From Flavobacteriales bacterium (GTDB lineage: Bacteria > Bacteroidota > Bacteroidia > Flavobacteriales_E > Vicingaceae), in NCBI GenBank assembly GCA_002401955.1, contig NVUQ01000003.1:49991-113990 (forward strand): a stretch of 64,000 nt of DNA. The letters are read 5' to 3'. The translations under genes were made by a program, and so were the position numbers. Every line of letters begins with the position of its first letter. The stretch's first letter is position 1. Under the pieces are notes generated by a model. The model made no database searches and was not told the DNA's origin. It saw only the letters and a program-made list of their open reading frames with translations. Below, piece by piece: positions 1 through 64,000 of this stretch.

Positions 1-1227
1 GCTTTTCTTTCTTTTTTTGCTCAAGATATTGAGTATGCTCGAAGAATTATTGACACACTAACCTCATCCCAATTTGCAGGAAGAAGTGCCGTTTCTGATG
101 GCGAAAAAAAAGCAGCAAACTACATTGCAAATGAGTTTAAAACTCAAGGATTAAAACCGTTTAGTGATTCTTTTTTTCAAGAGTTTAATTTTCCTATTAA
201 TACGTTTCCAGGGGAGCTTAATGTTAGTTTTGATAATGTAAATTTAATTGCAGGTAAAGATTATTTGGTTGATGCAGCCTCTGGAAAAATAAGTGGAACT
301 TTTCAGTTGGTTTGGTATAATAAAGAAAATTTCCCTTCAAAAAAACAACTAAAAAAACTAGCGAGTCGTAATTTTTTCGATAATAAATTTATTGTTATTG
401 ATGATGAAGGAGTTGATAAAGAAAACGAATCGTTTCCGCTCTTAAAACTTAATATTTATAATGCTGCAGGAATCATTTTTATTGAAAATAAAAAATTAAC
501 AAAACACCTTTCTTCTACCCATAATGAGTTTGCTGTTTTACGAATAAAAAGAGAAAGTATAACCCGAGATTATAAATCTATTACCTTAACAATTGATCAA
601 CTATTTATTAGAAATTACCAATCACAAAATGTAATAGGATATGTAAAAGGCAGCGAATATCCAGATTCTTTTATTGTGTTTTGTGCTCATTATGATCATT
701 TAGGGAGAATGGGGAATGAAGTATATTTTCCAGGAGCGAACGATAATGCAAGTGGAGTAGCGATGTTGTTAAATTTATCAGACCACTATTCAAAGAAAAC
801 ACAAGCTAAAAAAACAATGGTTTTTATGGCTTTCGGAGCAGAAGAGGCAGGAATTATTGGGTCTAAATATTTTGTAGAGAATCCGCTAATACCGTTAAAC
901 CAAATTAATTTTGTTTTTAATATGGATTTAATGGGAACAGGCAGTGAAGGTGCTATGATTGTAAACGGAAAAGTTTATAAAAACCATTACGATAAAATAG
1001 TTGCCATAAATAAGAAACATAATTATTTACCCATTATAAAATCAAGAGGAAAAGCTGCTAATAGCGATCACTATTGGTTTAGTGAAAAAGGAGTCCCTTC
1101 TTTTTTTATGTACACTATGGGAGGAATAAAAGCTTATCATGATGTGTATGATATTTCTAAAACACTTCCATTAACAAAATTTGAAACTTGTTTTCGGCTA
1201 ATTCGTGATTTTGCAAATGATTTGTAA
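1..1227 (+). CDS. M28 family zinc metallopeptidase, 5' end outside the window
   Basis: This is the C-terminal part of a secreted aminopeptidase-like M28 protein. The frame is open from base 1, so the TTG at 265 used by the ORF track is not the start. The first visible residues (AFLSFFAQ) look like the end of a signal peptide, so little is missing. Zinc-site motifs are in the expected order: AHYDHLG, then GANDNASG, the catalytic Glu pair in FGAEEAG, NMDLMG and a late SDHYWF histidine. Family members remove N-terminal residues from peptides outside the cytoplasm. It lies 27 bp before a thioesterase gene and may be co-transcribed with it. The peptidase family is clear; the substrate is not predictable. 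Confidence 0.9.
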   Translation, partial: AFLSFFAQDIEYARRIIDTLTSSQFAGRSAVSDGEKKAANYIANEFKTQGLKPFSDSFFQEFNFPINTFPGELNVSFDNVNLIAGKDYLVDAASGKISGTFQLVWYNKENFPSKKQLKKLASRNFFDNKFIVIDDEGVDKENESFPLLKLNIYNAAGIIFIENKKLTKHLSSTHNEFAVLRIKRESITRDYKSITLTIDQLFIRNYQSQNVIGYVKGSEYPDSFIVFCAHYDHLGRMGNEVYFPGANDNASGVAMLLNLSDHYSKKTQAKKTMVFMAFGAEEAGIIGSKYFVENPLIPLNQINFVFNMDLMGTGSEGAMIVNGKVYKNHYDKIVAINKKHNYLPIIKSRGKAANSDHYWFSEKGVPSFFMYTMGGIKAYHDVYDISKTLPLTKFETCFRLIRDFANDL

Positions 1228-1254
1228 CTAAATTTGCAGCTATAATAAAGACTT

Positions 1255-1764
1255 ATGAGAAAAAAAACAGCAGAATCTACAAAAGCAATAATGACAGAGT
1301 TAGTGTTACCTAACGACACAAACACCCTAGGAAACTTAATGGGAGGAAGGCTATTACACTGGTTGGATATTTGTGCTGCAATATCTGCCCATAGGTGTTC
1401 CAATAGAATTGTTGTTACAGCTTCGGTAAACAACGTTTCTTTTTCTCACCCAATTAAATTAGGTGATATCATTACTTTAGAAGCAAAAGTTTCTAGGTGT
1501 TTTAACACGTCTATGGAGGTAATTATAGAGGTTTTTGTTGAAGACCATAGAACAGGTGAAAAAACAAAGTGTAACGATGCCATTTATACTTTTGTTGCTG
1601 TAGATCAAATGGGAAGTCCAATAGAAGCACCAGAATTAATTCCAGAAACAGAACAAGAAAAAGAGCGTTATGAAGGAGCTTTACGAAGAAGACAACTCAG
1701 TCTAATTTTATCAGGAAAAATGAAACCTGAAGATGCTTCAGAATTAAAAAAATTGTTTCAGTAG
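1255..1764 (+). CDS. acyl-CoA thioesterase, hotdog fold (YciA/ACOT type)
   Basis: This 169-residue protein has the single-hotdog acyl-CoA hydrolase signature. The N-terminal stretch NTLGNLMGGRLLHWLD holds the family's conserved Asn and Gly-Gly, and ASVNNVSFSHPIKLGD forms the second conserved block. Such enzymes hydrolyse acyl-CoA to free acid and CoA in the cytoplasm. The C-terminal 40 residues are charged (EQEKERYEGALRRRQ) and probably helical, as in many ACOT-type proteins. The ATG at 1255 is the first in frame and gives the normal family length. The acyl-chain preference cannot be told from sequence. Confidence 0.88.
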   Translation: MRKKTAESTKAIMTELVLPNDTNTLGNLMGGRLLHWLDICAAISAHRCSNRIVVTASVNNVSFSHPIKLGDIITLEAKVSRCFNTSMEVIIEVFVEDHRTGEKTKCNDAIYTFVAVDQMGSPIEAPELIPETEQEKERYEGALRRRQLSLILSGKMKPEDASELKKLFQ

Positions 1765-1790
1765 AAAAAGAAAGTTCTGTTTTGTTATAA

Positions 1791-1908
1791 GTTATGCCAA
1801 TTTAATTTCAAAACACCCAACAATGTTTTTTGTATAATGCCGATAGATAATCAAAGCCTGAGAATAAGTGTAACGAAATTATCGGGCATTTTGATTATAA
1901 ATCGGTAT
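1791..1908 (+). repeat. MITE-like dispersed repeat, copy A
   Basis: This non-coding element of about 115 bp recurs at 13611 (same strand) and at 62301 and 63838 (opposite strand), with a half copy at 3027. Its two ends are imperfect inverted repeats: CCAATTTAATTTCAAAAC at one end pairs with the complement of the other end (CCGATTTGTAATCAAAAT). An inner stem pairs AATGCCGATA with TATCGGGCATT. There is no ORF inside. It fills most of the 370-bp gap between the thioesterase and the next gene; the rest of the gap (1909-2133) shows nothing I can identify. Confidence 0.75.
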
Positions 1909-2133
1909 AACAACGTTGCTTTTTTACCTCTAAATTGATGTCATTTTTTTAAGTCATCATATCGTATTAAATAAGTAGATAAAAATATTTTTTACTAAAA
2001 ACAGGAGGAATAGATAACAGTACGACAATTTGTGGCTTTCCCAAAACTTACAATTTTAATTAGAACCTATCCAATATAGAATTGTTTAAAAAAAAGAAAG
2101 CTACAAAAAGTCATCGTGCATCTAAAAATGCTA

Positions 2134-2799
2134 CTATCCCAGATATTTCCATGACGTATCATTGGTCCATTTTATTGCTAACCCATCCTTAGAAAGGGTC
2201 CCCCTTTCATCACCTGTGGCATCTGTAAAATCCACCTCAATAGTTATAGGTTGAATATGCTGAGATATATTAGAATAACCAATAAAAGGCCCTCTACCAT
2301 CACCATATTTAATGGTATACTCATCACCTGGTTTATTTTTGAAAGAAACCGATATTTCTGTTCCATTTGAATCTTCCCACATTCCAATAAAAGGTATGGG
2401 GTTAGTTTGCTCTGTCATAATTTTGACAGGAAGACCTTCTAAATGTTTCCCTTGAAATTGAAAGCTTCCTATACCTTTATTATCTGACTCTAAGTGTAGT
2501 GAAGCATTAAAAGGAAACTCAATTGGATTTATTGGATTGTTGGAAGGAATATATCCTTGTAAGGTTATTCCTTGAACAAATACCCCGTATCCTGTAGAAT
2601 AAATAGTCCCTGTTACATTACCTATGAATGGTTTTTCTACAGGTGGATTTAAATAAATTTTCACAGTGCCATGCACTTTGTGCTCTTCTTCATCGAGTGT
2701 TAATGTGAAATTCACATAAGCCTCGTTTAAATTAAATAAAATTCCTAAAGTACCTTCAATTGTTTTGGTATCTGTAATTACTGTTGTATTATTTGACAT
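2134..2799 (-). CDS. unknown 221-residue beta-rich protein
   Basis: I do not recognise this protein with confidence. It has no signal peptide, membrane segment or catalytic motif, and looks like two beta-rich halves. The first half (about residues 15-130) alternates hydrophobic and polar residues around FTLTLDEEEHKVHGTVKI and PFNASLHLESDNKGIG. This resembles the layout of DUF1842-type beta-sandwich proteins, but only weakly. The second half (about 135-221) has GMWEDSNGTEISVSF and ends WTNDTSWKYLG. The gene stands alone between two repeat-bearing gaps and opposite to its neighbours. The start ATG at 2799 is the first in frame. Confidence 0.6.
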   Translation of the reverse strand: MSNNTTVITDTKTIEGTLGILFNLNEAYVNFTLTLDEEEHKVHGTVKIYLNPPVEKPFIGNVTGTIYSTGYGVFVQGITLQGYIPSNNPINPIEFPFNASLHLESDNKGIGSFQFQGKHLEGLPVKIMTEQTNPIPFIGMWEDSNGTEISVSFKNKPGDEYTIKYGDGRGPFIGYSNISQHIQPITIEVDFTDATGDERGTLSKDGLAIKWTNDTSWKYLG

Positions 2800-3026
2800 C
2801 TCTACTTTTTTTATTTTCCTACTCTATTTAAAATAGGCTTTTCGGATACCGCCTTTGTAATTAAAAACTGATAGTAGCTACCCAATCGAATAATTTGTTT
2901 TTGATTACCTAACAAATATCTGTAGATACTAGAATATATTTTAGCGTATAAACACCCCTTTTTAAAATCGGGTATTTACACCTAATCATAATTATTCTAT
3001 ATTAATGGGCCACCCAAAATTGAAGC

Positions 3027-3072
3027 GTTATCCCAATTTAATTTCAAAACACACAACAATGATGTTTGTTTG
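3027..3072 (+). repeat. half copy of the MITE-like repeat in a 500-bp gene-free gap
   Basis: The left end of the repeat family (GTTATCCCAATTTAATTTC, then AAAACACACAACAATG) is present, but the remainder is missing or diverged beyond recognition. The gap 2800-3303 holds nothing coding. It does contain two small hairpins just downstream: GTTTGTTT paired with AAACAAAC near 3064-3088, and ATTGCTT paired with AAGCAAT near 3173-3196. Their function, if any, is unknown. Confidence 0.55.
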
Positions 3073-3303
3073 TAAAAAAACAAACGGTGTGAGTAATACC
3101 TGGAGTTCACGTAGTTTTAAAACCGCTTTTACCCTTAAAAAGATTTAGTAGTGGTAAGATTAGGATACCTACATTGCTTTTGCTTTGAAGCAATAATGTT
3201 GGTAATCTGACTATAGCTATCAATAATAATTAACCTGATTAAACCTTTTAGATTTGTTAAAGTCTAAGGCCTGAAACAAGTTAAAAAACTACTCTTATCT
3301 ATT

Positions 3304-4269
3304 ATGAAACTATACTATAGCTTACTCATTAATTTATTGATAATTTTTTCAATTTCCGCCCAACCTGCTCTTTTACCAACAATTGGAGTTGGAAATTTAC
3401 CTTCTGATTCAGATCCTATTTGCACCATACCAATGGTTGGTGGATCTAGCAGTAATATATTCGTTGGAGACACTATTCCCCATTTTAAACTATACGACAT
3501 CAATGGGGTTCAAATGGACATCGGTTCAACCTTACAACAAGGAAAGGCAGTATTAATTATGTGTGGTAGCTTTACTTGCCCCGCTTTTAGAAATAAAGTT
3601 GATGAACTAGCAACTATTGCAGCTATGTATCCAACGCAACTTGAGGTAATGATGATTTATGTGGTTGAAGCACACCCTAAAACTCCAGACCTTTGCCCTT
3701 ACTCTGGGCTAGTTAATGAAGCAAACAATGTTGGCACCAGTGCTTCATTTCTTCAACCTACAACTTACCTCGAAAGAAAAAATGCGGTTCAAGAATTTCT
3801 TGATAGCATGACGGTAGAAATTAGTGGTATTCCGGTATACATTGATGGGCCGTGTAATGAATGGTGGCACGCATTTGGCGAAGCACCCAATGATGGTTTT
3901 TTGATAAATCCGGATGGAGTTGTTGAAATAGAACAAGTTTGGTTCGATAAATTTCCAGACGATATGTTTGCAGATGTTGCTACCTATATTGCAGCCAATC
4001 CAAACCTAGGAACAACTGAATATTTTCAACAGAAGATTAACATTTTTCCTAACCCTGTGGCTTCTGGAAAAAATATAACCCTGAGTATTCCTAAGGAAAT
4101 GGGCAACTACACTATAGATTTAATTGATATTACAGGAAAAACGATCATGACTTTAAACAATACTGCTAGCCTTAGATTGGATGAGAAATTATTTCAACAA
4201 GGTGTTTATTTTATGAAAATTACAGCGGATAACGGAAAAACCTATACCAAAAAATTAATCATTAACTAA
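3304..4269 (+). CDS. secreted deiodinase-like thioredoxin-fold protein with T9SS sorting domain
   Basis: This 321-residue protein has a signal peptide (about 1-19, ending SAQ), a thioredoxin-fold domain (about 50-235) and a type A T9SS C-terminal sorting domain (about 245-321, INIFPNPVASG ... GVYFMKI ... KKLIIN). The central domain follows the iodothyronine deiodinase pattern: GSFTCPAF where deiodinases have GSCTUPSF, then IYVVEAHP, LERKNAVQEF and IPVYIDGPCNEWW. Cys92 occupies the selenocysteine position and is encoded by TGC, not by a recoded stop. A thiol redox or peroxiredoxin-like role outside the cell is a fair inference; thyroid-hormone chemistry is not implied. The next gene starts 11 bp downstream and also carries a T9SS tail. 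Confidence 0.8.
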   Translation: MKLYYSLLINLLIIFSISAQPALLPTIGVGNLPSDSDPICTIPMVGGSSSNIFVGDTIPHFKLYDINGVQMDIGSTLQQGKAVLIMCGSFTCPAFRNKVDELATIAAMYPTQLEVMMIYVVEAHPKTPDLCPYSGLVNEANNVGTSASFLQPTTYLERKNAVQEFLDSMTVEISGIPVYIDGPCNEWWHAFGEAPNDGFLINPDGVVEIEQVWFDKFPDDMFADVATYIAANPNLGTTEYFQQKINIFPNPVASGKNITLSIPKEMGNYTIDLIDITGKTIMTLNNTASLRLDEKLFQQGVYFMKITADNGKTYTKKLIIN

Positions 4270-4280
4270 AAACAGCACCC

Positions 4281-4940
4281 ATGAAATATTTTATCCTTTC
4301 TCTTTTAATATGCACCTCTACTTACAATTTCGGTCAAAGTACCTACACTTTTACTTTAGATGATGACAGTGTAAAATATGGAGCATCAGGTTCAACGTTA
4401 ATGATCTTCGGAAAATTAAAAAACACAGGACCCATTTCTGTTGTTATTGATGTTATTAGAGTGCAAAATGACTTACCCTCGGGATGGCAATCTTCTATTT
4501 GTACAGATATTTGCTACCCACCAACTCAAGACAGCACAATGATACAAATCTTAGCAGGCGATTCTTCTTATTTTGATTTTTCTTTTTATTCTACCTCAGT
4601 AGATACAGGATTTGCTACCGTTCTTGTACGAAACCAAGGAGCACCAACCACCAATGTATATTTACAACAATTTTTAGGCATAACAACGCTAACAGGAGTA
4701 ATGGAAGTTACAGCTTTAAAGCCCAGAATAGAATTATTCCCTAACCCAACTTCATCACGCTTATCTATTGATATGGATGAAGAAATTAATAAAGTGATGA
4801 TTTACACCTTAAATGGAAAGTTGGTACAAACAGCATTTAATGCTTCATTTTCAATTGAGCAATTACCTCAAGGAACTTATTTGATTAATGTTGAGACAGA
4901 AAATGGAATTGCAAAATCGAAATTTGTAAGAATAGATTAA
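4281..4940 (+). CDS. secreted protein of unknown role with T9SS sorting domain
   Basis: This 219-residue protein has a signal peptide (about 1-18, ending NFGQS), an Ig-like beta-rich middle (about 25-140) and a T9SS type A sorting domain (about 150-219, IELFPNPTSSRLSID ... LPQGTYLINVETENG). The middle contains a close cysteine pair in SSICTDICYPP that could form a disulphide. It lies 11 bp after the deiodinase-like gene and shares its export route, so the two are probably one transcript and may act together at the cell surface. I do not recognise the middle domain. Confidence 0.75.
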   Translation: MKYFILSLLICTSTYNFGQSTYTFTLDDDSVKYGASGSTLMIFGKLKNTGPISVVIDVIRVQNDLPSGWQSSICTDICYPPTQDSTMIQILAGDSSYFDFSFYSTSVDTGFATVLVRNQGAPTTNVYLQQFLGITTLTGVMEVTALKPRIELFPNPTSSRLSIDMDEEINKVMIYTLNGKLVQTAFNASFSIEQLPQGTYLINVETENGIAKSKFVRID

Positions 4941-5058
4941 GTTTATCTATTAATCTTCCTCAAACAAAATGTTAACTTATAACTAAAACACATCTGTGTT
5001 TTAGTTGTAAGTGACACCTACTTAATTGTTACCGTCTTTACAAACTTGTTCCTTTCTT

Positions 5059-5119
5059 AAATAAAAGAATTTCTTGAAACGATCATCCCCGAAGCAGAGC
5101 TTTCGAGGTATTTCGATCG
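5059..5119 (+). repeat. 61-bp repeat identical to the last 61 bases of the window
   Basis: This segment matches 63940-64000 base for base. It carries a hairpin whose outer stem is GAAACGATC paired with GATCGTTTC (5076-5084 with 5115-5123). An inner part, CCCCGAAGCAGAGC, faces TTCGAGG. A shorter relative (CCCCGAAGCAGAGCTTCGAG) lies at 5225-5244 and a degenerate one near 13573. The gap 4941-5331 therefore holds repeat DNA and no gene. Confidence 0.75.
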
Positions 5120-5331
5120 TTTCATTTTAACCTAAAGGTCAAAATCCAAAATTCACTTATTTTGCCTCACCCAAAACTTTTACAAAGTTTTGACCTCTCC
5201 GAAAGGAAAGGTGTGTTTGGAAACCCCGAAGCAGAGCTTCGAGGAATTCTCTTGATTAACAATCCTTAACATTTAAAATCAAGCACTTAACTAGTTTATT
5301 CTTAAATTTGGTAAAACAAAAACTTAAATCT

Positions 5332-5553
5332 ATGTTCAGGAAAGGAATTTCAGTATTATTAGCAACTCTAACTTTATTTTTTGCAACATTAGCAATTTTA
5401 GGTGTTTGGGAGGTAATAGAAGTAAAAAATATAGCGTGGAAATCGCTCTACTCCATATTTATCATCTTTATTGCATCAGCAATTATCTTGTTTATATTCT
5501 CGGTAATTTATAAAAGTGGAGATGACAATAATCAATTGCCACCTAATTCATAA
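5332..5553 (+). CDS. small two-helix membrane protein, unknown
   Basis: This 73-residue protein is mostly two membrane segments (about 6-26, SVLLATLTLFFATLAILGVW, and about 42-63, YSIFIIFIASAIILFIFSVI) with a short polar tail (KSGDDNNQLPPNS). I prefer the ATG at 5332 over the TTG at 5308 of the ORF track. The TTG lies inside TAAATTTG, which itself looks like a promoter -7 element. The gene is followed by a terminator shared with the convergent HU gene. The function is unknown. Confidence 0.55.
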   Translation: MFRKGISVLLATLTLFFATLAILGVWEVIEVKNIAWKSLYSIFIIFIASAIILFIFSVIYKSGDDNNQLPPNS

Positions 5554-5568
5554 TTCGTATAAAAACAA

Positions 5569-5600
5569 AAATCCCTCTATCAATATTGATAGAGGGATTT
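5569..5600. terminator. bidirectional intrinsic terminator
   Basis: A near-perfect stem pairs AAATCCCTCTATC with GATAGAGGGATTT around a tiny AATATT loop, flanked by A-runs on one side and T-runs on the other. It sits between the convergent small membrane protein gene and the HU gene and can end both transcripts. Confidence 0.85.
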
Positions 5601-5621
5601 TTTATTAGATATAAAATCTAA

Positions 5622-5894
5622 TTATTTTACTGTATCAGCTAATGCTTTACCAGCTTTAAATTTAGCTACTTTTTTAGCTTTAATTTGAATAGCAGCTCCT
5701 GTTTGAGGGTTTCTACCAGTTCTTGCAGCTCTTGCAGAAATTGAAAATGTTCCAAATCCGATTAACTGTACACTGTTTCCTTTCTTTAAAGATCCTGTTA
5801 CGTTAGATGTAAATGCATTTAAAGCATTTCCTGCGTCAACTTTTGATAATCCTGCATCTTTAGCGATTGCATCAACTAATTCTCCTTTGTTCAT
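5622..5894 (-). CDS. hup: HU family DNA-binding protein
   Basis: This is a 90-residue histone-like protein of normal HU length. It starts MNKGELVDAIAKDAGLSK, has the dimer core IGFGTFSISARAARTGRNPQTG with the DNA-contacting arm, and ends KFKAGKALADTVK. HU dimers bend DNA and help package the nucleoid. The gene is monocistronic: a TAAATTTG promoter-like element lies upstream and a strong terminator follows. Being HU rather than IHF is inferred from the N-terminus and single-copy context. Confidence 0.95.
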   Translation of the reverse strand: MNKGELVDAIAKDAGLSKVDAGNALNAFTSNVTGSLKKGNSVQLIGFGTFSISARAARTGRNPQTGAAIQIKAKKVAKFKAGKALADTVK

Positions 5895-5930
5895 AATTAT
5901 AATTTTTTAATTGTTAATAAATATTGAAAT

Positions 5931-5938
5931 CAAATTTA
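5931..5938 (-). promoter_or_regulatory. possible promoter -7 element of the HU gene
   Basis: Read on the minus strand, the sequence is TAAATTTG, which matches the Bacteroidota TAnnTTTG element. It lies about 37 bp before the HU start codon. No clear -33 TTG is visible, so this is a candidate only. Confidence 0.4.
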
Positions 5939-6002
5939 GTAGATTTTATATAGGTTTTTTGAATGTTGTTAGATAGTTATTAACAAGCTATTAACATTAA
6001 TT

Positions 6003-6929
6003 CTATTCAGAAAATGAAATCTCAAAAGTGTTTCCTTGAACTGCAATTTCTGTATTTTCAAAAACTGTTTTTGCTTCAGATAAAAGCACGTTTAAATCTG
6101 GGTAACGATTAGAGAAGTGTCCGATAATCAGTTTTTTAGCTTCTGATTTTAGTGCAATTTCTGCAGCTTGTTTTGCTGTAGAATGATAGGTTTTCTTTGC
6201 TCTATCAGCATGTTCATCAGTAAAAGTTGCTTCATGATAAAGCAAGTCTACCCCGTTAATAATTGGAATAATTGACTCTAAATATTTGGTGTCGGAACAA
6301 AAGGCGTAAGAAAAAGAAGGCAAAGGCTCTGTTGTTAACCTAATATTTTTGATTGTTTCGCCACTTTCAGTAATATAATCTTCACCTAATTTAATCTTGT
6401 TTATTTGATATTTAGGCACTTCAAAAGTTTTTAATGCTTTTGGATTAATTCTACGTGGTTTTTGTTTCTCTTTAAAAAGATAGCCCGAACAAGCTATTCT
6501 ATGCTCAAGAGGAATAGAAATAATCTCAATTTTATCATTTTCATAAACCAATTCCGATTCATTAGCATTTACCTCCTTATATATAATAGGATACTTTAAA
6601 TGGCTTTTAGAATTTTTTAAATGAACATTTACTATTTCTTTAATATTACCAGGACAGTAAATAGTTAACTCACTGGTTCTACCTAATAAATGCATGGTTT
6701 GAATTAGCCCTATCAATCCCAAATAATGGTCGCCATGTAAATGGCTAATAAAGATGTGATTGATTCGTTGGAGTTTTATCTTATGCTCACGTAATTTAAG
6801 CTGCGTTCCTTCACCACAGTCCATTAAATAGTACTGTTCGTTTACATTTATAAGTTGAGAAGTTTGATTTCTTGTTAAAGTTGGTGATGCTGATGCATTA
6901 CCCAATATTAGAATACTAAACTTAGTCAT
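6003..6929 (-). CDS. rnz: ribonuclease Z
   Basis: This 308-residue metallo-beta-lactamase-fold nuclease removes 3' trailers from tRNA precursors. The zinc motif HLHGDHYLGL follows the N-terminal GNASASPT and MDCGEGTQ blocks. Later ligands are seen in FCSDT, YHEATF and GHFSNRY. The length matches the short bacterial/archaeal RNase Z class. The start is 5 bp after the stop of the STAS-domain gene, so the two are probably co-transcribed. Confidence 0.94.
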   Translation of the reverse strand: MTKFSILILGNASASPTLTRNQTSQLINVNEQYYLMDCGEGTQLKLREHKIKLQRINHIFISHLHGDHYLGLIGLIQTMHLLGRTSELTIYCPGNIKEIVNVHLKNSKSHLKYPIIYKEVNANESELVYENDKIEIISIPLEHRIACSGYLFKEKQKPRRINPKALKTFEVPKYQINKIKLGEDYITESGETIKNIRLTTEPLPSFSYAFCSDTKYLESIIPIINGVDLLYHEATFTDEHADRAKKTYHSTAKQAAEIALKSEAKKLIIGHFSNRYPDLNVLLSEAKTVFENTEIAVQGNTFEISFSE

Positions 6930-6934
6930 CTAAA

Positions 6935-7306
6935 TTATTCAGTCCCTATGTTTCTTTCAAAATTATCCACCAAAACTGTATCAATAGCTTCTTGGGCTGT
7001 TTTCTTAATGTTTAAAATAGAATCTAATTGAGAAATAGCAATTAGTTTTTCTACCGCTGGTTGTAATGCACTTAAAATAAAAATGCCATTTGCTTCTTTA
7101 CAAACTCTATGACCAACCAATAAAGCGCTTAATCCGGAAGAATCACAATATTTTACGCTTTCTAAATCAATTAAAATATTTTTTGCTCCTTGTTTACTAA
7201 TTAAAACAATTTCAGATTTTAAATCTGGAGCTACAATAGCATCAAGGTGAACAGTACTAAACTTAATTAAAGTATAATTATCTTGTTGGTCTGTTTTAAA
7301 ACTCAT
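6935..7306 (-). CDS. STAS-domain protein, anti-sigma-factor-antagonist-like
   Basis: This 123-residue single-domain STAS protein has the typical core IDLESVKYCDSSGLSALL, whose serine after the aspartate is the position phosphorylated in SpoIIAA-type antagonists. Partner kinases or phosphatases are not next to it; the downstream neighbour is RNase Z, 5 bp away. It may regulate a partner by phosphorylation-dependent binding, but the partner cannot be named here. A C-terminal extension of about 15 polar residues follows the domain. Confidence 0.85.
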   Translation of the reverse strand: MSFKTDQQDNYTLIKFSTVHLDAIVAPDLKSEIVLISKQGAKNILIDLESVKYCDSSGLSALLVGHRVCKEANGIFILSALQPAVEKLIAISQLDSILNIKKTAQEAIDTVLVDNFERNIGTE

Positions 7307-7375
7307 GCTATATTATTTTGTGGTTAAACAAATATATATAAACTGAGATAATAAACAAATTAACTAGTATTGAAT

Positions 7376-8326
7376 TTACTCTTCTATTTTTTTATAGGCT
7401 CCAATAATGGCTTTTACCAACTTATGGCGAATAACATCTTTTTCATCGAAAATGATTACGCTAATATCATTTACTCCATCCAACACATTTAAAGCCTGAG
7501 ATAAACCAGATGGTTGTCTTTTAGGTAAATCTATTTGGCTAGGATCTCCCGTTATAATAAACTTAGCAGATTTCCCCATTCTAGTTAAAAACATTTTAAA
7601 TTGACTTTCTGTAGCATTTTGAGCTTCATCAAGTATAACAAAACATTTATCTAAAGTTCTTCCTCTCATAAAAGCCAATGGAGCAATTTGTATAATTCCA
7701 TTTTCTAACATTTCTGCTAACTTTTCTGAAGGAATCATATCTCTTAACCCATCATATAAAGGTTGCATGTAAGGATCTAATTTCTCTTTTAAATCGCCCG
7801 GTAAAAAACCTAAATTTTCTCCAGCTTCAACAGCGGGTCTGGTTAATATAATTCTTCTTACCTCTTTGTTTTTAAGAGCTCGCACAGCTAATGCTACGGC
7901 TGTATAGGTCTTGCCTGTTCCAGCAGGACCAACTGCAAAAACCAAATCGTTCTTTTCTGATGCCTTTACCAACTTACGTTGATTTGCTGTTTTTGCTTTT
8001 ACAACCAACCCACCATTTCCATAAACTAGAGCTTCATCATCATGTTTTAATGTGCTACTTTTTCCTGTAGCAGCATCTTCATCCATCAACTGTTCAATAT
8101 TGTTTTCGGTTAATTGTTTGTACTTTAATAGATGTTTCATCATTAAACCAATTTTATCCGCAAATAATGAGATTTCATGATCATCGCCAATAGCTTTAAG
8201 TACATCGCCTCTGGCAATAACTTTTAATTTTGGGAAATACTTTTTGATTACACTTAATTTACTTTCGTTTACTCCGTAGAGTTCAACTGGGTTGATGCCA
8301 GAAATTTCTATTACTTTTTCGCTCAA
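7376..8326 (-). CDS. phoH: PhoH-like ATPase
   Basis: This is a 316-residue PhoH/YbeZ-type P-loop ATPase. It has an N-terminal region of about 110 residues including a KH-like segment, then Walker A GPAGTGKTYTAVAL (about 135) and Walker B CFVILDEAQNAT (about 230). The family motifs GFLPGDLKEKLDPY and ITGDPSQIDLP are also present. Family members are linked to RNA metabolism and often act with YbeY. It runs in the same direction as the STAS and rnz genes with a 70-bp gap. Confidence 0.93.
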   Translation of the reverse strand: MSEKVIEISGINPVELYGVNESKLSVIKKYFPKLKVIARGDVLKAIGDDHEISLFADKIGLMMKHLLKYKQLTENNIEQLMDEDAATGKSSTLKHDDEALVYGNGGLVVKAKTANQRKLVKASEKNDLVFAVGPAGTGKTYTAVALAVRALKNKEVRRIILTRPAVEAGENLGFLPGDLKEKLDPYMQPLYDGLRDMIPSEKLAEMLENGIIQIAPLAFMRGRTLDKCFVILDEAQNATESQFKMFLTRMGKSAKFIITGDPSQIDLPKRQPSGLSQALNVLDGVNDISVIIFDEKDVIRHKLVKAIIGAYKKIEE

Positions 8327-8436
8327 ATAATTTGTTTTTAATTTATACCTTTGAATTCTCTTTATCTATACGATAAATATCAATATTTAGATACAAGAAA
8401 TTACAGGTAGCGAATATTAGTTATTAACTATTTTAG

Positions 8437-9219
8437 ATGGCAATAATCACTTTAACAACCGATTTAGGACTAGTAGACAACTATGTTGCTTCTGTTAAAG
8501 GAGCGATTTTAAAGGAGGTACCCGAAACAACAATTGTTGATATCACCCATGAAATACCCTCTTTTGACTTACAAAAATCTGCTTTTGTATTACGAAACTG
8601 TTATCAAGATTTCCCAGAAGGAACCATTCATATTATAGGTGTTAATTCAGAATCTGATGTAGACATTCCTCATGTAGCTCTTTTAGCTAATGGTCATTAC
8701 TTTATTGGTGCAGATAATGGGGTTTTCTCTTTAATATTTGATAACCCTCCAGAAAAAGTGGTTGAATTAACTATTTCTCAAGATACTGATAGAATAACCT
8801 TTCCAACAAAAGATGTATTTGTAAAAGCTGCCTGTCATATTGCAAGGGGAGGAACATTAGAAATTATCGGAGCAACCAAACAAGAACTTGCTGTTAGAAC
8901 CATGTTTAGAGCCGTTTCTGAAAACAACATTATTAAAGGTATTGCTACTTATATTGATCATTACGGAAACGTAATTTCTAACATTTCTGAAAGCTTATTT
9001 AAAAACTATGGTAATGGTAGAAAATTTAAAATCCTTTTTAGAAGTGCTGAATATGAGATTAGTGAAATTAGTCTCGCCTACTCTTCTGTTGTAGATGGAG
9101 AAAGAGTTGCTCTATTTAGCTCTACAGGATATATAGAAATAGCCATTAACAAAGCCAATGCAAGCAAATTGTTTGGTATTAACCAAGGTGATATTATTAG
9201 AATAGAATTCTATGATTAG
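8437..9219 (+). CDS. SAM hydroxide adenosyltransferase (DUF62 family)
   Basis: This 260-residue protein belongs to the family that cleaves S-adenosylmethionine with water to adenosine and methionine, related to fluorinase and chlorinase. It begins with the diagnostic ITLTTDLGLVDNYVASVKG and contains the ADNGVFSLIFD block and a C-terminal beta domain (YIDHYGNVISNI ...). A hydrolytic rather than halogenating role is the default for this family. The gene diverges from phoH and stands alone. Confidence 0.9.
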   Translation: MAIITLTTDLGLVDNYVASVKGAILKEVPETTIVDITHEIPSFDLQKSAFVLRNCYQDFPEGTIHIIGVNSESDVDIPHVALLANGHYFIGADNGVFSLIFDNPPEKVVELTISQDTDRITFPTKDVFVKAACHIARGGTLEIIGATKQELAVRTMFRAVSENNIIKGIATYIDHYGNVISNISESLFKNYGNGRKFKILFRSAEYEISEISLAYSSVVDGERVALFSSTGYIEIAINKANASKLFGINQGDIIRIEFYD

Positions 9220-9377
9220 TAATACTCTTTTTTAACCGCTAATAATTTTAAGAAATCCCAGAGAAAAGAAAACCTTACTTTCTTAAATCCTTAAAGAATA
9301 AGAAGAGCCTTAGTGTTCTTTGCGAAAACTTTGTTCTCTTTGCGGTTAGTTTTAATAAATAAATTATCTTTAATTCT

Positions 9378-9668
9378 ATGATTAGAATCGTAAAAATGAC
9401 TTTTAACCCTGAAAAGGTAAATGAGTTCTTAGCTAATTTTGAAGAAGTTAAAAGTAAAATTAGAGCTTTTGATGGTGTTGAACATCTAGAATTACTCAGC
9501 GATAAAAACAACGCTAATATTTATTTTACTTACAGTATTTGGGAATCTGAAGATCATTTAAATAATTACAGACATTCCGATTTATTTAAATCTGTTTGGG
9601 CTGTTACTAAACCACTATTTATTAAAAAAGCAGAAGCTTGGAGCTTAGAATCAATGATTAAAATGTGA
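9378..9668 (+). CDS. antibiotic biosynthesis monooxygenase (ABM) domain protein
   Basis: This 96-residue protein has the dimeric alpha/beta ABM fold: MIRIVKMTFNPEKVNEFLANFEEV, then HLELLSDKNNANIYFTYSIWESEDHLNNYR and FKSVWAVTKPLF. Such small proteins include heme-degrading and quinone-forming monooxygenases, but many have no known activity. The 158-bp gap before it contains a low-complexity element with two TTCTTTGCG-like direct repeats, of a kind dispersed in this group. The function is unresolved. Confidence 0.8.
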   Translation: MIRIVKMTFNPEKVNEFLANFEEVKSKIRAFDGVEHLELLSDKNNANIYFTYSIWESEDHLNNYRHSDLFKSVWAVTKPLFIKKAEAWSLESMIKM

Positions 9669-9740
9669 GAATGAGTAAATGCTTTAATAGAAAAATTATT
9701 TAATCATTATAGCATTCAATCATTTCTTAAAAAAGAAAAT

Positions 9741-10946
9741 ATGTCTACCAAATCAAATTCCCAAACAAAAGAAGAAAGAGTAACTAAGTTCTTAAAACTA
9801 CAAGGACAAACCAACCAAAGTCCGTATTTAATTGATGTAGAAAAAGCTGAGGGTATTTATATTTGGGATAAAGCAGGTAAACGATATATGGATATGATTG
9901 CTGGTGTTGCAGTAAACAACATTGGGCACAGACATCCAAAAGTAATTAAGGCTATTCAGCAGCAATTAGACAAGCATTTACACGTAATGGTTTATGGAGA
10001 ATATATTCAAGATTCTCAACTGGCTTTGGCAGAGAATTTAGCCTCTATCTTACCTAATAGTTTAAGTTGTTCTTACATTGTTAATTCTGGAACTGAAGCT
10101 AACGAAGCAGCTATTAAATTAGCCAAACGTTATACTGGCAGACAAGAAATTATTTCCTGTAAAAATTCTTATCACGGAAGTACTCACGGAAGCTTAAGTG
10201 TTACTGGTAATAAAGAAAAACAAAGCAGTTTTAAACCTTTATTACCCAATGTTCAATTTATTGAATTTAATAATATTGAATCTCTAAATATCATTACTGA
10301 GAAATCTGCTTGTGTAATTATAGAAACAATACAAGGAGATGCTGGTTTAGTTAAACCAACACAAGAATTCATTAGCACTTTAAGAGAAAAATGTACAGCA
10401 ACAGGTACTTTATTAATTTTTGATGAAGTACAAGTTGGTATGGGGAGAACAGGCAAAATGTTCGCTTTTGAGCATTACAATGTTATACCAGACATTTTAA
10501 CTTTAGGAAAGGCTTTAGGTGGCGGAATGCCAATTGGAGCTTTTATTTCTTCTAAAAAAATAATGTACAGTTTAACACACAACCCTATGTTAGGGCACAT
10601 TACCACATTTGGCGGGCACCCGATAAATTGTGCTGCTGCAAATGCTTGTATTAATGTGTTAAAAGAAGAAAACTGGATAGATAAAGCTGAACAAAAAGGA
10701 CAATTGTTAGAAAATATTTTATCTCAAGCCTCAGAAATAAAAGAAATTCGAAGAGCAGGGTTGTTTTTTGCCATAGAAATGGAATCTGCTGATAAAGTAG
10801 CACAAGTAGTTAACAATTGCTTAGATAAAGGCTTAATTGGCTTTTGGTTTCTCTCCACTCCTACTGCTTTTAGACTGTCTCCTCCTTTATCTATAACTGA
10901 GGAAGAGATAAATATGGCTGGGGAGATAATATTTTCTTGTATATAA
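9741..10946 (+). CDS. class III PLP-dependent aminotransferase
   Basis: This 401-residue fold-type I aminotransferase resembles acetylornithine, 4-aminobutyrate and related omega-transaminases. Visible motifs are NSGTEANEAAIKLAKRYTGR (cofactor phosphate binding), LIFDEVQVGMGRTGKMFAFEHY (Asp for the pyridine nitrogen) and LTLGKALGGGMPIGAFIS with the Schiff-base lysine. The N-terminal 15 residues are an unstructured lead. It is not next to arginine or GABA genes, so the amino donor is not predictable. An acyl-substituted amino acid is as likely as an omega-amine. Confidence 0.9.
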   Translation: MSTKSNSQTKEERVTKFLKLQGQTNQSPYLIDVEKAEGIYIWDKAGKRYMDMIAGVAVNNIGHRHPKVIKAIQQQLDKHLHVMVYGEYIQDSQLALAENLASILPNSLSCSYIVNSGTEANEAAIKLAKRYTGRQEIISCKNSYHGSTHGSLSVTGNKEKQSSFKPLLPNVQFIEFNNIESLNIITEKSACVIIETIQGDAGLVKPTQEFISTLREKCTATGTLLIFDEVQVGMGRTGKMFAFEHYNVIPDILTLGKALGGGMPIGAFISSKKIMYSLTHNPMLGHITTFGGHPINCAAANACINVLKEENWIDKAEQKGQLLENILSQASEIKEIRRAGLFFAIEMESADKVAQVVNNCLDKGLIGFWFLSTPTAFRLSPPLSITEEEINMAGEIIFSCI

Positions 10947-11010
10947 TTTTTTTAATGATAAAATATGTTAATTTTACAATCTGTAATTTAATACATCTTA
11001 ATATTATCAA

Positions 11011-11718
11011 ATGAAAAACACACAAATTCTAATCGCATTAATAACAATTAGCAGTTTAACCATTTTAAACTCTTGTTCTTCTGGCACTGAAAATGCTCCA
11101 AAAGAAACAACAACTGAAGAAACTCCAATAGCTGAAGAAGCCCCTTCGTGCCCAACAGATGATAAAGCAACTGTGAGATGGCAAACTTCTGATACTGATA
11201 CCGTAGCAAATATCCTTAGTGGAGGTAACAAATTCTCTTTTACATTGACTAGCTCAACAGACGCTATTATAGCCAAAGCCAGTCTTAATTCTGCAGGTCA
11301 ATTTGGTTTTTACATTATAAATTCATCAAACGATTCTTGTATTGCTTATTCCACTCTAAACAGTACAATGGATACCCTATCTGGAATAGATCTTACTAAT
11401 GAACATAACAAACACGCCATTTCGATAGATACTGCAAATACACGTATTAATAGGTGGAAAGATGATGCTTCTCGAGCTACTTGGATAAGTAATAATAATA
11501 CCTCAATTTTTCATTATTTTGTTATAGATGCTATAGATATTACTTACGGAGAAAATCATGATTGTTATTTGTCTTTAAGGTACAGCACTACTTATCCAGA
11601 TAATGGACCTGTAGCCGATTTGATAATTGTTAATACTGAAACAGGTCTAATATTGAACAAAACTGTAAACTTAGAAGATCTTGTCACTCCATCTCCTCCA
11701 TATCATTATTATAAATAA
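11011..11718 (+). CDS. lipoprotein of unknown role upstream of a sensor system
   Basis: This 235-residue protein has a lipoprotein signal peptide ending LNSC at residue 22, followed by a flexible Thr/Glu/Pro-rich linker (ETTTEETPIAEEAPS) and a beta-rich domain of about 180 residues. The domain contains HDCYLSLRYSTTYPD near its end and no motif I recognise. It is 9 bp upstream of a polytopic membrane protein gene that overlaps a histidine kinase gene. It may be the periplasmic sensor or input of that system, but this is inference from order only. Confidence 0.7.
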   Translation: MKNTQILIALITISSLTILNSCSSGTENAPKETTTEETPIAEEAPSCPTDDKATVRWQTSDTDTVANILSGGNKFSFTLTSSTDAIIAKASLNSAGQFGFYIINSSNDSCIAYSTLNSTMDTLSGIDLTNEHNKHAISIDTANTRINRWKDDASRATWISNNNTSIFHYFVIDAIDITYGENHDCYLSLRYSTTYPDNGPVADLIIVNTETGLILNKTVNLEDLVTPSPPYHYYK

Positions 11719-11727
11719 TTAAAATCA

Positions 11728-12351
11728 ATGATATTTTGGATTACTTATAGTTCTCCACTAATTTTAATCTTAGCCGTAATTTGTGGAGGGTATTACTATA
11801 AATGGCTAAACAAAGTTTATCGTCTTATATTTTCTTATATAATTGTTTGTTTAATTATTGATATCATTGCTCGATCTCTTATTTTTTATTCACTCAATAA
11901 CCTAATGTTGTTACTCTACCTTAGCCTTGTAGAACTTATAATATTCTTAAAACTCTATGCCAACATTACTAAAAAAAAAATAGGATTGATATTATCTGTT
12001 ATTGGAGGTATTTATATCCTATCCGAAATAATTTTAATCGACCCTAACGACACAACTAATTTCCAATCATATTCAAAAATAGTCAGTTCTTTTTTAATTG
12101 TTCTAATGGCTTTAATCTACTTTTTAGAACAGCTAAAAAAAGATACAGCTATGAAAAACCTACACCTTAATTATAGCATACTCATATATTTCACATTAAA
12201 TATGATCCTTTGGTTGCCTATCAATTTTTTAATAGATGAAACTTCTGAACTCATTTTTTACGTTTGGAGAATACTCCTTTTTATTACAATACTATTTTAC
12301 GCTAACCTAACCTATTTAATATGGAAGAATGGAAGAGCCCAGAAACGCTAG
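11728..12351 (+). CDS. polytopic membrane protein upstream of a histidine kinase
   Basis: This 207-residue protein is almost entirely hydrophobic, with six or seven membrane segments (starting IFWITYSSPLILILAVICG, ending LLFITILFYANLTYLIW) and a short basic tail. No enzymatic motif is visible. Its 3' end overlaps the kinase gene by 31 bp, so translation is probably coupled. The kinase has only one membrane segment, so this protein could serve as its separate membrane sensor. I do not recognise a named family. Confidence 0.7.
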   Translation: MIFWITYSSPLILILAVICGGYYYKWLNKVYRLIFSYIIVCLIIDIIARSLIFYSLNNLMLLLYLSLVELIIFLKLYANITKKKIGLILSVIGGIYILSEIILIDPNDTTNFQSYSKIVSSFLIVLMALIYFLEQLKKDTAMKNLHLNYSILIYFTLNMILWLPINFLIDETSELIFYVWRILLFITILFYANLTYLIWKNGRAQKR

Positions 12352-13082
12352 TATTATGGATAACAATAATAGCAGGTCTTTTAACTGTTTTGCTTGTTTT
12401 TATTGTTCTATTGGTACGTATTATTATTAAAAAAATTGTAAAAACTAAAATAGCAGAAGCTAAAGCAAAATTAGAGCACCAACAGGATCTTATAAAAAGT
12501 TCTATTACAACACAAGAGAAAGAGCGTAAACGAATTGCTTCCGATTTACATGATGATTTAATTGGCAAATTAACTGTTATTAAATTACAGCAAGAGGTAA
12601 GCAACAGTACAGATACAGCATCAATCAATTTAATTAATGAGTGTATAAAAACTGCCAGGCGCATATCTCATGATTTAAGCCCTCCGTTATTAGAGTACAC
12701 TCCTTTACCCGATCTTATTTATGAAATTTTTGAGCCTTGGAAAACTAAATTGAGTATTAACCCTTTTTTTGATATCAGACAAAACGAGGATAGCCACAGT
12801 AGTGAATTTAAAATACAGCTTATTCGTATTATACAAGAAGTGATTACCAACATAGATAAACACGCCAATGCGAGTGAAATAAATGTTCATTATAGGCAAT
12901 CTAACCAATCCACTATTTTAACTATTAAAGATAACGGAATTGGTTATAATAGTGCCAATCAAAAAAAAGGTTTAGGTTTAAAAAATATTGAATCTAGAGT
13001 ACATTACTTAAAAGGGAGTTACCGTATGCAATCTGAAATAAACAAAGGTACTTCTTCAATATTTTTATTTAAACACCAGTAA
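12321..13082 (+). CDS. sensor histidine kinase, HisKA_3/NarX type
   Basis: This 253-residue kinase has one N-terminal membrane helix (about 10-35), a short coiled coil, the dimerisation/phosphoacceptor motif KERKRIASDLHDDLIG with His77, and a HATPase domain. The HATPase N-box is QEVITNIDKHANAS and the G-boxes are IKDNGIGYN and KGLGLKNIESRV. There is no periplasmic sensing domain. It overlaps the preceding membrane protein gene by 31 bp and is followed 2 bp later by a receiver gene, its obvious partner. Confidence 0.92.
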   Translation: MEEWKSPETLVLWITIIAGLLTVLLVFIVLLVRIIIKKIVKTKIAEAKAKLEHQQDLIKSSITTQEKERKRIASDLHDDLIGKLTVIKLQQEVSNSTDTASINLINECIKTARRISHDLSPPLLEYTPLPDLIYEIFEPWKTKLSINPFFDIRQNEDSHSSEFKIQLIRIIQEVITNIDKHANASEINVHYRQSNQSTILTIKDNGIGYNSANQKKGLGLKNIESRVHYLKGSYRMQSEINKGTSSIFLFKHQ

Positions 13083-13084
13083 TT

Positions 13085-13459
13085 ATGGAAAAAATAGCAC
13101 TTGCACTAGTAGATGATGAAGCTTTAATTGTTACACTTTTAAATGACTTTTTTACGCTACAAGATGACATAGAGGTTTGCTTAACCAGTAACAGTGGTGA
13201 AGATTTTTTAGAGGAATTAGCTCAGCAAACAACACTACCCGAAGTATTGGTGTTAGACCTAAAAATGAAAGAAAATAGTGGTGTTGATGTTTTAGGAGTT
13301 TTAAAAGAAAGCTATCCTACCATAAATACCATTATTATGTCATCGCATTATAATAAATCGTTTATGGGTTTTATGTTAAAAACTGGTGCAGCAGCATTTA
13401 TTCCTAAAGGTATTTCTCCTCAAGAGCTCTTAAAAATAGTTAGAGAGGTAAAAGAATAA
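13085..13459 (+). CDS. stand-alone response regulator receiver domain
   Basis: This 124-residue CheY-like receiver has the acidic pair LVDDEALI, phosphoacceptor Asp58 in VLDLKMKENSG, the TIIMSSHY switch residue region and the conserved lysine in AAFIPKG. NarL-type partners of HisKA_3 kinases normally carry a LuxR-type helix-turn-helix after this point. Here the protein stops at KIVREVKE, exactly where the linker would begin, and repeat DNA follows. Either it is a true output-less receiver or the DNA-binding half has been lost. Confidence 0.9.
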   Translation: MEKIALALVDDEALIVTLLNDFFTLQDDIEVCLTSNSGEDFLEELAQQTTLPEVLVLDLKMKENSGVDVLGVLKESYPTINTIIMSSHYNKSFMGFMLKTGAAAFIPKGISPQELLKIVREVKE

Positions 13460-13610
13460 ATTCTTTTTTTGTTACTTCTAATGTCCAACGCTTCAAACTC
13501 ATTTTACTGCATCTGGATACCCGATTTCGCGGGTAAGGAGTAAGAGACAGAACTCTTAACTTAATAACATTAAAGCAGAGCCTTTCGAGGAATTCTTTTG
13601 AATTAAAAAT

Positions 13611-13728
13611 GTCATACCAATTTAATTTCAAAACACCCAACAATGGTTTTTGTATAATGCCGATAGAGATTCAAAGCCAGAGAATGAGAGTAACGAAATT
13701 ATAGGGCATTTTGATTACAAATCTGTGT
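13611..13728 (+). repeat. MITE-like dispersed repeat, copy B, in a 495-bp gene-free gap
   Basis: This copy matches copy A (CCAATTTAATTTCAAAAC at the left end, AATGCCGATAGA inside, GGGCATTTTGATTAC near the right end). The right terminus has diverged and runs straight into another dispersed element beginning TGTCATTCCGATTGGATCCC, with a CCCGAT/ATCGGG hairpin. The gap 13460-13954 also has a degenerate relative of the 61-bp hairpin repeat near 13573, and the relic described at 13848. There is no credible gene in it. Confidence 0.7.
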
Positions 13729-13847
13729 CATTCCGATTGGATCCCGATTTTTTCTATCGGGAGGAACAGAGGAATCTGTTGAAAATAGTATTCGACAAAC
13801 GAGGCACTAGAGCGTCAGCATGAATTATTAATTTTAAAGAATTCTTC

Positions 13848-13893
13848 ATCAATAAAAGCTACTGCCAACTTAATATCATCCTAGCTTACTTTT
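13848..13893 (-). pseudogene. relic copy of the 3' end of the Pif1-helicase gene
   Basis: Read on the minus strand, this stretch translates as KVS*DDIKLAVAFID, against KVNYDEIKLAIAFID at the C-terminus of the helicase gene that ends about 600 bp away at 14494. The relic has an in-frame stop where the gene has Tyr, and it continues past the helicase stop codon. It looks like a decayed duplicate or a remnant of a former second helicase gene. It is short, so chance is possible but unlikely. Confidence 0.5.
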
Positions 13894-13914
13894 TTTCAAT
13901 TTTTGAAACAAAAA

Positions 13915-13936
13915 AGCCCGATAATAACATCGGGCT
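13915..13936 (-). terminator. intrinsic terminator of the four-helix membrane protein gene
   Basis: The stem AGCCCGAT pairs with ATCGGGCT around an AATAAC loop. On the minus strand it is followed by a run of T residues and lies 19 bp after the stop codon at 13955. Confidence 0.85.
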
Positions 13937-13954
13937 ATCAATTATAGAAACTGT

Positions 13955-14431
13955 TTAGGCTACACTCTCTGGTAATTTTACTCCTTTCCAGTATTGCATA
14001 GATACAAAAGAGAAAATCATTGTTGAGGCTAAGCCCTCAACTAATATTGCTCCTCCTATTTGAGAAGATGTTGGAGCTCCAGCTAACATTAAGCCATCCG
14101 CAATACTATTAACATAAGCCGCATCTTTAAAATTTAAAAAGACAATTAAGCTAATGGCACTCAAAACAACTGCTATACCAGTTGACACAAATGCCGACCT
14201 AAAATTCTCTAAATAACCGTTAAGGCCTTTCTGAAAATTAGATTTAATAAAATGATTCATAAAAGCCAATACAATTACTCCATTAAACAATCGTAAGTAA
14301 GTTTGATCACTATAGCCTAACGATTCTACAACTAAAAAATATGCACCTAAAGACAAATACGTTAAAAGTGCATAAACCAAAATATTTTTATTTTTTTTCA
14401 TCGCACTAGATTTAAGGGGTTTATACCTCAT
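13955..14431 (-). CDS. DUF4199-like four-helix membrane protein
   Basis: This protein of 158 residues (148 if the second ATG at 14401, MKKNKNILVYALL, is the true start) has four membrane helices. Its pattern resembles DUF4199 proteins of Bacteroidota: a first helix pair, then YLENFRSAFVSTGIAVVLSAISLIVF, an amphipathic stretch and a last helix GGAILVEGLASTMIFSFVSM. There is no catalytic motif. A strong terminator follows directly. The function is unknown; DUF4199 assignment is by overall layout and moderate in confidence. Confidence 0.65.
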   Translation of the reverse strand: MRYKPLKSSAMKKNKNILVYALLTYLSLGAYFLVVESLGYSDQTYLRLFNGVIVLAFMNHFIKSNFQKGLNGYLENFRSAFVSTGIAVVLSAISLIVFLNFKDAAYVNSIADGLMLAGAPTSSQIGGAILVEGLASTMIFSFVSMQYWKGVKLPESVA

Positions 14432-14493
14432 TCTACGAATGCCCGAAATATAAGTTAGGGTAAATTGAATGTTTTTTTGAATAAAAACAAGGT

Positions 14494-16170
14494 CTAATCA
14501 ATAAACGCTATAGCCAACTTAATTTCATCATAATTTACTTTTCCTCCAAGCTTACCGTAAATGGCATTTAAACTTACTGGAGTACTTTTAGGCTGCTCAT
14601 CATAAGCTGCTTGTACCTTTTTTAGAACTGTGGCTTTTGGTTTGTAAAAATTCAGATTTTCATCTGGATTGTCTTTTCGTATTTTAATTAAATGTCCTGC
14701 TATTGTTCCTACAGATAATCCACGTGCTTCGGCAATTTCTTTTAATGATACACTTTGTTTTAAATGAATTAAAGTTACTTCGTAAGTAGAAAGCTTACCT
14801 CTCTCCTTTTCTTTTACTCGATTCTTGTGTTTGGTAATTTCTTTTTTATCAATTAATCCACCAATATCTCTAATAAAAGTTTTGGCAATTAATTCTAATT
14901 CATCCAATACAAATTCATTGTCAGCATCTTCAGATAATTCTTGGAAACGTTGGTCTGCTTTATGAGCCAAATTATCAACTCTTAAAGCCATTTCATTTAA
15001 ACCAATTAGCTGTAAGTTCTCTAACTTCTTTAAACGAGATAATGCCACATAACCCTGCCCCATTTCAAAGGTTTTAGATAGGTCTATTTCTGCAGCATCT
15101 AAAGTCATGCCTTGACATTTGTGCACCGTTATTGCCCAAGCCAAACGCAATGGTATCTGGTTATAACTTGCCAAGGTTTTACCATTATCATCTATAATGG
15201 CCCACTTCTCAACTTCGGTTGTAATGGTTTTTCCGTTCAATAATTTTACCGAAGGAAACCCTTTATCAGTAAAACCTAAAACTTTACCTAAAGAACCATT
15301 TACATAACGGTGTTCTTTATCGTTCTTCACAAACATTACCTTGGCACCAATTTTAAAAACTAGCTCCTCTCCTGCTAAAACAGAGTTTTTTAAGGTTGCT
15401 ATCAGTTTTTTATTTCCTGAAGTTTTGGCTTTAAACTTTTTAGGTGTTCCAGATAATTGAGATAAATGCTGTGCATTTACTCTATCAACATCATAGTTGT
15501 GAGTATATAGTTTTGTTCGCTCTTTATCGTTCTCTAAGTTATTTTCTGAAGCTTTTTGTAGCGTATCGTAGCTTTTTTTAGAAATACTTCCCGTTCTAAT
15601 TTCATTTAAAATAAGGTTTAAATCATTATCACTTTGTCGATATTGCTCAGTTAAATAACAAACTGCCAAATTTGCTTTGACCCAAGCTTCCGACATAAAA
15701 GCAAACTTATCTTTACTTGTTTCCCCTTGACTTCCTATTGGCGGAAGTTGAAAAAAATCTCCGCATACAACTATCTGGATGCCTCCAAACGGTTCTTCAT
15801 TTTTTTTGAAATAACGTAACACTACATCTACTGCATTTATCTGGTTTTTGTGCAACATAGATATTTCATCTATAATCAACACTTTCGCCTTTTCTAAATG
15901 ATCTTTCAAGTACTTTTTAGAACTCATACTTCTCAAATTTCCCTGAGTAATAAATTCCTTTACCCCTATTCCAGCCCATGAATGAATAGTCATACCATTC
16001 ATATGAGTAGCAGCAATGCCTGTAGATGCAGTTACAGCAACTTTAACCTTACGTTCTTTTAAGTAAGAAATGTATTGATTGAGCACATAGGTTTTTCCTG
16101 TTCCTGCAGAACCAGTAAGGAAAGCATTTTTTCCTGATTTTAATATAGCTAGTGCCTTTTCTTGTTGCAT
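14494..16170 (-). CDS. Pif1-like superfamily 1B helicase with C-terminal HTH domain
   Basis: Starting at MQQEKALAILKSGKN (ATG at 16170; the track start at 16215 lies inside the dnaK terminator), the protein has 558 residues. Helicase motifs are in order: Walker A LTGSAGTGKTYVL, ASTGIAA, Walker B LIIDEISML, CGDFFQLPPIG, TEQYRQ, and AWAITVHKCQGMTLD with YVALSRLKKL. A C-terminal helicase-associated winged helix follows (about 460-510, SVSLKEIAEARGLSVGTIAGHL). Such enzymes unwind DNA 5'-3' and act on forks, G4 DNA or R-loops. A decayed copy of its last codons lies 600 bp downstream. Confidence 0.92.
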   Translation of the reverse strand: MQQEKALAILKSGKNAFLTGSAGTGKTYVLNQYISYLKERKVKVAVTASTGIAATHMNGMTIHSWAGIGVKEFITQGNLRSMSSKKYLKDHLEKAKVLIIDEISMLHKNQINAVDVVLRYFKKNEEPFGGIQIVVCGDFFQLPPIGSQGETSKDKFAFMSEAWVKANLAVCYLTEQYRQSDNDLNLILNEIRTGSISKKSYDTLQKASENNLENDKERTKLYTHNYDVDRVNAQHLSQLSGTPKKFKAKTSGNKKLIATLKNSVLAGEELVFKIGAKVMFVKNDKEHRYVNGSLGKVLGFTDKGFPSVKLLNGKTITTEVEKWAIIDDNGKTLASYNQIPLRLAWAITVHKCQGMTLDAAEIDLSKTFEMGQGYVALSRLKKLENLQLIGLNEMALRVDNLAHKADQRFQELSEDADNEFVLDELELIAKTFIRDIGGLIDKKEITKHKNRVKEKERGKLSTYEVTLIHLKQSVSLKEIAEARGLSVGTIAGHLIKIRKDNPDENLNFYKPKATVLKKVQAAYDEQPKSTPVSLNAIYGKLGGKVNYDEIKLAIAFID

Positions 16171-16190
16171 TTTGTGAAAGTAATTAAACA

Positions 16191-16224
16191 AAAATAGCCT
16201 CACCATAATTGGCAAGGCTATTTT
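16191..16224 (-). terminator. intrinsic terminator of dnaK
   Basis: AAAATAGCCT pairs with AGGCTATTTT. On the minus strand the stem ends in a T-run. It lies about 20 bp after the dnaK stop and upstream of the helicase start at 16170, which argues against the longer helicase ORF of the track. Confidence 0.85.
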
Positions 16225-16244
16225 TCAACATTTCTAAGAAAAGA

Positions 16245-18149
16245 TTATTTCTTTTCGTCCTCTTCTACTACTTCTTCAAAATCAACATCAGTTACTTCAC
16301 TCTCTCCACCGTCAGAACTCTCTTCTCCTCCTGTTGCTCCTTCTTGTTGCTGTTGAGCATACATTTCTTGAGAAGCTGCTTGGAAAACAGTATTTAATTT
16401 TTCAGTGTTTGCTTTCATTCCTTCTAAATCTTTCGCTTCGTAAGATTTTTTCAATTCAGCTAAAGCTTCTTCAATTGGAGCTTTTTTATCAGCTGGCAAT
16501 TTATCACCGTATTCTTTTAACTGTTTTTCAGTTTGAAAAATTAAGCTATCCGCTTGATTAACAACATCAGCATTTTCTTTAGCTAATTTATCAGCTTCAG
16601 CATTTTCTTCAGCATCTTGCTTCATTTTAGCAATTTCATCATCACTTAAACCAGAAGAAGCTTCAATTCTAATATTTTGTTCTTTTCCAGTTGCCTTATC
16701 TTTAGCAGAAATGTTCATAATTCCGTTTGCATCAATATCGAAAGTTACTTCAATTTGAGGAACTCCTCTTGGTGCTGGTGGAATATCTGCTAATTGAAAT
16801 CTTCCTAAAGATTTGTTATCGTTAGCCATTGGTCTTTCTCCTTGTAAAACATGGATATCAACAGCTGGTTGATTGTCTGCTGCAGTTGAGAAAGTCTCAG
16901 ATTTCTTAGTAGGAATTGTAGTATTTCCTTCAATCAACTTCGTCATAACAGCTCCCATAGTTTCAATTCCTAAAGAAAGTGGTGTTACATCTAATAACAA
17001 TACATCTTTTACTTCTCCAGTTAATACTCCACCTTGAATTGCTGCTCCAATAGCAACCACTTCATCAGGATTAACTCCTTTAGATGGTTCTTTTCCAAAA
17101 AATTTCTTAACTGCTTCAACTATCGATGGAATTCTTGTAGAACCACCAACCAATATTACTTCATCAATATCACCTTTACTATATCCAGCCGCTTTTAATG
17201 CTGCTTCACAAGGCTTAATGGTTCTTTTAATTAAACTATCTGCCATTTGCTCAAAAGAAGCTCTTGTTAATGTTCTAACTAAGTGCTTTGGCCCTGAAGC
17301 CGTTGCAGTAACATAAGGTAAGTTAATTTCTGTTGTTGTTGTACTTGATAGTTCAATTTTTGCTTTTTCAGCAGCTTCTTTTAAACGCTGAAGTGCCATT
17401 GGATCTTCTCTCAAATCAATAGACTCATCTTTTTTAAACTCTTCTGCTAACCAATCGATTATTATATGGTCAAAATCATCTCCACCTAAATGTGTATCTC
17501 CATCAGTAGACTTCACTTCAAAAACTCCATCTCCTAATTCTAATACAGAAACATCATGTGTTCCACCACCACAATCAAAAACAACTATTTTTTGATCTTG
17601 GTCTTTCTTATCTAATCCGTAAGCCAATGCAGCTGCAGTTGGTTCGTTAATGATTCTTTTAACTGTTAAACCAGCAATTTCACCAGCTTCTTTAGTTGCT
17701 TGTCTTTGTGCATCATTAAAATAAGCAGGAACTGTAATTACAGCTTCACTAACATCCATCCCTAAATAATCTTCAGCTGTTTTCTTCATTTTTTGAAGAA
17801 CCATTGCCGAAATTTCTTGTGGAGTGTAAAGTCTATCATCAATCTTTACTCTAGGTGTATTGTTATCTCCTTTTACTACTTTATATGAAGAACGTTTAAT
17901 TTCTTTTGATACTTGATCAAACGTATTCCCCATAAATCTTTTTATAGAAGAGATTGTTTTTTCAGGATTAGTAATTGCCTGACGTTTTGCAGGATCACCA
18001 ACCGCTCTTTCTCCTCCTTCTATAAATGCTACGATAGAAGGTGTAGTCCTTTTACCTTCTGCATTAGGAATTACAACCGGTTCATTTCCTTCCATAACGG
18101 AAACACATGAGTTTGTTGTTCCTAAATCTATTCCTATAATCTTACTCAT
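16245..18149 (-). CDS. dnaK: chaperone protein DnaK (Hsp70)
   Basis: This 634-residue Hsp70 begins [19 protein letters not shown]. It has the nucleotide-binding signatures [30 protein letters not shown] and [17 protein letters not shown], the [13 protein letters not shown] motif, a substrate-binding domain after the [16 protein letters not shown] linker, and an acidic tail ([16 protein letters not shown]). It refolds and protects cytoplasmic proteins with DnaJ and GrpE, which are not adjacent. It reads away from the pigment cluster and ends at its own terminator. Confidence 0.98.
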
Positions 18150-18370
18150 AATATATTGTTTTAATTATTATCAATTATTTCTAATCAACAATAGTCAAAC
18201 AATATGCCATTGCATTTTAGCGAGTATTTAAAGAAATATTGGCAGTTTTACTGTTTTCTTCAATCTAATTACTGACAAAAGAATGACATTTAGACAGAAC
18301 CTCCTTATTTTTAACAACAGGATTGTTAAAACTATTGGTTTAAATCCAATTAATTCTTAAATATATAGAT

Positions 18371-18378
18371 TATTTTTG
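18371..18378 (+). promoter_or_regulatory. possible promoter -7 element of the pigment operon
   Basis: TATTTTTG matches the Bacteroidota TAnnTTTG element and lies 31 bp before the ammonia-lyase start codon, the first gene of a long uninterrupted plus-strand run. A -33 TTG at the usual spacing is not obvious. The rest of the dnaK to lyase gap (18150-18409) shows nothing else. Confidence 0.4.
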
Positions 18379-18409
18379 CTGACTTAAAATTAAGTGATAG
18401 ATTATTTAG

Positions 18410-19933
18410 ATGAATAAATTAACATTAGACGTAGTTTACCAATATGTATTTGAGGGGAAGAAATTTGAGATTGATGAAGAAACACATAAAAATGTAGAAA
18501 AATCATTTACATTTTTAGATTCGTTTTCTAAAGATAAAATTATTTATGGTATAAATACTGGTTTCGGGCCTATGGCTCAATTTAGAATTGAACCAGATGA
18601 ATTAGAACAGTTACAATACAATTTAATTAGAAGCCATTCAAGTGGAACAGGAAATCCACTTGATACTCCTTATGCTAAAAGTGTTGTATTGGCTCGTTTG
18701 AACAACTTTCTTCAAGGAAACTCTGGAATTAGCGCAGGTGTAATAGATCAACTACAGCTGTTCTTAAATGAAGATGTAATTCCTGAAATATATGAGCATG
18801 GCAGTGTTGGAGCAAGCGGAGATTTAGTTCAGCTTTCTCATTTAGCATTAAATCTAATTGGAGAAGGACATGTTTATGAAAGTGGAGAGAGAAAAAAAAC
18901 ATCCGATGTTTTTAGTAAGCGCAACATTAAGCCTTTAGAATTAAATTTAAGAGATGGTTTAGGGTTAATTAATGGAACATCCTGTATGACAGGTATTGCA
19001 GCACTTAATTTAATTTATGCTAAAAGATTAGTAACTCACGCCATTACTGCTTCTGCTATTATTAATGAAATTGTTGAATCTTTCGATGATTCATTTTCTA
19101 AAGAATTAAACGAAGTTAAATTACATAGAGGCCAAAATTACATTGCCGCTAAAATGCGTGAATATTTAAGTGATAGTCGCTTAATCAGAAAAAGAGACGA
19201 ATTATTTAAGGATGATGCTGAAATCCAACGAGTAGAGTTTAAAAAGAAAATACAAGAGTACTACTCTATCAGATGTGTGCCTCAAATATTAGGACCTATC
19301 GTAGATACATTAGATTATGCTAAAATGGTTGTAGAGAATGAGTTAAACTCTACAAATGATAATCCTATTGTAAATGTTGATGTTGAAAATGTTTTCCATG
19401 GAGGAAACTTCCACGGTGATTACATCTCATTAGAAATGGATAAAATAAAAATTGCTTTAACAAAACTTTCTATGCTAATGGAAAGACAGTTAAACTTTTT
19501 ATTAAATCATAATTTAAACAATGTTTTTCCACCATTTTTGAATGCTGGAAAATTAGGATTGAACTTTGGTTTTCAAGGAATTCAATATACAGCAACTTCT
19601 ACAACTGCAGAGAATCAAACTTTAAGTAACTCTATGTATGTGCACAGTATTCCAAACAATAATGACAATCAAGATATTGTTAGTATGGGAACTAATAGTG
19701 CATTAATGGCGAAACAAGTGCTAGAAAACAGCTTCCAAGTAATGTCTGTTCACTTAATGGCAATCTGCCAAGGGATTGATTTATTAGATGAAGAAGCAAA
19801 AGAAAAACTCTCATCTAAAACTAAAAAAGTACACAAAGACATCAGAAAAATAGCTTCATTTGTTAAGGATGATACTCCTCAGGCAGAAGCCATAGGAAAA
19901 GTAAAAGAATACATCAAAGAAAATAACTTTTAA
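18410..19933 (+). CDS. tyrosine ammonia-lyase (aromatic amino acid lyase, MIO type)
   Basis: This 507-residue MIO enzyme should deaminate tyrosine to 4-coumarate, the aryl starter of the pigment. The MIO cofactor triad is Ala135-Ser136-Gly137 in GSVGASGDLVQLSHLAL. YGINTGFGPMAQ carries the catalytic tyrosine loop, and STTAENQTLSNSMYVHSIPNN the C-terminal active-site block. Overall it strongly resembles the characterised F. johnsoniae TAL, including LQYNLIRSHSSGTG at the selectivity loop. That loop keeps the Ser-His seen in histidine ammonia-lyases, so an automatic call of hutH would be easy to make. There are no hut genes nearby, and the next gene begins 1 bp after its stop. Confidence 0.88.
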   Translation: MNKLTLDVVYQYVFEGKKFEIDEETHKNVEKSFTFLDSFSKDKIIYGINTGFGPMAQFRIEPDELEQLQYNLIRSHSSGTGNPLDTPYAKSVVLARLNNFLQGNSGISAGVIDQLQLFLNEDVIPEIYEHGSVGASGDLVQLSHLALNLIGEGHVYESGERKKTSDVFSKRNIKPLELNLRDGLGLINGTSCMTGIAALNLIYAKRLVTHAITASAIINEIVESFDDSFSKELNEVKLHRGQNYIAAKMREYLSDSRLIRKRDELFKDDAEIQRVEFKKKIQEYYSIRCVPQILGPIVDTLDYAKMVVENELNSTNDNPIVNVDVENVFHGGNFHGDYISLEMDKIKIALTKLSMLMERQLNFLLNHNLNNVFPPFLNAGKLGLNFGFQGIQYTATSTTAENQTLSNSMYVHSIPNNNDNQDIVSMGTNSALMAKQVLENSFQVMSVHLMAICQGIDLLDEEAKEKLSSKTKKVHKDIRKIASFVKDDTPQAEAIGKVKEYIKENNF

Positions 19934-19934
19934 T

Positions 19935-20666
19935 ATGAATTACGCATTAGTAACAGGAGCCTCAAGAGGATTGGGAAAGGCAATTGCATTGCAATTAGCT
20001 AAAGATTTAGGCTTGCATATTATTATTAATTATTCTTCAAACAAAACAGCTGCTGAAGACACTTTAAGTCAAATTAAAGAAGCTGGTGGTTCGGGAGAGA
20101 TAATGCAATTTAACGTTCAAGATAAAGAAGCTGTTGACAATGCATTAAATAAATGGGCGAAAGATAATCCTGATGAGTTTATTAGTGTACTGGTAAATAA
20201 TGCTGGAATTACTAAAGACGGTCTTTTTGTATTTATGTCAGAAAATGATTGGGATAATGTTATCAATGTTTCTTCTAAAGGAATGTTTAATGTTTCCCGT
20301 AATCTTATCGAAAAAATGGTAAGAAAAAGAACAGGTAGAATTATTAATGTAGCCTCTCTTTCTGGATTAAAAGGAGTTCCTGGTCAAACCAATTATTCAG
20401 CAGCAAAAGGAGCTATGATTGCTGCAACTAAGGCATTAGCACAAGAGGTTGCCAAACGAAAAATTACTGTAAATGCTGTTGCTCCAGGTTTTATTGAAAG
20501 TGATATGACAAATGATTTACCTGTAGATCAGCTAAAACAGATGATTCCTATGAATAGATTTGGAAGAGCTGACGAAGTTGCTCATGTGGTAAGTTTCTTG
20601 GCTTCAGAAAAATCTTCTTACATTACAGGAGAAGTAATTAATATTAACGGAGGAATTTATTCTTAA
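19935..20666 (+). CDS. 3-oxoacyl-ACP reductase (FabG-like SDR)
   Basis: This 243-residue short-chain dehydrogenase has the NADPH motif TGASRGLGKAIA, NNAG at the end of strand 4, the catalytic Ser in VASLSGLKG, YxxxK in NYSAAKGAM, and GEVININGGIYS at the C-terminus. In this setting it reduces the beta-keto group after each polyene extension, matching the ketoreductase of aryl polyene systems (ApeQ role). Its stop shares a base with the next gene's start (TAATG-type junction), so translation is coupled to the ketosynthase. Confidence 0.9.
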   Translation: MNYALVTGASRGLGKAIALQLAKDLGLHIIINYSSNKTAAEDTLSQIKEAGGSGEIMQFNVQDKEAVDNALNKWAKDNPDEFISVLVNNAGITKDGLFVFMSENDWDNVINVSSKGMFNVSRNLIEKMVRKRTGRIINVASLSGLKGVPGQTNYSAAKGAMIAATKALAQEVAKRKITVNAVAPGFIESDMTNDLPVDQLKQMIPMNRFGRADEVAHVVSFLASEKSSYITGEVININGGIYS

Positions 20667-21886
20667 TGGAGAATAGAGTTGTAATAACAGGTATAGGAAT
20701 TTACTCTTGTTTAGGTGAAAACTTAAGCGAAGTAAAAGATTCTTTATACAAAGGAAGAAGCGGAATTATCTTTGATGCTCCGCGTAAAGATGTGGGATTT
20801 AGATCTGCTTTAACAGGTATGGTTAAAGATCCAGACCTTAAACCGTTTCTTACCAGAAGGCAACGAATGGGAATGCACCAACCCGCGATGTATGCTTATA
20901 TGTCTACTAAAGAAGCTGTTGAAAATGCTGGATTAGATATTGATCAGTTAAGCCAATCTGAAACAGGAGTTATTTTTGGAAACGACAGTACTGCAGGTTC
21001 TATTATGGAAACTGTAGATAAGCTAAGAGAAAAAAAGGACACTACACTATTAGGTAGTGGTGCAATTTTTCAGAATATGAATTGTACTGTAAATATGAAT
21101 ATCTCTACAATTTTTAAATTGAAAGGGATAAATTTCACAATTAGTGCAGCGTGTGCATCAGGTTCTCACTCTATTGGAATGGGATACCTATTAATTAAGC
21201 AAGGGTTGCAAGAAAGAGTAATTTGTGGAGGAGCTCAAGAAATTAACGGAACTGCAATGGGTAGTTTTGATGGCTTAAGTGTTTTTTCTGATACAGAAGA
21301 TAATCCTACTAAAGCTTCAAGACCATTTGATAGAGATAGAAATGGCTTGGTTCCTGGAGGAGGCGCTGCAACATTAGTGTTAGAGTCTTACGAATCTGCA
21401 GTTAAAAGAGGTGCTCCAATATTAGGAGAACTTTTAGGTTATGGATTTTCTTCAAATGGAGATCATTTATCAAACCCAAACCTTGATGGGCAACATCGTT
21501 CATTAAATATGGCACTAAAACAAGCCAATGTTAAAGCATCAGATATTGACTATGTTAGTGCTCATGCAACCTCTACTCCTGTTGGTGATAGTATTGAAGC
21601 TCAAGCAATTTATGATATTTTAGGAAGTAAAGTTGGTGTAAGTTCAACTAAATCAATGACGGGGCATGAATGCTGGATGGCTGGAGCAAGTGAAGTTGTT
21701 TATTCTATGCTTATGATGGAAAATGATTTTATCGCTCCTAATATAAATTTTGAAAATCCTGATGAAATATCAGCAAAAATTAATATTATTGCAAAAACTA
21801 AAGAGCAAAAGATAGATACTTTTCTTTCTAACTCGTTTGGTTTTGGAGGTACAAACTCTAGCTTAATTATTAAAAAATTAAAATAA
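20666..21886 (+). CDS. beta-ketoacyl-ACP synthase (FabF-like), catalytically complete
   Basis: This 406-residue thiolase-fold ketosynthase has the full Cys-His-His triad: Cys163 in SAACASGSHS, His in SAHATSTPVGD and His in SMTGHECWMAG, plus the C-terminal NSFGFGGTNSS. It condenses malonyl-ACP with the growing chain or primes it with the aryl starter (compare ApeR/ApeO). It sits between the ketoreductase and an ACP without gaps. Which of the three active ketosynthases primes and which extends cannot be decided here. Confidence 0.9.
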   Translation: MENRVVITGIGIYSCLGENLSEVKDSLYKGRSGIIFDAPRKDVGFRSALTGMVKDPDLKPFLTRRQRMGMHQPAMYAYMSTKEAVENAGLDIDQLSQSETGVIFGNDSTAGSIMETVDKLREKKDTTLLGSGAIFQNMNCTVNMNISTIFKLKGINFTISAACASGSHSIGMGYLLIKQGLQERVICGGAQEINGTAMGSFDGLSVFSDTEDNPTKASRPFDRDRNGLVPGGGAATLVLESYESAVKRGAPILGELLGYGFSSNGDHLSNPNLDGQHRSLNMALKQANVKASDIDYVSAHATSTPVGDSIEAQAIYDILGSKVGVSSTKSMTGHECWMAGASEVVYSMLMMENDFIAPNINFENPDEISAKINIIAKTKEQKIDTFLSNSFGFGGTNSSLIIKKLK

Positions 21887-22138
21887 ATGGCAAGTAGGGA
21901 AGAAATTATTAGCACAGTAAAAGAATTTTTATCAGAAGAATTTGAAGTTGAAAAATCTACTATAGAACCAGAAGCTAACCTACAAGAAACACTTGATTTA
22001 GATAGTCTTGACTATGTTGATTTAGTGGTTGTAATTGAGGAAAACTTTGGGTTTAAAGTTACTGGTGAAGACTTTGTTGGGGTTGTTTCCTTTAACGATT
22101 TTTACGATCTCGTAGAAAAGAAATTAGCTGAAAAATAG
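21887..22138 (+). CDS. acyl carrier protein
   Basis: This 83-residue ACP has the phosphopantetheine serine in the motif DLDSLDYVDLVVVIEE. Helix 1 contains VKEFLSEEFEVE and the C-terminal helix FYDLVEKKLAEK. It starts directly after the ketosynthase stop. It carries the polyketide-like chain as a thioester. A second ACP lies at 25558, as in aryl polyene clusters, where one is thought to carry starter and the other the growing chain. Confidence 0.92.
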   Translation: MASREEIISTVKEFLSEEFEVEKSTIEPEANLQETLDLDSLDYVDLVVVIEENFGFKVTGEDFVGVVSFNDFYDLVEKKLAEK

Positions 22139-22141
22139 TGG

Positions 22142-23008
22142 ATGAGTCAGTGGGACGGGAAGACCAAAGGAACCGTTATTGGTTATAAAATTTTTCTAAA
22201 TTCTATAAAATTTCTCGGATTACCCCTAACCTATCTTATCTTAAGATTCGTTACTTTTTATTACTATATTTTTGCCTCAAAGAATAGAAATGCGATTAAA
22301 GATTTCTATTTAAACGCATTAAAACTTCCTAACAATCAAGTTAATAAAATCACAAGAAAAAACTTCTATTATTTTGGACAAACTCTTGTTGATCGATTTG
22401 CCTTTTTAATAGGGAAAGGGCATAAATACTCCTATACATTTAACAACGAACAATATTTACTAGACATGAAAGATGCTGGTAAAGGAGGGATATTATTAAG
22501 TGGCCATGTTGGAAATTGGGAAACAGCAGGAAACCTTCTTAAATCAAGAATTACTTCTAAAATTAATGTATTGATGTACGATGAAGAAGTTCAGAAAATA
22601 AAAAGTTACACAGATTCTACTACAGGAGGCTCTCACTTTAATATTATTCCTATTAAAAATGACTTAAGTCATGTTATTAGAGTTCATCAAGCATTAAAAA
22701 GAAATGAGTTTGTAGCAATCCATGCAGATAGATATATGGAAGGTTCAAAATTTATTGAAATTGATTTTCTCAATAAAAAAGCCAAGTTCCCTTTAGGTCC
22801 CTTTATCATAGCATCAAAATTTAATGCTCCAGTAACTTTTGTTTTTGCCGTTAAAGAAAGTACCTATAAGTATTTCTTAAGTGCTACTACTCCTATTACT
22901 GAAAAATTACCACCAGAAGAAATTGCAAAAAAATTCGTGAAAGAATTAGAAAATAAAGTTACTTTACATCCTGAACAATGGTTTAACTATTTCAACTTTT
23001 TTAATTAA
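22142..23008 (+). CDS. LpxL/HtrB-like lysophospholipid acyltransferase
   Basis: This 288-residue protein has the acyltransferase motif in LSGHVGNWETAG (HxxxxE type, about residue 120) and a second conserved block around VAIHADRYMEGS. An N-terminal hydrophobic helix (KFLGLPLTYLILRFVTFYYY) should anchor it to the inner membrane. Lipid A-type acyltransferases move acyl chains from ACP to a lipid acceptor. Here it probably attaches the polyene acyl chain to its lipid or headgroup. The start is 3 bp after the ACP gene. Confidence 0.87.
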   Translation: MSQWDGKTKGTVIGYKIFLNSIKFLGLPLTYLILRFVTFYYYIFASKNRNAIKDFYLNALKLPNNQVNKITRKNFYYFGQTLVDRFAFLIGKGHKYSYTFNNEQYLLDMKDAGKGGILLSGHVGNWETAGNLLKSRITSKINVLMYDEEVQKIKSYTDSTTGGSHFNIIPIKNDLSHVIRVHQALKRNEFVAIHADRYMEGSKFIEIDFLNKKAKFPLGPFIIASKFNAPVTFVFAVKESTYKYFLSATTPITEKLPPEEIAKKFVKELENKVTLHPEQWFNYFNFFN

Positions 23009-23427
23009 TGTTACTTTCAAAAGAACAAACTACTGAAATCATCCCTCAAAAAGCTCCTTTCATAATGATTGACAGCTTATTATCGGCAAATGAAATAGAT
23101 TTTAAATCTTCTTTTGTAGCAATGGAACAAAATATTTTTTCAGAAAATGGAAAACTACAAGAGCCTGCATTAATAGAGAATATTGCACAAACTGTTGCTG
23201 CAGGGTTTAGTTATGTTGGACAACAGCAAGGTGGGCCTCCAAAAATTGGCTTTATTGGTGCTATTTCTAAATTAAAAGTGCATCAACTACCTAATATTGG
23301 TGATGAAATAAATACAACAGTTACTCATTTACATAAATTTGAAAACATCTATCTTATTAGAGGTGAAAACTATGTTAATGGGAATTTATTGGTAGAATGT
23401 GAAATGAAAATTGTAGTTCAAGAGTGA
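23008..23427 (+). CDS. 3-hydroxyacyl-ACP dehydratase-like hotdog protein
   Basis: This 139-residue single-hotdog protein has PQKAPFIMIDSLLSAN at the N-terminus, EPALIENIAQTVAAGFSY on the hot-dog helix and PNIGDEINTTVTHLHKFEN. The pattern fits the FabZ-like dehydratases of aryl polyene clusters (ApeP group), which remove water to give the conjugated double bonds. The catalytic His/Glu pair is not in the classical FabZ form, so function rests mainly on context. It overlaps the preceding and following genes by 1 and 4 bp. Confidence 0.75.
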   Translation: MLLSKEQTTEIIPQKAPFIMIDSLLSANEIDFKSSFVAMEQNIFSENGKLQEPALIENIAQTVAAGFSYVGQQQGGPPKIGFIGAISKLKVHQLPNIGDEINTTVTHLHKFENIYLIRGENYVNGNLLVECEMKIVVQE

Positions 23428-23846
23428 AACTAAGTGATGAAATAGAATTTGATGTCCGCTTTAGCGAAACAGATGCTATGGGTGTTGTTTGGCATGGAAA
23501 TTATTTAAAATTTTTTGAAGATGGTCGTGAAGCTTTTGGAAAAAAATTTGGAATAGAATATTTAGATGTATACAAACAAGGATACTTTACTCCTATTGTT
23601 AGATCTGAAATAGACCACAAGTCTCCAATCAACTATGGAGAAAGTGCTAAAATAATTACTACTCTTGTTCCAAGCAAGGCTGCTAAAATGATATTTGATT
23701 ATGAAATTATTAATCTTTCTACTGGAAAAGTAAGTGCAATAGGTCAAACTATTCAAATATTCCTATCTGTAGAATCTAGAGAATTAGAGCTTTATGCTCC
23801 TGATTTTTATGTTGATTGGAAAAAGAAAATGGGGCTAATAAAATGA
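23424..23846 (+). CDS. acyl-CoA/ACP thioesterase, 4HBT type, GTG start
   Basis: This 140-residue hotdog thioesterase has the 4-hydroxybenzoyl-CoA thioesterase motif FSETDAMGVVWHGNYLKFFEDGREAF with the conserved Asp, followed by SEIDHKSPINYGE. The start is GTG at 23424, within a GTGA overlap with the previous gene, which supports coupled translation. It probably releases or edits acyl chains during pigment synthesis (ApeK-like role). It could equally act on stray CoA thioesters. Confidence 0.87.
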   Translation: MKLSDEIEFDVRFSETDAMGVVWHGNYLKFFEDGREAFGKKFGIEYLDVYKQGYFTPIVRSEIDHKSPINYGESAKIITTLVPSKAAKMIFDYEIINLSTGKVSAIGQTIQIFLSVESRELELYAPDFYVDWKKKMGLIK

Positions 23847-24928
23847 TTACATACATTGGTTCCGAAAATATAATTTCTCCTCTTGGAGATTCTGCTAGAG
23901 AAAACTTTATAAAAGTTAAAAATAATGAGACGGGCATTTCTCTTTTCTCAGGAATAGGTGTTGATAAAGAAGATCTTTACCTCTCTAAGATTGGAACATT
24001 ATCTGATAACAACAAGTTTGATGTTTTATTAGCGAAATGTCTCGACTCAATCATAAAAGAATCATCAGATAACATTATTAATTCTAAGGACACAATCGTT
24101 ATATTGAGTACAACTAAAGCTGATATTCAAGAAAACTTAACTGCTCCTATTCAATCTTCTGTTGAAAAAATTAAAGTAGCTTATAAATTACACCATACGC
24201 CTTTAGTTATTTCTAACGCTTGTATTTCTGGAGTTTTAGCAATGAATACAGCTAATAATTTTATCCAATCCAATATTTACAAACATGCTTTTGTTATTGG
24301 TGCAGATGTTATTAGTGATTTTGTTTTATTTGGATTTCAATCTTTATATGCAATAAGCAATGAGGTTTGTCAACCATTCGATAAAGAAAGAAAAGGAATT
24401 TCACTCGGAGAAGGGGCTGCTGGAGTTTTAATGTCTTCCGAATCTTCTGTATTCAAAAAAGAAGCTTTAGAGTTTGTTGAAGGAACTTCTTCTAATGATG
24501 CAAATCACATTTCAGGACCATCAAGAACTGGTGAAGGATTATATCGTACAGTTCAAAAGACAATGGAATTGGCTAATATTAAATCATCCGAAATAGATTT
24601 CATCTCAGCACATGGAACAGGGACGTTATTTAACGATGAAATGGAGTCGATAGCTTTTGATAGACTTAATATGAATAATATTCCCTTAAACAGCCTTAAA
24701 GGTTATTTTGGACACACTTTAGGTGCTGCCGGACTCATTGAAACTGCAATAAGCATGCAATCTATCAGAACGAACACTTTAGTTAAAAGTTTAGGGTTTG
24801 AGGCTGAAGGAACATCTGGAGGAATAAATATTCTTACCCAAAATTTAGAAAAAGAAGTAAGTACTATTTTAAAAACAGCATCAGGTTTTGGAGGCTGTAA
24901 TGCTTCAGCAATTATTAGAAATATTTAA
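23843..24928 (+). CDS. beta-ketoacyl synthase, catalytically complete
   Basis: The protein has 361 residues from ATG at 23843 (an ATGA overlap with the thioesterase; the track's earlier start is inside that gene). The active-site set is Cys127 in SNACISGVLAM, His in SAHGTGTLFND and His in GYFGHTLGAAGLIE. It is shorter and more diverged at the N-terminus than FabF proteins but keeps all catalytic residues and SGFGGCNASAII at the C-terminus. It belongs with the degenerate partner gene that begins at its last base. Confidence 0.85.
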   Translation: MITYIGSENIISPLGDSARENFIKVKNNETGISLFSGIGVDKEDLYLSKIGTLSDNNKFDVLLAKCLDSIIKESSDNIINSKDTIVILSTTKADIQENLTAPIQSSVEKIKVAYKLHHTPLVISNACISGVLAMNTANNFIQSNIYKHAFVIGADVISDFVLFGFQSLYAISNEVCQPFDKERKGISLGEGAAGVLMSSESSVFKKEALEFVEGTSSNDANHISGPSRTGEGLYRTVQKTMELANIKSSEIDFISAHGTGTLFNDEMESIAFDRLNMNNIPLNSLKGYFGHTLGAAGLIETAISMQSIRTNTLVKSLGFEAEGTSGGINILTQNLEKEVSTILKTASGFGGCNASAIIRNI

Positions 24929-25545
24929 TGAGCTATATTAATTCATATTGTCATATTTCTAATGATACCGTTAAGATTAACGGAGAAAACTCCACCTCTA
25001 TTGATTCTGACTCAATTGAAGAAATTATTCGTGAGCTCTACCTTTCTCTAGAGCTAAAATATTCTAAGTTTCATAAAATGGATCAGCTATCTAAGATCGC
25101 TTTTATTGGAACAGAATTAATAAAGCAGGCAAATCCTGAAATATCAAAATCTGGAGAAAATGACATTGCTTTGTTATTTTCCAATAGTAGATCTAGTGCA
25201 GATACAGATATTAAATTTCAAGAATCTTATCAAAATGGAGGCATCCCAAGTCCTTCATTATTTGTTTATACACTCCCTAATATTCTTATTGGGGAAATAG
25301 CGATAAGAAACAAATGGTATGGAGAAAATATGTTTACCATTTCAAGTATTTTTGATTCTGAATATTACGCTAACTATTGTAATATATTGATTAAAAAGAA
25401 TGCTGAAGCAGCACTTTGTGGTTGGATAAATGTAGATGACGATAAAATTGAAGCTTTCTTCTTTTTTGTTACTAAAAAAGATTTAAAACAGCTAAATTTG
25501 CCGCTTGATTCAAATATGTTAGAAAAAATCTACAGGCAAGATTAA
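24928..25545 (+). CDS. short ketosynthase-like protein without active-site cysteine
   Basis: This 205-residue protein looks like an N-terminal half of the ketosynthase fold: ALLFSNSRSSADTDIKFQES, PSPSLFVYTLPNILIGEIAIRNKWYG and AEAALCGWINVDDD. The stretch where the nucleophilic Cys should lie reads FTISSIFDSEYYANY, with no cysteine. Flexirubin and aryl polyene clusters contain such partial partners. Its likely job is to form a heterodimer with an active ketosynthase and set chain length. This is family knowledge plus context, not a visible catalytic feature. Confidence 0.65.
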   Translation: MSYINSYCHISNDTVKINGENSTSIDSDSIEEIIRELYLSLELKYSKFHKMDQLSKIAFIGTELIKQANPEISKSGENDIALLFSNSRSSADTDIKFQESYQNGGIPSPSLFVYTLPNILIGEIAIRNKWYGENMFTISSIFDSEYYANYCNILIKKNAEAALCGWINVDDDKIEAFFFFVTKKDLKQLNLPLDSNMLEKIYRQD

Positions 25546-25557
25546 TTTTAAATTAAA

Positions 25558-25812
25558 ATGGAAAAATTAAAAAGAGAATTAAAAGAACAAATTATTGAAC
25601 TTCTAAACTTAGAGGACATTAAAGTTTCTGATATTGGGGATGATACTGCTCTTTTTGGAGAAAGTTTAGGTTTAGATTCCATTGATGCTTTGGAACTAAT
25701 TGTTTTAATGGAAAATGGTTACGGTATTGAACTAGCTAACCCTGAAGAAGGGAAAGATATTTTTGCTACCATTAACTCTATGGCTGATTACATCTCTAAA
25801 AACAAAAAATAA
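25558..25812 (+). CDS. acyl carrier protein
   Basis: This 84-residue ACP has the phosphopantetheine serine in ESLGLDSIDALELIVLMEN and a C-terminal helix INSMADYISKNKK. It is the second ACP of the cluster and is clearly different in sequence from the one at 21887. It lies between the short ketosynthase-like gene and the third active ketosynthase. The small gaps (12 and 26 bp) suggest one transcript. Confidence 0.92.
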   Translation: MEKLKRELKEQIIELLNLEDIKVSDIGDDTALFGESLGLDSIDALELIVLMENGYGIELANPEEGKDIFATINSMADYISKNKK

Positions 25813-25838
25813 GAACTTATAATTAATTTAAGCAAAGT

Positions 25839-27029
25839 ATGAGTATTTACATTACAGGCGTAGGCGTAATCTCAGCTATTGGATTAAATGTTAAAGAGAA
25901 TTATCAGTCACTCAAAGATCAAAAAACAGGAATTAAACCCCTCCGTTTTTTTCCTTCAGAAAAAGAAATATTAGCTGGAGAAGTTAAATTAAGTAACGAA
26001 GACTTAATTACTCAACAAAACGTTACTTCTCCTATTTCTAGAACTTCATTGCTTGGCTTAGTTGCTGCTAAAGAAGCTTGGAACGGAAATGAACACAACA
26101 CTAATATAAGAACAGGCCTTATTTCTGCTACTTCTGTTGGCGGAATGGACAATACAGAAAAATATTACGAGCAAAGACTAAATAAGGAAAAAGAAGATAT
26201 TTCTTTGATTACAACTCATGATAGTGGTAATACAACAGAACGAATTGCATCCGAATTAGGTATCTCTGGTTACATTAATACCATTTCTACAGCCTGTTCA
26301 TCTGGAGCAAATGCAATTATGTTAGGAGCACGATTAATGCTGCAAAACAAGCTCGATAGAGTTTTAGTTGGTGGGTCTGATAGCTTTACCAATTTTACAG
26401 AAAAAGGCTTTAGATCTTTAATGATTTATTCTGATGAATGGGTTAAACCATTTGATAATGATAGAAATGGGCTAAACCTAGGTGAAGGTGGCGGTTTTAT
26501 TTTATTAGAAAACAAAAAGAGTTTAGACATCACCAATAATACACCTTTAGCTTGTTTAGCTGGCTGGAGTAATACTGCTGATGCTTATCATCAAACAGCT
26601 TCTTCTCCAGATGGGAAAGGTGCTACTTTAGCAGTATCTAAAGCATTAAAAGTCGCAAATTTAAAACCTGCTGACATCTCTTATATCAATGCACATGGAA
26701 CAGGAACACCTAACAACGATCTTTCTGAATCTACAGCATTAATCAATGTGTTTGGAAAGGATGTTCCTCCGTTTAGCTCTACAAAAGCATATACAGGACA
26801 TACATTAGCTGCTTCTGGTGCAATTGAAGCTGTTTATGCCGTTCTTGCATTACAAAACAATGTAATATATCCTAATTTAAACTACTCTACTCCTATTGCT
26901 GATACTCAGCTAGTACCAGAAACGAGTTGGAATGATACTAATGAAGTAAAGACTGTTTTATCCAATTCTTTTGGGTTTGGAGGGAATAATTCAACTGTAA
27001 TTTTTAAGAAGGTAGAAGATGTACATTAA
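25839..27029 (+). CDS. beta-ketoacyl-ACP synthase (FabF-like), catalytically complete
   Basis: This 396-residue ketosynthase has Cys153 in STACSSGANAIM, His in NAHGTGTPNNDLSE and His in KAYTGHTLAASGAIEA, and ends NSFGFGGNNSTVIFKK. It is the best-conserved KS of the cluster and the probable chain-extending enzyme (ApeO-like). The next gene, encoding a ketosynthase-like protein lacking the cysteine, overlaps it by 11 bp. That is the usual arrangement of a KS and its chain-length-factor partner. Confidence 0.9.
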   Translation: MSIYITGVGVISAIGLNVKENYQSLKDQKTGIKPLRFFPSEKEILAGEVKLSNEDLITQQNVTSPISRTSLLGLVAAKEAWNGNEHNTNIRTGLISATSVGGMDNTEKYYEQRLNKEKEDISLITTHDSGNTTERIASELGISGYINTISTACSSGANAIMLGARLMLQNKLDRVLVGGSDSFTNFTEKGFRSLMIYSDEWVKPFDNDRNGLNLGEGGGFILLENKKSLDITNNTPLACLAGWSNTADAYHQTASSPDGKGATLAVSKALKVANLKPADISYINAHGTGTPNNDLSESTALINVFGKDVPPFSSTKAYTGHTLAASGAIEAVYAVLALQNNVIYPNLNYSTPIADTQLVPETSWNDTNEVKTVLSNSFGFGGNNSTVIFKKVEDVH

Positions 27030-27972
27030 TGCCTGTTCAACCATATCACACCAAAATTCATTTAAAAATGAAAACTGGATTAATGAACTTACATTACTAA
27101 ATGATGAAAGTGAATTAATTACACCTAATTATAAAGAATTTATTACTCCTACTGCTTTACGCAGAATGAGTAAAATAATTAAAATGAGCTTGGCTTGTGG
27201 TAAAGATTGTATTGAACAATCTGGCATAGAAAATCCAGATGCAATAATTGTTGGTACTGGTTTAGGCTGTTTAGCTGATACAGAAAAGTTTTTAGATAAC
27301 TCTCTCACAATAAAAGGATTAATACCTCCTACCTCATTCATACAATCAACACACAATACTATTGCTGGACAGATTTCTTTAGCGTTAAAAAACCACAATT
27401 ATAACGTAACACACACTCAAAACAGTCTCTCTTTTGAACATGCTTTAATTGATAGTATTTTGTGTTTAAACGAAGAAGATTCTAATATTCTTGTTGGTAG
27501 TGCAGATGAAGCTATTCCGCTATTAGGAGAAATAATTGATAACTTAGGATTTGAAAAAATAAGTAAGCACATGACTTCTGGAGCTTCTTTTTTTATGCTT
27601 TCTAATAATAAAACCAATACGAGTAAAGCTAAGTTAATTGATAGCTATACTGTTGGTTTAAATAATTCTGATCCTAAAAAAGTAATAAATGAGTTTTTAG
27701 AACAGAATAATACCTCTTTAAATAATATTGATTTAGTACTCTCAAATTCTTTTGGAAGTATTAATATCAGTGAGATAGAAGAATTATTCAACTCTACTAA
27801 AGTTACACCAGTAGAGCAATATACTGGCTATCATCTTACTAATGCTGCTTTTAGTATGCATTTAGCAACAGAAACACTAAATCAAGATTCAACAATTAAA
27901 AGAATATTGATTTACAATACACTTAACAATAGCAATATTGGTTTCACTCTACTCCAATCTCTTGAAGCATAA
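27019..27972 (+). CDS. chain-length-factor-like ketosynthase partner
   Basis: This 317-residue thiolase-fold protein shows the KS scaffold (PTALRRMSKIIKMSLACGKD, AIIVGTGLGCLADTEKFLD, ILVGSADEAIP) but no catalytic cysteine. The position equivalent to TACSSG reads TQNSLSFEHAL around Asn135. The C-terminal histidines of an active KS are also not in place, although NSFGSINISE echoes the family. It overlaps the third ketosynthase gene by 11 bp and should pair with it, as ApeC does with ApeO. Confidence 0.78.
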   Translation: MYINACSTISHQNSFKNENWINELTLLNDESELITPNYKEFITPTALRRMSKIIKMSLACGKDCIEQSGIENPDAIIVGTGLGCLADTEKFLDNSLTIKGLIPPTSFIQSTHNTIAGQISLALKNHNYNVTHTQNSLSFEHALIDSILCLNEEDSNILVGSADEAIPLLGEIIDNLGFEKISKHMTSGASFFMLSNNKTNTSKAKLIDSYTVGLNNSDPKKVINEFLEQNNTSLNNIDLVLSNSFGSINISEIEELFNSTKVTPVEQYTGYHLTNAAFSMHLATETLNQDSTIKRILIYNTLNNSNIGFTLLQSLEA

Positions 27973-28726
27973 GTTAACATTAGCATCTACTGTAATAGCA
28001 CTGATAATTTCTGCTTATTTCTATTCTAACAAGCCTTATTTTTTGTTTTTAATTGGAGGTATCATTTTTGTTTACTTCCTAACGCTTGTTTTTGGATCAG
28101 GATTAATACAACTCAATTACTTTGTAAATTCAATAAATAAAGGTACAAACAAAGGCATAGCACTCACATTTGATGATGGTCCTAATCCTATTATCACACC
28201 ACAAATTTTAGACATCTTAGCTAAAGAAAACATTAAAGCTTCTTTTTTTGTGATTGGACATAAAATTGAAGAACAAAAAGAGTTACTAAATCGAATTTAT
28301 AGTGAAGGACACACCATTGGGAACCATTCATTTTCACACACTAAACAATTAACAACTAGTTCAACAAAAAAGTTGATAGAAGATTTTTCTCTTTGTTCCG
28401 AAACTATCAAAAATGTTATTAATGAAAACCCACTGTTTTTCAGGCCTCCTTTTGGCGTTACCAATCCAAGGTACAATAGAGCAATTAAAAATCTTAATAT
28501 GATGTCTATTGGGTGGTCTGTTCGTTCTTTGGATACTAAGACAAATGATGTTGCAAAGCTTTATAATAGAACTATTAAGAAAATTTCAACCGGTTCTATT
28601 CTATTATTTCATGATACTCAAGAAGTGACAGTAGAAGTATTACCTAAAATAATTAAGTACTGTAAAAACAACGGCATAAATATTGTTTCTTTGCCGGAGT
28701 TAATAAACGAAAAAAGCTATGAGTAA
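27962..28726 (+). CDS. membrane-anchored polysaccharide deacetylase (NodB domain), TTG start
   Basis: After two N-terminal membrane helices (about 1-50) comes a carbohydrate esterase 4 domain: TFDDGPNPIITPQIL (metal-binding Asp pair), HTIGNHSFSHTKQL (metal His residues), FFRPPFGVTNPR and LFHDTQE. There is no ATG before the domain. TTG at 27962 or 27938 must be used, both inside the preceding gene, so coupling is likely. CE4 enzymes remove N-acetyl groups from sugars. A sugar or amino headgroup on the pigment lipid is possible but unproven. Confidence 0.82.
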   Translation: MKHKLTLASTVIALIISAYFYSNKPYFLFLIGGIIFVYFLTLVFGSGLIQLNYFVNSINKGTNKGIALTFDDGPNPIITPQILDILAKENIKASFFVIGHKIEEQKELLNRIYSEGHTIGNHSFSHTKQLTTSSTKKLIEDFSLCSETIKNVINENPLFFRPPFGVTNPRYNRAIKNLNMMSIGWSVRSLDTKTNDVAKLYNRTIKKISTGSILLFHDTQEVTVEVLPKIIKYCKNNGINIVSLPELINEKSYE

Positions 28727-29351
28727 ACAGTACACTATCTTATTATCATTTTTAGTATTCTTCTCTTTTAATGCTTTTACTCAAGAAAGAACATTAATAA
28801 AAAACCCTACAGAACTTAAAAAGAAGCTTCTTAATCAATCTGATGCCACAAAATCTATTGTATCCGATTTTACCCAAGAAAAACATGTAAGCTTCATGAA
28901 GGAAGCCCAAATTTCTAAAGGGAAATTTTATTACCAACAACAAAATAAAATGAGATGGGAACAAACATCTCCTCATCCATACGTGCTATTGATTAATGAA
29001 AGTAAAATTCGAATTAAAGATAATGGGCGAGAGAAAGATTTGAAAGGTGCTAATAAAATGATGGGGAAAATTAACAAACTAATGATTGGTCTCATTAATG
29101 GTGAAATATTTAATAGCAAAGATTTTGAAAGCAGTTACTTCAGTTATTCTAACACTTACATTATTGTGTTAAAACCTAAGAGTAAAAGGCTTCAATCCAT
29201 GTTTAATACAATAGAACTTACATTTTCTAAAAAGACCATTCGATTAAATACACTTACATTTTTCGAAAAATCTGGAGATAAAAGTGTTATGAAATTTTTT
29301 AATGATAAATTTAACACTTCTATTAAACAATCTATATTTAATACTCTTTAA
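28719..29351 (+). CDS. LolA-like outer-membrane lipoprotein carrier protein
   Basis: This 210-residue periplasmic protein has a signal peptide (about 1-21, ending NAFTQE). The LolA-fold pattern follows: KSIVSDFTQEKHVSFMKEAQISKGKFYYQQQNKMRWEQTSPHPYVLLIN. Aryl polyene and flexirubin clusters carry such a LolA homologue together with an MMPL transporter; both are thought to take the lipid-linked pigment to the outer membrane. It overlaps the deacetylase gene by 8 bp and is 2 bp before the next gene. Confidence 0.86.
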   Translation: MSKQYTILLSFLVFFSFNAFTQERTLIKNPTELKKKLLNQSDATKSIVSDFTQEKHVSFMKEAQISKGKFYYQQQNKMRWEQTSPHPYVLLINESKIRIKDNGREKDLKGANKMMGKINKLMIGLINGEIFNSKDFESSYFSYSNTYIIVLKPKSKRLQSMFNTIELTFSKKTIRLNTLTFFEKSGDKSVMKFFNDKFNTSIKQSIFNTL

Positions 29352-29353
29352 GC

Positions 29354-29719
29354 ATGCTAATTAACGATTTCTTTACCATTTCTGATGTAAATAATGAAGA
29401 AGGAACAATCGAAGCAAAAATTCAATTGAATGCTTCTCATCAAATATTTGAAGGTCATTTTCCTGAAAACCCTATTACTCCTGGAGTTGTTCAAATTCAG
29501 ATAGTAAAAGAAATTATTGAAAGTGTATTAGAAAGAACTTGTTTGCTAAAAGAAATGGGGCGTTGCAAATTCATGGCTATTCTTAATCCTAATGAAAACA
29601 AAGAGATTAATATCGTTTTAAAACATAGTATTGAAGATGATATCTTGAAAATTTCAGCTCAGGGATCATCAATAGATAAGAGCGTTACTTTCTTTAAGTT
29701 TAATGCAAAATATGCTTAA
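29354..29719 (+). CDS. FabZ/FabA-like 3-hydroxyacyl-ACP dehydratase
   Basis: This 121-residue hotdog protein has the FabZ-type active-site strand HQIFEGHFPENPITPGVVQIQI, with the conserved histidine before the FPExP loop. Its helix IVKEIIESVLE carries the expected acidic residue. It should dehydrate the beta-hydroxyacyl-ACP intermediate (ApeI-like). With the hotdog at 23008 it forms the two-dehydratase set typical of aryl polyene pathways. It is spaced 2 bp from the LolA gene. Confidence 0.85.
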   Translation: MLINDFFTISDVNNEEGTIEAKIQLNASHQIFEGHFPENPITPGVVQIQIVKEIIESVLERTCLLKEMGRCKFMAILNPNENKEINIVLKHSIEDDILKISAQGSSIDKSVTFFKFNAKYA

Positions 29720-29728
29720 TTGCATTGC

Positions 29729-30913
29729 ATGTCAGATAATTCAACAAATATTAGTTTAGGGGACAAATCAAAAGAATTGAGCTGTTGTATTATTATTCCA
29801 ACATACAACAATTGTAAAACTCTTAAAAGAGTAATTGATGGTGTTATTCAACATGGTTTAGACTACCCTATTATTATTGTTAATGATGGTAGTACAGATG
29901 ATACGCCTAAAATTCTTGAAGATTATCAATCTAAAGTAACGTTAATCACAAACCCTGTTAATCAAGGTAAAGGAATGTCATTAAGAAAAGCTTTTGCTAA
30001 GGCTTGGGAAATGGGTTTTGAAAATGCTATTACCATTGATTCTGACGGTCAACATTACCCTGAAGATATTCATTTATTTATTGATGCTGCAAAGCAAAAT
30101 CCTGGGGCACTCATAATGGGGGCTAGAAATATGGAACAAGAAGGTGTTCCGAGTAAAAGTTCTTTTGGCAATAAGTTTTCTAACTTTTGGTTTAAAGTAG
30201 AAACTGGCATTACACTTCCTGATACTCAAACTGGGTTTAGATTGTACCCTTTAGAGCCTATTTCAGAAATAAAACTCTTTACCAATAAGTTTGAAACCGA
30301 AATTGAAGTAATCGTAAAATTAGCATGGAAAAAAGTACAATTTATTCCAATTAAAATTGATGTACTCTATGATGCTGATGAAAGAGTGACTCATTTTAGA
30401 CCTTTTAAGGATTTTACTAGAATAAGTATCTTAAATACTTACTTGGTAACACTAACGCTCTTATGGCATCTACCTATTCGCGTTATCAACGTAATTAAAA
30501 AAGAAGCCATTAAAAGCGATGAAAGCAATTTAAAGAAATCACTATCTATAGGTTTTGGATTTTTTATGGGAATATTTCCTATTTGGGGTTTCCAATTGTT
30601 GGTAGGAATTCCTTTAGCTTTTTTCTTTAAATTAAATAAAGTGCTTTTTGTAGCTGCTGCGAACATTAGCATTCCTCCTTTTATTCCGTTTGTAATCTTT
30701 TTTAGCTACTTATTTGGAAAACCTTTTGTAAATAACGAGACTCAAATTACCTCATTTAGTTCTTTAACTAAGGAATCGATACATTTAAATTTTGTTCAAT
30801 ATTTTATTGGAGCTATTCTATTAGCAATAGTTGCAGGAATAGTTACTACAGGTTTTTCGCTACTTATGTTTAAAATGTTTAGAAAGGGGGCTCCCGTAAA
30901 TCACGGAGATTAA
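29729..30913 (+). CDS. family 2 glycosyltransferase fused to DUF2062
   Basis: Starting at ATG 29729 (394 residues), the N-terminal GT2 domain shows IIPTYNNCKTLKRVI, VNDGSTDDT, TIDSDGQHYPEDI (metal-binding DxD) and DTQTGFRLYPLEPI, the dolichol-phosphate-mannose-synthase-like pattern. After about residue 265 follows a DUF2062 membrane domain (IGFGFFMGIFPIWGFQLLVGIPLAFFF). It probably transfers a sugar to a lipid carrier or the pigment lipid at the inner membrane. Its last codons and stop lie within the first unit of the tandem repeat array, so the C-terminus APVNHGD is repeat-encoded. Confidence 0.88.
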   Translation: MSDNSTNISLGDKSKELSCCIIIPTYNNCKTLKRVIDGVIQHGLDYPIIIVNDGSTDDTPKILEDYQSKVTLITNPVNQGKGMSLRKAFAKAWEMGFENAITIDSDGQHYPEDIHLFIDAAKQNPGALIMGARNMEQEGVPSKSSFGNKFSNFWFKVETGITLPDTQTGFRLYPLEPISEIKLFTNKFETEIEVIVKLAWKKVQFIPIKIDVLYDADERVTHFRPFKDFTRISILNTYLVTLTLLWHLPIRVINVIKKEAIKSDESNLKKSLSIGFGFFMGIFPIWGFQLLVGIPLAFFFKLNKVLFVAAANISIPPFIPFVIFFSYLFGKPFVNNETQITSFSSLTKESIHLNFVQYFIGAILLAIVAGIVTTGFSLLMFKMFRKGAPVNHGD

Positions 30914-32252
30914 CGCAGAGATAATTAGTGAAATAACGGTAGAGGTATAAAACAAAAAAATCAGCGATCATCAGCGGGACAAAAAAAACACAAAGAAATG
31001 TCTCCCGCAGATCACGGAGATTAACGCAGAAAAAATTTGTAAAATAACGGTAGAGGTATAAAAAAAATCAGCGAATATCAGCGGGACAAAAATATACAAA
31101 GAAATGTCTCCCGCAGATCACGCGGATTAACGCAGAAAAAATTAGTAAAACAACTATAGATATAAAAAACAAAAAAATTAACGAACATCAGCGGTATCAG
31201 CGGGAAAAGAAATACAATGAAATGTCTCCCGTAAATCACGGAGATTAACGCAGAGAAAATTAATGAAATAACTGTAGAAGCATAAAAAAATCAGCGAACA
31301 TCAGCGGTATCAGCGGGACAAAAAAATACAATGAAATGTCTCCCGCAGATCACGGAGATTAACGCAGAAAAAATTAGTAAAATAGATATATAAAACAAAA
31401 AAAATCTGCGAACATCAGCGATATCAACGGGACAAAAAAAGATAATGAAATGCCTCCCGCAGATCACGGAGATAAACGCAGAGAAAATTAATGAAATAAC
31501 TGTAGAGATATAAAACAAAACAGCGAACATCAGCGGTATCAGCGGGACAAAAATATACAATGAAATGTCTCCCGCAGATCACGGAGATTAACGCAGAGAA
31601 AATTAATGAAATAACTGTAGAGGTATAAAACAAAACAGCGAACATCAGCGGGACAAAAAATATACAAAGAAATGTCTCCCGTAAATCACGGAGATTAACG
31701 CAGAGAAAATTAATGAAATAACTATAGATATAAAAAACAAAAAAATTAACGAACATCAGCGGTATCAGCGGAAAAAAAATACAATGAAATGTCTCCCGCA
31801 GATTACGGAGATTAACGCAGAAAAAATTAATGAAATAACTATAGAGATATAAAACAAAAAAATCAGCGAACATCAGCGATATCAGCGGAAAAAAAAATAC
31901 AATGAAATGTCTCCCGCAGATTACGGAGATAAACGCAGAAAAAATTAATGAAATAACTATAGAGATATAAAACAAAAAAATCAACGAACATCAGCGGTAT
32001 CAACAGGACAAAAAAATACAATGAAATGTCTCCCGCAGATTACAGAGATAAACGCAGAAAAAATTAGTAAAACAACTATAGATATAAAAAACAAAAAAAT
32101 CAGCGAATATCAGCGATATCTGCGGGACAAAAAAAGATAATAAAATGTCTCCCGTAAATCACGGAGATTAACGCAGAAAAAATTAATGAAATAACTATAG
32201 AGATATAAAACAAAAAAATCAGCGAACATCAGCGATATCAGCGGGAAAAGAA
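30891..32252 (+). repeat. tandem array, 12 units of about 106-119 bp
   Basis: Units start with CTCCCGCAGATCACGGAGAT (or CTCCCGTAAATCACGG) at 30891, 31002, 31108, 31227, 31340, 31454, 31569, 31676, 31793, 31911, 32030 and 32149. Each continues through TTAACGCAGA, an A/T-rich middle (TAACTATAGAGATATAAAAC) and ATCAGCGAACATCAGCGGTATCAGCGGG. Lengths vary by small indels and by presence of the extra GGTATCAGC piece. The minus-strand ORFs listed here are artefacts of the repeat. The array starts inside the glycosyltransferase gene and stops 11 bp before the next gene, so it fills the whole gap within the pigment cluster. Confidence 0.95.
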
Positions 32253-32262
32253 AAAAGAAATA

Positions 32263-33939
32263 ATGATAAAAAAGATATTAAAATTCTTACTAAAACTAAC
32301 AGCCATTCTACTGGTTGTATTCGTTATCTATTTTATTTGGGAGATTAAAATGCCTACACCAACAATAGATAAAAATTTATCTATAGAAAATTATGAACGA
32401 ATTGAAGTAGCCCCAAATCATTATACTGTAAATGATTGTTGGTTAAAAAAGAACAAATATGGCATTTGGGAAATGTACCTAGAGGGAGAACCTTATGAAC
32501 GAGGTTTAATCTATGGAGTATTAGCAAAAGAACTCATGGAAAAGCAAGAGATCTATTTTGTAAATCAGATTGACGAAATTGTTCCTAATCAGTTTTTTCA
32601 ATTCTTCTTAAAAATGTTTGTAGCTTGGTTTAATCGTGATATTAACGAGTATATTCCTGAAGAAAATTTAACAGAGATTTATGGTGTTTCACAATCATTT
32701 TCTGATAAGTACGATTATATTGGTCCTAAATACTATCGTATTTTAAACTACCATGCCGCTCATGACATAGGTCATGCCCTTAAGGACTTAAACATGGTTG
32801 GTTGTACTTCTTTTTCTGTGAACAATGAATTATCGGCTGACAGCTCTTTATTGATTGCTAGAAACTTTGATTTTTACATGGGAGATGAATTTGCCAAAGA
32901 TAAACTCATTCTTTTTGTAAAACCTTCTAATGGTTATGCTTTCTCCTCCTACTCATGGGCTGGCTTAACGGGAGTTGTTTCTGGTATGAATGAAAAAGGC
33001 TTAACTGTAACGTTAAATGCATCAAAATCGGACCTTCCTTTTACGGCTAAGGATCCAATATCTTTATTGGCTAGAGAAATATTACAATATGCTCAAAATA
33101 TTGAAGAAGCAATTGCTATAGCAGAAAAAAGAGAAACATTTGTTTCCGAATCTTTAATGATAGGTTCATCTATAGATAACAAGACCATCCTTATTGAAAA
33201 ATCTCCACAAAAAATGGATGTTTATGATTCTGAGAATAATCAAGTAACTTGTGCTAATCATTACCAAAGTGATACCTTCTTAAATGACTCCATAAACATC
33301 AAGAACATTAAAAATTCTGATTCTAAACATCGCTATGATAGAACCAATGAATTATTAAATAAAAACTACCCTATTGACTATACCAACGCCATTAGCATTT
33401 TAAGAAATCAAAAAGGAGTTAAAGATGAGTTTATTGGTTATGGTAATCCAAAAGCAATCAATCAGTTAATAGCACATCATGGAATTATCTTTAAACCACA
33501 TCAACGTCAGTTTTGGATATCTACTCCACCCTATCAATTAGGCAATTTTATTTGTTATGATCTAAATAAAGTATTTAATGGAACAAAGCAATTTTCTGAT
33601 ATTGATTCTTTAAAAGTTGCTTCTGATTCTTTCATTCAAAGCAATGACTATAAAAAATATGAGGTTTACAAAAACATTAAACAACGCATACAGAAGTTTG
33701 TTATGATAGGAAAACCTTTTTCGATTTCTGAAAAAGAGGAGTTAAAGTTTATTAATACAAACCAAAAAAGCTATATCACCTATATGGTTTTGGGAGATTA
33801 TCATGCAGAAAATAAGAACTACCCAAAAGCGATTGATTACTATATCAAATCATTAGAACAGAGTGTTGCTTCTATTGAAGAAGAAAATATAATTAAAGAG
33901 AAAATAGTATCTTGTCAGCTTGAGTTAAAAGAAAAATAG
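32263..33939 (+). CDS. C45-like Ntn hydrolase (acyl-CoA:6-APA acyltransferase-like) with membrane anchor
   Basis: This 558-residue protein has an N-terminal membrane anchor (about 5-27). A linalool/penicillin acyltransferase-like Ntn-hydrolase domain follows, with the likely nucleophile Cys181 in MVGCTSFSVNN. The family blocks LLIARNFDFYMGDEFAKDK, YAFSSYSWAGLTGVVSGMNEKGLTVTLNA and GYGNPKAINQLIAHHGII come next. The end (about 500-558) is a TPR-like helical pair (YHAENKNYPKAIDYYIKSL). C45-type proteins recur in flexirubin clusters. An acyl or amide transfer on the pigment is a reasonable guess, but no reaction is established from sequence. Confidence 0.8.
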   Translation: MIKKILKFLLKLTAILLVVFVIYFIWEIKMPTPTIDKNLSIENYERIEVAPNHYTVNDCWLKKNKYGIWEMYLEGEPYERGLIYGVLAKELMEKQEIYFVNQIDEIVPNQFFQFFLKMFVAWFNRDINEYIPEENLTEIYGVSQSFSDKYDYIGPKYYRILNYHAAHDIGHALKDLNMVGCTSFSVNNELSADSSLLIARNFDFYMGDEFAKDKLILFVKPSNGYAFSSYSWAGLTGVVSGMNEKGLTVTLNASKSDLPFTAKDPISLLAREILQYAQNIEEAIAIAEKRETFVSESLMIGSSIDNKTILIEKSPQKMDVYDSENNQVTCANHYQSDTFLNDSINIKNIKNSDSKHRYDRTNELLNKNYPIDYTNAISILRNQKGVKDEFIGYGNPKAINQLIAHHGIIFKPHQRQFWISTPPYQLGNFICYDLNKVFNGTKQFSDIDSLKVASDSFIQSNDYKKYEVYKNIKQRIQKFVMIGKPFSISEKEELKFINTNQKSYITYMVLGDYHAENKNYPKAIDYYIKSLEQSVASIEEENIIKEKIVSCQLELKEK

Positions 33940-33942
33940 AGC

Positions 33943-35220
33943 ATGGGTAACACGATCGAAAACATTGAAAATATTACAGCATCTCAAGTAAGTAAATTGC
34001 AGCACTTATTGCATTACCTTAAAGATAACTCAACGTTTTATCAAGGTATATTTTCTGAGAACAATATTGATATTAGCACTATTACTTCTCTTCATGATCT
34101 AGAACAAATTCCATTTACCTGTAAGGATGATTTAGCTAAATACAATGATGATTTTTTATGTGTTGACAAAAAGCAGGTTGCCGATTTTGTAACCACATCA
34201 GGAACACTGAGTGATCCAGTTACCTTTTACCTTACAGCTAAAGACATAGATCGATTAGCAGAAAACGAAGCTCAAGCATTAAGATGTGCAGGAGGTTCTT
34301 CTGATGATATTTATCAATTAATGACAACTATTGATAAACGATTTATGGCTGGTTTGGCTTATCAGGCAGGAATTCTTAAAATGGGAGCTGGTATTGTTCG
34401 TACAGGACCAGGAGCGCCTTTTTTACAATGGGAATCTATTCAACGCTTCTCTCCTACTGTTTTAATTGCTATTCCTTCTTTTATACCAAAATTGATTGAT
34501 TACGCTATTGAAAATGGTATTGATTATAAAAACACTAGCATTAAATCTATTGTTTGTATAGGAGAACCAATACGAAACGAAGATTTTTCTCCCAATGAAT
34601 TAGGTAAGCGAATTCTTTCGCTTTGGGATGTTCAATTGGCTTCAACCTATGCATCTACAGAAATGGGAGCTGCATTTACTGAATGTACCGAAGGAACTGG
34701 AGGTCATTTAAATCCAGATTTATTAATACTTGAAGTAGTTGATGAGAAAGGAAATGCTGTTAAAAATGGAGGAATAGGTGAAGTAATTGTAACTACTTTG
34801 GGGGTTGAGGGAATGCCACTATTACGTTATAAAACGGGTGATTTATGTCATGTTTATTATGATGAATGTAATTGTGGTAAAAACACTACACGTTTAGGAC
34901 CTGTAATGGGAAGGAAACAACAGATGATAAAGTTTAAGGGAACAACCATCTTCCCTCCTGCTATTTTTGATGTGTTAGATATGTTGCCTGAAATTGGTCT
35001 ATACCAAGTAGAAATTTCTAAAAATGAATATGGTAACGATCATATTACGGTTCTTCTACCAAACACCCTAGATAATAGAGAATTTCATAAAAAAGTAAAA
35101 ACGTTATTTAAATCTAAACTAAGAGTAACCCCAGATTTACGCTACATTGATACCGAACATCTAAACAAACAGATTTTTAAACAGGAAAAGAGAAAACCTG
35201 AGAAGTTGGTTTATGTTTAA
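33943..35220 (+). CDS. acyl-activating (AMP-forming) ligase, phenylacetate-CoA ligase-like
   Basis: This 425-residue adenylate-forming enzyme has FVTTSGTLSDPVTFYLT (P-loop), STYASTEMGAAFTECTEG, the ribose-binding Asp in LLRYKTGDLCHVYYDE, a CNCGK metal-like knuckle and the C-terminal lysine region LNKQIFKQEKRKPEKLVYV. In this cluster it should activate 4-coumarate made by the ammonia-lyase and load it on CoA or ACP (ApeH-like role). Its stop overlaps the convergent gene by 4 bp. The last 21 bases, including the stop, recur downstream as part of a duplicated block. Confidence 0.88.
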   Translation: MGNTIENIENITASQVSKLQHLLHYLKDNSTFYQGIFSENNIDISTITSLHDLEQIPFTCKDDLAKYNDDFLCVDKKQVADFVTTSGTLSDPVTFYLTAKDIDRLAENEAQALRCAGGSSDDIYQLMTTIDKRFMAGLAYQAGILKMGAGIVRTGPGAPFLQWESIQRFSPTVLIAIPSFIPKLIDYAIENGIDYKNTSIKSIVCIGEPIRNEDFSPNELGKRILSLWDVQLASTYASTEMGAAFTECTEGTGGHLNPDLLILEVVDEKGNAVKNGGIGEVIVTTLGVEGMPLLRYKTGDLCHVYYDECNCGKNTTRLGPVMGRKQQMIKFKGTTIFPPAIFDVLDMLPEIGLYQVEISKNEYGNDHITVLLPNTLDNREFHKKVKTLFKSKLRVTPDLRYIDTEHLNKQIFKQEKRKPEKLVYV

Positions 35221-36791
35221 TCTAATTTTACTTTTATTAAAACATCCTCTTTTTTCTTTTTATAGACCTCAAAAATAAATTCACCCTTGGTTTTTGAAAC
35301 GATTTTTGATAATTTAAAGTCAGAGATGTTCAACTTATTAATCTTTTTTGTTTCAAATAAAAATACTTTTTTAAAATTTCCGGTTTCCTTATTTATTGAA
35401 AAAGCAGATAAATAACCATCCGAACCATTTTGCATAAGAGGAATTGAAGAGGTTGGGTTTAAATTTTTAATATTATCGATATAAACAATATAATCATTCT
35501 TATTTCCTTGAATAAAACTAATAGTCGATTCGTATTTATTAGCGGAATAAAATTTACGAGGCAACTTTTTTATCCAAAGATGCTCACCTTCTTTATTCAC
35601 TTTTGAAACAAGTAAATATTTATAATAAAATGTTGGTCTTAAATCACCATGCTGGTTAGAATGCTCCTTAATTGAACGCTCTTCTCTAAAAAATATTAAA
35701 CTCCCATCTTTTAATCTTTCTATTTTCAAAGGATTAAGCTCACCCATTCCAACAATCACCTCGCCCTCCAATTCATTTTTTATATTCTTATTAATCTCAA
35801 CACGACTTATATTCTCATTAATTAGCTTTAAAGGGATATCAAAATAATGTATTTCAGAACTTTTATACCAATTTGTTAAATCAACATAAAAAATACCATT
35901 CATTTTATTATTATATTTAATATTATGAGTTAGAGATTTTTTTGGGAAATTAGTATAGCCGCCACTATACATAACAACTCTATCAACCTCAATCACTTTC
36001 CCTTTCCCCATAGTATTCTCTCTAAGCTTTATTGTCTTCAAACTACTAACCCAGTTTAAGTTCGCATCGTATTTAGTGATATTTATATTTTTAGATATAT
36101 TACTACTTAAGTAGTTATCAGTAAATGAATAGATACTTTCTTGTGAATCTATAATGTAATCTGGCCAGGAAGAACTTATAGTCCATTCTTCTTTTTCCCA
36201 TTTTATATTAAGATCTACATCAAAAACATTTAGACACTCTATACCTCCACTAGAGTTGACATCACTCTTTATATAAATAATAGCTAAATTAGTCTTACCA
36301 AGAGAAGTAATTATCTTAAATCTTCTTGGATATAGCTTGTTAGCAAAACTGGAAATTGGTGTACGTTTTATTTTTCCTTCAATATTGAATATGCTTTTTT
36401 CTCCTTTTAAATCACAATTAACAAGATCTATTTCTCTTGCAAACAACTGCTGTTTATTTGTATTTTTATCCCAATTAGAATAAAATAAGAAAAAACGTCC
36501 TTTTAATTCTATGCAATCCTCAAATACAAACCCAGCCGGAAAATTCGTAAAAGATTTTACTTTTTTTAGTGTTAGCTTATCTGTATCATAAGTCTGTATA
36601 GTAACTCTACCTCCAGAGGCTTTTACAGCAAGCATTCCCCCTTCATAACTAAAATATTGTTTTACTTTTTCATTTTTATATAAATAAGGTTTTCCAATCT
36701 GTACATTTTCAGTTGGTAGTAGTTTACTTCCTTGCCCAAATACAATTTGAGTTATAAATAATATCGAAAATAAAAGGTTTATTTTTCTCAT
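35217..36791 (-). CDS. secreted protein of unknown function inserted in the pigment cluster
   Basis: This 524-residue protein has a signal peptide (about 1-19, ending VFGQGS) and otherwise a beta-rich, propeller-like sequence with repeated strand/turn patterns (FVFEDCIELKGRFFLFYSNW, GSLIFFREERS). There is no lipobox and no T9SS tail. It does not resemble pigment enzymes. It converges on the ligase gene with a 4-bp overlap and is followed on its 5' side by a 53-bp block repeated after the next gene. It looks like an insertion; the function is unknown. Confidence 0.65.
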   Translation of the reverse strand: MRKINLLFSILFITQIVFGQGSKLLPTENVQIGKPYLYKNEKVKQYFSYEGGMLAVKASGGRVTIQTYDTDKLTLKKVKSFTNFPAGFVFEDCIELKGRFFLFYSNWDKNTNKQQLFAREIDLVNCDLKGEKSIFNIEGKIKRTPISSFANKLYPRRFKIITSLGKTNLAIIYIKSDVNSSGGIECLNVFDVDLNIKWEKEEWTISSSWPDYIIDSQESIYSFTDNYLSSNISKNINITKYDANLNWVSSLKTIKLRENTMGKGKVIEVDRVVMYSGGYTNFPKKSLTHNIKYNNKMNGIFYVDLTNWYKSSEIHYFDIPLKLINENISRVEINKNIKNELEGEVIVGMGELNPLKIERLKDGSLIFFREERSIKEHSNQHGDLRPTFYYKYLLVSKVNKEGEHLWIKKLPRKFYSANKYESTISFIQGNKNDYIVYIDNIKNLNPTSSIPLMQNGSDGYLSAFSINKETGNFKKVFLFETKKINKLNISDFKLSKIVSKTKGEFIFEVYKKKKEDVLIKVKLD

Positions 36792-36801
36792 AGTATCTTA
36801 G

Positions 36802-36854
36802 TTTAATCAACCACAATATAGAAAGAAAGGTAAAAAGAGAAGTTGGTTTATGTT
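36802..36854 (+). repeat. direct repeat block, first full copy (contains duplicated ligase 3' end)
   Basis: TTTAATCAACCACAATATA followed about 15 bp later by GAGAAGTTGGTTTATGTT. The second part is identical to the last bases of the ligase gene (35200-35217). The whole block recurs at 37853-37904 with a few changes. Its position before each of the two inserted minus-strand genes suggests it marks duplication or insertion junctions. Confidence 0.65.
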
Positions 36855-36882
36855 CAAACCATGTCTATAATTCTATCATCTA

Positions 36883-37728
36883 TTATTCAGTTATAAGAGC
36901 CGAACGTCCAAAATTATAAATAAACCCAAACCCAAGTGACATTGAGAACATTTGATCTACCTTATAACTATTAGGTAAAACACTTGTTTCACTAAAGAAT
37001 AAATCGAAAGGATCATTTGGCCCTAGCAGATTGTTAATTGAAGGTGTTTGAAGATTAAAAGCTGGTTCAAAATATACACTAAACCTAGAGCTAATTAGAT
37101 ATTCGAAAGCTATTTTGGGTGAAAAACTTAATCTAGTATCTGTTTTATCAGTTGTAATCGTACCAACAATCAATTTTGGTTCTGTTAAAGGATAAGCATA
37201 GGGATCATAACCGAATTCTGCCAATTGTTCATCAAATGTAATAACATGACTGTAAGAATAAATTCTAATGCCAACATTTAATCCTGTTGAGATTTTAACT
37301 TTCCTTGATTTAAGGAGGTACTGATTCCATTCTATCATTATGGGAATTACAGTTAAATCTCCAAATTCCTCAGTATATGTACAAGTGTCACAGGATCTGG
37401 CTCCATATGATGAACTATATATTGATGATGACTCAGTTGGGTCAGAATCCAATTGAAAAGAGTTAAGACCTTTTTTATTTAAAATACCTTCACTAGAAGA
37501 AAACGAATGATAACCAACACTCAGTCCTATTGACAATCTACTTGCTTCATAAAAACCACCTAATTTAAAACCAAAAGTTGAATTGTATCCTGGATCATTA
37601 GCAAAAACCATGGGTATTTCTAAACTTGGTGAAACCATAACTCTAAACTGAGCGTTTATTTCTATGGTAAATAATGAAATAAACCCAACAGTTATTAGCC
37701 TTAAATAATATTTCTGTATAATCTTCAT
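36883..37728 (-). CDS. outer-membrane beta-barrel protein (PorT-like)
   Basis: This 281-residue protein has a signal peptide (about 1-26, ending EINAQ) and alternating amphipathic strands typical of an eight-stranded barrel: FGFKLGGFYEASRLSIGLSVGYHSF, KVKISTGLNVGIRIYSYSH, ISSRFSVYFEPAFNLQTP and a terminal MFSMSLGFGFIYNFGR. The loop YGARSCDTCTYTEEFG holds two close cysteines. The substrate is unknown. It lies with the preceding secreted protein gene as a two-gene island inside the pigment cluster. Confidence 0.7.
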   Translation of the reverse strand: MKIIQKYYLRLITVGFISLFTIEINAQFRVMVSPSLEIPMVFANDPGYNSTFGFKLGGFYEASRLSIGLSVGYHSFSSSEGILNKKGLNSFQLDSDPTESSSIYSSSYGARSCDTCTYTEEFGDLTVIPIMIEWNQYLLKSRKVKISTGLNVGIRIYSYSHVITFDEQLAEFGYDPYAYPLTEPKLIVGTITTDKTDTRLSFSPKIAFEYLISSRFSVYFEPAFNLQTPSINNLLGPNDPFDLFFSETSVLPNSYKVDQMFSMSLGFGFIYNFGRSALITE

Positions 37729-37852
37729 TTTAATTTATTTTAAATTTACAAGGCTTAAGAAGCCTAAAATATTTGTTAATCTCGGTGGGCTTTTAACAAC
37801 TCTTTATTATTATAATATCCTTGTTTCCGTATATAAACTACAATAAGTTTTA

Positions 37853-37904
37853 TTTAATCAACCACAATATATAAAAAAAACCCAGAGAAGTTGATTTAAT
37901 TTTT
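37853..37904 (+). repeat. direct repeat block, second full copy
   Basis: TTTAATCAACCACAATATA followed by GAGAAGTTGATTTAATTTTT, matching 36802-36854. Its right end overlaps the stop of the flavoprotein gene at 37896. If both blocks and the two genes between are removed, the ligase 3' end would join directly to the flavoprotein 3' end. Confidence 0.6.
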
Positions 37905-39134
37905 ACCTGCTTTTTCTTTTATTGAAATTACTTTAGCCAAAACAGGAATAATTGTTTTGTGCTTTTTAACAAAAGGATTACTTTGATCCCAAACATAGCC
38001 AGCGAGTACTGAACATATTTGATTTTTAAACTGAGGTTCTATAGATTTTGCAAAAAGAATTTTACCAAAATCGCCATTATACCAAGCTTTAACATAACTT
38101 CTAAATACATCTATTCCTTTTTTTATTACATCTTCATAATCTCGTTGCCAATTAACTGTATCTCCATTAATTTGTTGATGTGCTAATTTTGCTGCTTTAA
38201 GCCCTGTAAAAGTAGCTAATGTTACACCTGAAGAGAATATAGGGTCTAAAAACTCAGTACTATTGCCACAAAGTGCATAACCCTCTCCATGCATTTGTTT
38301 AACTCCTACAGAATATCCCAAAATCATTTTAGGATCAAATAGTAAAGGAACGTCTACAAACCTTTCATTTAACCATTCAAAGGTTGAAATGAGTTTTTTA
38401 AATTTCTCTCCATTATTTTCAGCATAATCTTTGATCAAGTCTTCTTCTCCAACTAAACCCACAGAGGTACGACCACCAGGAAAGGGTATTATCCAGATCC
38501 AAGCTTTGTTGTTTTCAAAAGAATGAACAATAATATTTTCTTCACCTTTTTCTTGTCTTGAATTTTCTAAAACGTGTGTAAAAACTGATCCTCTAGCTTC
38601 AATATCAGAAGGTTCACTTAATTTAAATAACCTTGGTAATACCCTGCCGTAACCACTAGCATCAATAACAAATTTAGCTTTTAATGTTTTGATGTCTCCT
38701 CCTTCGTCTTCATATTCTACTTCTTGGATGGTAGAGCTACACGAAACATTTTTAACCGAAGTATTAAACTTAATTTCTACTCCTTGGTTTTGTACTTCTT
38801 GAGCTAATACTTGATCAAACTTAGCTCTTTCCACTTGCCATGTCCACTCCCATTCTTTACTATACTGCTCTGAAAAAGAAAATTCACATTTTTTATTTTC
38901 ACTGTTAAAAATTGCACCTTTCTTCTTCTTAAATCCTGCTTTTTTTACCGCGTCTAATAATCCGGATTCTTCTAAATGATCCATGCAATGAGGTAAAAGG
39001 CTTTCCCCAATTACAAACCTTGGAAATATTTGTTTTTCAATCACTAAAACACTATTTCCTTTATTATTTAAATAAGCTGATGAGACTGCTCCAGCAGGTC
39101 CAGCTCCAATAATAATTACATCGTAGTCTACCAT
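37896..39134 (-). CDS. FAD-dependent monooxygenase/halogenase family protein
   Basis: This 412-residue flavoprotein has the FAD motif IIGAGPAGAVSSAYLNNKGNSVLVIEK and the halogenase-like block FPRFVIGESLLPHCMDHLEESG. Near residue 214 is the WxWxIP signature AWIWIIPFPGGRTSVGLVG, then CGNSTEFLDPIFSSGVTLA. The WxWxIP motif is typical of flavin-dependent halogenases, but many relatives only hydroxylate. In flexirubins the terminal ring can be chlorinated, hydroxylated or methylated, so it is a ring-tailoring enzyme with reaction type unresolved. A 1-bp gap separates it from the desaturase-like gene. Confidence 0.85.
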   Translation of the reverse strand: MVDYDVIIIGAGPAGAVSSAYLNNKGNSVLVIEKQIFPRFVIGESLLPHCMDHLEESGLLDAVKKAGFKKKKGAIFNSENKKCEFSFSEQYSKEWEWTWQVERAKFDQVLAQEVQNQGVEIKFNTSVKNVSCSSTIQEVEYEDEGGDIKTLKAKFVIDASGYGRVLPRLFKLSEPSDIEARGSVFTHVLENSRQEKGEENIIVHSFENNKAWIWIIPFPGGRTSVGLVGEEDLIKDYAENNGEKFKKLISTFEWLNERFVDVPLLFDPKMILGYSVGVKQMHGEGYALCGNSTEFLDPIFSSGVTLATFTGLKAAKLAHQQINGDTVNWQRDYEDVIKKGIDVFRSYVKAWYNGDFGKILFAKSIEPQFKNQICSVLAGYVWDQSNPFVKKHKTIIPVLAKVISIKEKAGKN

Positions 39135-39135
39135 A

Positions 39136-40662
39136 TTAACTATTCCTCACCTTATCAATTAGCTTATGTTTATCAACATGATTAAAACAAGTGACAAAAG
39201 CACCAATTGTAGCTCCCAAAACGCCATGTAAAATAATATTTTGCCCTGTTAAGGATAAGTTTTTAATTCTTGTTTTAGGGTTAATAACAGACTTAAGGGG
39301 GTTGTTACTATCCTTTAATATCCCATAAAGTGAACCTGTTTTATCTCCAATATAATCCCTAAAAGTTAGAGGAGTAGTACTATGTACCGATTTTATATGT
39401 TCTTTAATTCCTGGATACATTTTCTCAACTTCTTCAACCAATTTGGCTTCTTTAGTAGCCTTAAACTTTTCATATTCCCCGCCTCTTTCTCCTTTCTGAG
39501 CAACAGTATTGAATGTTGTTTCCCACTGCTCCACTTCTTTATAGTCCATATATGCCATTATCGACATACAATCGGCATATTCTTCACTTTTTGAGCTTGC
39601 TGGTGTACAAACAAAAATTCCTTTTGGCCAGTTTTTTTGGTTATAATTTAAACAATCCCAAACATCTTTATCATTAACACAATACGTATTGTAATTCATG
39701 TATTTAAAGGTGTTTTCTTTAAATACAATATGAGTAATAAAAGACGAAATTGTATTTGGTAAGTTCTTAACTCTTCTTACATAAGGTTTTAAAAATCGTT
39801 TTTCTCCAAATATATCTATGGTTACAGCGGGATGAACATTAGATATAAAATTTTTCCCTTTAACTGTTTCCCCAGTACTTAAAACTACTTCTTTAATTTT
39901 TCCGTCCTCATGAAAATTAGCTCCTGTTACTATTTTTCGTTTTAAGACTTCTCCTCCAAAAGCTCTAATAGCTTTACTTAAATGTATTGATATCTGAGAA
40001 CCTCCATCCATTAATCTATATGCTCCTGTTAAATAACTATTTAATACTAAAGCATGTACAAACCATGGAGTAGTGTCTTTTTCTCCTGCATAAAGTCCAT
40101 TTGTTGCTGCCAATACATTCTGTAATAACTTGTTAGATGTTATTGATGCTATAACATCATAAGCATTTCGACTTAACATATCAATATCTCCAAAAATATT
40201 ATCCTTGGTTATTGATTTTAAATTGTATAATGGAAAATCTTCACATATAGATTTTATCTCACTGCAAAATTTCATTATAGCTTCTTCTTCTTCAGGGAAT
40301 TGAGCTATTAAAGATTTCGAGAATTTGTCATACCCTTGTGCATATTTAAACTCCTTACCTTCAATACGAATCAAATCAAAGCAATCTTCATCCATTCGCT
40401 TCCATTTTAAGCTATCTCGCATTCCGAAATACTTAAAAAATTGATCTAAATTCTCACCCTCATCAAGCCCACCAATATAATGTACTCCTGTATCGAAAAT
40501 ACTTTTATCTCTACTAAATACCTGTAAGTTACCTCCTATTTGATGATTCTTTTCAAGTACCACAACACTATAGCCTTCTTCGGCAAGAATATAAGCACAT
40601 TCTAAACCTCCAAGACCACTTCCTATAATTACAAAGTCATATTCTTTTTCTTCTACTGACAT
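39136..40662 (-). CDS. phytoene desaturase/retinol saturase-like FAD oxidoreductase
   Basis: This 508-residue protein has an N-terminal dinucleotide-binding motif (IIGSGLGGLECAYILAEEGYSVVVLEKNHQIGGN), the family strand FDTGVHYIGG, and a C-terminal FAD block (LSLTGQNIILHGVLGATIGA). Related enzymes desaturate, saturate or isomerise carotenoid-type polyenes. In a pigment cluster it could adjust the polyene double bonds, but carotenoid genes are absent, so the substrate is inferred. The start codon directly follows the stop of the fusion gene with no gap. Confidence 0.85.
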   Translation of the reverse strand: MSVEEKEYDFVIIGSGLGGLECAYILAEEGYSVVVLEKNHQIGGNLQVFSRDKSIFDTGVHYIGGLDEGENLDQFFKYFGMRDSLKWKRMDEDCFDLIRIEGKEFKYAQGYDKFSKSLIAQFPEEEEAIMKFCSEIKSICEDFPLYNLKSITKDNIFGDIDMLSRNAYDVIASITSNKLLQNVLAATNGLYAGEKDTTPWFVHALVLNSYLTGAYRLMDGGSQISIHLSKAIRAFGGEVLKRKIVTGANFHEDGKIKEVVLSTGETVKGKNFISNVHPAVTIDIFGEKRFLKPYVRRVKNLPNTISSFITHIVFKENTFKYMNYNTYCVNDKDVWDCLNYNQKNWPKGIFVCTPASSKSEEYADCMSIMAYMDYKEVEQWETTFNTVAQKGERGGEYEKFKATKEAKLVEEVEKMYPGIKEHIKSVHSTTPLTFRDYIGDKTGSLYGILKDSNNPLKSVINPKTRIKNLSLTGQNIILHGVLGATIGAFVTCFNHVDKHKLIDKVRNS

Positions 40663-43600
40663 TTATTGTTTCTTCAAAATAAATAACACATTGGAAGTTT
40701 TACTTGATTGTTCTTCCATTTGGTACGACAAGTTATACTTTTTTGCAAAAATCTTAATAGATTCTGATGAAAAGAAATGAAAATCGTCTTCTTTTTTGTT
40801 AAAAGAAAGGAGTTTGGTAGAAAACAACTCCGTAAGTTGCGTTTTTTGATGTCTTTCTTCCAAATCAGTTATTCCATCTCTAATGATAATAATTCCATTT
40901 TCAGTTAAAGATAAAGCACATTTTTTTAATAATTCTGTTTGTTTTTCTTCCGAAAAATAATGTAATACATCGTTTAACAAAATAGCATCACATTTATTAA
41001 ATTGGTAGGTTGTAATATCAACAGCCTCAAAATTTAAGTGCTCTGTTTTATCGAAACCATTAGTTGCAATTCCTATTTTCTCCTCATCATAATCCAACCC
41101 TAAAACGGTTCTATTTTCATCTTTATAATGTAAGAAATAGGATAAATAGCCATATCCACAACCCACATCAACTATATTTTCTTTTCCTTTTAGTAAAGTA
41201 TTGTAATGGTCGTAATTCTTACGTTCAAATTTCCATTTAATTTTTAAGTACCATTCTAGTAATGGTCCTTTATAAAGGTAATTAGCAAAAACCCGTGAAA
41301 ATAGTTCTTTAGCAGATTCTTGTTCATCTTTAAACCTTAAATATTCTTCTTTAAAATGCTTAGAAATAGATTTTGTTCGTTTACCAAATGTATCTCCCCA
41401 AGTAATATCATCTGCTTTTATTCTTGGTAAGAATTTTATATTTATACTTCCGTGTTTTACAAAATATTCCGTTTTTGGTAATACATAGGAAGCTCCATGA
41501 ATTAAAAGGGGTGTTATGTCTAAATCCAACTCTTTGGCTAAAAAGAAAGCTCCTTTATGAAACCTTCTAATTTTATCGTCTTTTGAACGAGAACCTTCAG
41601 GGAATATTAGAATTGAATATCCATTTTTAATTCGCTCTTTAATTATATTTAAATTCTCTTCTGGTCCATCGCCAATGTAAATAAAACCTGCATACCTTAC
41701 AATTGGACCAAACAAAAACGATTTATAAACCCAATCCTTAACTACAATAAGAATTTTAGGGTGGATTAATAAGACCATCAAAATATCTAAAAAAGAGGTA
41801 TGGTTTGTTATTATAATAGAAGGATTAGATAGGTCTAAATTTTCTTTGTTATAAATCCTTTTTCTAACATGCAGTGCTGAATAAATAACACTCCATGCTG
41901 ACCATGATAATATAATATTTAACATGTATCTTTTTTTACTTTTTTGTATAGGCAATACAAATAAAATAGCCAACACAATATAAGCTACAATACATCCAAA
42001 TACAAACCAAGGGAATTCAAAAATAGATACGACAAAGGCTATAAAAGTAAGTGGTGCTTTCTTTTTATCAATTCTTTTTTGAATAAATAAATCAAATAAA
42101 AATGGTTGAACAATAATTGAAACCAACAGTACGCATAAAATACCTAAAACACTTATTACCGAAACAGAATGTATAGCAGGGTGCTTTGCAAAAAATAACA
42201 CGCCTGTTCCTACCATCGTTGTAAGTGCAGACAATATAATTGCCATGTTGTAAGAACCTAATGTATTTTTCTTGTGTTTGTATTTATGAAGTAATCCATC
42301 GGTTACAAAAATGCTAAAGTCATCACCTAATCCAAAAATAAATGTAGCAATAACAATGTTTACAAAATTAAATTTAAGTCCAAATATAGCAGCTATTCCT
42401 AAAATCCAAATCCAGCTAATTACCATAGGAATAAAAGTGAATAACGCCATTTCTATTCTTCCATAAATAATTAATAAGCTAATAAATACAAGTAATGATG
42501 ATACGAGAAGTATAAAATTAAAATCGTCTTTTACTGTAATTAATAATTCAGTTGCTACTTCTGCTCTATTAAATGCTGATATACCCGATATTTTAGTTAA
42601 TTCTTTCTGAATCTCACTTATTAGATTTTTATTAACTACAACTGTGGTTATAAACGTGGTTTTATTTTCTTTTTGACTAATAAAATCGGTTAAACCCAAA
42701 GCAGCATACAGTTCACTATTGTTAGATTCTTTGGCTGATTCGGCACCTATCCATTGCTTAAATTTTATAAACGCATCATCACTAAACCCTAAACTATTAG
42801 AAGCTTGATTAAAAGTATGCAGAAATTTTTCCTCATGGTTTAACCAATAGGTTGACCAATAATTAAAACGATACTTAGCAATGGTATCAGGAATAATAAA
42901 TTTACTTGTAGAGAAAGAAGATTTTATTTTTCCTTTTGCTTCAAACTCTTTAATTTTAGAATACAAATTAAAATTGGCAAGATTTGCTGCTTCGTAACTA
43001 TCTGCTTCGGCAAAAAGGTAAAGTTTCTTTTCTGTTTCAGGGTTAATTCCTATTAACTTATTTTCTTGTTCTTTTAAATCTTGACTATGATAACTCAAAT
43101 TATCAAGGTCTCCATCGAATTGAACATCTGATGCGAAAAAAAGAAATACAGCTGTTAATACAACAACAGTCATAACAAATAACTTTCTGTACTTATCTGG
43201 AATGGTAATGTTTAAACTAAGTGGTTTTTTACCAGTTGCTGTGTATTTGAATTTAAAAATATTAAGTACAATAGGCAATCCTGTTAAGGTGAAAAATGCG
43301 GCTCCAGTTAAACTAAGAGCAGCAAATAAGCCAAAATCTTGTAGCACTTTAGAATTAGTGAATAATAAAGCTGCAAAAGCCATTATGGTAGTAAACCCGC
43401 CTGTTAATAAAGGGGAAGTTATTTCTTTAATCGTTTTTGATATTGATTTAGTATGTTGAAGATGTGTAAAAAAGTGAAAAGAATAGTCTAGAATAATACC
43501 AAATACAACAGCTCCAGTTGCAATAGAAATCCCAGAAATTTCGCTTTTAAAATACCCCATCATTCCTAAAGCAAAGGTTGCCCCAAAAACCAAAGGCAGC

Positions 43601-44487
43601 ATAAAATAGATAGGAATTAATATTTTTCTATAAAAAATAAAAAGTATAAGTAGAATAACAATAAGTGTAATCAGCAATGTTAAAAATGTATCCTTCTTAA
43701 CCTGTATTCCATTTTCTGCTCCTATTTGAAATGTTCCGAAATAACTAAATTGGTGTTTAGGGTTTTGTTTATTCCAATTTTCTTTTAATTGGTTTAATGA
43801 ATTGTAAAGCGCAATATTTTTTTCATTGTCGGTTGCATTAAATACTGTTTTAGCAGTAATCAGTAATTGCTTTTTATCTTCTGAAAAAACAAAACCATCT
43901 TCAACATTAAGGTTAGATAAGTTATTTTGTTTATTCAGCGATTGAAAAAAGTCACCAGAAATAGAAATAGGATCTTTAAGTAGAAACTCCTTAAACACAA
44001 AGCCGCCTGGTGCTAACAAACTTCTTTGTGCATTAGATAAATGAATGATTATAGAATCTGCATTAATTTTATTATCAATAGCTTCATAATATTCTTCATT
44101 AATAAATGCTGGAAAATTACTATAGAAATAATCAAACACTTTAGTTTCTATATTGGGGCGTTCTATTATTACATTTTTTAAATAACTAGCCGTATGTTTG
44201 GTTAAAGAGTCTGAAAAAGAAGAAACCAATGCTAATATTTCTTCTTGCTCACTTCCATCTACTTCTAATGTAAAAACCACTTGATTGGTAAGGTCTCCTT
44301 GATCTATTAATTTACTAAATTCAGAAAACGAATTTCCTTTAGGAAGCATAGAGAATATACTCTCATTGATGTTTATTCTAAATATCCCTAAAACAAAAAC
44401 GCCCAACATCACCATTAAGCTAAAGGCAAACAATACCTTCCTTTTAGAAAAGAAACTAATACTATTGTTTATAAGGTTGGAGAACAT
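40663..44487 (-). CDS. trifunctional MMPL transporter / acyltransferase / methyltransferase
   Basis: This is a single 1274-residue chain. Residues about 1-850 form an RND/MMPL exporter with two repeats of membrane bundles (FRININESIFSMLPKG loop, ATGAVVFGIILDYSFHF, FIFGLGDDFSIFVTDG). About 885-1050 is a PlsC-like acyltransferase with NHTSFLD near 894 and FPEGSRSKDD near 962. About 1090-1274 is a class I SAM methyltransferase with IVDVGCGYGYLSYF near 1106. I see no frameshift or stop between domains. This architecture is known from Bacteroidota pigment clusters. It should export, acylate and methylate the pigment or its lipid, and it leads the minus-strand operon. Confidence 0.92.
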   Translation of the reverse strand: MFSNLINNSISFFSKRKVLFAFSLMVMLGVFVLGIFRININESIFSMLPKGNSFSEFSKLIDQGDLTNQVVFTLEVDGSEQEEILALVSSFSDSLTKHTASYLKNVIIERPNIETKVFDYFYSNFPAFINEEYYEAIDNKINADSIIIHLSNAQRSLLAPGGFVFKEFLLKDPISISGDFFQSLNKQNNLSNLNVEDGFVFSEDKKQLLITAKTVFNATDNEKNIALYNSLNQLKENWNKQNPKHQFSYFGTFQIGAENGIQVKKDTFLTLLITLIVILLILFIFYRKILIPIYFMLPLVFGATFALGMMGYFKSEISGISIATGAVVFGIILDYSFHFFTHLQHTKSISKTIKEITSPLLTGGFTTIMAFAALLFTNSKVLQDFGLFAALSLTGAAFFTLTGLPIVLNIFKFKYTATGKKPLSLNITIPDKYRKLFVMTVVVLTAVFLFFASDVQFDGDLDNLSYHSQDLKEQENKLIGINPETEKKLYLFAEADSYEAANLANFNLYSKIKEFEAKGKIKSSFSTSKFIIPDTIAKYRFNYWSTYWLNHEEKFLHTFNQASNSLGFSDDAFIKFKQWIGAESAKESNNSELYAALGLTDFISQKENKTTFITTVVVNKNLISEIQKELTKISGISAFNRAEVATELLITVKDDFNFILLVSSLLVFISLLIIYGRIEMALFTFIPMVISWIWILGIAAIFGLKFNFVNIVIATFIFGLGDDFSIFVTDGLLHKYKHKKNTLGSYNMAIILSALTTMVGTGVLFFAKHPAIHSVSVISVLGILCVLLVSIIVQPFLFDLFIQKRIDKKKAPLTFIAFVVSIFEFPWFVFGCIVAYIVLAILFVLPIQKSKKRYMLNIILSWSAWSVIYSALHVRKRIYNKENLDLSNPSIIITNHTSFLDILMVLLIHPKILIVVKDWVYKSFLFGPIVRYAGFIYIGDGPEENLNIIKERIKNGYSILIFPEGSRSKDDKIRRFHKGAFFLAKELDLDITPLLIHGASYVLPKTEYFVKHGSINIKFLPRIKADDITWGDTFGKRTKSISKHFKEEYLRFKDEQESAKELFSRVFANYLYKGPLLEWYLKIKWKFERKNYDHYNTLLKGKENIVDVGCGYGYLSYFLHYKDENRTVLGLDYDEEKIGIATNGFDKTEHLNFEAVDITTYQFNKCDAILLNDVLHYFSEEKQTELLKKCALSLTENGIIIIRDGITDLEERHQKTQLTELFSTKLLSFNKKEDDFHFFSSESIKIFAKKYNLSYQMEEQSSKTSNVLFILKKQ

Positions 44488-44504
44488 TTATACTAAAATA
44501 AAAA

Positions 44505-44530
44505 ATCAAACAAAAATAACTTTGTTTGAT
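44505..44530 (-). terminator. perfect 10-bp inverted repeat, terminator or operator
   Basis: ATCAAACAAA and TTTGTTTGAT flank a 6-bp spacer. On the minus strand it is followed by TTTTTTATTTT, so it can serve as an AT-rich intrinsic terminator for the lipoprotein gene ending at 44573. It also covers TATTTTTG, a TAnnTTTG-like element 24 bp upstream of the fusion gene, so an operator role is possible. Confidence 0.5.
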
Positions 44531-44572
44531 TAAATATGCTATTATCTAGCTGTGTTATTCAGTAAGAAATCA

Positions 44573-45679
44573 TTATAACTGAGTGCATTTATAAGTAGGA
44601 TCAGATATTCCAAAACAAAAACCTAAATTTCTAGATTTTAAATACTTAATCGTTTCAGGATGAATATTGACATGACCATTTGCTGTAACTTTCGATGAGG
44701 TATAAGAAAGGTTGTCTCTTGAAGAAAAAATACCGATACCATTATTAATGTTAGAGTAAACAGGCTTATCTTGATTAACCGTATTTGATGGTGCGCTCAC
44801 AGCCATATAAGTACTTAATTCGGTTCCTGACAATAAAAAATCTACAGAGATATTATCTAACTCTCTATGAGAAAAATCAGTAACACTATTAGGATCACTA
44901 ACATTAGCAAAAATATTTGCAAAAAAAGTACCGCCTGTAATCGACCACTCTAAAGATTCGTTCCCTAATGAAGTTGTTCCTCTAACTTCTCCCAAAGGCA
45001 TTAAAATTGTTTTTTCTACTGAGGGTTTCATACTTGCTGTGGTGTAATGTTCTATATATTTGAAAACAAGAGTGGCTCCCGCTCTTCCAATATTAGGACC
45101 TGTTGTAACACCAATTTTAGTATTATCAATTTCTTTACCTGTTGAAGGGTGACCATCCCAAAATTTAAAATTAGCACCAGTACTTGTAGGAAAAGCTACA
45201 TATGTAGTCCCAATAATTCTTGTTTCTGATGTAACTTCTTTATCTAAACCTGCATTAATAATTTTAAGTTTGTAGGTATTGTTAATATTGATAGATGGTT
45301 CAACAAACTTATATAACACATTACTACTGTTATCAAAAACTCCAGGATCTTTTGGTATGCTGTCAGTTGTTCGAATCACTGTTCCAGCACCTGTACTATA
45401 AGTGTTAACAACGTTTCCATTTCCATTAAATTCTTCTACTGTGACATCTAATTCATTAGCTCCGTAATTAAAATTATCTGAGTTAGCAGCTAAATCTAAT
45501 GCACTAACATCTCCTAAAAATGCTTTATTTATTTTGATGTAATGATTTGTTTCTCCTGGATTAATAATACCATAAACAATAGTAATATCTTCATAGGGTG
45601 CATTTATATCAATATCTGTTTCACAAGAGTAAAGTGTAGTTAAAATTAATGCAGTTGTAATATAAAGTAATTTATTCAT
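44573..45679 (-). CDS. DUF4249-like lipoprotein
   Basis: This 368-residue protein has a lipoprotein signal ending TLYSCETDID (lipobox Cys at about 19) and a beta-rich remainder. The start of the mature part, EDITIVYGIINPGETNHYIKINKAFLGDVSAL, resembles DUF4249 proteins of Bacteroidota, which are surface or periplasmic lipoproteins often paired with TonB-dependent receptors. No receptor is next to it here. It is separated from the pigment operon by a terminator-like inverted repeat, and I do not count it in the cluster. Confidence 0.65.
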   Translation of the reverse strand: MNKLLYITTALILTTLYSCETDIDINAPYEDITIVYGIINPGETNHYIKINKAFLGDVSALDLAANSDNFNYGANELDVTVEEFNGNGNVVNTYSTGAGTVIRTTDSIPKDPGVFDNSSNVLYKFVEPSININNTYKLKIINAGLDKEVTSETRIIGTTYVAFPTSTGANFKFWDGHPSTGKEIDNTKIGVTTGPNIGRAGATLVFKYIEHYTTASMKPSVEKTILMPLGEVRGTTSLGNESLEWSITGGTFFANIFANVSDPNSVTDFSHRELDNISVDFLLSGTELSTYMAVSAPSNTVNQDKPVYSNINNGIGIFSSRDNLSYTSSKVTANGHVNIHPETIKYLKSRNLGFCFGISDPTYKCTQL

Positions 45680-45740
45680 AACTCAATTTTAAAATCTAAA
45701 TACAAAAATATCATTTTTAATGATAAACCAGTAGTTTTTG

Positions 45741-45748
45741 TAGCTTTG
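45741..45748 (+). promoter_or_regulatory. possible promoter -7 element of panB
   Basis: TAGCTTTG matches TAnnTTTG and lies about 70 bp upstream of the panB ATG in the divergent gap. No convincing -33 TTG is visible. Confidence 0.4.
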
Positions 45749-45816
45749 CATATAAATAAAAACACCAATGGTAATTATTGCTATTAAACGGTCATAATAA
45801 TAAAAGGAAAGGTTAT

Positions 45817-46635
45817 ATGTCTATTCATACAAATAATGTAAAAAGAGTTACAACTCATGTTCTTCAAGAAATGAAGTTGAGAAACGAAAAAATATCCATG
45901 TTAACTGGGTATGATTTTTCTATGGCAAAAATTATTGATAGTGCTGGTATTGATATTATACTGGTTGGTGATTCTGCATCTAACGTGATGGCTGGTCATG
46001 AGACCACTCTTCCTATTACTTTAGATCAAATGATTTATCACGCATCTTCTGTTATTAGAGCTGTAGAACGTGCATTGGTTGTAGTAGATTTACCTTTTGG
46101 TACGTATCAAGGAAATTCTATTGAAGCATTATCTTCTGCTATTAAAATAATGAAAGAATCTGGTGCTCACGCAGTAAAAATGGAAGGTGGAGATGAGATT
46201 TTAGAGTCTGTTAACAGAATTTTGTCTGCTGGTATTCCAGTAATGGGACATTTAGGGTTAACACCTCAATCCATTTATAAATTTGGAACTTATGTGGTAA
46301 GGGCTAAAGAAGAAGAGGAAGCTCAAAAATTAATTGCAGATGCAAAATTACTTGAAGAAGCTGGTTGCTTTGCTTTAGTTCTGGAAAAAATACCTTCTAA
46401 ACTAGCAGCCCAAGTTGCCAATGAAGTAAAGATACCTGTTATTGGTATTGGTGCCGGAAATGGTGTTGATGGTCAGGTACTAGTTGTACACGATATGCTC
46501 GGTATTACTCATGATTTTAGTCCTCGATTTTTAAGAAGATATCATAATCTTTATGAGGAAATGAAAGGTGCTTTTGAATCTTATATAAAAGATGTAAAAT
46601 CTCAAGATTTCCCTAACGAAAAAGAACAGTATTAA
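45817..46635 (+). CDS. panB: 3-methyl-2-oxobutanoate hydroxymethyltransferase
   Basis: This enzyme transfers a hydroxymethyl group from methylene-tetrahydrofolate to alpha-ketoisovalerate, the first step of pantothenate synthesis. Motifs: [45 protein letters not shown] (metal Asp residues), [18 protein letters not shown] and [21 protein letters not shown]. The ATG at 45817 gives 272 residues, the normal length. It is preceded by a purine-rich AAAGGAAAGG, so I prefer it to the TTG at 45778. Pantothenate supplies CoA and ACP arms, which is relevant to but not specific for the neighbouring pigment genes. Confidence 0.95.
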
Positions 46636-46711
46636 AGTTTAACACATCACATTTAAAACTTTTTTTTTAACTAACCATAACCCTTCTTTTTTAATTAATT
46701 ATCTTGCGAAA

Positions 46712-48295
46712 ATGAATTTTAAACACATTATATTTTCATTGGTTTTAGTTTCTTTTTCGAGCACTATTTTTGCTCAAAAATTGAACTATGAAATTTCTGA
46801 TAACCCTAATAAAATGTTTGATTTAGGGAATTTTCAACGAGCAAAAGAAATTTATCGTGATAAATACAAAAAAGACCTTTCTAACGAAAAAATAAAATAC
46901 AAGTTTGGTGTTTGTTTAATTAACACTTACGAATTAGCTGATGGTATTAAATTTTTAGAATCAATTTCTAAATCACCTTCTACCCCTGTTGAAGTATGGT
47001 ACTATCTTGCCCGTGGTTATCATTTATCAAACAGATATGATAAAGCCATTACATTGTATCAAAAATATAATGGAATTTCAGGAGCTAAAGCAGAGTTAAT
47101 TGACAGATCTAATAGAAATATAGAGATGTGTAATAATGCGAAAATAATCGTTCAAAAACCTTTAAATATATCATTTGAAAATTTAGGAAAACGAGTAAAT
47201 TCAGCAGGAAGGGAATATCTACCAATGATTACTCCTGATGAAAGCATGTTATTATACAGTACTAGAAGACAAGGTACTACTGGTAGAATTTATGATTTAG
47301 AAGGTTACTACACTGCCGATATTTTTCTTGCAAAATACAAATATGGAAAATGGAGCAAAGCAAGATCTGTTGGTGCTCCTAATTCTTATGGAAATGAGCA
47401 AACTGCTGGAATTTCTGAAGATGGAAAATCTGTTATTTATTACGTTAACAATCCTAAAAGCAAAAACAATTTACAGATTTCGAAAAAAAGTAGGTCATCC
47501 TTTAAGCGTTCTACTCTAATTAAATCAAAGGAAATTAATAATGGAAGCAGCTTGCAGATGTCAGCAACAATATCTAATGAAGAAAGTTATTTAATTTTTT
47601 CGAGTAATAAACCTGGAGGAACAGGAAGACAGGATTTATACATCTGTAAAAAATTACCCAATGGAGAATGGGCAGAACCTATTAATATGGGCAACACCAT
47701 TAATACAACATTCGATGAGTCATACCCTTATTTAACAAATAACGGACATACGCTATATTTTGCTTCTACAGGGCATAATTCAATGGGAGGATACGATATC
47801 TTTGTAACTCATTTTGATTTCTCCAAAAAAGAATGGTCTAAACCTAAAAATGTTGGTTACCCTCTAAACACATCTTATAACAACACAAATATTTGCTTTA
47901 CTAAAAACAAAAAATATGCTTATGTATCTACATATAGAAAAGACTCTTATGGTGATTTAGACCTTTATAAAGTTAACTTTGAAGATGCAGATCCTTCTTA
48001 CACTACTATTAAAGGCTATGTTTTAGATGCCGACTCAAATATATTTAAGACTCCTTTAACGATTGAAGTTTTTGATAAAAAAACGGATGAACTTTATGGT
48101 TTGTACGAAGTGAATACTACCAATGGAAGTTTCATTATGATTCTTCCTCCTAATAATTATGAGATTAATATAGATGTTCCTGAACAAGGTTACTTTAAAA
48201 AAGCTTTTAATGTTTTAGGTAGAAACAAGTACAAAAAAGAAAAGAAGCAAAACATTACTGTTTCTTTTGATCTTCCTGAGCCTTCTAAAAAATAA
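46712..48295 (+). CDS. secreted TPR/PD40 beta-propeller protein
   Basis: This 527-residue protein has a signal peptide (about 1-20, ending IFAQ), a TPR region (about 30-150, FDLGNFQRAKEIYRDKY, YDKAITLYQKYNG), and WD40-like PD40 repeats (about 165-430, LPMITPDESMLLYSTRR, ESYPYLTNNGHTLYFAST). It ends with a small carboxypeptidase-regulatory-like beta domain (about 430-525). The order resembles PorE-type envelope proteins, but the C-terminal OmpA peptidoglycan-binding domain of that group is missing. It probably resides in the periplasm or outer membrane. The pseudouridine synthase gene follows after 2 bp. Confidence 0.8.
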   Translation: MNFKHIIFSLVLVSFSSTIFAQKLNYEISDNPNKMFDLGNFQRAKEIYRDKYKKDLSNEKIKYKFGVCLINTYELADGIKFLESISKSPSTPVEVWYYLARGYHLSNRYDKAITLYQKYNGISGAKAELIDRSNRNIEMCNNAKIIVQKPLNISFENLGKRVNSAGREYLPMITPDESMLLYSTRRQGTTGRIYDLEGYYTADIFLAKYKYGKWSKARSVGAPNSYGNEQTAGISEDGKSVIYYVNNPKSKNNLQISKKSRSSFKRSTLIKSKEINNGSSLQMSATISNEESYLIFSSNKPGGTGRQDLYICKKLPNGEWAEPINMGNTINTTFDESYPYLTNNGHTLYFASTGHNSMGGYDIFVTHFDFSKKEWSKPKNVGYPLNTSYNNTNICFTKNKKYAYVSTYRKDSYGDLDLYKVNFEDADPSYTTIKGYVLDADSNIFKTPLTIEVFDKKTDELYGLYEVNTTNGSFIMILPPNNYEINIDVPEQGYFKKAFNVLGRNKYKKEKKQNITVSFDLPEPSKK

Positions 48296-48297
48296 GA

Positions 48298-49002
48298 ATG
48301 TCTCAACAACTTCCTAATATTGATATTTTATTCGAAGACAATCATCTTATTGTTGTAAATAAACGATCTGGAGATCTTGTACAAGGTGATAAAACAGGCG
48401 ACAAACCTTTAATAGATATTGTTAAAGATTACATCAAAATTAAACACAATAAACCCGGAGAAGTATTTTTAGGGAGTCCGCATAGAATTGACAGACCTAC
48501 AAGTGGGATTGTTGTTTTTACAAAAACAAGTAAGGCTTTAACCAGAATGAACAAAATGTTTCATGATAAAGAAATACAAAAAACGTATTGGGCTATTGTA
48601 AAAAACAAGCCACAAAAAAGTGAAGATACGATTGTTCACTATCTCAAAAAAAACAAACAGAAAAATAAGTCCTTTGCTTATAGTCATGAGTATAAAGATG
48701 CCAAACGATCTGAATTGGAGTTTGAAATAAAACATCAATTCAACAACTACTACCTGCTCAACATCAAACCTTTAACAGGAAGGCATCATCAAATAAGAGT
48801 ACAACTATCTACTATTGGTTGTCCTATAAAAGGAGATTTAAAATATGGCTTTAATCGATCCAACCCTGATGCTTCTATTAGTTTACATGCTCGTAAAATA
48901 GAGTTTTTACATCCCGTAGGAAAAGAACCTTTTAGCTTAGTCGCTAAACCCAACCCACAAGATCCTCTATGGAAAGAAGCTGGGGAGTTGTTTGAGGATT
49001 AG
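48298..49002 (+). CDS. RluA family pseudouridine synthase
   Basis: This 234-residue enzyme has the catalytic motif PHRIDRPTSGIVVFTKT (Asp nucleophile), KTYWAIVKNKP and GRHHQIRVQLSTIGCPIKGDLKYG. It isomerises specific uridines in rRNA or tRNA. There is no S4 domain at the N-terminus, so it is of the short RluA type; the target site is unknown. It is probably co-transcribed with the PD40 gene. Confidence 0.92.
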   Translation: MSQQLPNIDILFEDNHLIVVNKRSGDLVQGDKTGDKPLIDIVKDYIKIKHNKPGEVFLGSPHRIDRPTSGIVVFTKTSKALTRMNKMFHDKEIQKTYWAIVKNKPQKSEDTIVHYLKKNKQKNKSFAYSHEYKDAKRSELEFEIKHQFNNYYLLNIKPLTGRHHQIRVQLSTIGCPIKGDLKYGFNRSNPDASISLHARKIEFLHPVGKEPFSLVAKPNPQDPLWKEAGELFED

Positions 49003-49013
49003 CTATATAAAAA

Positions 49014-49041
49014 AAAGCACCTTAATTTCTTAAGATGCTTT
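49014..49041. terminator. bidirectional terminator-like hairpin
   Basis: AAAGCA-CCTTAA pairs with TTAAG-ATGCTTT around TTTC, with A-rich and T-rich flanks. It lies between the convergent pseudouridine synthase gene and the small membrane protein gene. Confidence 0.6.
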
Positions 49042-49083
49042 ATATACGAAAATTAATTTCGTTAATATTTTATAGAATTCTAC

Positions 49084-49266
49084 CTAGTGAGAAGATTCTC
49101 CTTTGTTAAACAGAAAAATAGCGACTATTACTGCGATAATTGTTACTGCCATTGATAAAGCCTGTAATAATTGTGTCTCAACAGAAAAGCCGATAAAAGC
49201 CCATTGAAAAAAGGTGAATACTACAATTGCCAAAATCACTAATGCTATTATTTTACTTTTTGCCAT
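49084..49266 (-). CDS. small two-helix membrane protein, unknown
   Basis: This 60-residue protein has two membrane segments (about 5-25, KIIALVILAIVVFTFFQWAFIG, and about 35-54, ALSMAVTIIAVIVAIFLF) and charged ends (MAKSK, NKGESSH). The coding quality and a clear terminator-like hairpin downstream suggest a real gene. No family is recognised. It follows hpd on the minus strand, but a strong terminator separates them, so it has its own transcript. Confidence 0.55.
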   Translation of the reverse strand: MAKSKIIALVILAIVVFTFFQWAFIGFSVETQLLQALSMAVTIIAVIVAIFLFNKGESSH

Positions 49267-49299
49267 AATCTTATTTTTTTGAAGCGATAAAGATATAAA

Positions 49300-49327
49300 A
49301 AAATCGGAACCAAAAAGTTCCGATTTT
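49300..49327 (-). terminator. intrinsic terminator of hpd
   Basis: AAAATCGGAAC pairs perfectly with GTTCCGATTTT around a CAAAAA loop. On the minus strand it is followed by a T-run and lies 8 bp beyond the hpd stop codon. Confidence 0.9.
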
Positions 49328-49334
49328 ATTTTTA

Positions 49335-50492
49335 TTATAAAGTACCTCTTTTTTCTTGTTCCCTTTCTATAGATTCAAATAATGCCTTAAAATTTCCAGC
49401 TCCAAAGCCTCTTGCTCCCATTCGTTGAATAATTTCAAAAAACAAGGTTGGTCTATCTTCTATAGGTTTTGTAAATATTTGTAATAAATACCCTTCTTCA
49501 TCAGCATCTATCATAATACCTAAACCTTTTAAAGTTTCTATATCTTCACGTAATTCATGACTATGTTCTTCTAACCTTCCAGGAACAGCTCTATAATACT
49601 CATCAGGTGGTGTACTTAAAAATTCTATTCCTCTTGCTCTTAATTTACCAACAGTACCAATAATATCATCGGTAGCTACAGCAATATGCTGTACTCCTGA
49701 ACCTTCATAAAAATCTAAGTACTCTTCAATTTGAGATTTTTTAGCTGCTTTTGCTGGTTCGTTAATCGGAAATTTAATTCTACCATTTCCATTACTCATT
49801 ACCTTACTCATTAATGCAGAGTATTCTGTGTGAATTTGTTTATCATCAAAAGATAAGAAGTTTTCAAAACCCATTACATCTTCATACCATTTTACCCAAA
49901 CATCCATTTGACCCCAACCAACATTACCAACCATATGGTCAATAAATTTTAAACCACAAGGCTCTGGATTGTAATCAGATTCCCATTTTACGAATCCTGG
50001 TAAAAATGCACCTTTGTAATTTTTACGTTCTACAAACATGTGCACTGTTTCTCCGTAAGTGTAAATTCCTGCTCTTACAACTTCACCATGTTCATCTGTT
50101 TCTACAGTTGGTTCCATGTATGATTTTGCTCCTCTAGAAGTCGTTTCTTTGTAAGCTTTTCTTGCATCTTCTACCCATAAAGCAATCACCTTAACCCCAT
50201 CACCGTGCTTAACGATATGATCGTTTATTGGAGATTTTGAATTTAAGGGTGTTGTTAAAATCAACTTGATTTTATCTTGTGTTAACACATAAGAAACCGA
50301 ATCTGTACTTCCTGTTTCTAATCCTTTATATGCATGCGATTGAAAGCCAAAGGCTGTTTTATAAAAGTGCGCTGCTTGTTTTGCATTACCTACATAAAAT
50401 TCTACATAATCTGTTCCTAACAGTGGAAGGAAATCTTGTGCTCCTTCAAATATTTTTTCTAATCCGTATTCTACGTTTTTTATATCACTCAT
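49335..50492 (-). CDS. hpd: 4-hydroxyphenylpyruvate dioxygenase
   Basis: This 385-residue non-haem iron enzyme converts 4-hydroxyphenylpyruvate to homogentisate in tyrosine breakdown. Iron ligands are visible as His in LKFIDHMVGNV, His in GVQHIAVATDD and Glu in LFFEIIQRMG. The conserved C-terminal helix GFGAGNFKALFESIEREQ is also present. It has the usual length of the long HPPD class, with two vicinal-oxygen-chelate domains. hmgA lies upstream on the same strand, with a four-helix-bundle gene between them. Confidence 0.95.
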   Translation of the reverse strand: MSDIKNVEYGLEKIFEGAQDFLPLLGTDYVEFYVGNAKQAAHFYKTAFGFQSHAYKGLETGSTDSVSYVLTQDKIKLILTTPLNSKSPINDHIVKHGDGVKVIALWVEDARKAYKETTSRGAKSYMEPTVETDEHGEVVRAGIYTYGETVHMFVERKNYKGAFLPGFVKWESDYNPEPCGLKFIDHMVGNVGWGQMDVWVKWYEDVMGFENFLSFDDKQIHTEYSALMSKVMSNGNGRIKFPINEPAKAAKKSQIEEYLDFYEGSGVQHIAVATDDIIGTVGKLRARGIEFLSTPPDEYYRAVPGRLEEHSHELREDIETLKGLGIMIDADEEGYLLQIFTKPIEDRPTLFFEIIQRMGARGFGAGNFKALFESIEREQEKRGTL

Positions 50493-50541
50493 AATTCTTT
50501 TTTTTAAAGACTCAAGATTTTAAGAGACAAGAGTAAAGACT

Positions 50542-50904
50542 TTAGCAGTCTAACTTGCCAATAAATCCAGAAATCATTTTTTGTAATTGTATTATTCTAC
50601 TTTCTAAATCTTCGAATTCATCCGAAGAAATATATTTTAATTTTTCTGCAATTATAATTTGTGTTTCCCATTCAAAAGCAGATCCAAGACTTATTTCAAG
50701 AAAGGTTCTAAAATGTTTTTCAGAACTTTTACTTGTCCCTTCAGCAATATTTGAAGGAATAGATACCGAACAACGATTTAATTGACTTATTAGACCATAT
50801 TTTTCTTTAGAAGGAAAAGTATTAGTCATTTTATACGTTTTAACAACGAGACCTAATCCATCTTGCCAAATTTTCAACTTTTTAAAGTTATGTCTATTCA
50901 TCAA
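50542..50904 (-). CDS. four-helix-bundle (S23/IVS-type) protein
   Basis: This protein of 119-120 residues belongs to the family found in 23S rRNA intervening sequences and scattered in Bacteroidota: NFKKLKIWQDGLGLVVKTYKMT, then LISQLNRCSVSIPSNIAEGTSKSSEKHF and FLEISLGSAFEWETQIIIAEKL. The role is unknown. It lies between hpd and hmgA, which normally sit together. It is flanked by short direct repeats (TCTTGCATCTT at 50921 and 50944) and by CAAGA-type low-complexity DNA, as if inserted as a cassette. Confidence 0.85.
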   Translation of the reverse strand: MMNRHNFKKLKIWQDGLGLVVKTYKMTNTFPSKEKYGLISQLNRCSVSIPSNIAEGTSKSSEKHFRTFLEISLGSAFEWETQIIIAEKLKYISSDEFEDLESRIIQLQKMISGFIGKLDC

Positions 50905-50952
50905 TTATAAATCTTTTTTGTCTTGCATCTTGTTATCTACAAATCTTGCATC

Positions 50953-52110
50953 TTACCCAAGCCATGACTGAAAATAATCTCCATCTTGAATTTTAACTGC
51001 TTCTTCTGTTACCTTTAAAGGTGCAAAAGTATCTACCATAACTGCTAACTCTTCTGTTTCTGTATGTCCAATACTACGCTCCATCGCTCCAGGGTGTGGC
51101 CCGTGAGGGATTCCCGCTGGGTGCAATGTAATTTGTCCTTTATCAATGTTATTTCTACTCATAAAATCTCCATCAACATAATATAACACTTCATCAGAAT
51201 CTATATTACTATGATGATAAGGTGCCGGAATCGATTGTGGATGATAATCATACATACGAGGCACAAAAGAACATATTACAAAACCAGCAGCTTCAAATGT
51301 TTGATGTACTGGAGGCGGTTGATGCACTCTTCCTGTAATGGGTTCAAAATCATGAATAGAGAATTTATATGGATAATTATATCCATCCCACCCTACTACA
51401 CTAAAAGGATGTGCTGCATAAATATACTCATGCATCATATCTTCTTTTTTAACTTTTAACAAAAACTCTCCTGTTTCATCAAAAGTTTCTAGCTCTGTTG
51501 GAGGATGCATATCTCTCTCACAATAAGGAGAATGTTCTAAATGCTGACCGAAGTAGTTTCTATACCTTTTAGGTGTATAAATTGGACTTTTAGATTCAAC
51601 AATGAACAGGCGATTTTTTTCTGTATCAAAATCTATTTGATAGATCATTCCTCTCGGAATTACCAAATAATCTCCATACTCAAAATCAATATTACCTAAG
51701 TGTGTTCTTAGTTTACCTGTTCCTTCATGAATAAAAATAACTTCATCAGAATCGGTATTTTTATAAAAGTATGCTGTTAATGATTTTTTTGGACTAGCCA
51801 AAACAATATGACAGTCTTTATTAAATAATACTGTCTTTCTACTTTCTAAGAAATCATCTGTTGGCGGAACTTTAAACCCTTTTAAAGCGATAGATTTCAT
51901 ATTCTTTTCTACTGCAACTTTAGGTGCTACAGAATATGATTTAACAACCTCTTTAACCTGTGTTGGTCGTTGTGTATGATAAAGTAATGATGACATTCCA
52001 TCAAACCCTATTGTACCAAATAATTCTTCGTAATAAAATTTGTCCTCTGGACTTTTAAATACGGTATGTCTTTTTTTAGGAATGTTTCCTAATTTATGAT
52101 ATCGTGGCAT
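50953..52110 (-). CDS. hmgA: homogentisate 1,2-dioxygenase
   Basis: This 385-residue cupin-type iron dioxygenase opens the homogentisate ring to maleylacetoacetate. Visible blocks are YLVIPRGMIYQIDFD, DMHPPTELETFDETGEFLLKVKKEDMMHEYIYAAHPFSVVGWDGYNYPYKF, and the iron-binding end ITLHPAGIPHGPHPGAMERSIG. It is of the shorter bacterial type. It acts right after hpd; the later enzymes of the pathway (isomerase, fumarylacetoacetase) are not in the window. Confidence 0.94.
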   Translation of the reverse strand: MPRYHKLGNIPKKRHTVFKSPEDKFYYEELFGTIGFDGMSSLLYHTQRPTQVKEVVKSYSVAPKVAVEKNMKSIALKGFKVPPTDDFLESRKTVLFNKDCHIVLASPKKSLTAYFYKNTDSDEVIFIHEGTGKLRTHLGNIDFEYGDYLVIPRGMIYQIDFDTEKNRLFIVESKSPIYTPKRYRNYFGQHLEHSPYCERDMHPPTELETFDETGEFLLKVKKEDMMHEYIYAAHPFSVVGWDGYNYPYKFSIHDFEPITGRVHQPPPVHQTFEAAGFVICSFVPRMYDYHPQSIPAPYHHSNIDSDEVLYYVDGDFMSRNNIDKGQITLHPAGIPHGPHPGAMERSIGHTETEELAVMVDTFAPLKVTEEAVKIQDGDYFQSWLG

Positions 52111-52126
52111 AATTTAAAATTAATTA

Positions 52127-52154
52127 ATAATTAGTAATTGATAATTAGTAATTG
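52127..52154. repeat. 14-bp tandem duplication
   Basis: ATAATTAGTAATTG occurs twice head to tail, just upstream of the hmgA start. It is AT-rich and could affect the hmgA promoter region, but no binding site is recognised. Confidence 0.7.
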
Positions 52155-52314
52155 CCATCAATCATTCAGGATTTCTCTTGAGTTCTTGTTTTTCTCTTGT
52201 TTTATATTTTAGAATATAAAGATTCATTGTGCCGTAAAGTTACAAAAATGAGTTGAATTTAAAATTGATAATTTGATATTAGAAATTCAAACATTAATTT
52301 CAAATTTTCAACAT

Positions 52315-52755
52315 CTAATTATCTGCAGCAAACCACTCCGCATAAGAAGTTGGTGTTTCTCTTAACATTAAACTGTGTAGTTGAATATTTGCTGGAAGGT
52401 TTTCTTTTATCATTTTAGCAAAATCAACCAACATTAATTCGCAAGTTGGTTGATAAGGAACAATTATCAACTTATTCATAAACTCAAATTGCGATTTATC
52501 AATCTTCATCTTTTCGTTCAACACCAAAGAATGATCATATTCATCAACAATAAGTTCCTTAACAATATCCTTGATGATACCAAAATCAACCACCATTCCT
52601 TCATCAGAATCTGATGTATTTTCTTTTACATTTCCTAAAACAGTTACATCTAATTTATAAGAATGCCCGTGTATATTTTTACATGGACCATCATAACCTA
52701 ATAAGGCATGAGCCATTTCAAACTGAAATTCTTTGGTAATACGTATTACTGACAT
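52315..52755 (-). CDS. queD: 6-carboxytetrahydropterin synthase / PTPS family
   Basis: This 146-residue T-fold enzyme has zinc histidines in FEMAHAL and in CKNIHGHSYKLDVTV with the catalytic cysteine just before. VVDFGIIKDIVKELI, YDHSLVLNE and the Glu in MLRETPTSYAEWF complete the set. QueD makes the queuosine precursor; close relatives make tetrahydrobiopterin. Both are possible because tyrosine-pathway genes are adjacent, but QueD is the usual assignment in this phylum. A TAnnTTTG-like element lies upstream. Confidence 0.85.
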   Translation of the reverse strand: MSVIRITKEFQFEMAHALLGYDGPCKNIHGHSYKLDVTVLGNVKENTSDSDEGMVVDFGIIKDIVKELIVDEYDHSLVLNEKMKIDKSQFEFMNKLIIVPYQPTCELMLVDFAKMIKENLPANIQLHSLMLRETPTSYAEWFAADN

Positions 52756-52772
52756 AATGTTGATTTAGTGTA

Positions 52773-52780
52773 CAAAGCTA
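52773..52780 (-). promoter_or_regulatory. possible promoter -7 element of queD
   Basis: Read on the minus strand it is TAGCTTTG, matching TAnnTTTG, 17 bp before the queD start codon. No clear -33 element. Confidence 0.35.
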
Positions 52781-52928
52781 TAGAAAAAGCCTTTATCTAT
52801 AATCCATAGGGCTTTTTTATTCCATGATTTTACTGATTTTATTCTCTCTATCATCTGGTTCAATTTTTCGCCTTAGTTAATGGTATTCACTACAACATTA
52901 GGCATACAAATCAACTGCATAACAGCCA

Positions 52929-54296
52929 TTAGGCTTTCTTCATATGATGGGCCTTGGGCTGAACAAATGCACGAATACCTTGTGATGAAAGGGTAGATCC
53001 AAACCCTGAATTTTTTCGTCCCGACCATGGAAGTTCAGGGCTAACCCGATCGCAACAATTCCAATAAACCGTTCCTGTATTCATTTTTTTTAATACCTCT
53101 GCTGCACGGTCATAACTGTTTGAAAATACGGCAGCAGTTAGTCCATACTCCGTATCGAGCATTAGCTCAATGGCCTCTTCATCATTGGCTACCTTCTGAA
53201 TTCCAACGATAGGTCCAAAGGATTCTTCCTGCATAATTTTCATAGCATGATTGGTATTAACAAGAACTGTTGGCTCATAAAAATAGCCATCACCATCAAG
53301 CATTTTTCCCCCACATTTCAGTTCTGCCCCTTTACTTATTGCATCCTGAACTTGCGTATCTAAAACCTTAAGCTGTTGTTTCCTTGTTAAGGGTCCAATA
53401 AAGGTATTCATGTTTGTTGGATCACCTATTTCATAGGTTTTTACTTCGTTTACAAATGCTTCAACAAAAGAATCATAAATATTTGCTGCTACATAAATGC
53501 GTTCCACCGCACAACAACTTTGACCGTTATTGTAAAAAGCCCCTTCAGCAGCATTAATGGCATTCAACTTTATGTCTTGAATATCATCCATTACATACAA
53601 GGGATCTTTACCTCCTAATTCCAGCTGAACCGGAAGCAGCTTATGTGCTACTGTTTTGGCAATTTCCCTTCCTGTTGCGTAAGATCCAGTAAAAAAGTAT
53701 CCCTGCACATCTAAAGATAATAAACATTGCCCCACTTCTTTCGCTCCAATAACACATTGAAAAACATTTTTAGGAATTCCTGCTAGCCACAGGTATTTTT
53801 CAAATTGTTTTCCCGTAAGGGAAGCATATTCTGAAGGTTTATATAAAACAGCATTTCCTGCCACCAAGGCATATAAAAAAATGTTGTACCCTACATTGTA
53901 TGGGAAATTCCAAGCAGAAATATTTACGATAACGCCCAAAGGTTCATAAGTTATCTTTTCATCAATGGGGGCTTGTTCCGATAACACTTCATCGGCCAAG
54001 TATTGCTCGGCATATTTGTTTAAATGGTCTATTCTATTTTGTGCTCCCTGTATTTCATTAATTGATTGCTGTATGGGTTTCCCCGTTTCAGCCGTCATTA
54101 TAGCTGCAAGCTCGGCTGTATTTTCCTGTACCAACTCACCAAACCTTGTTATGCATTTTAGCCGATGTGCTAGCGGTTGATTGCTCCAAGACCGTTGTCC
54201 TTCTTTGAGGGTTTCTAGCTTAGCCATAAGGCTTTCCTGAACATCCATTTCAAGGCTATCAATAATTTCTTCGGTTGCTGGGTTTATTATTTGCAT
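52929..54296 (-). CDS. aldehyde dehydrogenase, succinate-semialdehyde dehydrogenase-like
   Basis: This 455-residue NAD(P)-dependent aldehyde dehydrogenase has the conserved Glu in LELGGKDPLYVMDDI, catalytic Cys in NNGQSCCAVERIYV, and LPWSGRKNSGFGSTLSSQGI at the end. It is the short GabD/YneI-like type. It is the last gene of a five-gene minus-strand operon. By position I infer that it oxidises gamma-glutamyl-acetaldehyde to gamma-glutamylglycine. Oxidation of succinate semialdehyde is the alternative if the operon handles putrescine or GABA. Confidence 0.88.
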   Translation of the reverse strand: MQIINPATEEIIDSLEMDVQESLMAKLETLKEGQRSWSNQPLAHRLKCITRFGELVQENTAELAAIMTAETGKPIQQSINEIQGAQNRIDHLNKYAEQYLADEVLSEQAPIDEKITYEPLGVIVNISAWNFPYNVGYNIFLYALVAGNAVLYKPSEYASLTGKQFEKYLWLAGIPKNVFQCVIGAKEVGQCLLSLDVQGYFFTGSYATGREIAKTVAHKLLPVQLELGGKDPLYVMDDIQDIKLNAINAAEGAFYNNGQSCCAVERIYVAANIYDSFVEAFVNEVKTYEIGDPTNMNTFIGPLTRKQQLKVLDTQVQDAISKGAELKCGGKMLDGDGYFYEPTVLVNTNHAMKIMQEESFGPIVGIQKVANDEEAIELMLDTEYGLTAAVFSNSYDRAAEVLKKMNTGTVYWNCCDRVSPELPWSGRKNSGFGSTLSSQGIRAFVQPKAHHMKKA

Positions 54297-54323
54297 GAAT
54301 CCATTTAAAATGATGTTATTATT

Positions 54324-55067
54324 TTAATTTATATGACTAAGAAATTTATCGTATAGTTTATCGGCATCAATCAACTCCCCTTTTAGTGTTGAAGAAAATT
54401 CGGGATGCCATTGAACGCCCATCACCTTTCCTTCGGGTTCTTTACAATAACCAAAAGCCTCTATTAACCCATCTGGTGAAGTGGCATACACCTCTAAATT
54501 TTTCCCCAATTGTTTTACGGCCTGATGATGGACGGTATTCACATGCGGGTCGTTTTCTTCTCGATACAATTCAGCTAATAATTTTCCTTTTGTAAAGATA
54601 ATCTTATGTTTAATGGTGTCGTACAATGCTGCGGAACGATGATTATTTGCAGCTGTATTTTGTGTTTGGGTATCCTGGTATAGCGTCCCTCCGAAATATA
54701 CATTCATAAGCTGTAAACCCCTGCAAATTCCTAAAACAGGTTTCGAGTTTTTAATGGCATAATCGAGAATCTTTAATTCGTATTGATCGCGGTAAGCATC
54801 TCCTTTCCACTTACCAATTGACTCTTCGCCATAGGTGATCGGTGCCAAATCTGCTCCTCCTTGAAATACAAAACCGTCCATCTCATCCAAGATATCTTTG
54901 AGGTACTCCTCCTTTACATCTGGAATAAGCACTGGAAGAATTCCTTTACGTGTAAGGTAATTCATCATCTCATTTTCAATGTAACTCAATGTTTTAGGAC
55001 CAAAATAATCCCGCTCCAAATTCGGATACATAAAACAAGCACTTATTCCAATTTTAATCATTGTCAT
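54324..55067 (-). CDS. class I glutamine amidotransferase-like hydrolase (PuuD/gamma-glutamyl hydrolase type)
   Basis: This 247-residue protein has the PuuD pattern: DGFVFQGGADLAPITYGEE, nucleophile Cys in PVLGICRGLQLMNVYFGGTLYQD, and the His-Glu pair in VMGVQWHPEFS. PuuD cleaves gamma-glutamyl-GABA to glutamate and GABA. Here it should release glutamate from the oxidised gamma-glutamyl product. ATG at 55067 or 55061 could be the start. It lies 3 bp from the alcohol dehydrogenase gene and 27 bp from the aldehyde dehydrogenase gene. Confidence 0.87.
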   Translation of the reverse strand: MTMIKIGISACFMYPNLERDYFGPKTLSYIENEMMNYLTRKGILPVLIPDVKEEYLKDILDEMDGFVFQGGADLAPITYGEESIGKWKGDAYRDQYELKILDYAIKNSKPVLGICRGLQLMNVYFGGTLYQDTQTQNTAANNHRSAALYDTIKHKIIFTKGKLLAELYREENDPHVNTVHHQAVKQLGKNLEVYATSPDGLIEAFGYCKEPEGKVMGVQWHPEFSSTLKGELIDADKLYDKFLSHIN

Positions 55068-55070
55068 TTC

Positions 55071-56222
55071 TTATAAAGCCTCATTATACAATTTCCTAAA
55101 TGCGTCTCTACTCACGGGTTTAGGGTTAGAAGGATGACAGAAATCCATTGCTGCCAGCCGAGATAATTCTTCAATATGTTGTTGTTTCACATCAATTTCA
55201 GCAAGTTTAGTAGGCAAACCAATACGATTATTCATTTCAAAAAGATGGTTTACAATTTGTGCTCCTGATTGATTTCCTAAGCCCAAAGCTGCTCCCATTT
55301 TATCAAAGCGATTTTCAAAGCCTTCATAATTAAATCGCATTCCATAAGGTAGGCTCACGGCATTCGCCAAGCCATGGTGGGTGTCTAACAAACTCGATAG
55401 CGGATGTGCCAGACTATGCACTACACCTAAGCCTTTCTGGAAAGCCACTGCTCCCATGAGTGATGCAAGCATCATTTTAAACCTTGATGTTTTGTTTGGG
55501 TTATTTGTTGCCTCCACTAGGGATTCAGCAATTAATGTTATTCCTTCTAATGCAATTCCATCGCACATAGGGTGAAAGCCTTTGGCTAAGTACGCTTCCA
55601 TATTGTGTGTTAAGGCATCCATACCTGTAGCAGCGGTAATAAAAGGAGGCAAATCCATGGTTAACATCGGGTCGGCAAATACCATTTTTGCCATTAATTT
55701 GGGGTGAAACAATATTCGTTTTTTCTTCGTTTCATCTTCAGAAATAATGGCACTTCTTCCTACTTCACTCCCCGTACCAGAGGTTGTTGGTACCGTAATA
55801 AAATGCGGAACAGCTTCGGTTACATATTGATCGCCTCCTATAAGGTCATCATAATCAAACAAATCTCTTTTATGATAGGAGCGAAGGGCAACAGCTCGTG
55901 CTACATCCATCGCCACGCCTCCTCCTATTCCGATAATCGCATCGCACTTTGTTTCATGGAACAGTTCTCCTCCTGCAATGACATCAGATTTAATGGGGTT
56001 TTTATGGATGTCATTAAATACATCAACCGCAATCCCATTCCGTTTTAAATCATCAACAATTGCTTTAAAAAAAGGCAATTGAGCAACATTCGTATCGGTA
56101 ACCAAAAGAGCATGATTAAGCTTGTAGTCTTTTAAATAGGCTGGTAATTCTTTGATAACTCCTATGCCAAATCGTATGGGAGCAGGAAAGTTAAAGTTAT
56201 ATATCGTACTGAGGTCTAGCAT
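55071..56222 (-). CDS. iron-containing alcohol dehydrogenase
   Basis: This 383-residue group III dehydrogenase has the NAD-binding block AIIGIGGGVAMDVARAVAL, TVPTTSGTGSEVG, metal-site residues in MDALTHNMEAYL and GVVHSLAHPLSSLLDTHHGLANAVSLP. It oxidises or reduces a primary alcohol. Putrescine operons of the Puu type carry an amine oxidase at this step; an alcohol dehydrogenase instead points to an amino alcohol substrate once gamma-glutamylated. It is 5 bp from the synthetase gene. Confidence 0.92.
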   Translation of the reverse strand: MLDLSTIYNFNFPAPIRFGIGVIKELPAYLKDYKLNHALLVTDTNVAQLPFFKAIVDDLKRNGIAVDVFNDIHKNPIKSDVIAGGELFHETKCDAIIGIGGGVAMDVARAVALRSYHKRDLFDYDDLIGGDQYVTEAVPHFITVPTTSGTGSEVGRSAIISEDETKKKRILFHPKLMAKMVFADPMLTMDLPPFITAATGMDALTHNMEAYLAKGFHPMCDGIALEGITLIAESLVEATNNPNKTSRFKMMLASLMGAVAFQKGLGVVHSLAHPLSSLLDTHHGLANAVSLPYGMRFNYEGFENRFDKMGAALGLGNQSGAQIVNHLFEMNNRIGLPTKLAEIDVKQQHIEELSRLAAMDFCHPSNPKPVSRDAFRKLYNEAL

Positions 56223-56227
56223 TTTAT

Positions 56228-57595
56228 TTAAATAATTTCAAAATATCGTTTCAATTCCCAATCGGTCACTTCTTTACCAAACTGTCTCCATTCCCATTCA
56301 CGTGTGCCGGTAAAATGATCAACAAAAGTTTCACCAAATAGTTCTTTAGCCAATTTTGAATTTTTCATTTGCTCGGATGCTTCAAATAAATTGCTAGGCA
56401 ATTTTATCTTATTTTCTTCTTCATAACCATTGCCTATTGTTTTAGGAATATTCAGTTTGAGTTTATTTTTAACGCCATACAACCCACTGGCTAAGCAAGC
56501 CGCCATGGCTAAATAAGGATTTACATCTGATCCTACCACTCGATGTTCCACTCGGGCAGATTTTTCTCCTTGAGCCAGTATTCGCAAGGCAGTTGTTCTG
56601 TTATCTATCCCCCAAGAAAGTGTTGTTGGTGCCCAAGCTCCTTCAACCAGTCTTTTATAACTGTTGATGGTTGGGGCAAACATAGGAAGGATATATGGCA
56701 AACAATGTAATTGTCCAGCGACATAATGCTGCATCAGGTCACTCATATGATCTGCTTTGGTAGCATCAAAAAATAAATTATTTTTCTTGTTTGCATCCCA
56801 AAGGCTTTGGTGAATATGCCCACCACAACCGGGTAGATCACTACTTTGTTTGGCCATAAAACTTGCCAACACATTATGCTTATAGGCGATCTCCTTAACG
56901 CCACTTTTAAACAGCACCGATCGATCTGCCGCTTCCAGCACTGCAGCATATTGTATAGCCGCCTCATAAACCCCTGGGCCTGTTTCGGTATGTAATCCTT
57001 CTAATGGAATACCATAATCACCCATTAACTCAAAAAGGTCATGAAAAAAAGCACTGTTCTCTGATGCTCTTAACATGGAATAACCAAACATCCCTGAAGT
57101 TAGGGGTTTTGGTGGTGCATTCGGCTCAACAGCATCTTCATTGGGTTCATCTGACGACTTCATAAAATTAAACCACTCATACTCTTGCGAAAACATCGGA
57201 GAAAACCCCAATTCCTGGGCTTCAACAATTACATTTTTCAACAAATTTCTAGGGCACACAGGAAAATGTTCTCCATCCTTTTTTCTAAAATCTGCTAAAA
57301 AAAAGGGAACATCATCTTCCCATGGTACTTTCCTGTAAGTGCTAACATCGATGTGTGCTTCAATATCTGCATAGCCAGTATGCCAACCAGTTATTTTCGC
57401 ATTATCATAAGCAGCATCAACCATATCCCATCCAAAAACTACTGAACAAAAACCAAAATTACTTGCTAGGCTAGCAAGAAACTTATCCTTATGCATGTAC
57501 TTCCCTCTTAAAACACCATCAATATCCACTATAGCAACTTTTATTTTGCTGTGTGTGCTTTCTTTGATTGCTGCTATTATTTCGTCATTAGTCAT
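56228..57595 (-). CDS. glutamine synthetase-like gamma-glutamyl-amine ligase
   Basis: This 455-residue enzyme has the glutamine synthetase fold: N-terminal VAIVDIDGVLRGKYMH, metal-binding SQEYEWFNF, HTETGPGVYE, GCGGHIHQSLWD, and RVEHRVVGSDVNPYLAMAACLASG. Many residues differ from housekeeping GlnA, and the N-terminus is of the PuuA/GlnA3/GlnA4 group, which links glutamate to amines. With the ethanolamine-type permease next to it, gamma-glutamylethanolamide synthetase (as Streptomyces coelicolor GlnA4) is my best guess; gamma-glutamylputrescine synthetase is the alternative. Confidence 0.85.
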   Translation of the reverse strand: MTNDEIIAAIKESTHSKIKVAIVDIDGVLRGKYMHKDKFLASLASNFGFCSVVFGWDMVDAAYDNAKITGWHTGYADIEAHIDVSTYRKVPWEDDVPFFLADFRKKDGEHFPVCPRNLLKNVIVEAQELGFSPMFSQEYEWFNFMKSSDEPNEDAVEPNAPPKPLTSGMFGYSMLRASENSAFFHDLFELMGDYGIPLEGLHTETGPGVYEAAIQYAAVLEAADRSVLFKSGVKEIAYKHNVLASFMAKQSSDLPGCGGHIHQSLWDANKKNNLFFDATKADHMSDLMQHYVAGQLHCLPYILPMFAPTINSYKRLVEGAWAPTTLSWGIDNRTTALRILAQGEKSARVEHRVVGSDVNPYLAMAACLASGLYGVKNKLKLNIPKTIGNGYEEENKIKLPSNLFEASEQMKNSKLAKELFGETFVDHFTGTREWEWRQFGKEVTDWELKRYFEII

Positions 57596-57617
57596 AAGCT
57601 TAGTTCTAAGTATAAAT

Positions 57618-58946
57618 TTAGGTTTTTATTTTTTCTTCATTTTGATCAACAAACAGTACAAACCAACAATAAGAAAAAGCTATAATTCCAAAAAATATAA
57701 GTGCTATTATTAAATTGTAATAGGTCATGGCAATTATAGCTACGCTTGCTATGATTAAGGCAATTAACGGAAATGAAGGATACATGGGTACTTTAAAGGG
57801 GCGAGGCATTTCAGGTTCTTTCCTTCGCAATGCAAAAAAGGCCAGCATGGAAATAATGTATAGGCTTAAGGCACCAAAACAAGCAATGATAATAATCTCA
57901 CCCGTTTTCCCTGTAAATAAGGCGACTATTCCAATACACATGTTTACCATTAATGCGTTTGCTGGGGTTTTAAATTTTGGTTGCACCCTACCCAAAGCTT
58001 TGGGAGCATAGCCTACTCTACCAAACTCAAATGTACTTCTTCCTGAGGCCAATATTATTCCATGAAAAGAAGCTATCAAACCTAAAAGACCTATGCCGAT
58101 TAACAACTTATATAAGATGTGTCCGCTTGCTACCACCTGACCCATAGCTAATGGCAATGGTGAATCCGATGCTTCCATACTGTCAACTGGGTAAACAATT
58201 GCTTCCCAACCGCCCACACCCACAGCCGCTAAAAAGGTGATGATGCACAAGATTACTAGGGTAGAAATTGCAGCACTAAAGCCAATTAAAACACTGCGTT
58301 GCGGATTCACTGCTTCTTCAGCAACATTGGCTATTCCTTCAATGGCCAAGAAAAACCAAATGGCAAAAGGTATGGCCGCAAAGATGCCTGAAATACCATT
58401 GGGTAATGGATTTTTTTGAAGGTTACTCATTTCAAACTCAGGCAAGGTTACTCCTGCAAAAATCAACAATTCAATAACGGCCAAAATCGTAATTATCAAT
58501 TCAAAAGAGGCGGCAATTTTAACCCCAATAATATTAATGGCAGTAAAAATTAAATAGGCTACAATGGCAAATATCATGGTATCAACAGATGGATATAAAA
58601 GGTTTAGGTATGCACCAATGGCTGCAGCAATGGCTGGTGGAGCAAAAATAAATTCGATGTTTTGTGCCATCCCGGCAACAAAGCCCATTTTTTTTCCGAG
58701 TCCTCTATTGGCATATTCAAAAGCCCCTCCGGCTCTTGGTATTGCACAAGCCATTTCGGTATAACTAAAGGTAAAAGTAAGGTACATGATGATGATAAAG
58801 AAGGTGGCTATGGCCAATCCGTACGTCCCTCCTTCTGCCAAGCCAAGGTTCCATCCGAAGTACATCCCAGAGATAACATAACCTACACCAAGACCCCATA
58901 ACATGAGTGGGCTTAAGGTTTTTTTTAGCTTGTTGTTCTTGTCCAT
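57618..58946 (-). CDS. APC-family permease, ethanolamine permease-like
   Basis: This 442-residue transporter has 12 predicted membrane segments. The N-terminal SPLMLWGLGVGYVISGMYFGWNLGLAEGG and FTFSYTEMACAIPRAGGAFEYANRGLG, followed by FIFAPPAIAAAIGAYL, match the ethanolamine permease (Eat) branch of the amino acid/polyamine/organocation superfamily. It is the first gene of the operon and presumably imports the substrate. No eutBC ethanolamine ammonia-lyase genes are in the window. Ethanolamine specificity rests on remembered family similarity. Confidence 0.82.
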   Translation of the reverse strand: MDKNNKLKKTLSPLMLWGLGVGYVISGMYFGWNLGLAEGGTYGLAIATFFIIIMYLTFTFSYTEMACAIPRAGGAFEYANRGLGKKMGFVAGMAQNIEFIFAPPAIAAAIGAYLNLLYPSVDTMIFAIVAYLIFTAINIIGVKIAASFELIITILAVIELLIFAGVTLPEFEMSNLQKNPLPNGISGIFAAIPFAIWFFLAIEGIANVAEEAVNPQRSVLIGFSAAISTLVILCIITFLAAVGVGGWEAIVYPVDSMEASDSPLPLAMGQVVASGHILYKLLIGIGLLGLIASFHGIILASGRSTFEFGRVGYAPKALGRVQPKFKTPANALMVNMCIGIVALFTGKTGEIIIIACFGALSLYIISMLAFFALRRKEPEMPRPFKVPMYPSFPLIALIIASVAIIAMTYYNLIIALIFFGIIAFSYCWFVLFVDQNEEKIKT

Positions 58947-59092
58947 CTAATTTTAAAATTATGGAAATAAATCTTGATGAACATCAAACCTTGTTATTTT
59001 TTTACGCTCTGTTATGAGTAAGTTAACAAAGGTGTCGGAAGCTTCTTATATTTGGGTTTGTGGAGGGCGGAATTTGAATTCATAAAACATAT

Positions 59093-59128
59093 AAAAAGCC
59101 CACCCTACATTTGTAGAATAGGCTTTTA
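59093..59128 (-). terminator. terminator-like hairpin of the LamG surface protein gene
   Basis: AAAAAGCC and GGCTTTT form the base, with CTACA/TGTAG inside. On the minus strand it is followed by TTTTTAT and lies about 77 bp after the stop codon at 59205. Confidence 0.65.
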
Positions 59129-59204
59129 TCACCTCTGAAAAAAACTCATTTTTTTATTTGTACGGAGGTCTACTCAGTATTGTACATTGGTATTAACCAG
59201 CGTT

Positions 59205-62132
59205 TTACTCCTTAATAAACTTACTATTTGCTAAACCTTTATCGGTTTTTACTTGTAAGAAGTAAAGTCCTTTGGGTAAGTTGTTTATAGCTACCACCCG
59301 TGTATTTTGTGTTTCTTCTTTTACGATTTTTCCATTTAAGTCAATGATACGGATGCTTTCAATTTGTGCAGCTACATCAATGGTTAAATGTGTAGTTGCT
59401 GGGTTGGGATAAATGGATAGTTTATTACTAGATTTATTTTCAGAAAGCCCAACACTGGCTATCGTAACACAAGCGGAAGTATCAACGCAAGAACTGTTGG
59501 TTGTTACTTCAACTGCATAGTTACCATTGGCTATTGCCGTATATGTTTGTGAGGTTGCCCCAATAATAAGTGCATAAGCGTTATTGCAATCCAACCATTG
59601 GTAAGTAGCTCCTGTTTGATTTACAGTAATAACATTTCCGTTAGTACTGGTAGTTGTATCTATTACACTAAATACATTAACCGTAGTAACAATTATACTA
59701 TCACATCCTGCATTTACTGTCTGTAAATTACTATTGTAAATCACCTGTGATGTAATATTATTTTGAGTTGTGCCATCAGAAAAAGTATAACTACCTCCTG
59801 AACAAACAGATACAGACTCACTTTGGTTATAAATAGGATCAATATTAACAGTAGTTTCAATAATACTATCACACCCTGCATTTACTGTTTGTAAATTACT
59901 GGTATAGATTACCTGTGTTGTAATATTATTTTGAGTTGTACCATCAGGAAAAGTATAACTACCTCCTGAACAAACAGATACAGACTCACTTTGGTTATAA
60001 ATAGGATTAATATTAACAGTAGTTTCAATAATACTATCACACCCTGCATTTACTGTTTGTAAATTACTAGTATAAATTACCTGTGATGTAATGTTATTTT
60101 GAGTGGTGCCATCAGGAAATGTATAACTACCTCCTGAACAAACACTTAGAACTTCTGTTTGATTGTATGATGGTAAAACTGTTATAGTTTCCGTTTGTGT
60201 CATTGTGAAGTCACAAATAACATTATTTGAATTACAACTAGAAGCAGTACTAGGCATCCAGTCAGTTGATGAATTCATATTTAATAAAACTCCATCAATA
60301 CTAAATGATGAATAATCTGTTAATGAAATAGTATTATTTTCATTAAAATTAAATAACCCAACTAAATTATTCTCACTACCAGAAAGACAGTTATTCATGT
60401 TAGATTGAATACTAGACTGATTTAGTGCAGTATCCCATATACTTAAATCATCTACCTCACCAGATAGAAAAAATGTAGTGGAATATCCTCCAACAAGAAA
60501 ATTACTAGATGAAGCTAAGGAAAAATCCGAAGTTGTTCCATAGGTGACAGAATTTTCTAATGTTGCATCAATATAGATGCTCCATACACCTGTAGTAATA
60601 TTAGCAGATCCTGTTATATAATGCCACTGTCCGTCATTTACATCAGTAGAAGAAATACCAGAAGTTCTACCATTAGAAGAACCCGCTAGGCCTCCTCTTC
60701 CAGAAAAACCTGCTTTTCCATTAGCATCAAAGTACAAGTAATAGCCAGCGGAAGAGCCGTTGTATTTAGAAGCAAAAATTTCAGTAGTTCCAGCTGAGCT
60801 AGTTTTTAACCAGCACGAAACAGTAACTTGAGTTGATATATTTCTTCCTTGATAGGTAAGACTAAGAAGGTCATTAATACCATCAAAACGAAGAGCATTA
60901 TTTATAGTTCCATTATATATTTCTCCCAAAACACTGTAGGTGGTCGAAGTTGCTATAGTTCCAGTATTAAAGTTAAGTGCACTCCCTGTACCAGTGATGG
61001 GACCATCAATACGATTTCCTGCAGCATCTATTAATGAATAATTAATCCCAGTTTCTGAATTGCCAGTACTGATTACTACTGAATCTCCTAGGCATATAGA
61101 TGTTGCTCCAGAAAGAGTTTGATCGCTAATTGAAGTTAAACTAACTAGAGCTGTTTGTGTCATTTGTAATGAACTGGCACAAACAGAAGTTAAATTATTA
61201 GTCCAACCTGCTGGAAGCATGTTTATTAATGATCCGTTAAAAGAAGTTATTGATAGATCAGTTACCGTAGATCCTATTCCTTCATTAAAATCAAAAAGGC
61301 CTCTTATTCCAGCTTCAGACCCTGTTAAACAAGTTGTCATATATGTTTGTATCTCTAGTTGTGTTAATTCTTTATCCCAAATACTTACATCATCTATTTC
61401 TCCCATAAGATAAAAATTAGAATATGCACCTACATAGAAATTAGCACTCGAAGCCATTGTGTAATCATTTGTAAACAAATTGCTGCCAAAATTGGTAGAA
61501 TTTTCTAATGTCGCATCTATATAGATACTCCATACACCTGTAGTAATATTAGCAGATCCTGTTATATAATGCCATTGACCATCGTTTACAGAAGTTGTTG
61601 AAAGTCCAGAACCCCTAGCACCAGTTGAGCCAGTTTGTCCGCCTCTACCAGAGAAACCAGCCTTTCCATTAACATCAAAGAATAAATAATATCCTTTTGA
61701 TACACCATCATATTTTGATAAGAATATTTCTGTAGTACCAGTAGATGATGTTTTTAACCAACAAGAAATTGTAACCAATCCAGAGATATTTCTACTATGC
61801 GCGGTTAAGTTCACATAATCATTAACCCCATCAAAACTTAAAGCAGTTGTACCTTTTTCAGCAAGCACATTATATGTTTCAACGGAATTAATTGCCCCAG
61901 TAAAAAATGCTAAATCGTTACCTGTTCCCGCAATTGGTCCATCAATTATTGTGTTACTACTGTTTCTTAATGTATAAAGAACACCTAATTGAGAACCTGT
62001 TGTAGTAATTGTAGAATTACTACCAGAACATACCAATGTAGGGCTAGCAGTTACAGGTAAATCGGTTATTTGAGCTTTAGTACTAAAGCCAAATGCCGTA
62101 ATAGTTAAAAGACTTAGTAAAATTTTCTTCAT
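59205..62132 (-). CDS. T9SS-exported surface protein with two LamG domains and repeats
   Basis: I start this protein at ATG 62132 (MKKILLSLLTITAFGFSTKAQ, a signal peptide), giving 975 residues; the track start adds 14 residues that spoil it. There are two copies of an Ig-like strand plus LamG jellyroll unit (about 30-330 and 330-650, each with ALRFDG/ALSFDG, SCWLKTSS, GQWHYITGSANITTGVWSIYID and DDVSIWD). Three 56-residue repeats follow (CSGGSYTFPDGTTQNN ... NAGCDSIIETTVN), then a T9SS type A tail (LSIYPNPATTHLTIDV ... KGLYFLQVKTDKG). It is probably an adhesin or glycan-binding cell-surface protein. Repeats are nearly identical at DNA level, so assembly errors are possible there. Confidence 0.88.
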   Translation of the reverse strand: MKKILLSLLTITAFGFSTKAQITDLPVTASPTLVCSGSNSTITTTGSQLGVLYTLRNSSNTIIDGPIAGTGNDLAFFTGAINSVETYNVLAEKGTTALSFDGVNDYVNLTAHSRNISGLVTISCWLKTSSTGTTEIFLSKYDGVSKGYYLFFDVNGKAGFSGRGGQTGSTGARGSGLSTTSVNDGQWHYITGSANITTGVWSIYIDATLENSTNFGSNLFTNDYTMASSANFYVGAYSNFYLMGEIDDVSIWDKELTQLEIQTYMTTCLTGSEAGIRGLFDFNEGIGSTVTDLSITSFNGSLINMLPAGWTNNLTSVCASSLQMTQTALVSLTSISDQTLSGATSICLGDSVVISTGNSETGINYSLIDAAGNRIDGPITGTGSALNFNTGTIATSTTYSVLGEIYNGTINNALRFDGINDLLSLTYQGRNISTQVTVSCWLKTSSAGTTEIFASKYNGSSAGYYLYFDANGKAGFSGRGGLAGSSNGRTSGISSTDVNDGQWHYITGSANITTGVWSIYIDATLENSVTYGTTSDFSLASSSNFLVGGYSTTFFLSGEVDDLSIWDTALNQSSIQSNMNNCLSGSENNLVGLFNFNENNTISLTDYSSFSIDGVLLNMNSSTDWMPSTASSCNSNNVICDFTMTQTETITVLPSYNQTEVLSVCSGGSYTFPDGTTQNNITSQVIYTSNLQTVNAGCDSIIETTVNINPIYNQSESVSVCSGGSYTFPDGTTQNNITTQVIYTSNLQTVNAGCDSIIETTVNIDPIYNQSESVSVCSGGSYTFSDGTTQNNITSQVIYNSNLQTVNAGCDSIIVTTVNVFSVIDTTTSTNGNVITVNQTGATYQWLDCNNAYALIIGATSQTYTAIANGNYAVEVTTNSSCVDTSACVTIASVGLSENKSSNKLSIYPNPATTHLTIDVAAQIESIRIIDLNGKIVKEETQNTRVVAINNLPKGLYFLQVKTDKGLANSKFIKE
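59675..60180 (-). repeat. three 168-bp in-frame tandem repeats
   Basis: The segment containing ATATTAACAGTAGTTTCAAT recurs with a period of 168 bp (for example 59842 and 60010), encoding three 56-residue units of the surface protein. The units differ at only a few bases, which suggests recent expansion or gene conversion. Confidence 0.85.
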
Positions 62133-62300
62133 GGTTTTTGTTTGAAAGTGAACTGCAATACTACCTCCAAGCAATGGTATTTACAGCATCCGTTTTACGA
62201 GGAGCAATTTGGCTTTGTGGAGTGAAGAAATGATGAGTGTTGAATTTTGAATGAGACAAATAAAATTCAATATTAGAATATTGATTTATTGAGTAGTATT

Positions 62301-62416
62301 ATACCGATTTGTAATCAAAATGCCCGATAATTTCATTACTCTCATTCTCTGGCTTTGATTATCTATCGGCATTATACAAAAACCATTGTTGGGTGTTGTG
62401 AAATTAAATTGGTATT
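62301..62416 (-). repeat. MITE-like dispersed repeat, copy C
   Basis: This is a full-length copy in reverse orientation: TACCGATTTGTAATCAAAA at the left, CTATCGGCATTATACAAAAA inside, AATTAAATTGGTA at the right. It lies upstream of the DUF4143 ATPase gene, and copy D follows that gene in the same orientation. The remainder of the gap 62133-62527 holds the ATPase promoter region and nothing else I can name. Confidence 0.8.
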
Positions 62417-62447
62417 AGATATTAGCTTATTAATTTTTTGTTTCTTT

Positions 62448-62505
62448 TAGAAAACTAAAAAACAACAAAAATGTTTTCTAGGATAAACATTAATTAGTAT
62501 ATTTG
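62448..62505 (+). promoter_or_regulatory. possible promoter and operator of the AAA ATPase gene
   Basis: TATATTTG at 62498-62505 matches TAnnTTTG and lies 22 bp before the start codon. Just upstream an inverted repeat, TAGAAAAC (62448-62455) and GTTTTCTA (62473-62480), spans 33 bp, and CAGAAAAC recurs after the -7 element. These could be a repressor site, but no regulator is known. Confidence 0.4.
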
Positions 62506-62527
62506 TTTTATTCAGAAAACAAATTAT

Positions 62528-63721
62528 ATGGAAAAATTAATTAAAAGACATTTAAATTTAATTAAAAATACTTCCTTATCTTTTCAACGCTATCTTATTA
62601 ATGACTTGCCTTGGGAAGAACAATTAGTAGGGATTAAAGGGTCCAGAGGCGTAGGTAAAACAACCCTATTACTACAATACATTAAAAAGAACTACAACAC
62701 ATCAGATAAAGCTTTATATATTTCTTTAGATGATTTATACTTTTTTGAAAATAAGCTAATCGATTTTGTTGAATATTTTGTTGCTAAAGGTGGTGAACAT
62801 TTATTTATTGATGAAGTTCATAAATATAAAAATTGGTCGATAGAATTAAAAAACATTTATGACATATACCCTAATTTAAGGGTTGTATTTACAGGTTCAT
62901 CGCTATTAGAAATCTTAAATTCTAGAAGCGACTTAAGTAGAAGAGCTTTAGTTTATAATATGCAAGGGCTGTCTTTTAGAGAATATTTAAATCTGAATAC
63001 AAATTCTGATTTTAAACCTATAAAATTAAATGATTTATTAAATAATCATATTGATTATGCAATGCAAATTAGCAAAGAAATAAAGCCTCTAAAGCACTTT
63101 GATAACTATTTAAAAACGGGATATTTTCCGTTTTATAATCAAAATGAAATTTTATACTACAAAAGATTACAAGAAATAATTAATATGATTATTGAAATAG
63201 AACTACCTCTTCTTAGACAAACAGATTTATCAATAGTTAGTAAAATAAAACAATTAATATATGTTATAAGTCAATCCGTTCCTTTTAAACCCAACATTAC
63301 TTCTTTAGCTAATAAAATACAGATTACACGTAAAACATTATTAGAGTATTTTAACTATTTAGATGATGCTAATGTATTTAATAGTATTTACAAAAGCAGC
63401 TACGGAATAAGCATATTACAGAAGCCAGAAAAATTATTTTTAGAAAACCCTAATTACTTGTACGCTATTAAAAATGATGCTCCTAATATTGGCAGCGTAA
63501 GAGAAACTTTTTTTTTAAACCAATTAGCTGAGCAGCATAGAATTACTTATCCCGACAAAGGAGATTTTTTAGTTAATGAAACCTATTTATTTGAAATTGG
63601 AGGAAAAAACAAAACAAATAAGCAAATAGAAAATATAGAAAATGCTTTTATTGCTGCCGATGATATAGAATTTGGTTATCAAAATAAAATACCCCTATGG
63701 TTGTTTGGTTTTTTGTATTAA
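62528..63721 (+). CDS. AAA ATPase with DUF4143-type C-terminal domain
   Basis: This 397-residue protein has Walker A GIKGSRGVGKTTLLLQY (about 35), Walker B EHLFIDEVHKYKNW (about 95), and sensor region VVFTGSSLLEI. A winged-helix region follows (ITSLANKIQITRKTLLEYFNYL), and then a DUF4143 end with a nuclease-like strand pair (LLNQLAEQHR region, KGDFLVNETYLFEIGGKNKTNKQ). Such ATPases are common, patchily distributed accessory genes of unknown role. It is bracketed by two MITE-like repeats in direct orientation, consistent with gene gain as a cassette. Confidence 0.88.
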   Translation: MEKLIKRHLNLIKNTSLSFQRYLINDLPWEEQLVGIKGSRGVGKTTLLLQYIKKNYNTSDKALYISLDDLYFFENKLIDFVEYFVAKGGEHLFIDEVHKYKNWSIELKNIYDIYPNLRVVFTGSSLLEILNSRSDLSRRALVYNMQGLSFREYLNLNTNSDFKPIKLNDLLNNHIDYAMQISKEIKPLKHFDNYLKTGYFPFYNQNEILYYKRLQEIINMIIEIELPLLRQTDLSIVSKIKQLIYVISQSVPFKPNITSLANKIQITRKTLLEYFNYLDDANVFNSIYKSSYGISILQKPEKLFLENPNYLYAIKNDAPNIGSVRETFFLNQLAEQHRITYPDKGDFLVNETYLFEIGGKNKTNKQIENIENAFIAADDIEFGYQNKIPLWLFGFLY

Positions 63722-63837
63722 CTCGAAAAATTCGAGCGTTAATTTTTAAAAGGTATATTAACCATATTACACTTCTACAAACTGAATAATATAAGCTGTA
63801 CTTCTACCACCACCAATTGATTTAAAAATTCCTATTT

Positions 63838-63940
63838 CATACCGATTTGTAATCAAAATGCCCTATAATTTCGTTACTCTCATTCTCTGGCTTTGATTAT
63901 CTATCGGCATTATACAAAAACCTTTGTTGGGTGTTTTGAA
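63838..63940 (-). repeat. MITE-like dispersed repeat, copy D
   Basis: This copy has the same orientation as copy C and nearly the same sequence through GTTGGGTGTTTTGAAA. There the right terminus is replaced by the start of the 61-bp hairpin repeat. The compound structure suggests one repeat inserted at or recombined with the other. The gap 63722-63837 shows nothing else. Confidence 0.75.
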
Positions 63941-64000
63941 AATAAAAGAATTTCTTGAAACGATCATCCCCGAAGCAGAGCTTTCGAGGTATTTCGATCG
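63940..64000 (+). repeat. 61-bp hairpin repeat, second copy, cut by the window end
   Basis: Identical to 5059-5119 over the whole visible length. The 3' arm of the GAAACGATC/GATCGTTTC stem is cut at its end by the window boundary. It directly abuts MITE-like copy D. Confidence 0.8.

Follow-up and report, generated by a model that had tools for sequence, protein, structure and literature searches.

A 113-bp MITE family in a Flavobacteriales genome, with a related insertion sequence as its probable mobiliser in trans

RUP of Streptococcus pneumoniae is an AT-rich repeat of 107 bp with about 100 copies, whose ends resemble those of a resident insertion sequence (IS) and for which mobilisation in trans is thought likely (PMC3049150). 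In the Bacteroidota, the MITEs of Porphyromonas gingivalis (BrickBuilt, 239, 464/PgRS and 700) have unrelated interiors and ends (GAGAC.../ACGTCA...) in common with resident IS5 family partners, and occur in 10–20 copies with variable target-site duplications (PMC4596501). MITECca01 of Cardinium, also from the Bacteroidota, is about 240 bp long and belongs to a single lineage with its parental IS, an IS982 element, in the genome (PMC9769881), and the proposed movers of cyanobacterial Nezha are ISNpu3-like elements (PMC3049150). A 3-bp TNA duplication is found in the IS1031 subgroup of IS5 (PMC12016507). Here we describe a repeat from a 64-kb stretch of DNA (the window; 64,000 bp) of a Flavobacteriales bacterium, which we read as a MITE, that is, a 113-bp non-autonomous DNA transposon mobilised in trans by the transposase of a related IS, with a probability of about 0.93.

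The element and its copies in the window

Aligning the copies together with their flanks placed the limits of the element at TACC...GGTA, giving a repeat of 113 bp (TACCAATTTAATTTCAAAACACCC...GGGCATTTTGATTACAAATCGGTA) with typically a TNA on each side. The four near-complete copies and one half copy of the original prediction were found at their positions and in both orientations, and are 91–95% alike over 106–126 bp. Copy 1 (1795..1907, + strand, 113 bp; G000:C110:51777-51902 in the DNA search) is flanked by TTA (1792-1794) and TAA (1908-1910), while copy 2 (13615..13727, + strand, 113 bp) has a target duplication of TCA (13612-13614 / 13728-13730) and copy 3 (62302..62414, − strand, 113 bp) one of TTA (62299-62301 / 62415-62417). 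Copy 4 (63840 to about 63941, − strand) has an intact right end with TCA at 63837-63839, its left end having been lost to another dispersed repeat, and the degenerate half copy (3031..3064, + strand) retains the left end only (TCCCAATTTAATTTCAAAACACACAACAATG). The left and right termini agree at 17/25 positions, in line with the roughly 17 matches first counted by eye, and form imperfect terminal inverted repeats. The length is 113 bp in 64/72 copies and ranges from 108 to 115 bp, in which a transposase would not fit. Genes neighbouring the window copies are ordinary, coding for a peptidase M28, a thioesterase, a DUF1842 protein, a sensor kinase with a response regulator, several products that bear a secretion-system sorting tail and an AAA_14 ATPase; as first noted, no transposase is found beside the copies in the 64-kb window.

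Very short derivatives of about 35–50 bp were also observed (L067, L071, L072, L073 and L075), in which the left end is retained together with a right end like GGTA, in several cases with identical TTA on both sides. Two of them (L071 and L075) share one structure at separate sites, and such derivatives perhaps arose by deletion between GGT repeats or are themselves mobile.

Other repeats share this DNA. The one that truncates copy 4 is a second dispersed repeat with the palindrome CCCCGAAGCAGAGCTTTCGAGG, present in the window at 5059-5260, 13572-13600 and 63942-64000, and it begins at about 63942, cutting the left end of copy 4 at GTTTTGAAA|ATAAAAGAATTTC. Because the same junction, with the left end cut alike, occurs in a congener (L110), the composite of the two repeats would be older than the species split or move as a unit. 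Another repeat (TAACTTAATTTTTAACAAAAAATGTCACTTCGAGTG) abuts either kind of MITE end at exactly one position (L004, L009, L051, L069 and L078), as if one element targets the other. At 30829-32331 the window also holds an extended series of diverged tandem repeats, whose period is about 106–119 bp.

Dispersal through the genome and the inner fold

The genome holding the window (G000) is a draft of 150 contigs, 4.19 Mb in total and 83% complete. A 25-bp core of the element occurs in it 92 times at ≤3 mismatches and its reversed control not once, and the MITE ends occur 176 times at ≤1 mismatch, again with no control matches. In the DNA search 40 of the 177 candidates were scored and all 40 matched. 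Our reading covered 77 distinct full copies and another 21 that are partial; divergence from the consensus has a mean of 3.9% (median 2.65%). The 3-bp flanks are identical in 50/77 full copies, and every one of these is a TNA (TAA 29, TTA 15, TCA 4 and TGA 2), compared with 26.7 ± 3.6 expected and a maximum of 41 in 20,000 shuffles of the right flanks. The flanking TNA is a 3-bp target-site duplication, a feature that the original prediction had proposed looking for. In a further 14 copies the two flanks are unequal, one being TTA and the other TAA.

Beyond the TNA triplet the flanks differ from copy to copy, so the copies are not the product of segmental duplication; with 92 cores and unrelated flanks, neither of the outcomes named beforehand as speaking against the idea, few further copies or spread through segmental duplication only, was seen. 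Group II intron-like tails do contain a few copies, placed alike in each tail, as expected if the repeat had been dispersed by intron retromobility or segmental duplication, but the large majority have unrelated flanks and a TNA of their own, and we consider dispersal in this way the least probable of the explanations weighed here. The copies concerned (L033 and L082, on contigs C3 and C1) have the same insertion point within group II intron-like remnants (GGTGTGA|GAGGCGAACTCCGC) and probably spread with the intron. Rfam reported no group II intron at tails of this type and no empty copy was seen, and the tails were for these reasons set aside as a paralogous empty site for the target duplication.

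With the element and one TNA removed, a long ORF is interrupted at 0/62 sites versus 365/560 control positions in the same flanks, which upholds the claim that copies are always intergenic. The long ORFs closest to a copy form a tandem pair at 30 sites, a convergent pair at 13 and a divergent pair at 10, and the next ORF lies at a median distance of about 100–200 bp; where the ORFs are in tandem, 19 copies run with the gene direction and 11 against it. No MITE copies were found on plasmids or viral contigs. Several contigs of the window's genome stop in or beside MITE-like repeats.

The inner hairpin described at the outset exists as part of a larger pairing, in which residues 46–65 (CCGATAGATAATCAAAGCC), which repeat the right end (CCGATTTGTAATCAAAATGCCC) internally in inverted form, fold together with that end. 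In copy 1 the corresponding motif TGCCGATAGATAATCAAAGCC (1839..1859, + strand) is the inverted copy of the right terminus from which the hairpin was drawn. Its conservation is incomplete, since C89A breaks the G48-C89 pair of the inner stem in 29/77 copies. The search for compensatory changes gave 1–2 cells altered on both sides of a pair versus 55–135 broken (1 versus 135 for the best fold), and pairing is not maintained by such changes. It could be argued that the repeat is a structured RNA or cis-regulatory element whose fold is held by selection, given that it folds better than shuffled sequence (z = −3.7 as DNA, −2.4 as RNA) and that the copies are always intergenic and close to the next ORF. 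However, in addition to the broken stem and the scarcity of double-sided changes, the window copies have no Rfam match, and the copies follow neither an orientation rule (19 same, 11 opposite at tandem sites) nor a single gene arrangement. The fold itself is accounted for by the terminus being repeated in inverted copies. With no covariation and no Rfam match a structured-RNA role is unsupported, and we regard selection on the fold as very improbable. Separately, Rfam places a DUF805b RNA at 2816-2855 (− strand) of the window with 46 bits (gathering threshold 35.6), just upstream of the DUF1842 gene at 2134-2799, and a second near-threshold match to this RNA is found in L033.

The alternative of a REP-like RNA- or protein-binding element, raised in the original prediction, fares no better, as there is neither covariation nor an Rfam match nor a REP/RAYT arrangement. 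In its specific form the repeat would be a REP/BIME-like palindromic element dispersed by a RAYT, a Y1 single-strand transposase. The genome has five Y1_Tnp matches and one RAYT (C52:1664-2200) lies near a lone MITE left end, but the palindrome on either side of that RAYT is a different one (ACCACAAGGCAGAGCCTTGCGGTAGC) and the MITE pair is absent from all other RAYT loci. Y1 enzymes leave no target duplication, whereas TNA is duplicated at MITE copies, and the length and long terminal inverted repeats of the element are unlike REP. We therefore give dispersal by RAYT very little credence. Four to five RAYT-like Y1 transposases are present in the genome, on contigs C115, C90, C52 and C37 (L104, L105, L106 and L107); as partners of the MITE they were rejected for having their own palindromes and the wrong target duplication. 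The REP-like families of this genome are sequences other than the MITE.

The putative parental insertion sequence

The original prediction had proposed a search for a transposase with matching ends, and this recovered two partial IS ends in the genome but no complete element. One contig (C19) breaks off about 95 bp into an element whose edge reads TAA|TACCAATTATGAATCAAAACACCCG and which contains the gene tail ...NKLSVNQILSITHNKYFLEAYNGCFDS-stop; this partial element directly adjoins a MITE copy. On a second contig (C40), which also breaks off after about 95 bp, the edge reads TAA|TACCAATTCTGAAACAAAACGCCTG and the gene start MGKRVIIGIKES follows. Because their termini are alike (21/25 match), C19 and C40 probably carry opposite ends of a single insertion sequence that lost its interior to collapse during assembly. 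The MITE ends match these termini at 16–19/25 positions; for comparison, TNA-TACC sites of the window outside the copies match the MITE end mostly at 6–13/25. To this can be added genome G101, where the MITE left terminus (23/25) is found on two contigs, each of which breaks about 140 bp further in. The sequence up to the break codes for ...LWLHNFVRNNLSVEIVKSITHNSFFLNDFYSVF-stop, with the stop codon within the terminus, and the same terminus in genome G002 has the gene tail ...VRSITHNHFFLNDFYSVF-stop. The gene tails of C19, G101 and G002 are homologous (putative parental gene tail sequences KNKLSVNQILSITHNKYFLEAYNGCFDS / EDLENVKLWLHNFVRNNLSVEIVKSITHNSFFLNDFYSVF), and we infer that the protein of the putative IS is the transposase acting on the MITE.

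No complete copy of this putative parental IS was found, the contigs stopping about 95–140 bp inside, and the 62 contigs of G101 read whole or in part hold nothing of its gene beyond two gene tails. Plasmids, phages and viral contigs did not contain it either, and the looser terminus pattern has a single match in viral contigs, a lone end.

Known transposase families were considered as the partner. The MITE could belong more narrowly to an IS of the IS5 family (IS1031-type), as TNA duplication also occurs in IS1031 members (PMC12016507) and the P. gingivalis MITEs have IS5 ends (PMC4596501). Against this, the genome is without PF13586 or PF13359 and its three PF01609 transposases are without MITE ends, as are all PF01609 genes examined in 16 other MITE- or TIR-bearing genomes; PF13586 rises above the cut-off in only 1/23 other genomes, and the MITE ends are not of the GA type. 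A family member may nonetheless have been lost from the draft assembly, and we rate an IS5-type parent as unlikely, though less so than the other rival readings. Transposases of PF01609, PF13586 and PF13359 were rejected as partner where found, here and elsewhere, for lacking MITE ends. An IS982 N-terminus adjoins the terminus in G002/NORP67, but Bacteroidota IS982 elements end in ACCCGTAGTGCATTAT or close to it, with no match to the MITE ends; IS982 was rejected as partner for having other ends and the fragment in G002 is a mere neighbour of the terminus.

Mobilisation in trans of a non-autonomous element, as first proposed, is supported by the imperfect terminal inverted repeats, the TNA duplication, the many copies at unrelated sites, their absence from ORFs and a partial IS whose ends match. 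Counting against it are the match of only 17/25 between the MITE termini, the 14 copies with unequal TTA and TAA flanks and the break of the assembly inside the putative IS; no sign of current activity and no empty site in a sister strain was seen. In the mechanism we propose, a transposase supplied by the IS would recognise both MITE ends (TACCRATTTNNNNTCAAAA) in trans and excise or copy the MITE, which would then be inserted at TNA via a 3-bp staggered cut that leaves a TNA on both sides. The target duplication suggests that the cutting would be done by a DDE-type transposase. Intergenic copies would persist, and insertions into genes would be lost. The ends of the element and the start and stop of the gene are now at hand for retrieving the parental IS.

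Relatives in other genomes and comparison with known elements

A congener has one MITE copy of 92% identity (L110), and the genus and family are otherwise almost without the element, with no strict-type MITE ends in 45 family members. Among 395 sampled genomes of the class, a partial-length match turned up in five others. The core GTATAATGCCGATAGA recurs in genome G433 and, slightly altered, in a Cyclobacteriaceae genome (L140). A looser terminus pattern has, among the matches listed (GTDB contigs), representatives in several species of Labilibaculum, Ancylomarina, other Bacteroidales, Flavobacteriaceae and Cyclobacteriaceae, and cyanobacterial and Synergistaceae matches are also among those listed; some of the loose-pattern matches are probably due to chance. 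Many of these loci are MITEs of 60–230 bp, mostly 139–167 bp, with other interiors, and the TNA is identical on both sides in 36/40 loci of other Bacteroidota that have TNA-flanked end pairs. One terminus and one target rule are thus common to MITEs of unrelated interiors in several Bacteroidota groups. It is tempting to see here a class-wide Bacteroidota superfamily, with TACCRATTTNNNNTCAAAA ends, TNA duplication and interiors of 60–230 bp that vary by lineage, whose transposases would form a family of IS1031/Harbinger-like target preference, missed by the profiles tried because its IS would be rare, short-lived or assembled away, but we hold this idea only tentatively and think it rather doubtful.

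The 113-bp element is a MITE, being short and non-coding, with terminal inverted repeats, a target-site duplication and many unrelated sites, and it is a new family of a known kind; its putative parental partner is recovered in part. The Bacteroidota, where few MITE families have been described, thus gain one of well-defined limits, target duplication and copy number, and such MITE-like repeats break assemblies. RUP is close to it in size, copy number and AT-richness and in ends that resemble an IS, yet its proposed partner is IS630-Spn1 and it belongs to another phylum; the two are likened by description, not by sequence. Nezha is likewise a prokaryotic MITE, and a similar TTATACCAATT end occurs at some loci of Nostoc and Xenococcus, which does not imply identity with Nezha. 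The IS1031 subgroup has the same 3-bp TNA duplication but ends in GA..., and the search for an IS5-type transposase with ends like those of the MITE found none. Within the Bacteroidota, MITECca01 is comparable as a MITE of a single lineage and differs in its greater length and IS982 partner, whose ends do not match, while the P. gingivalis MITEs are alike in pairing unrelated interiors with ends common to a resident IS and differ in the ends themselves, the IS5 family partners, the lower copy number and the variable target duplication.
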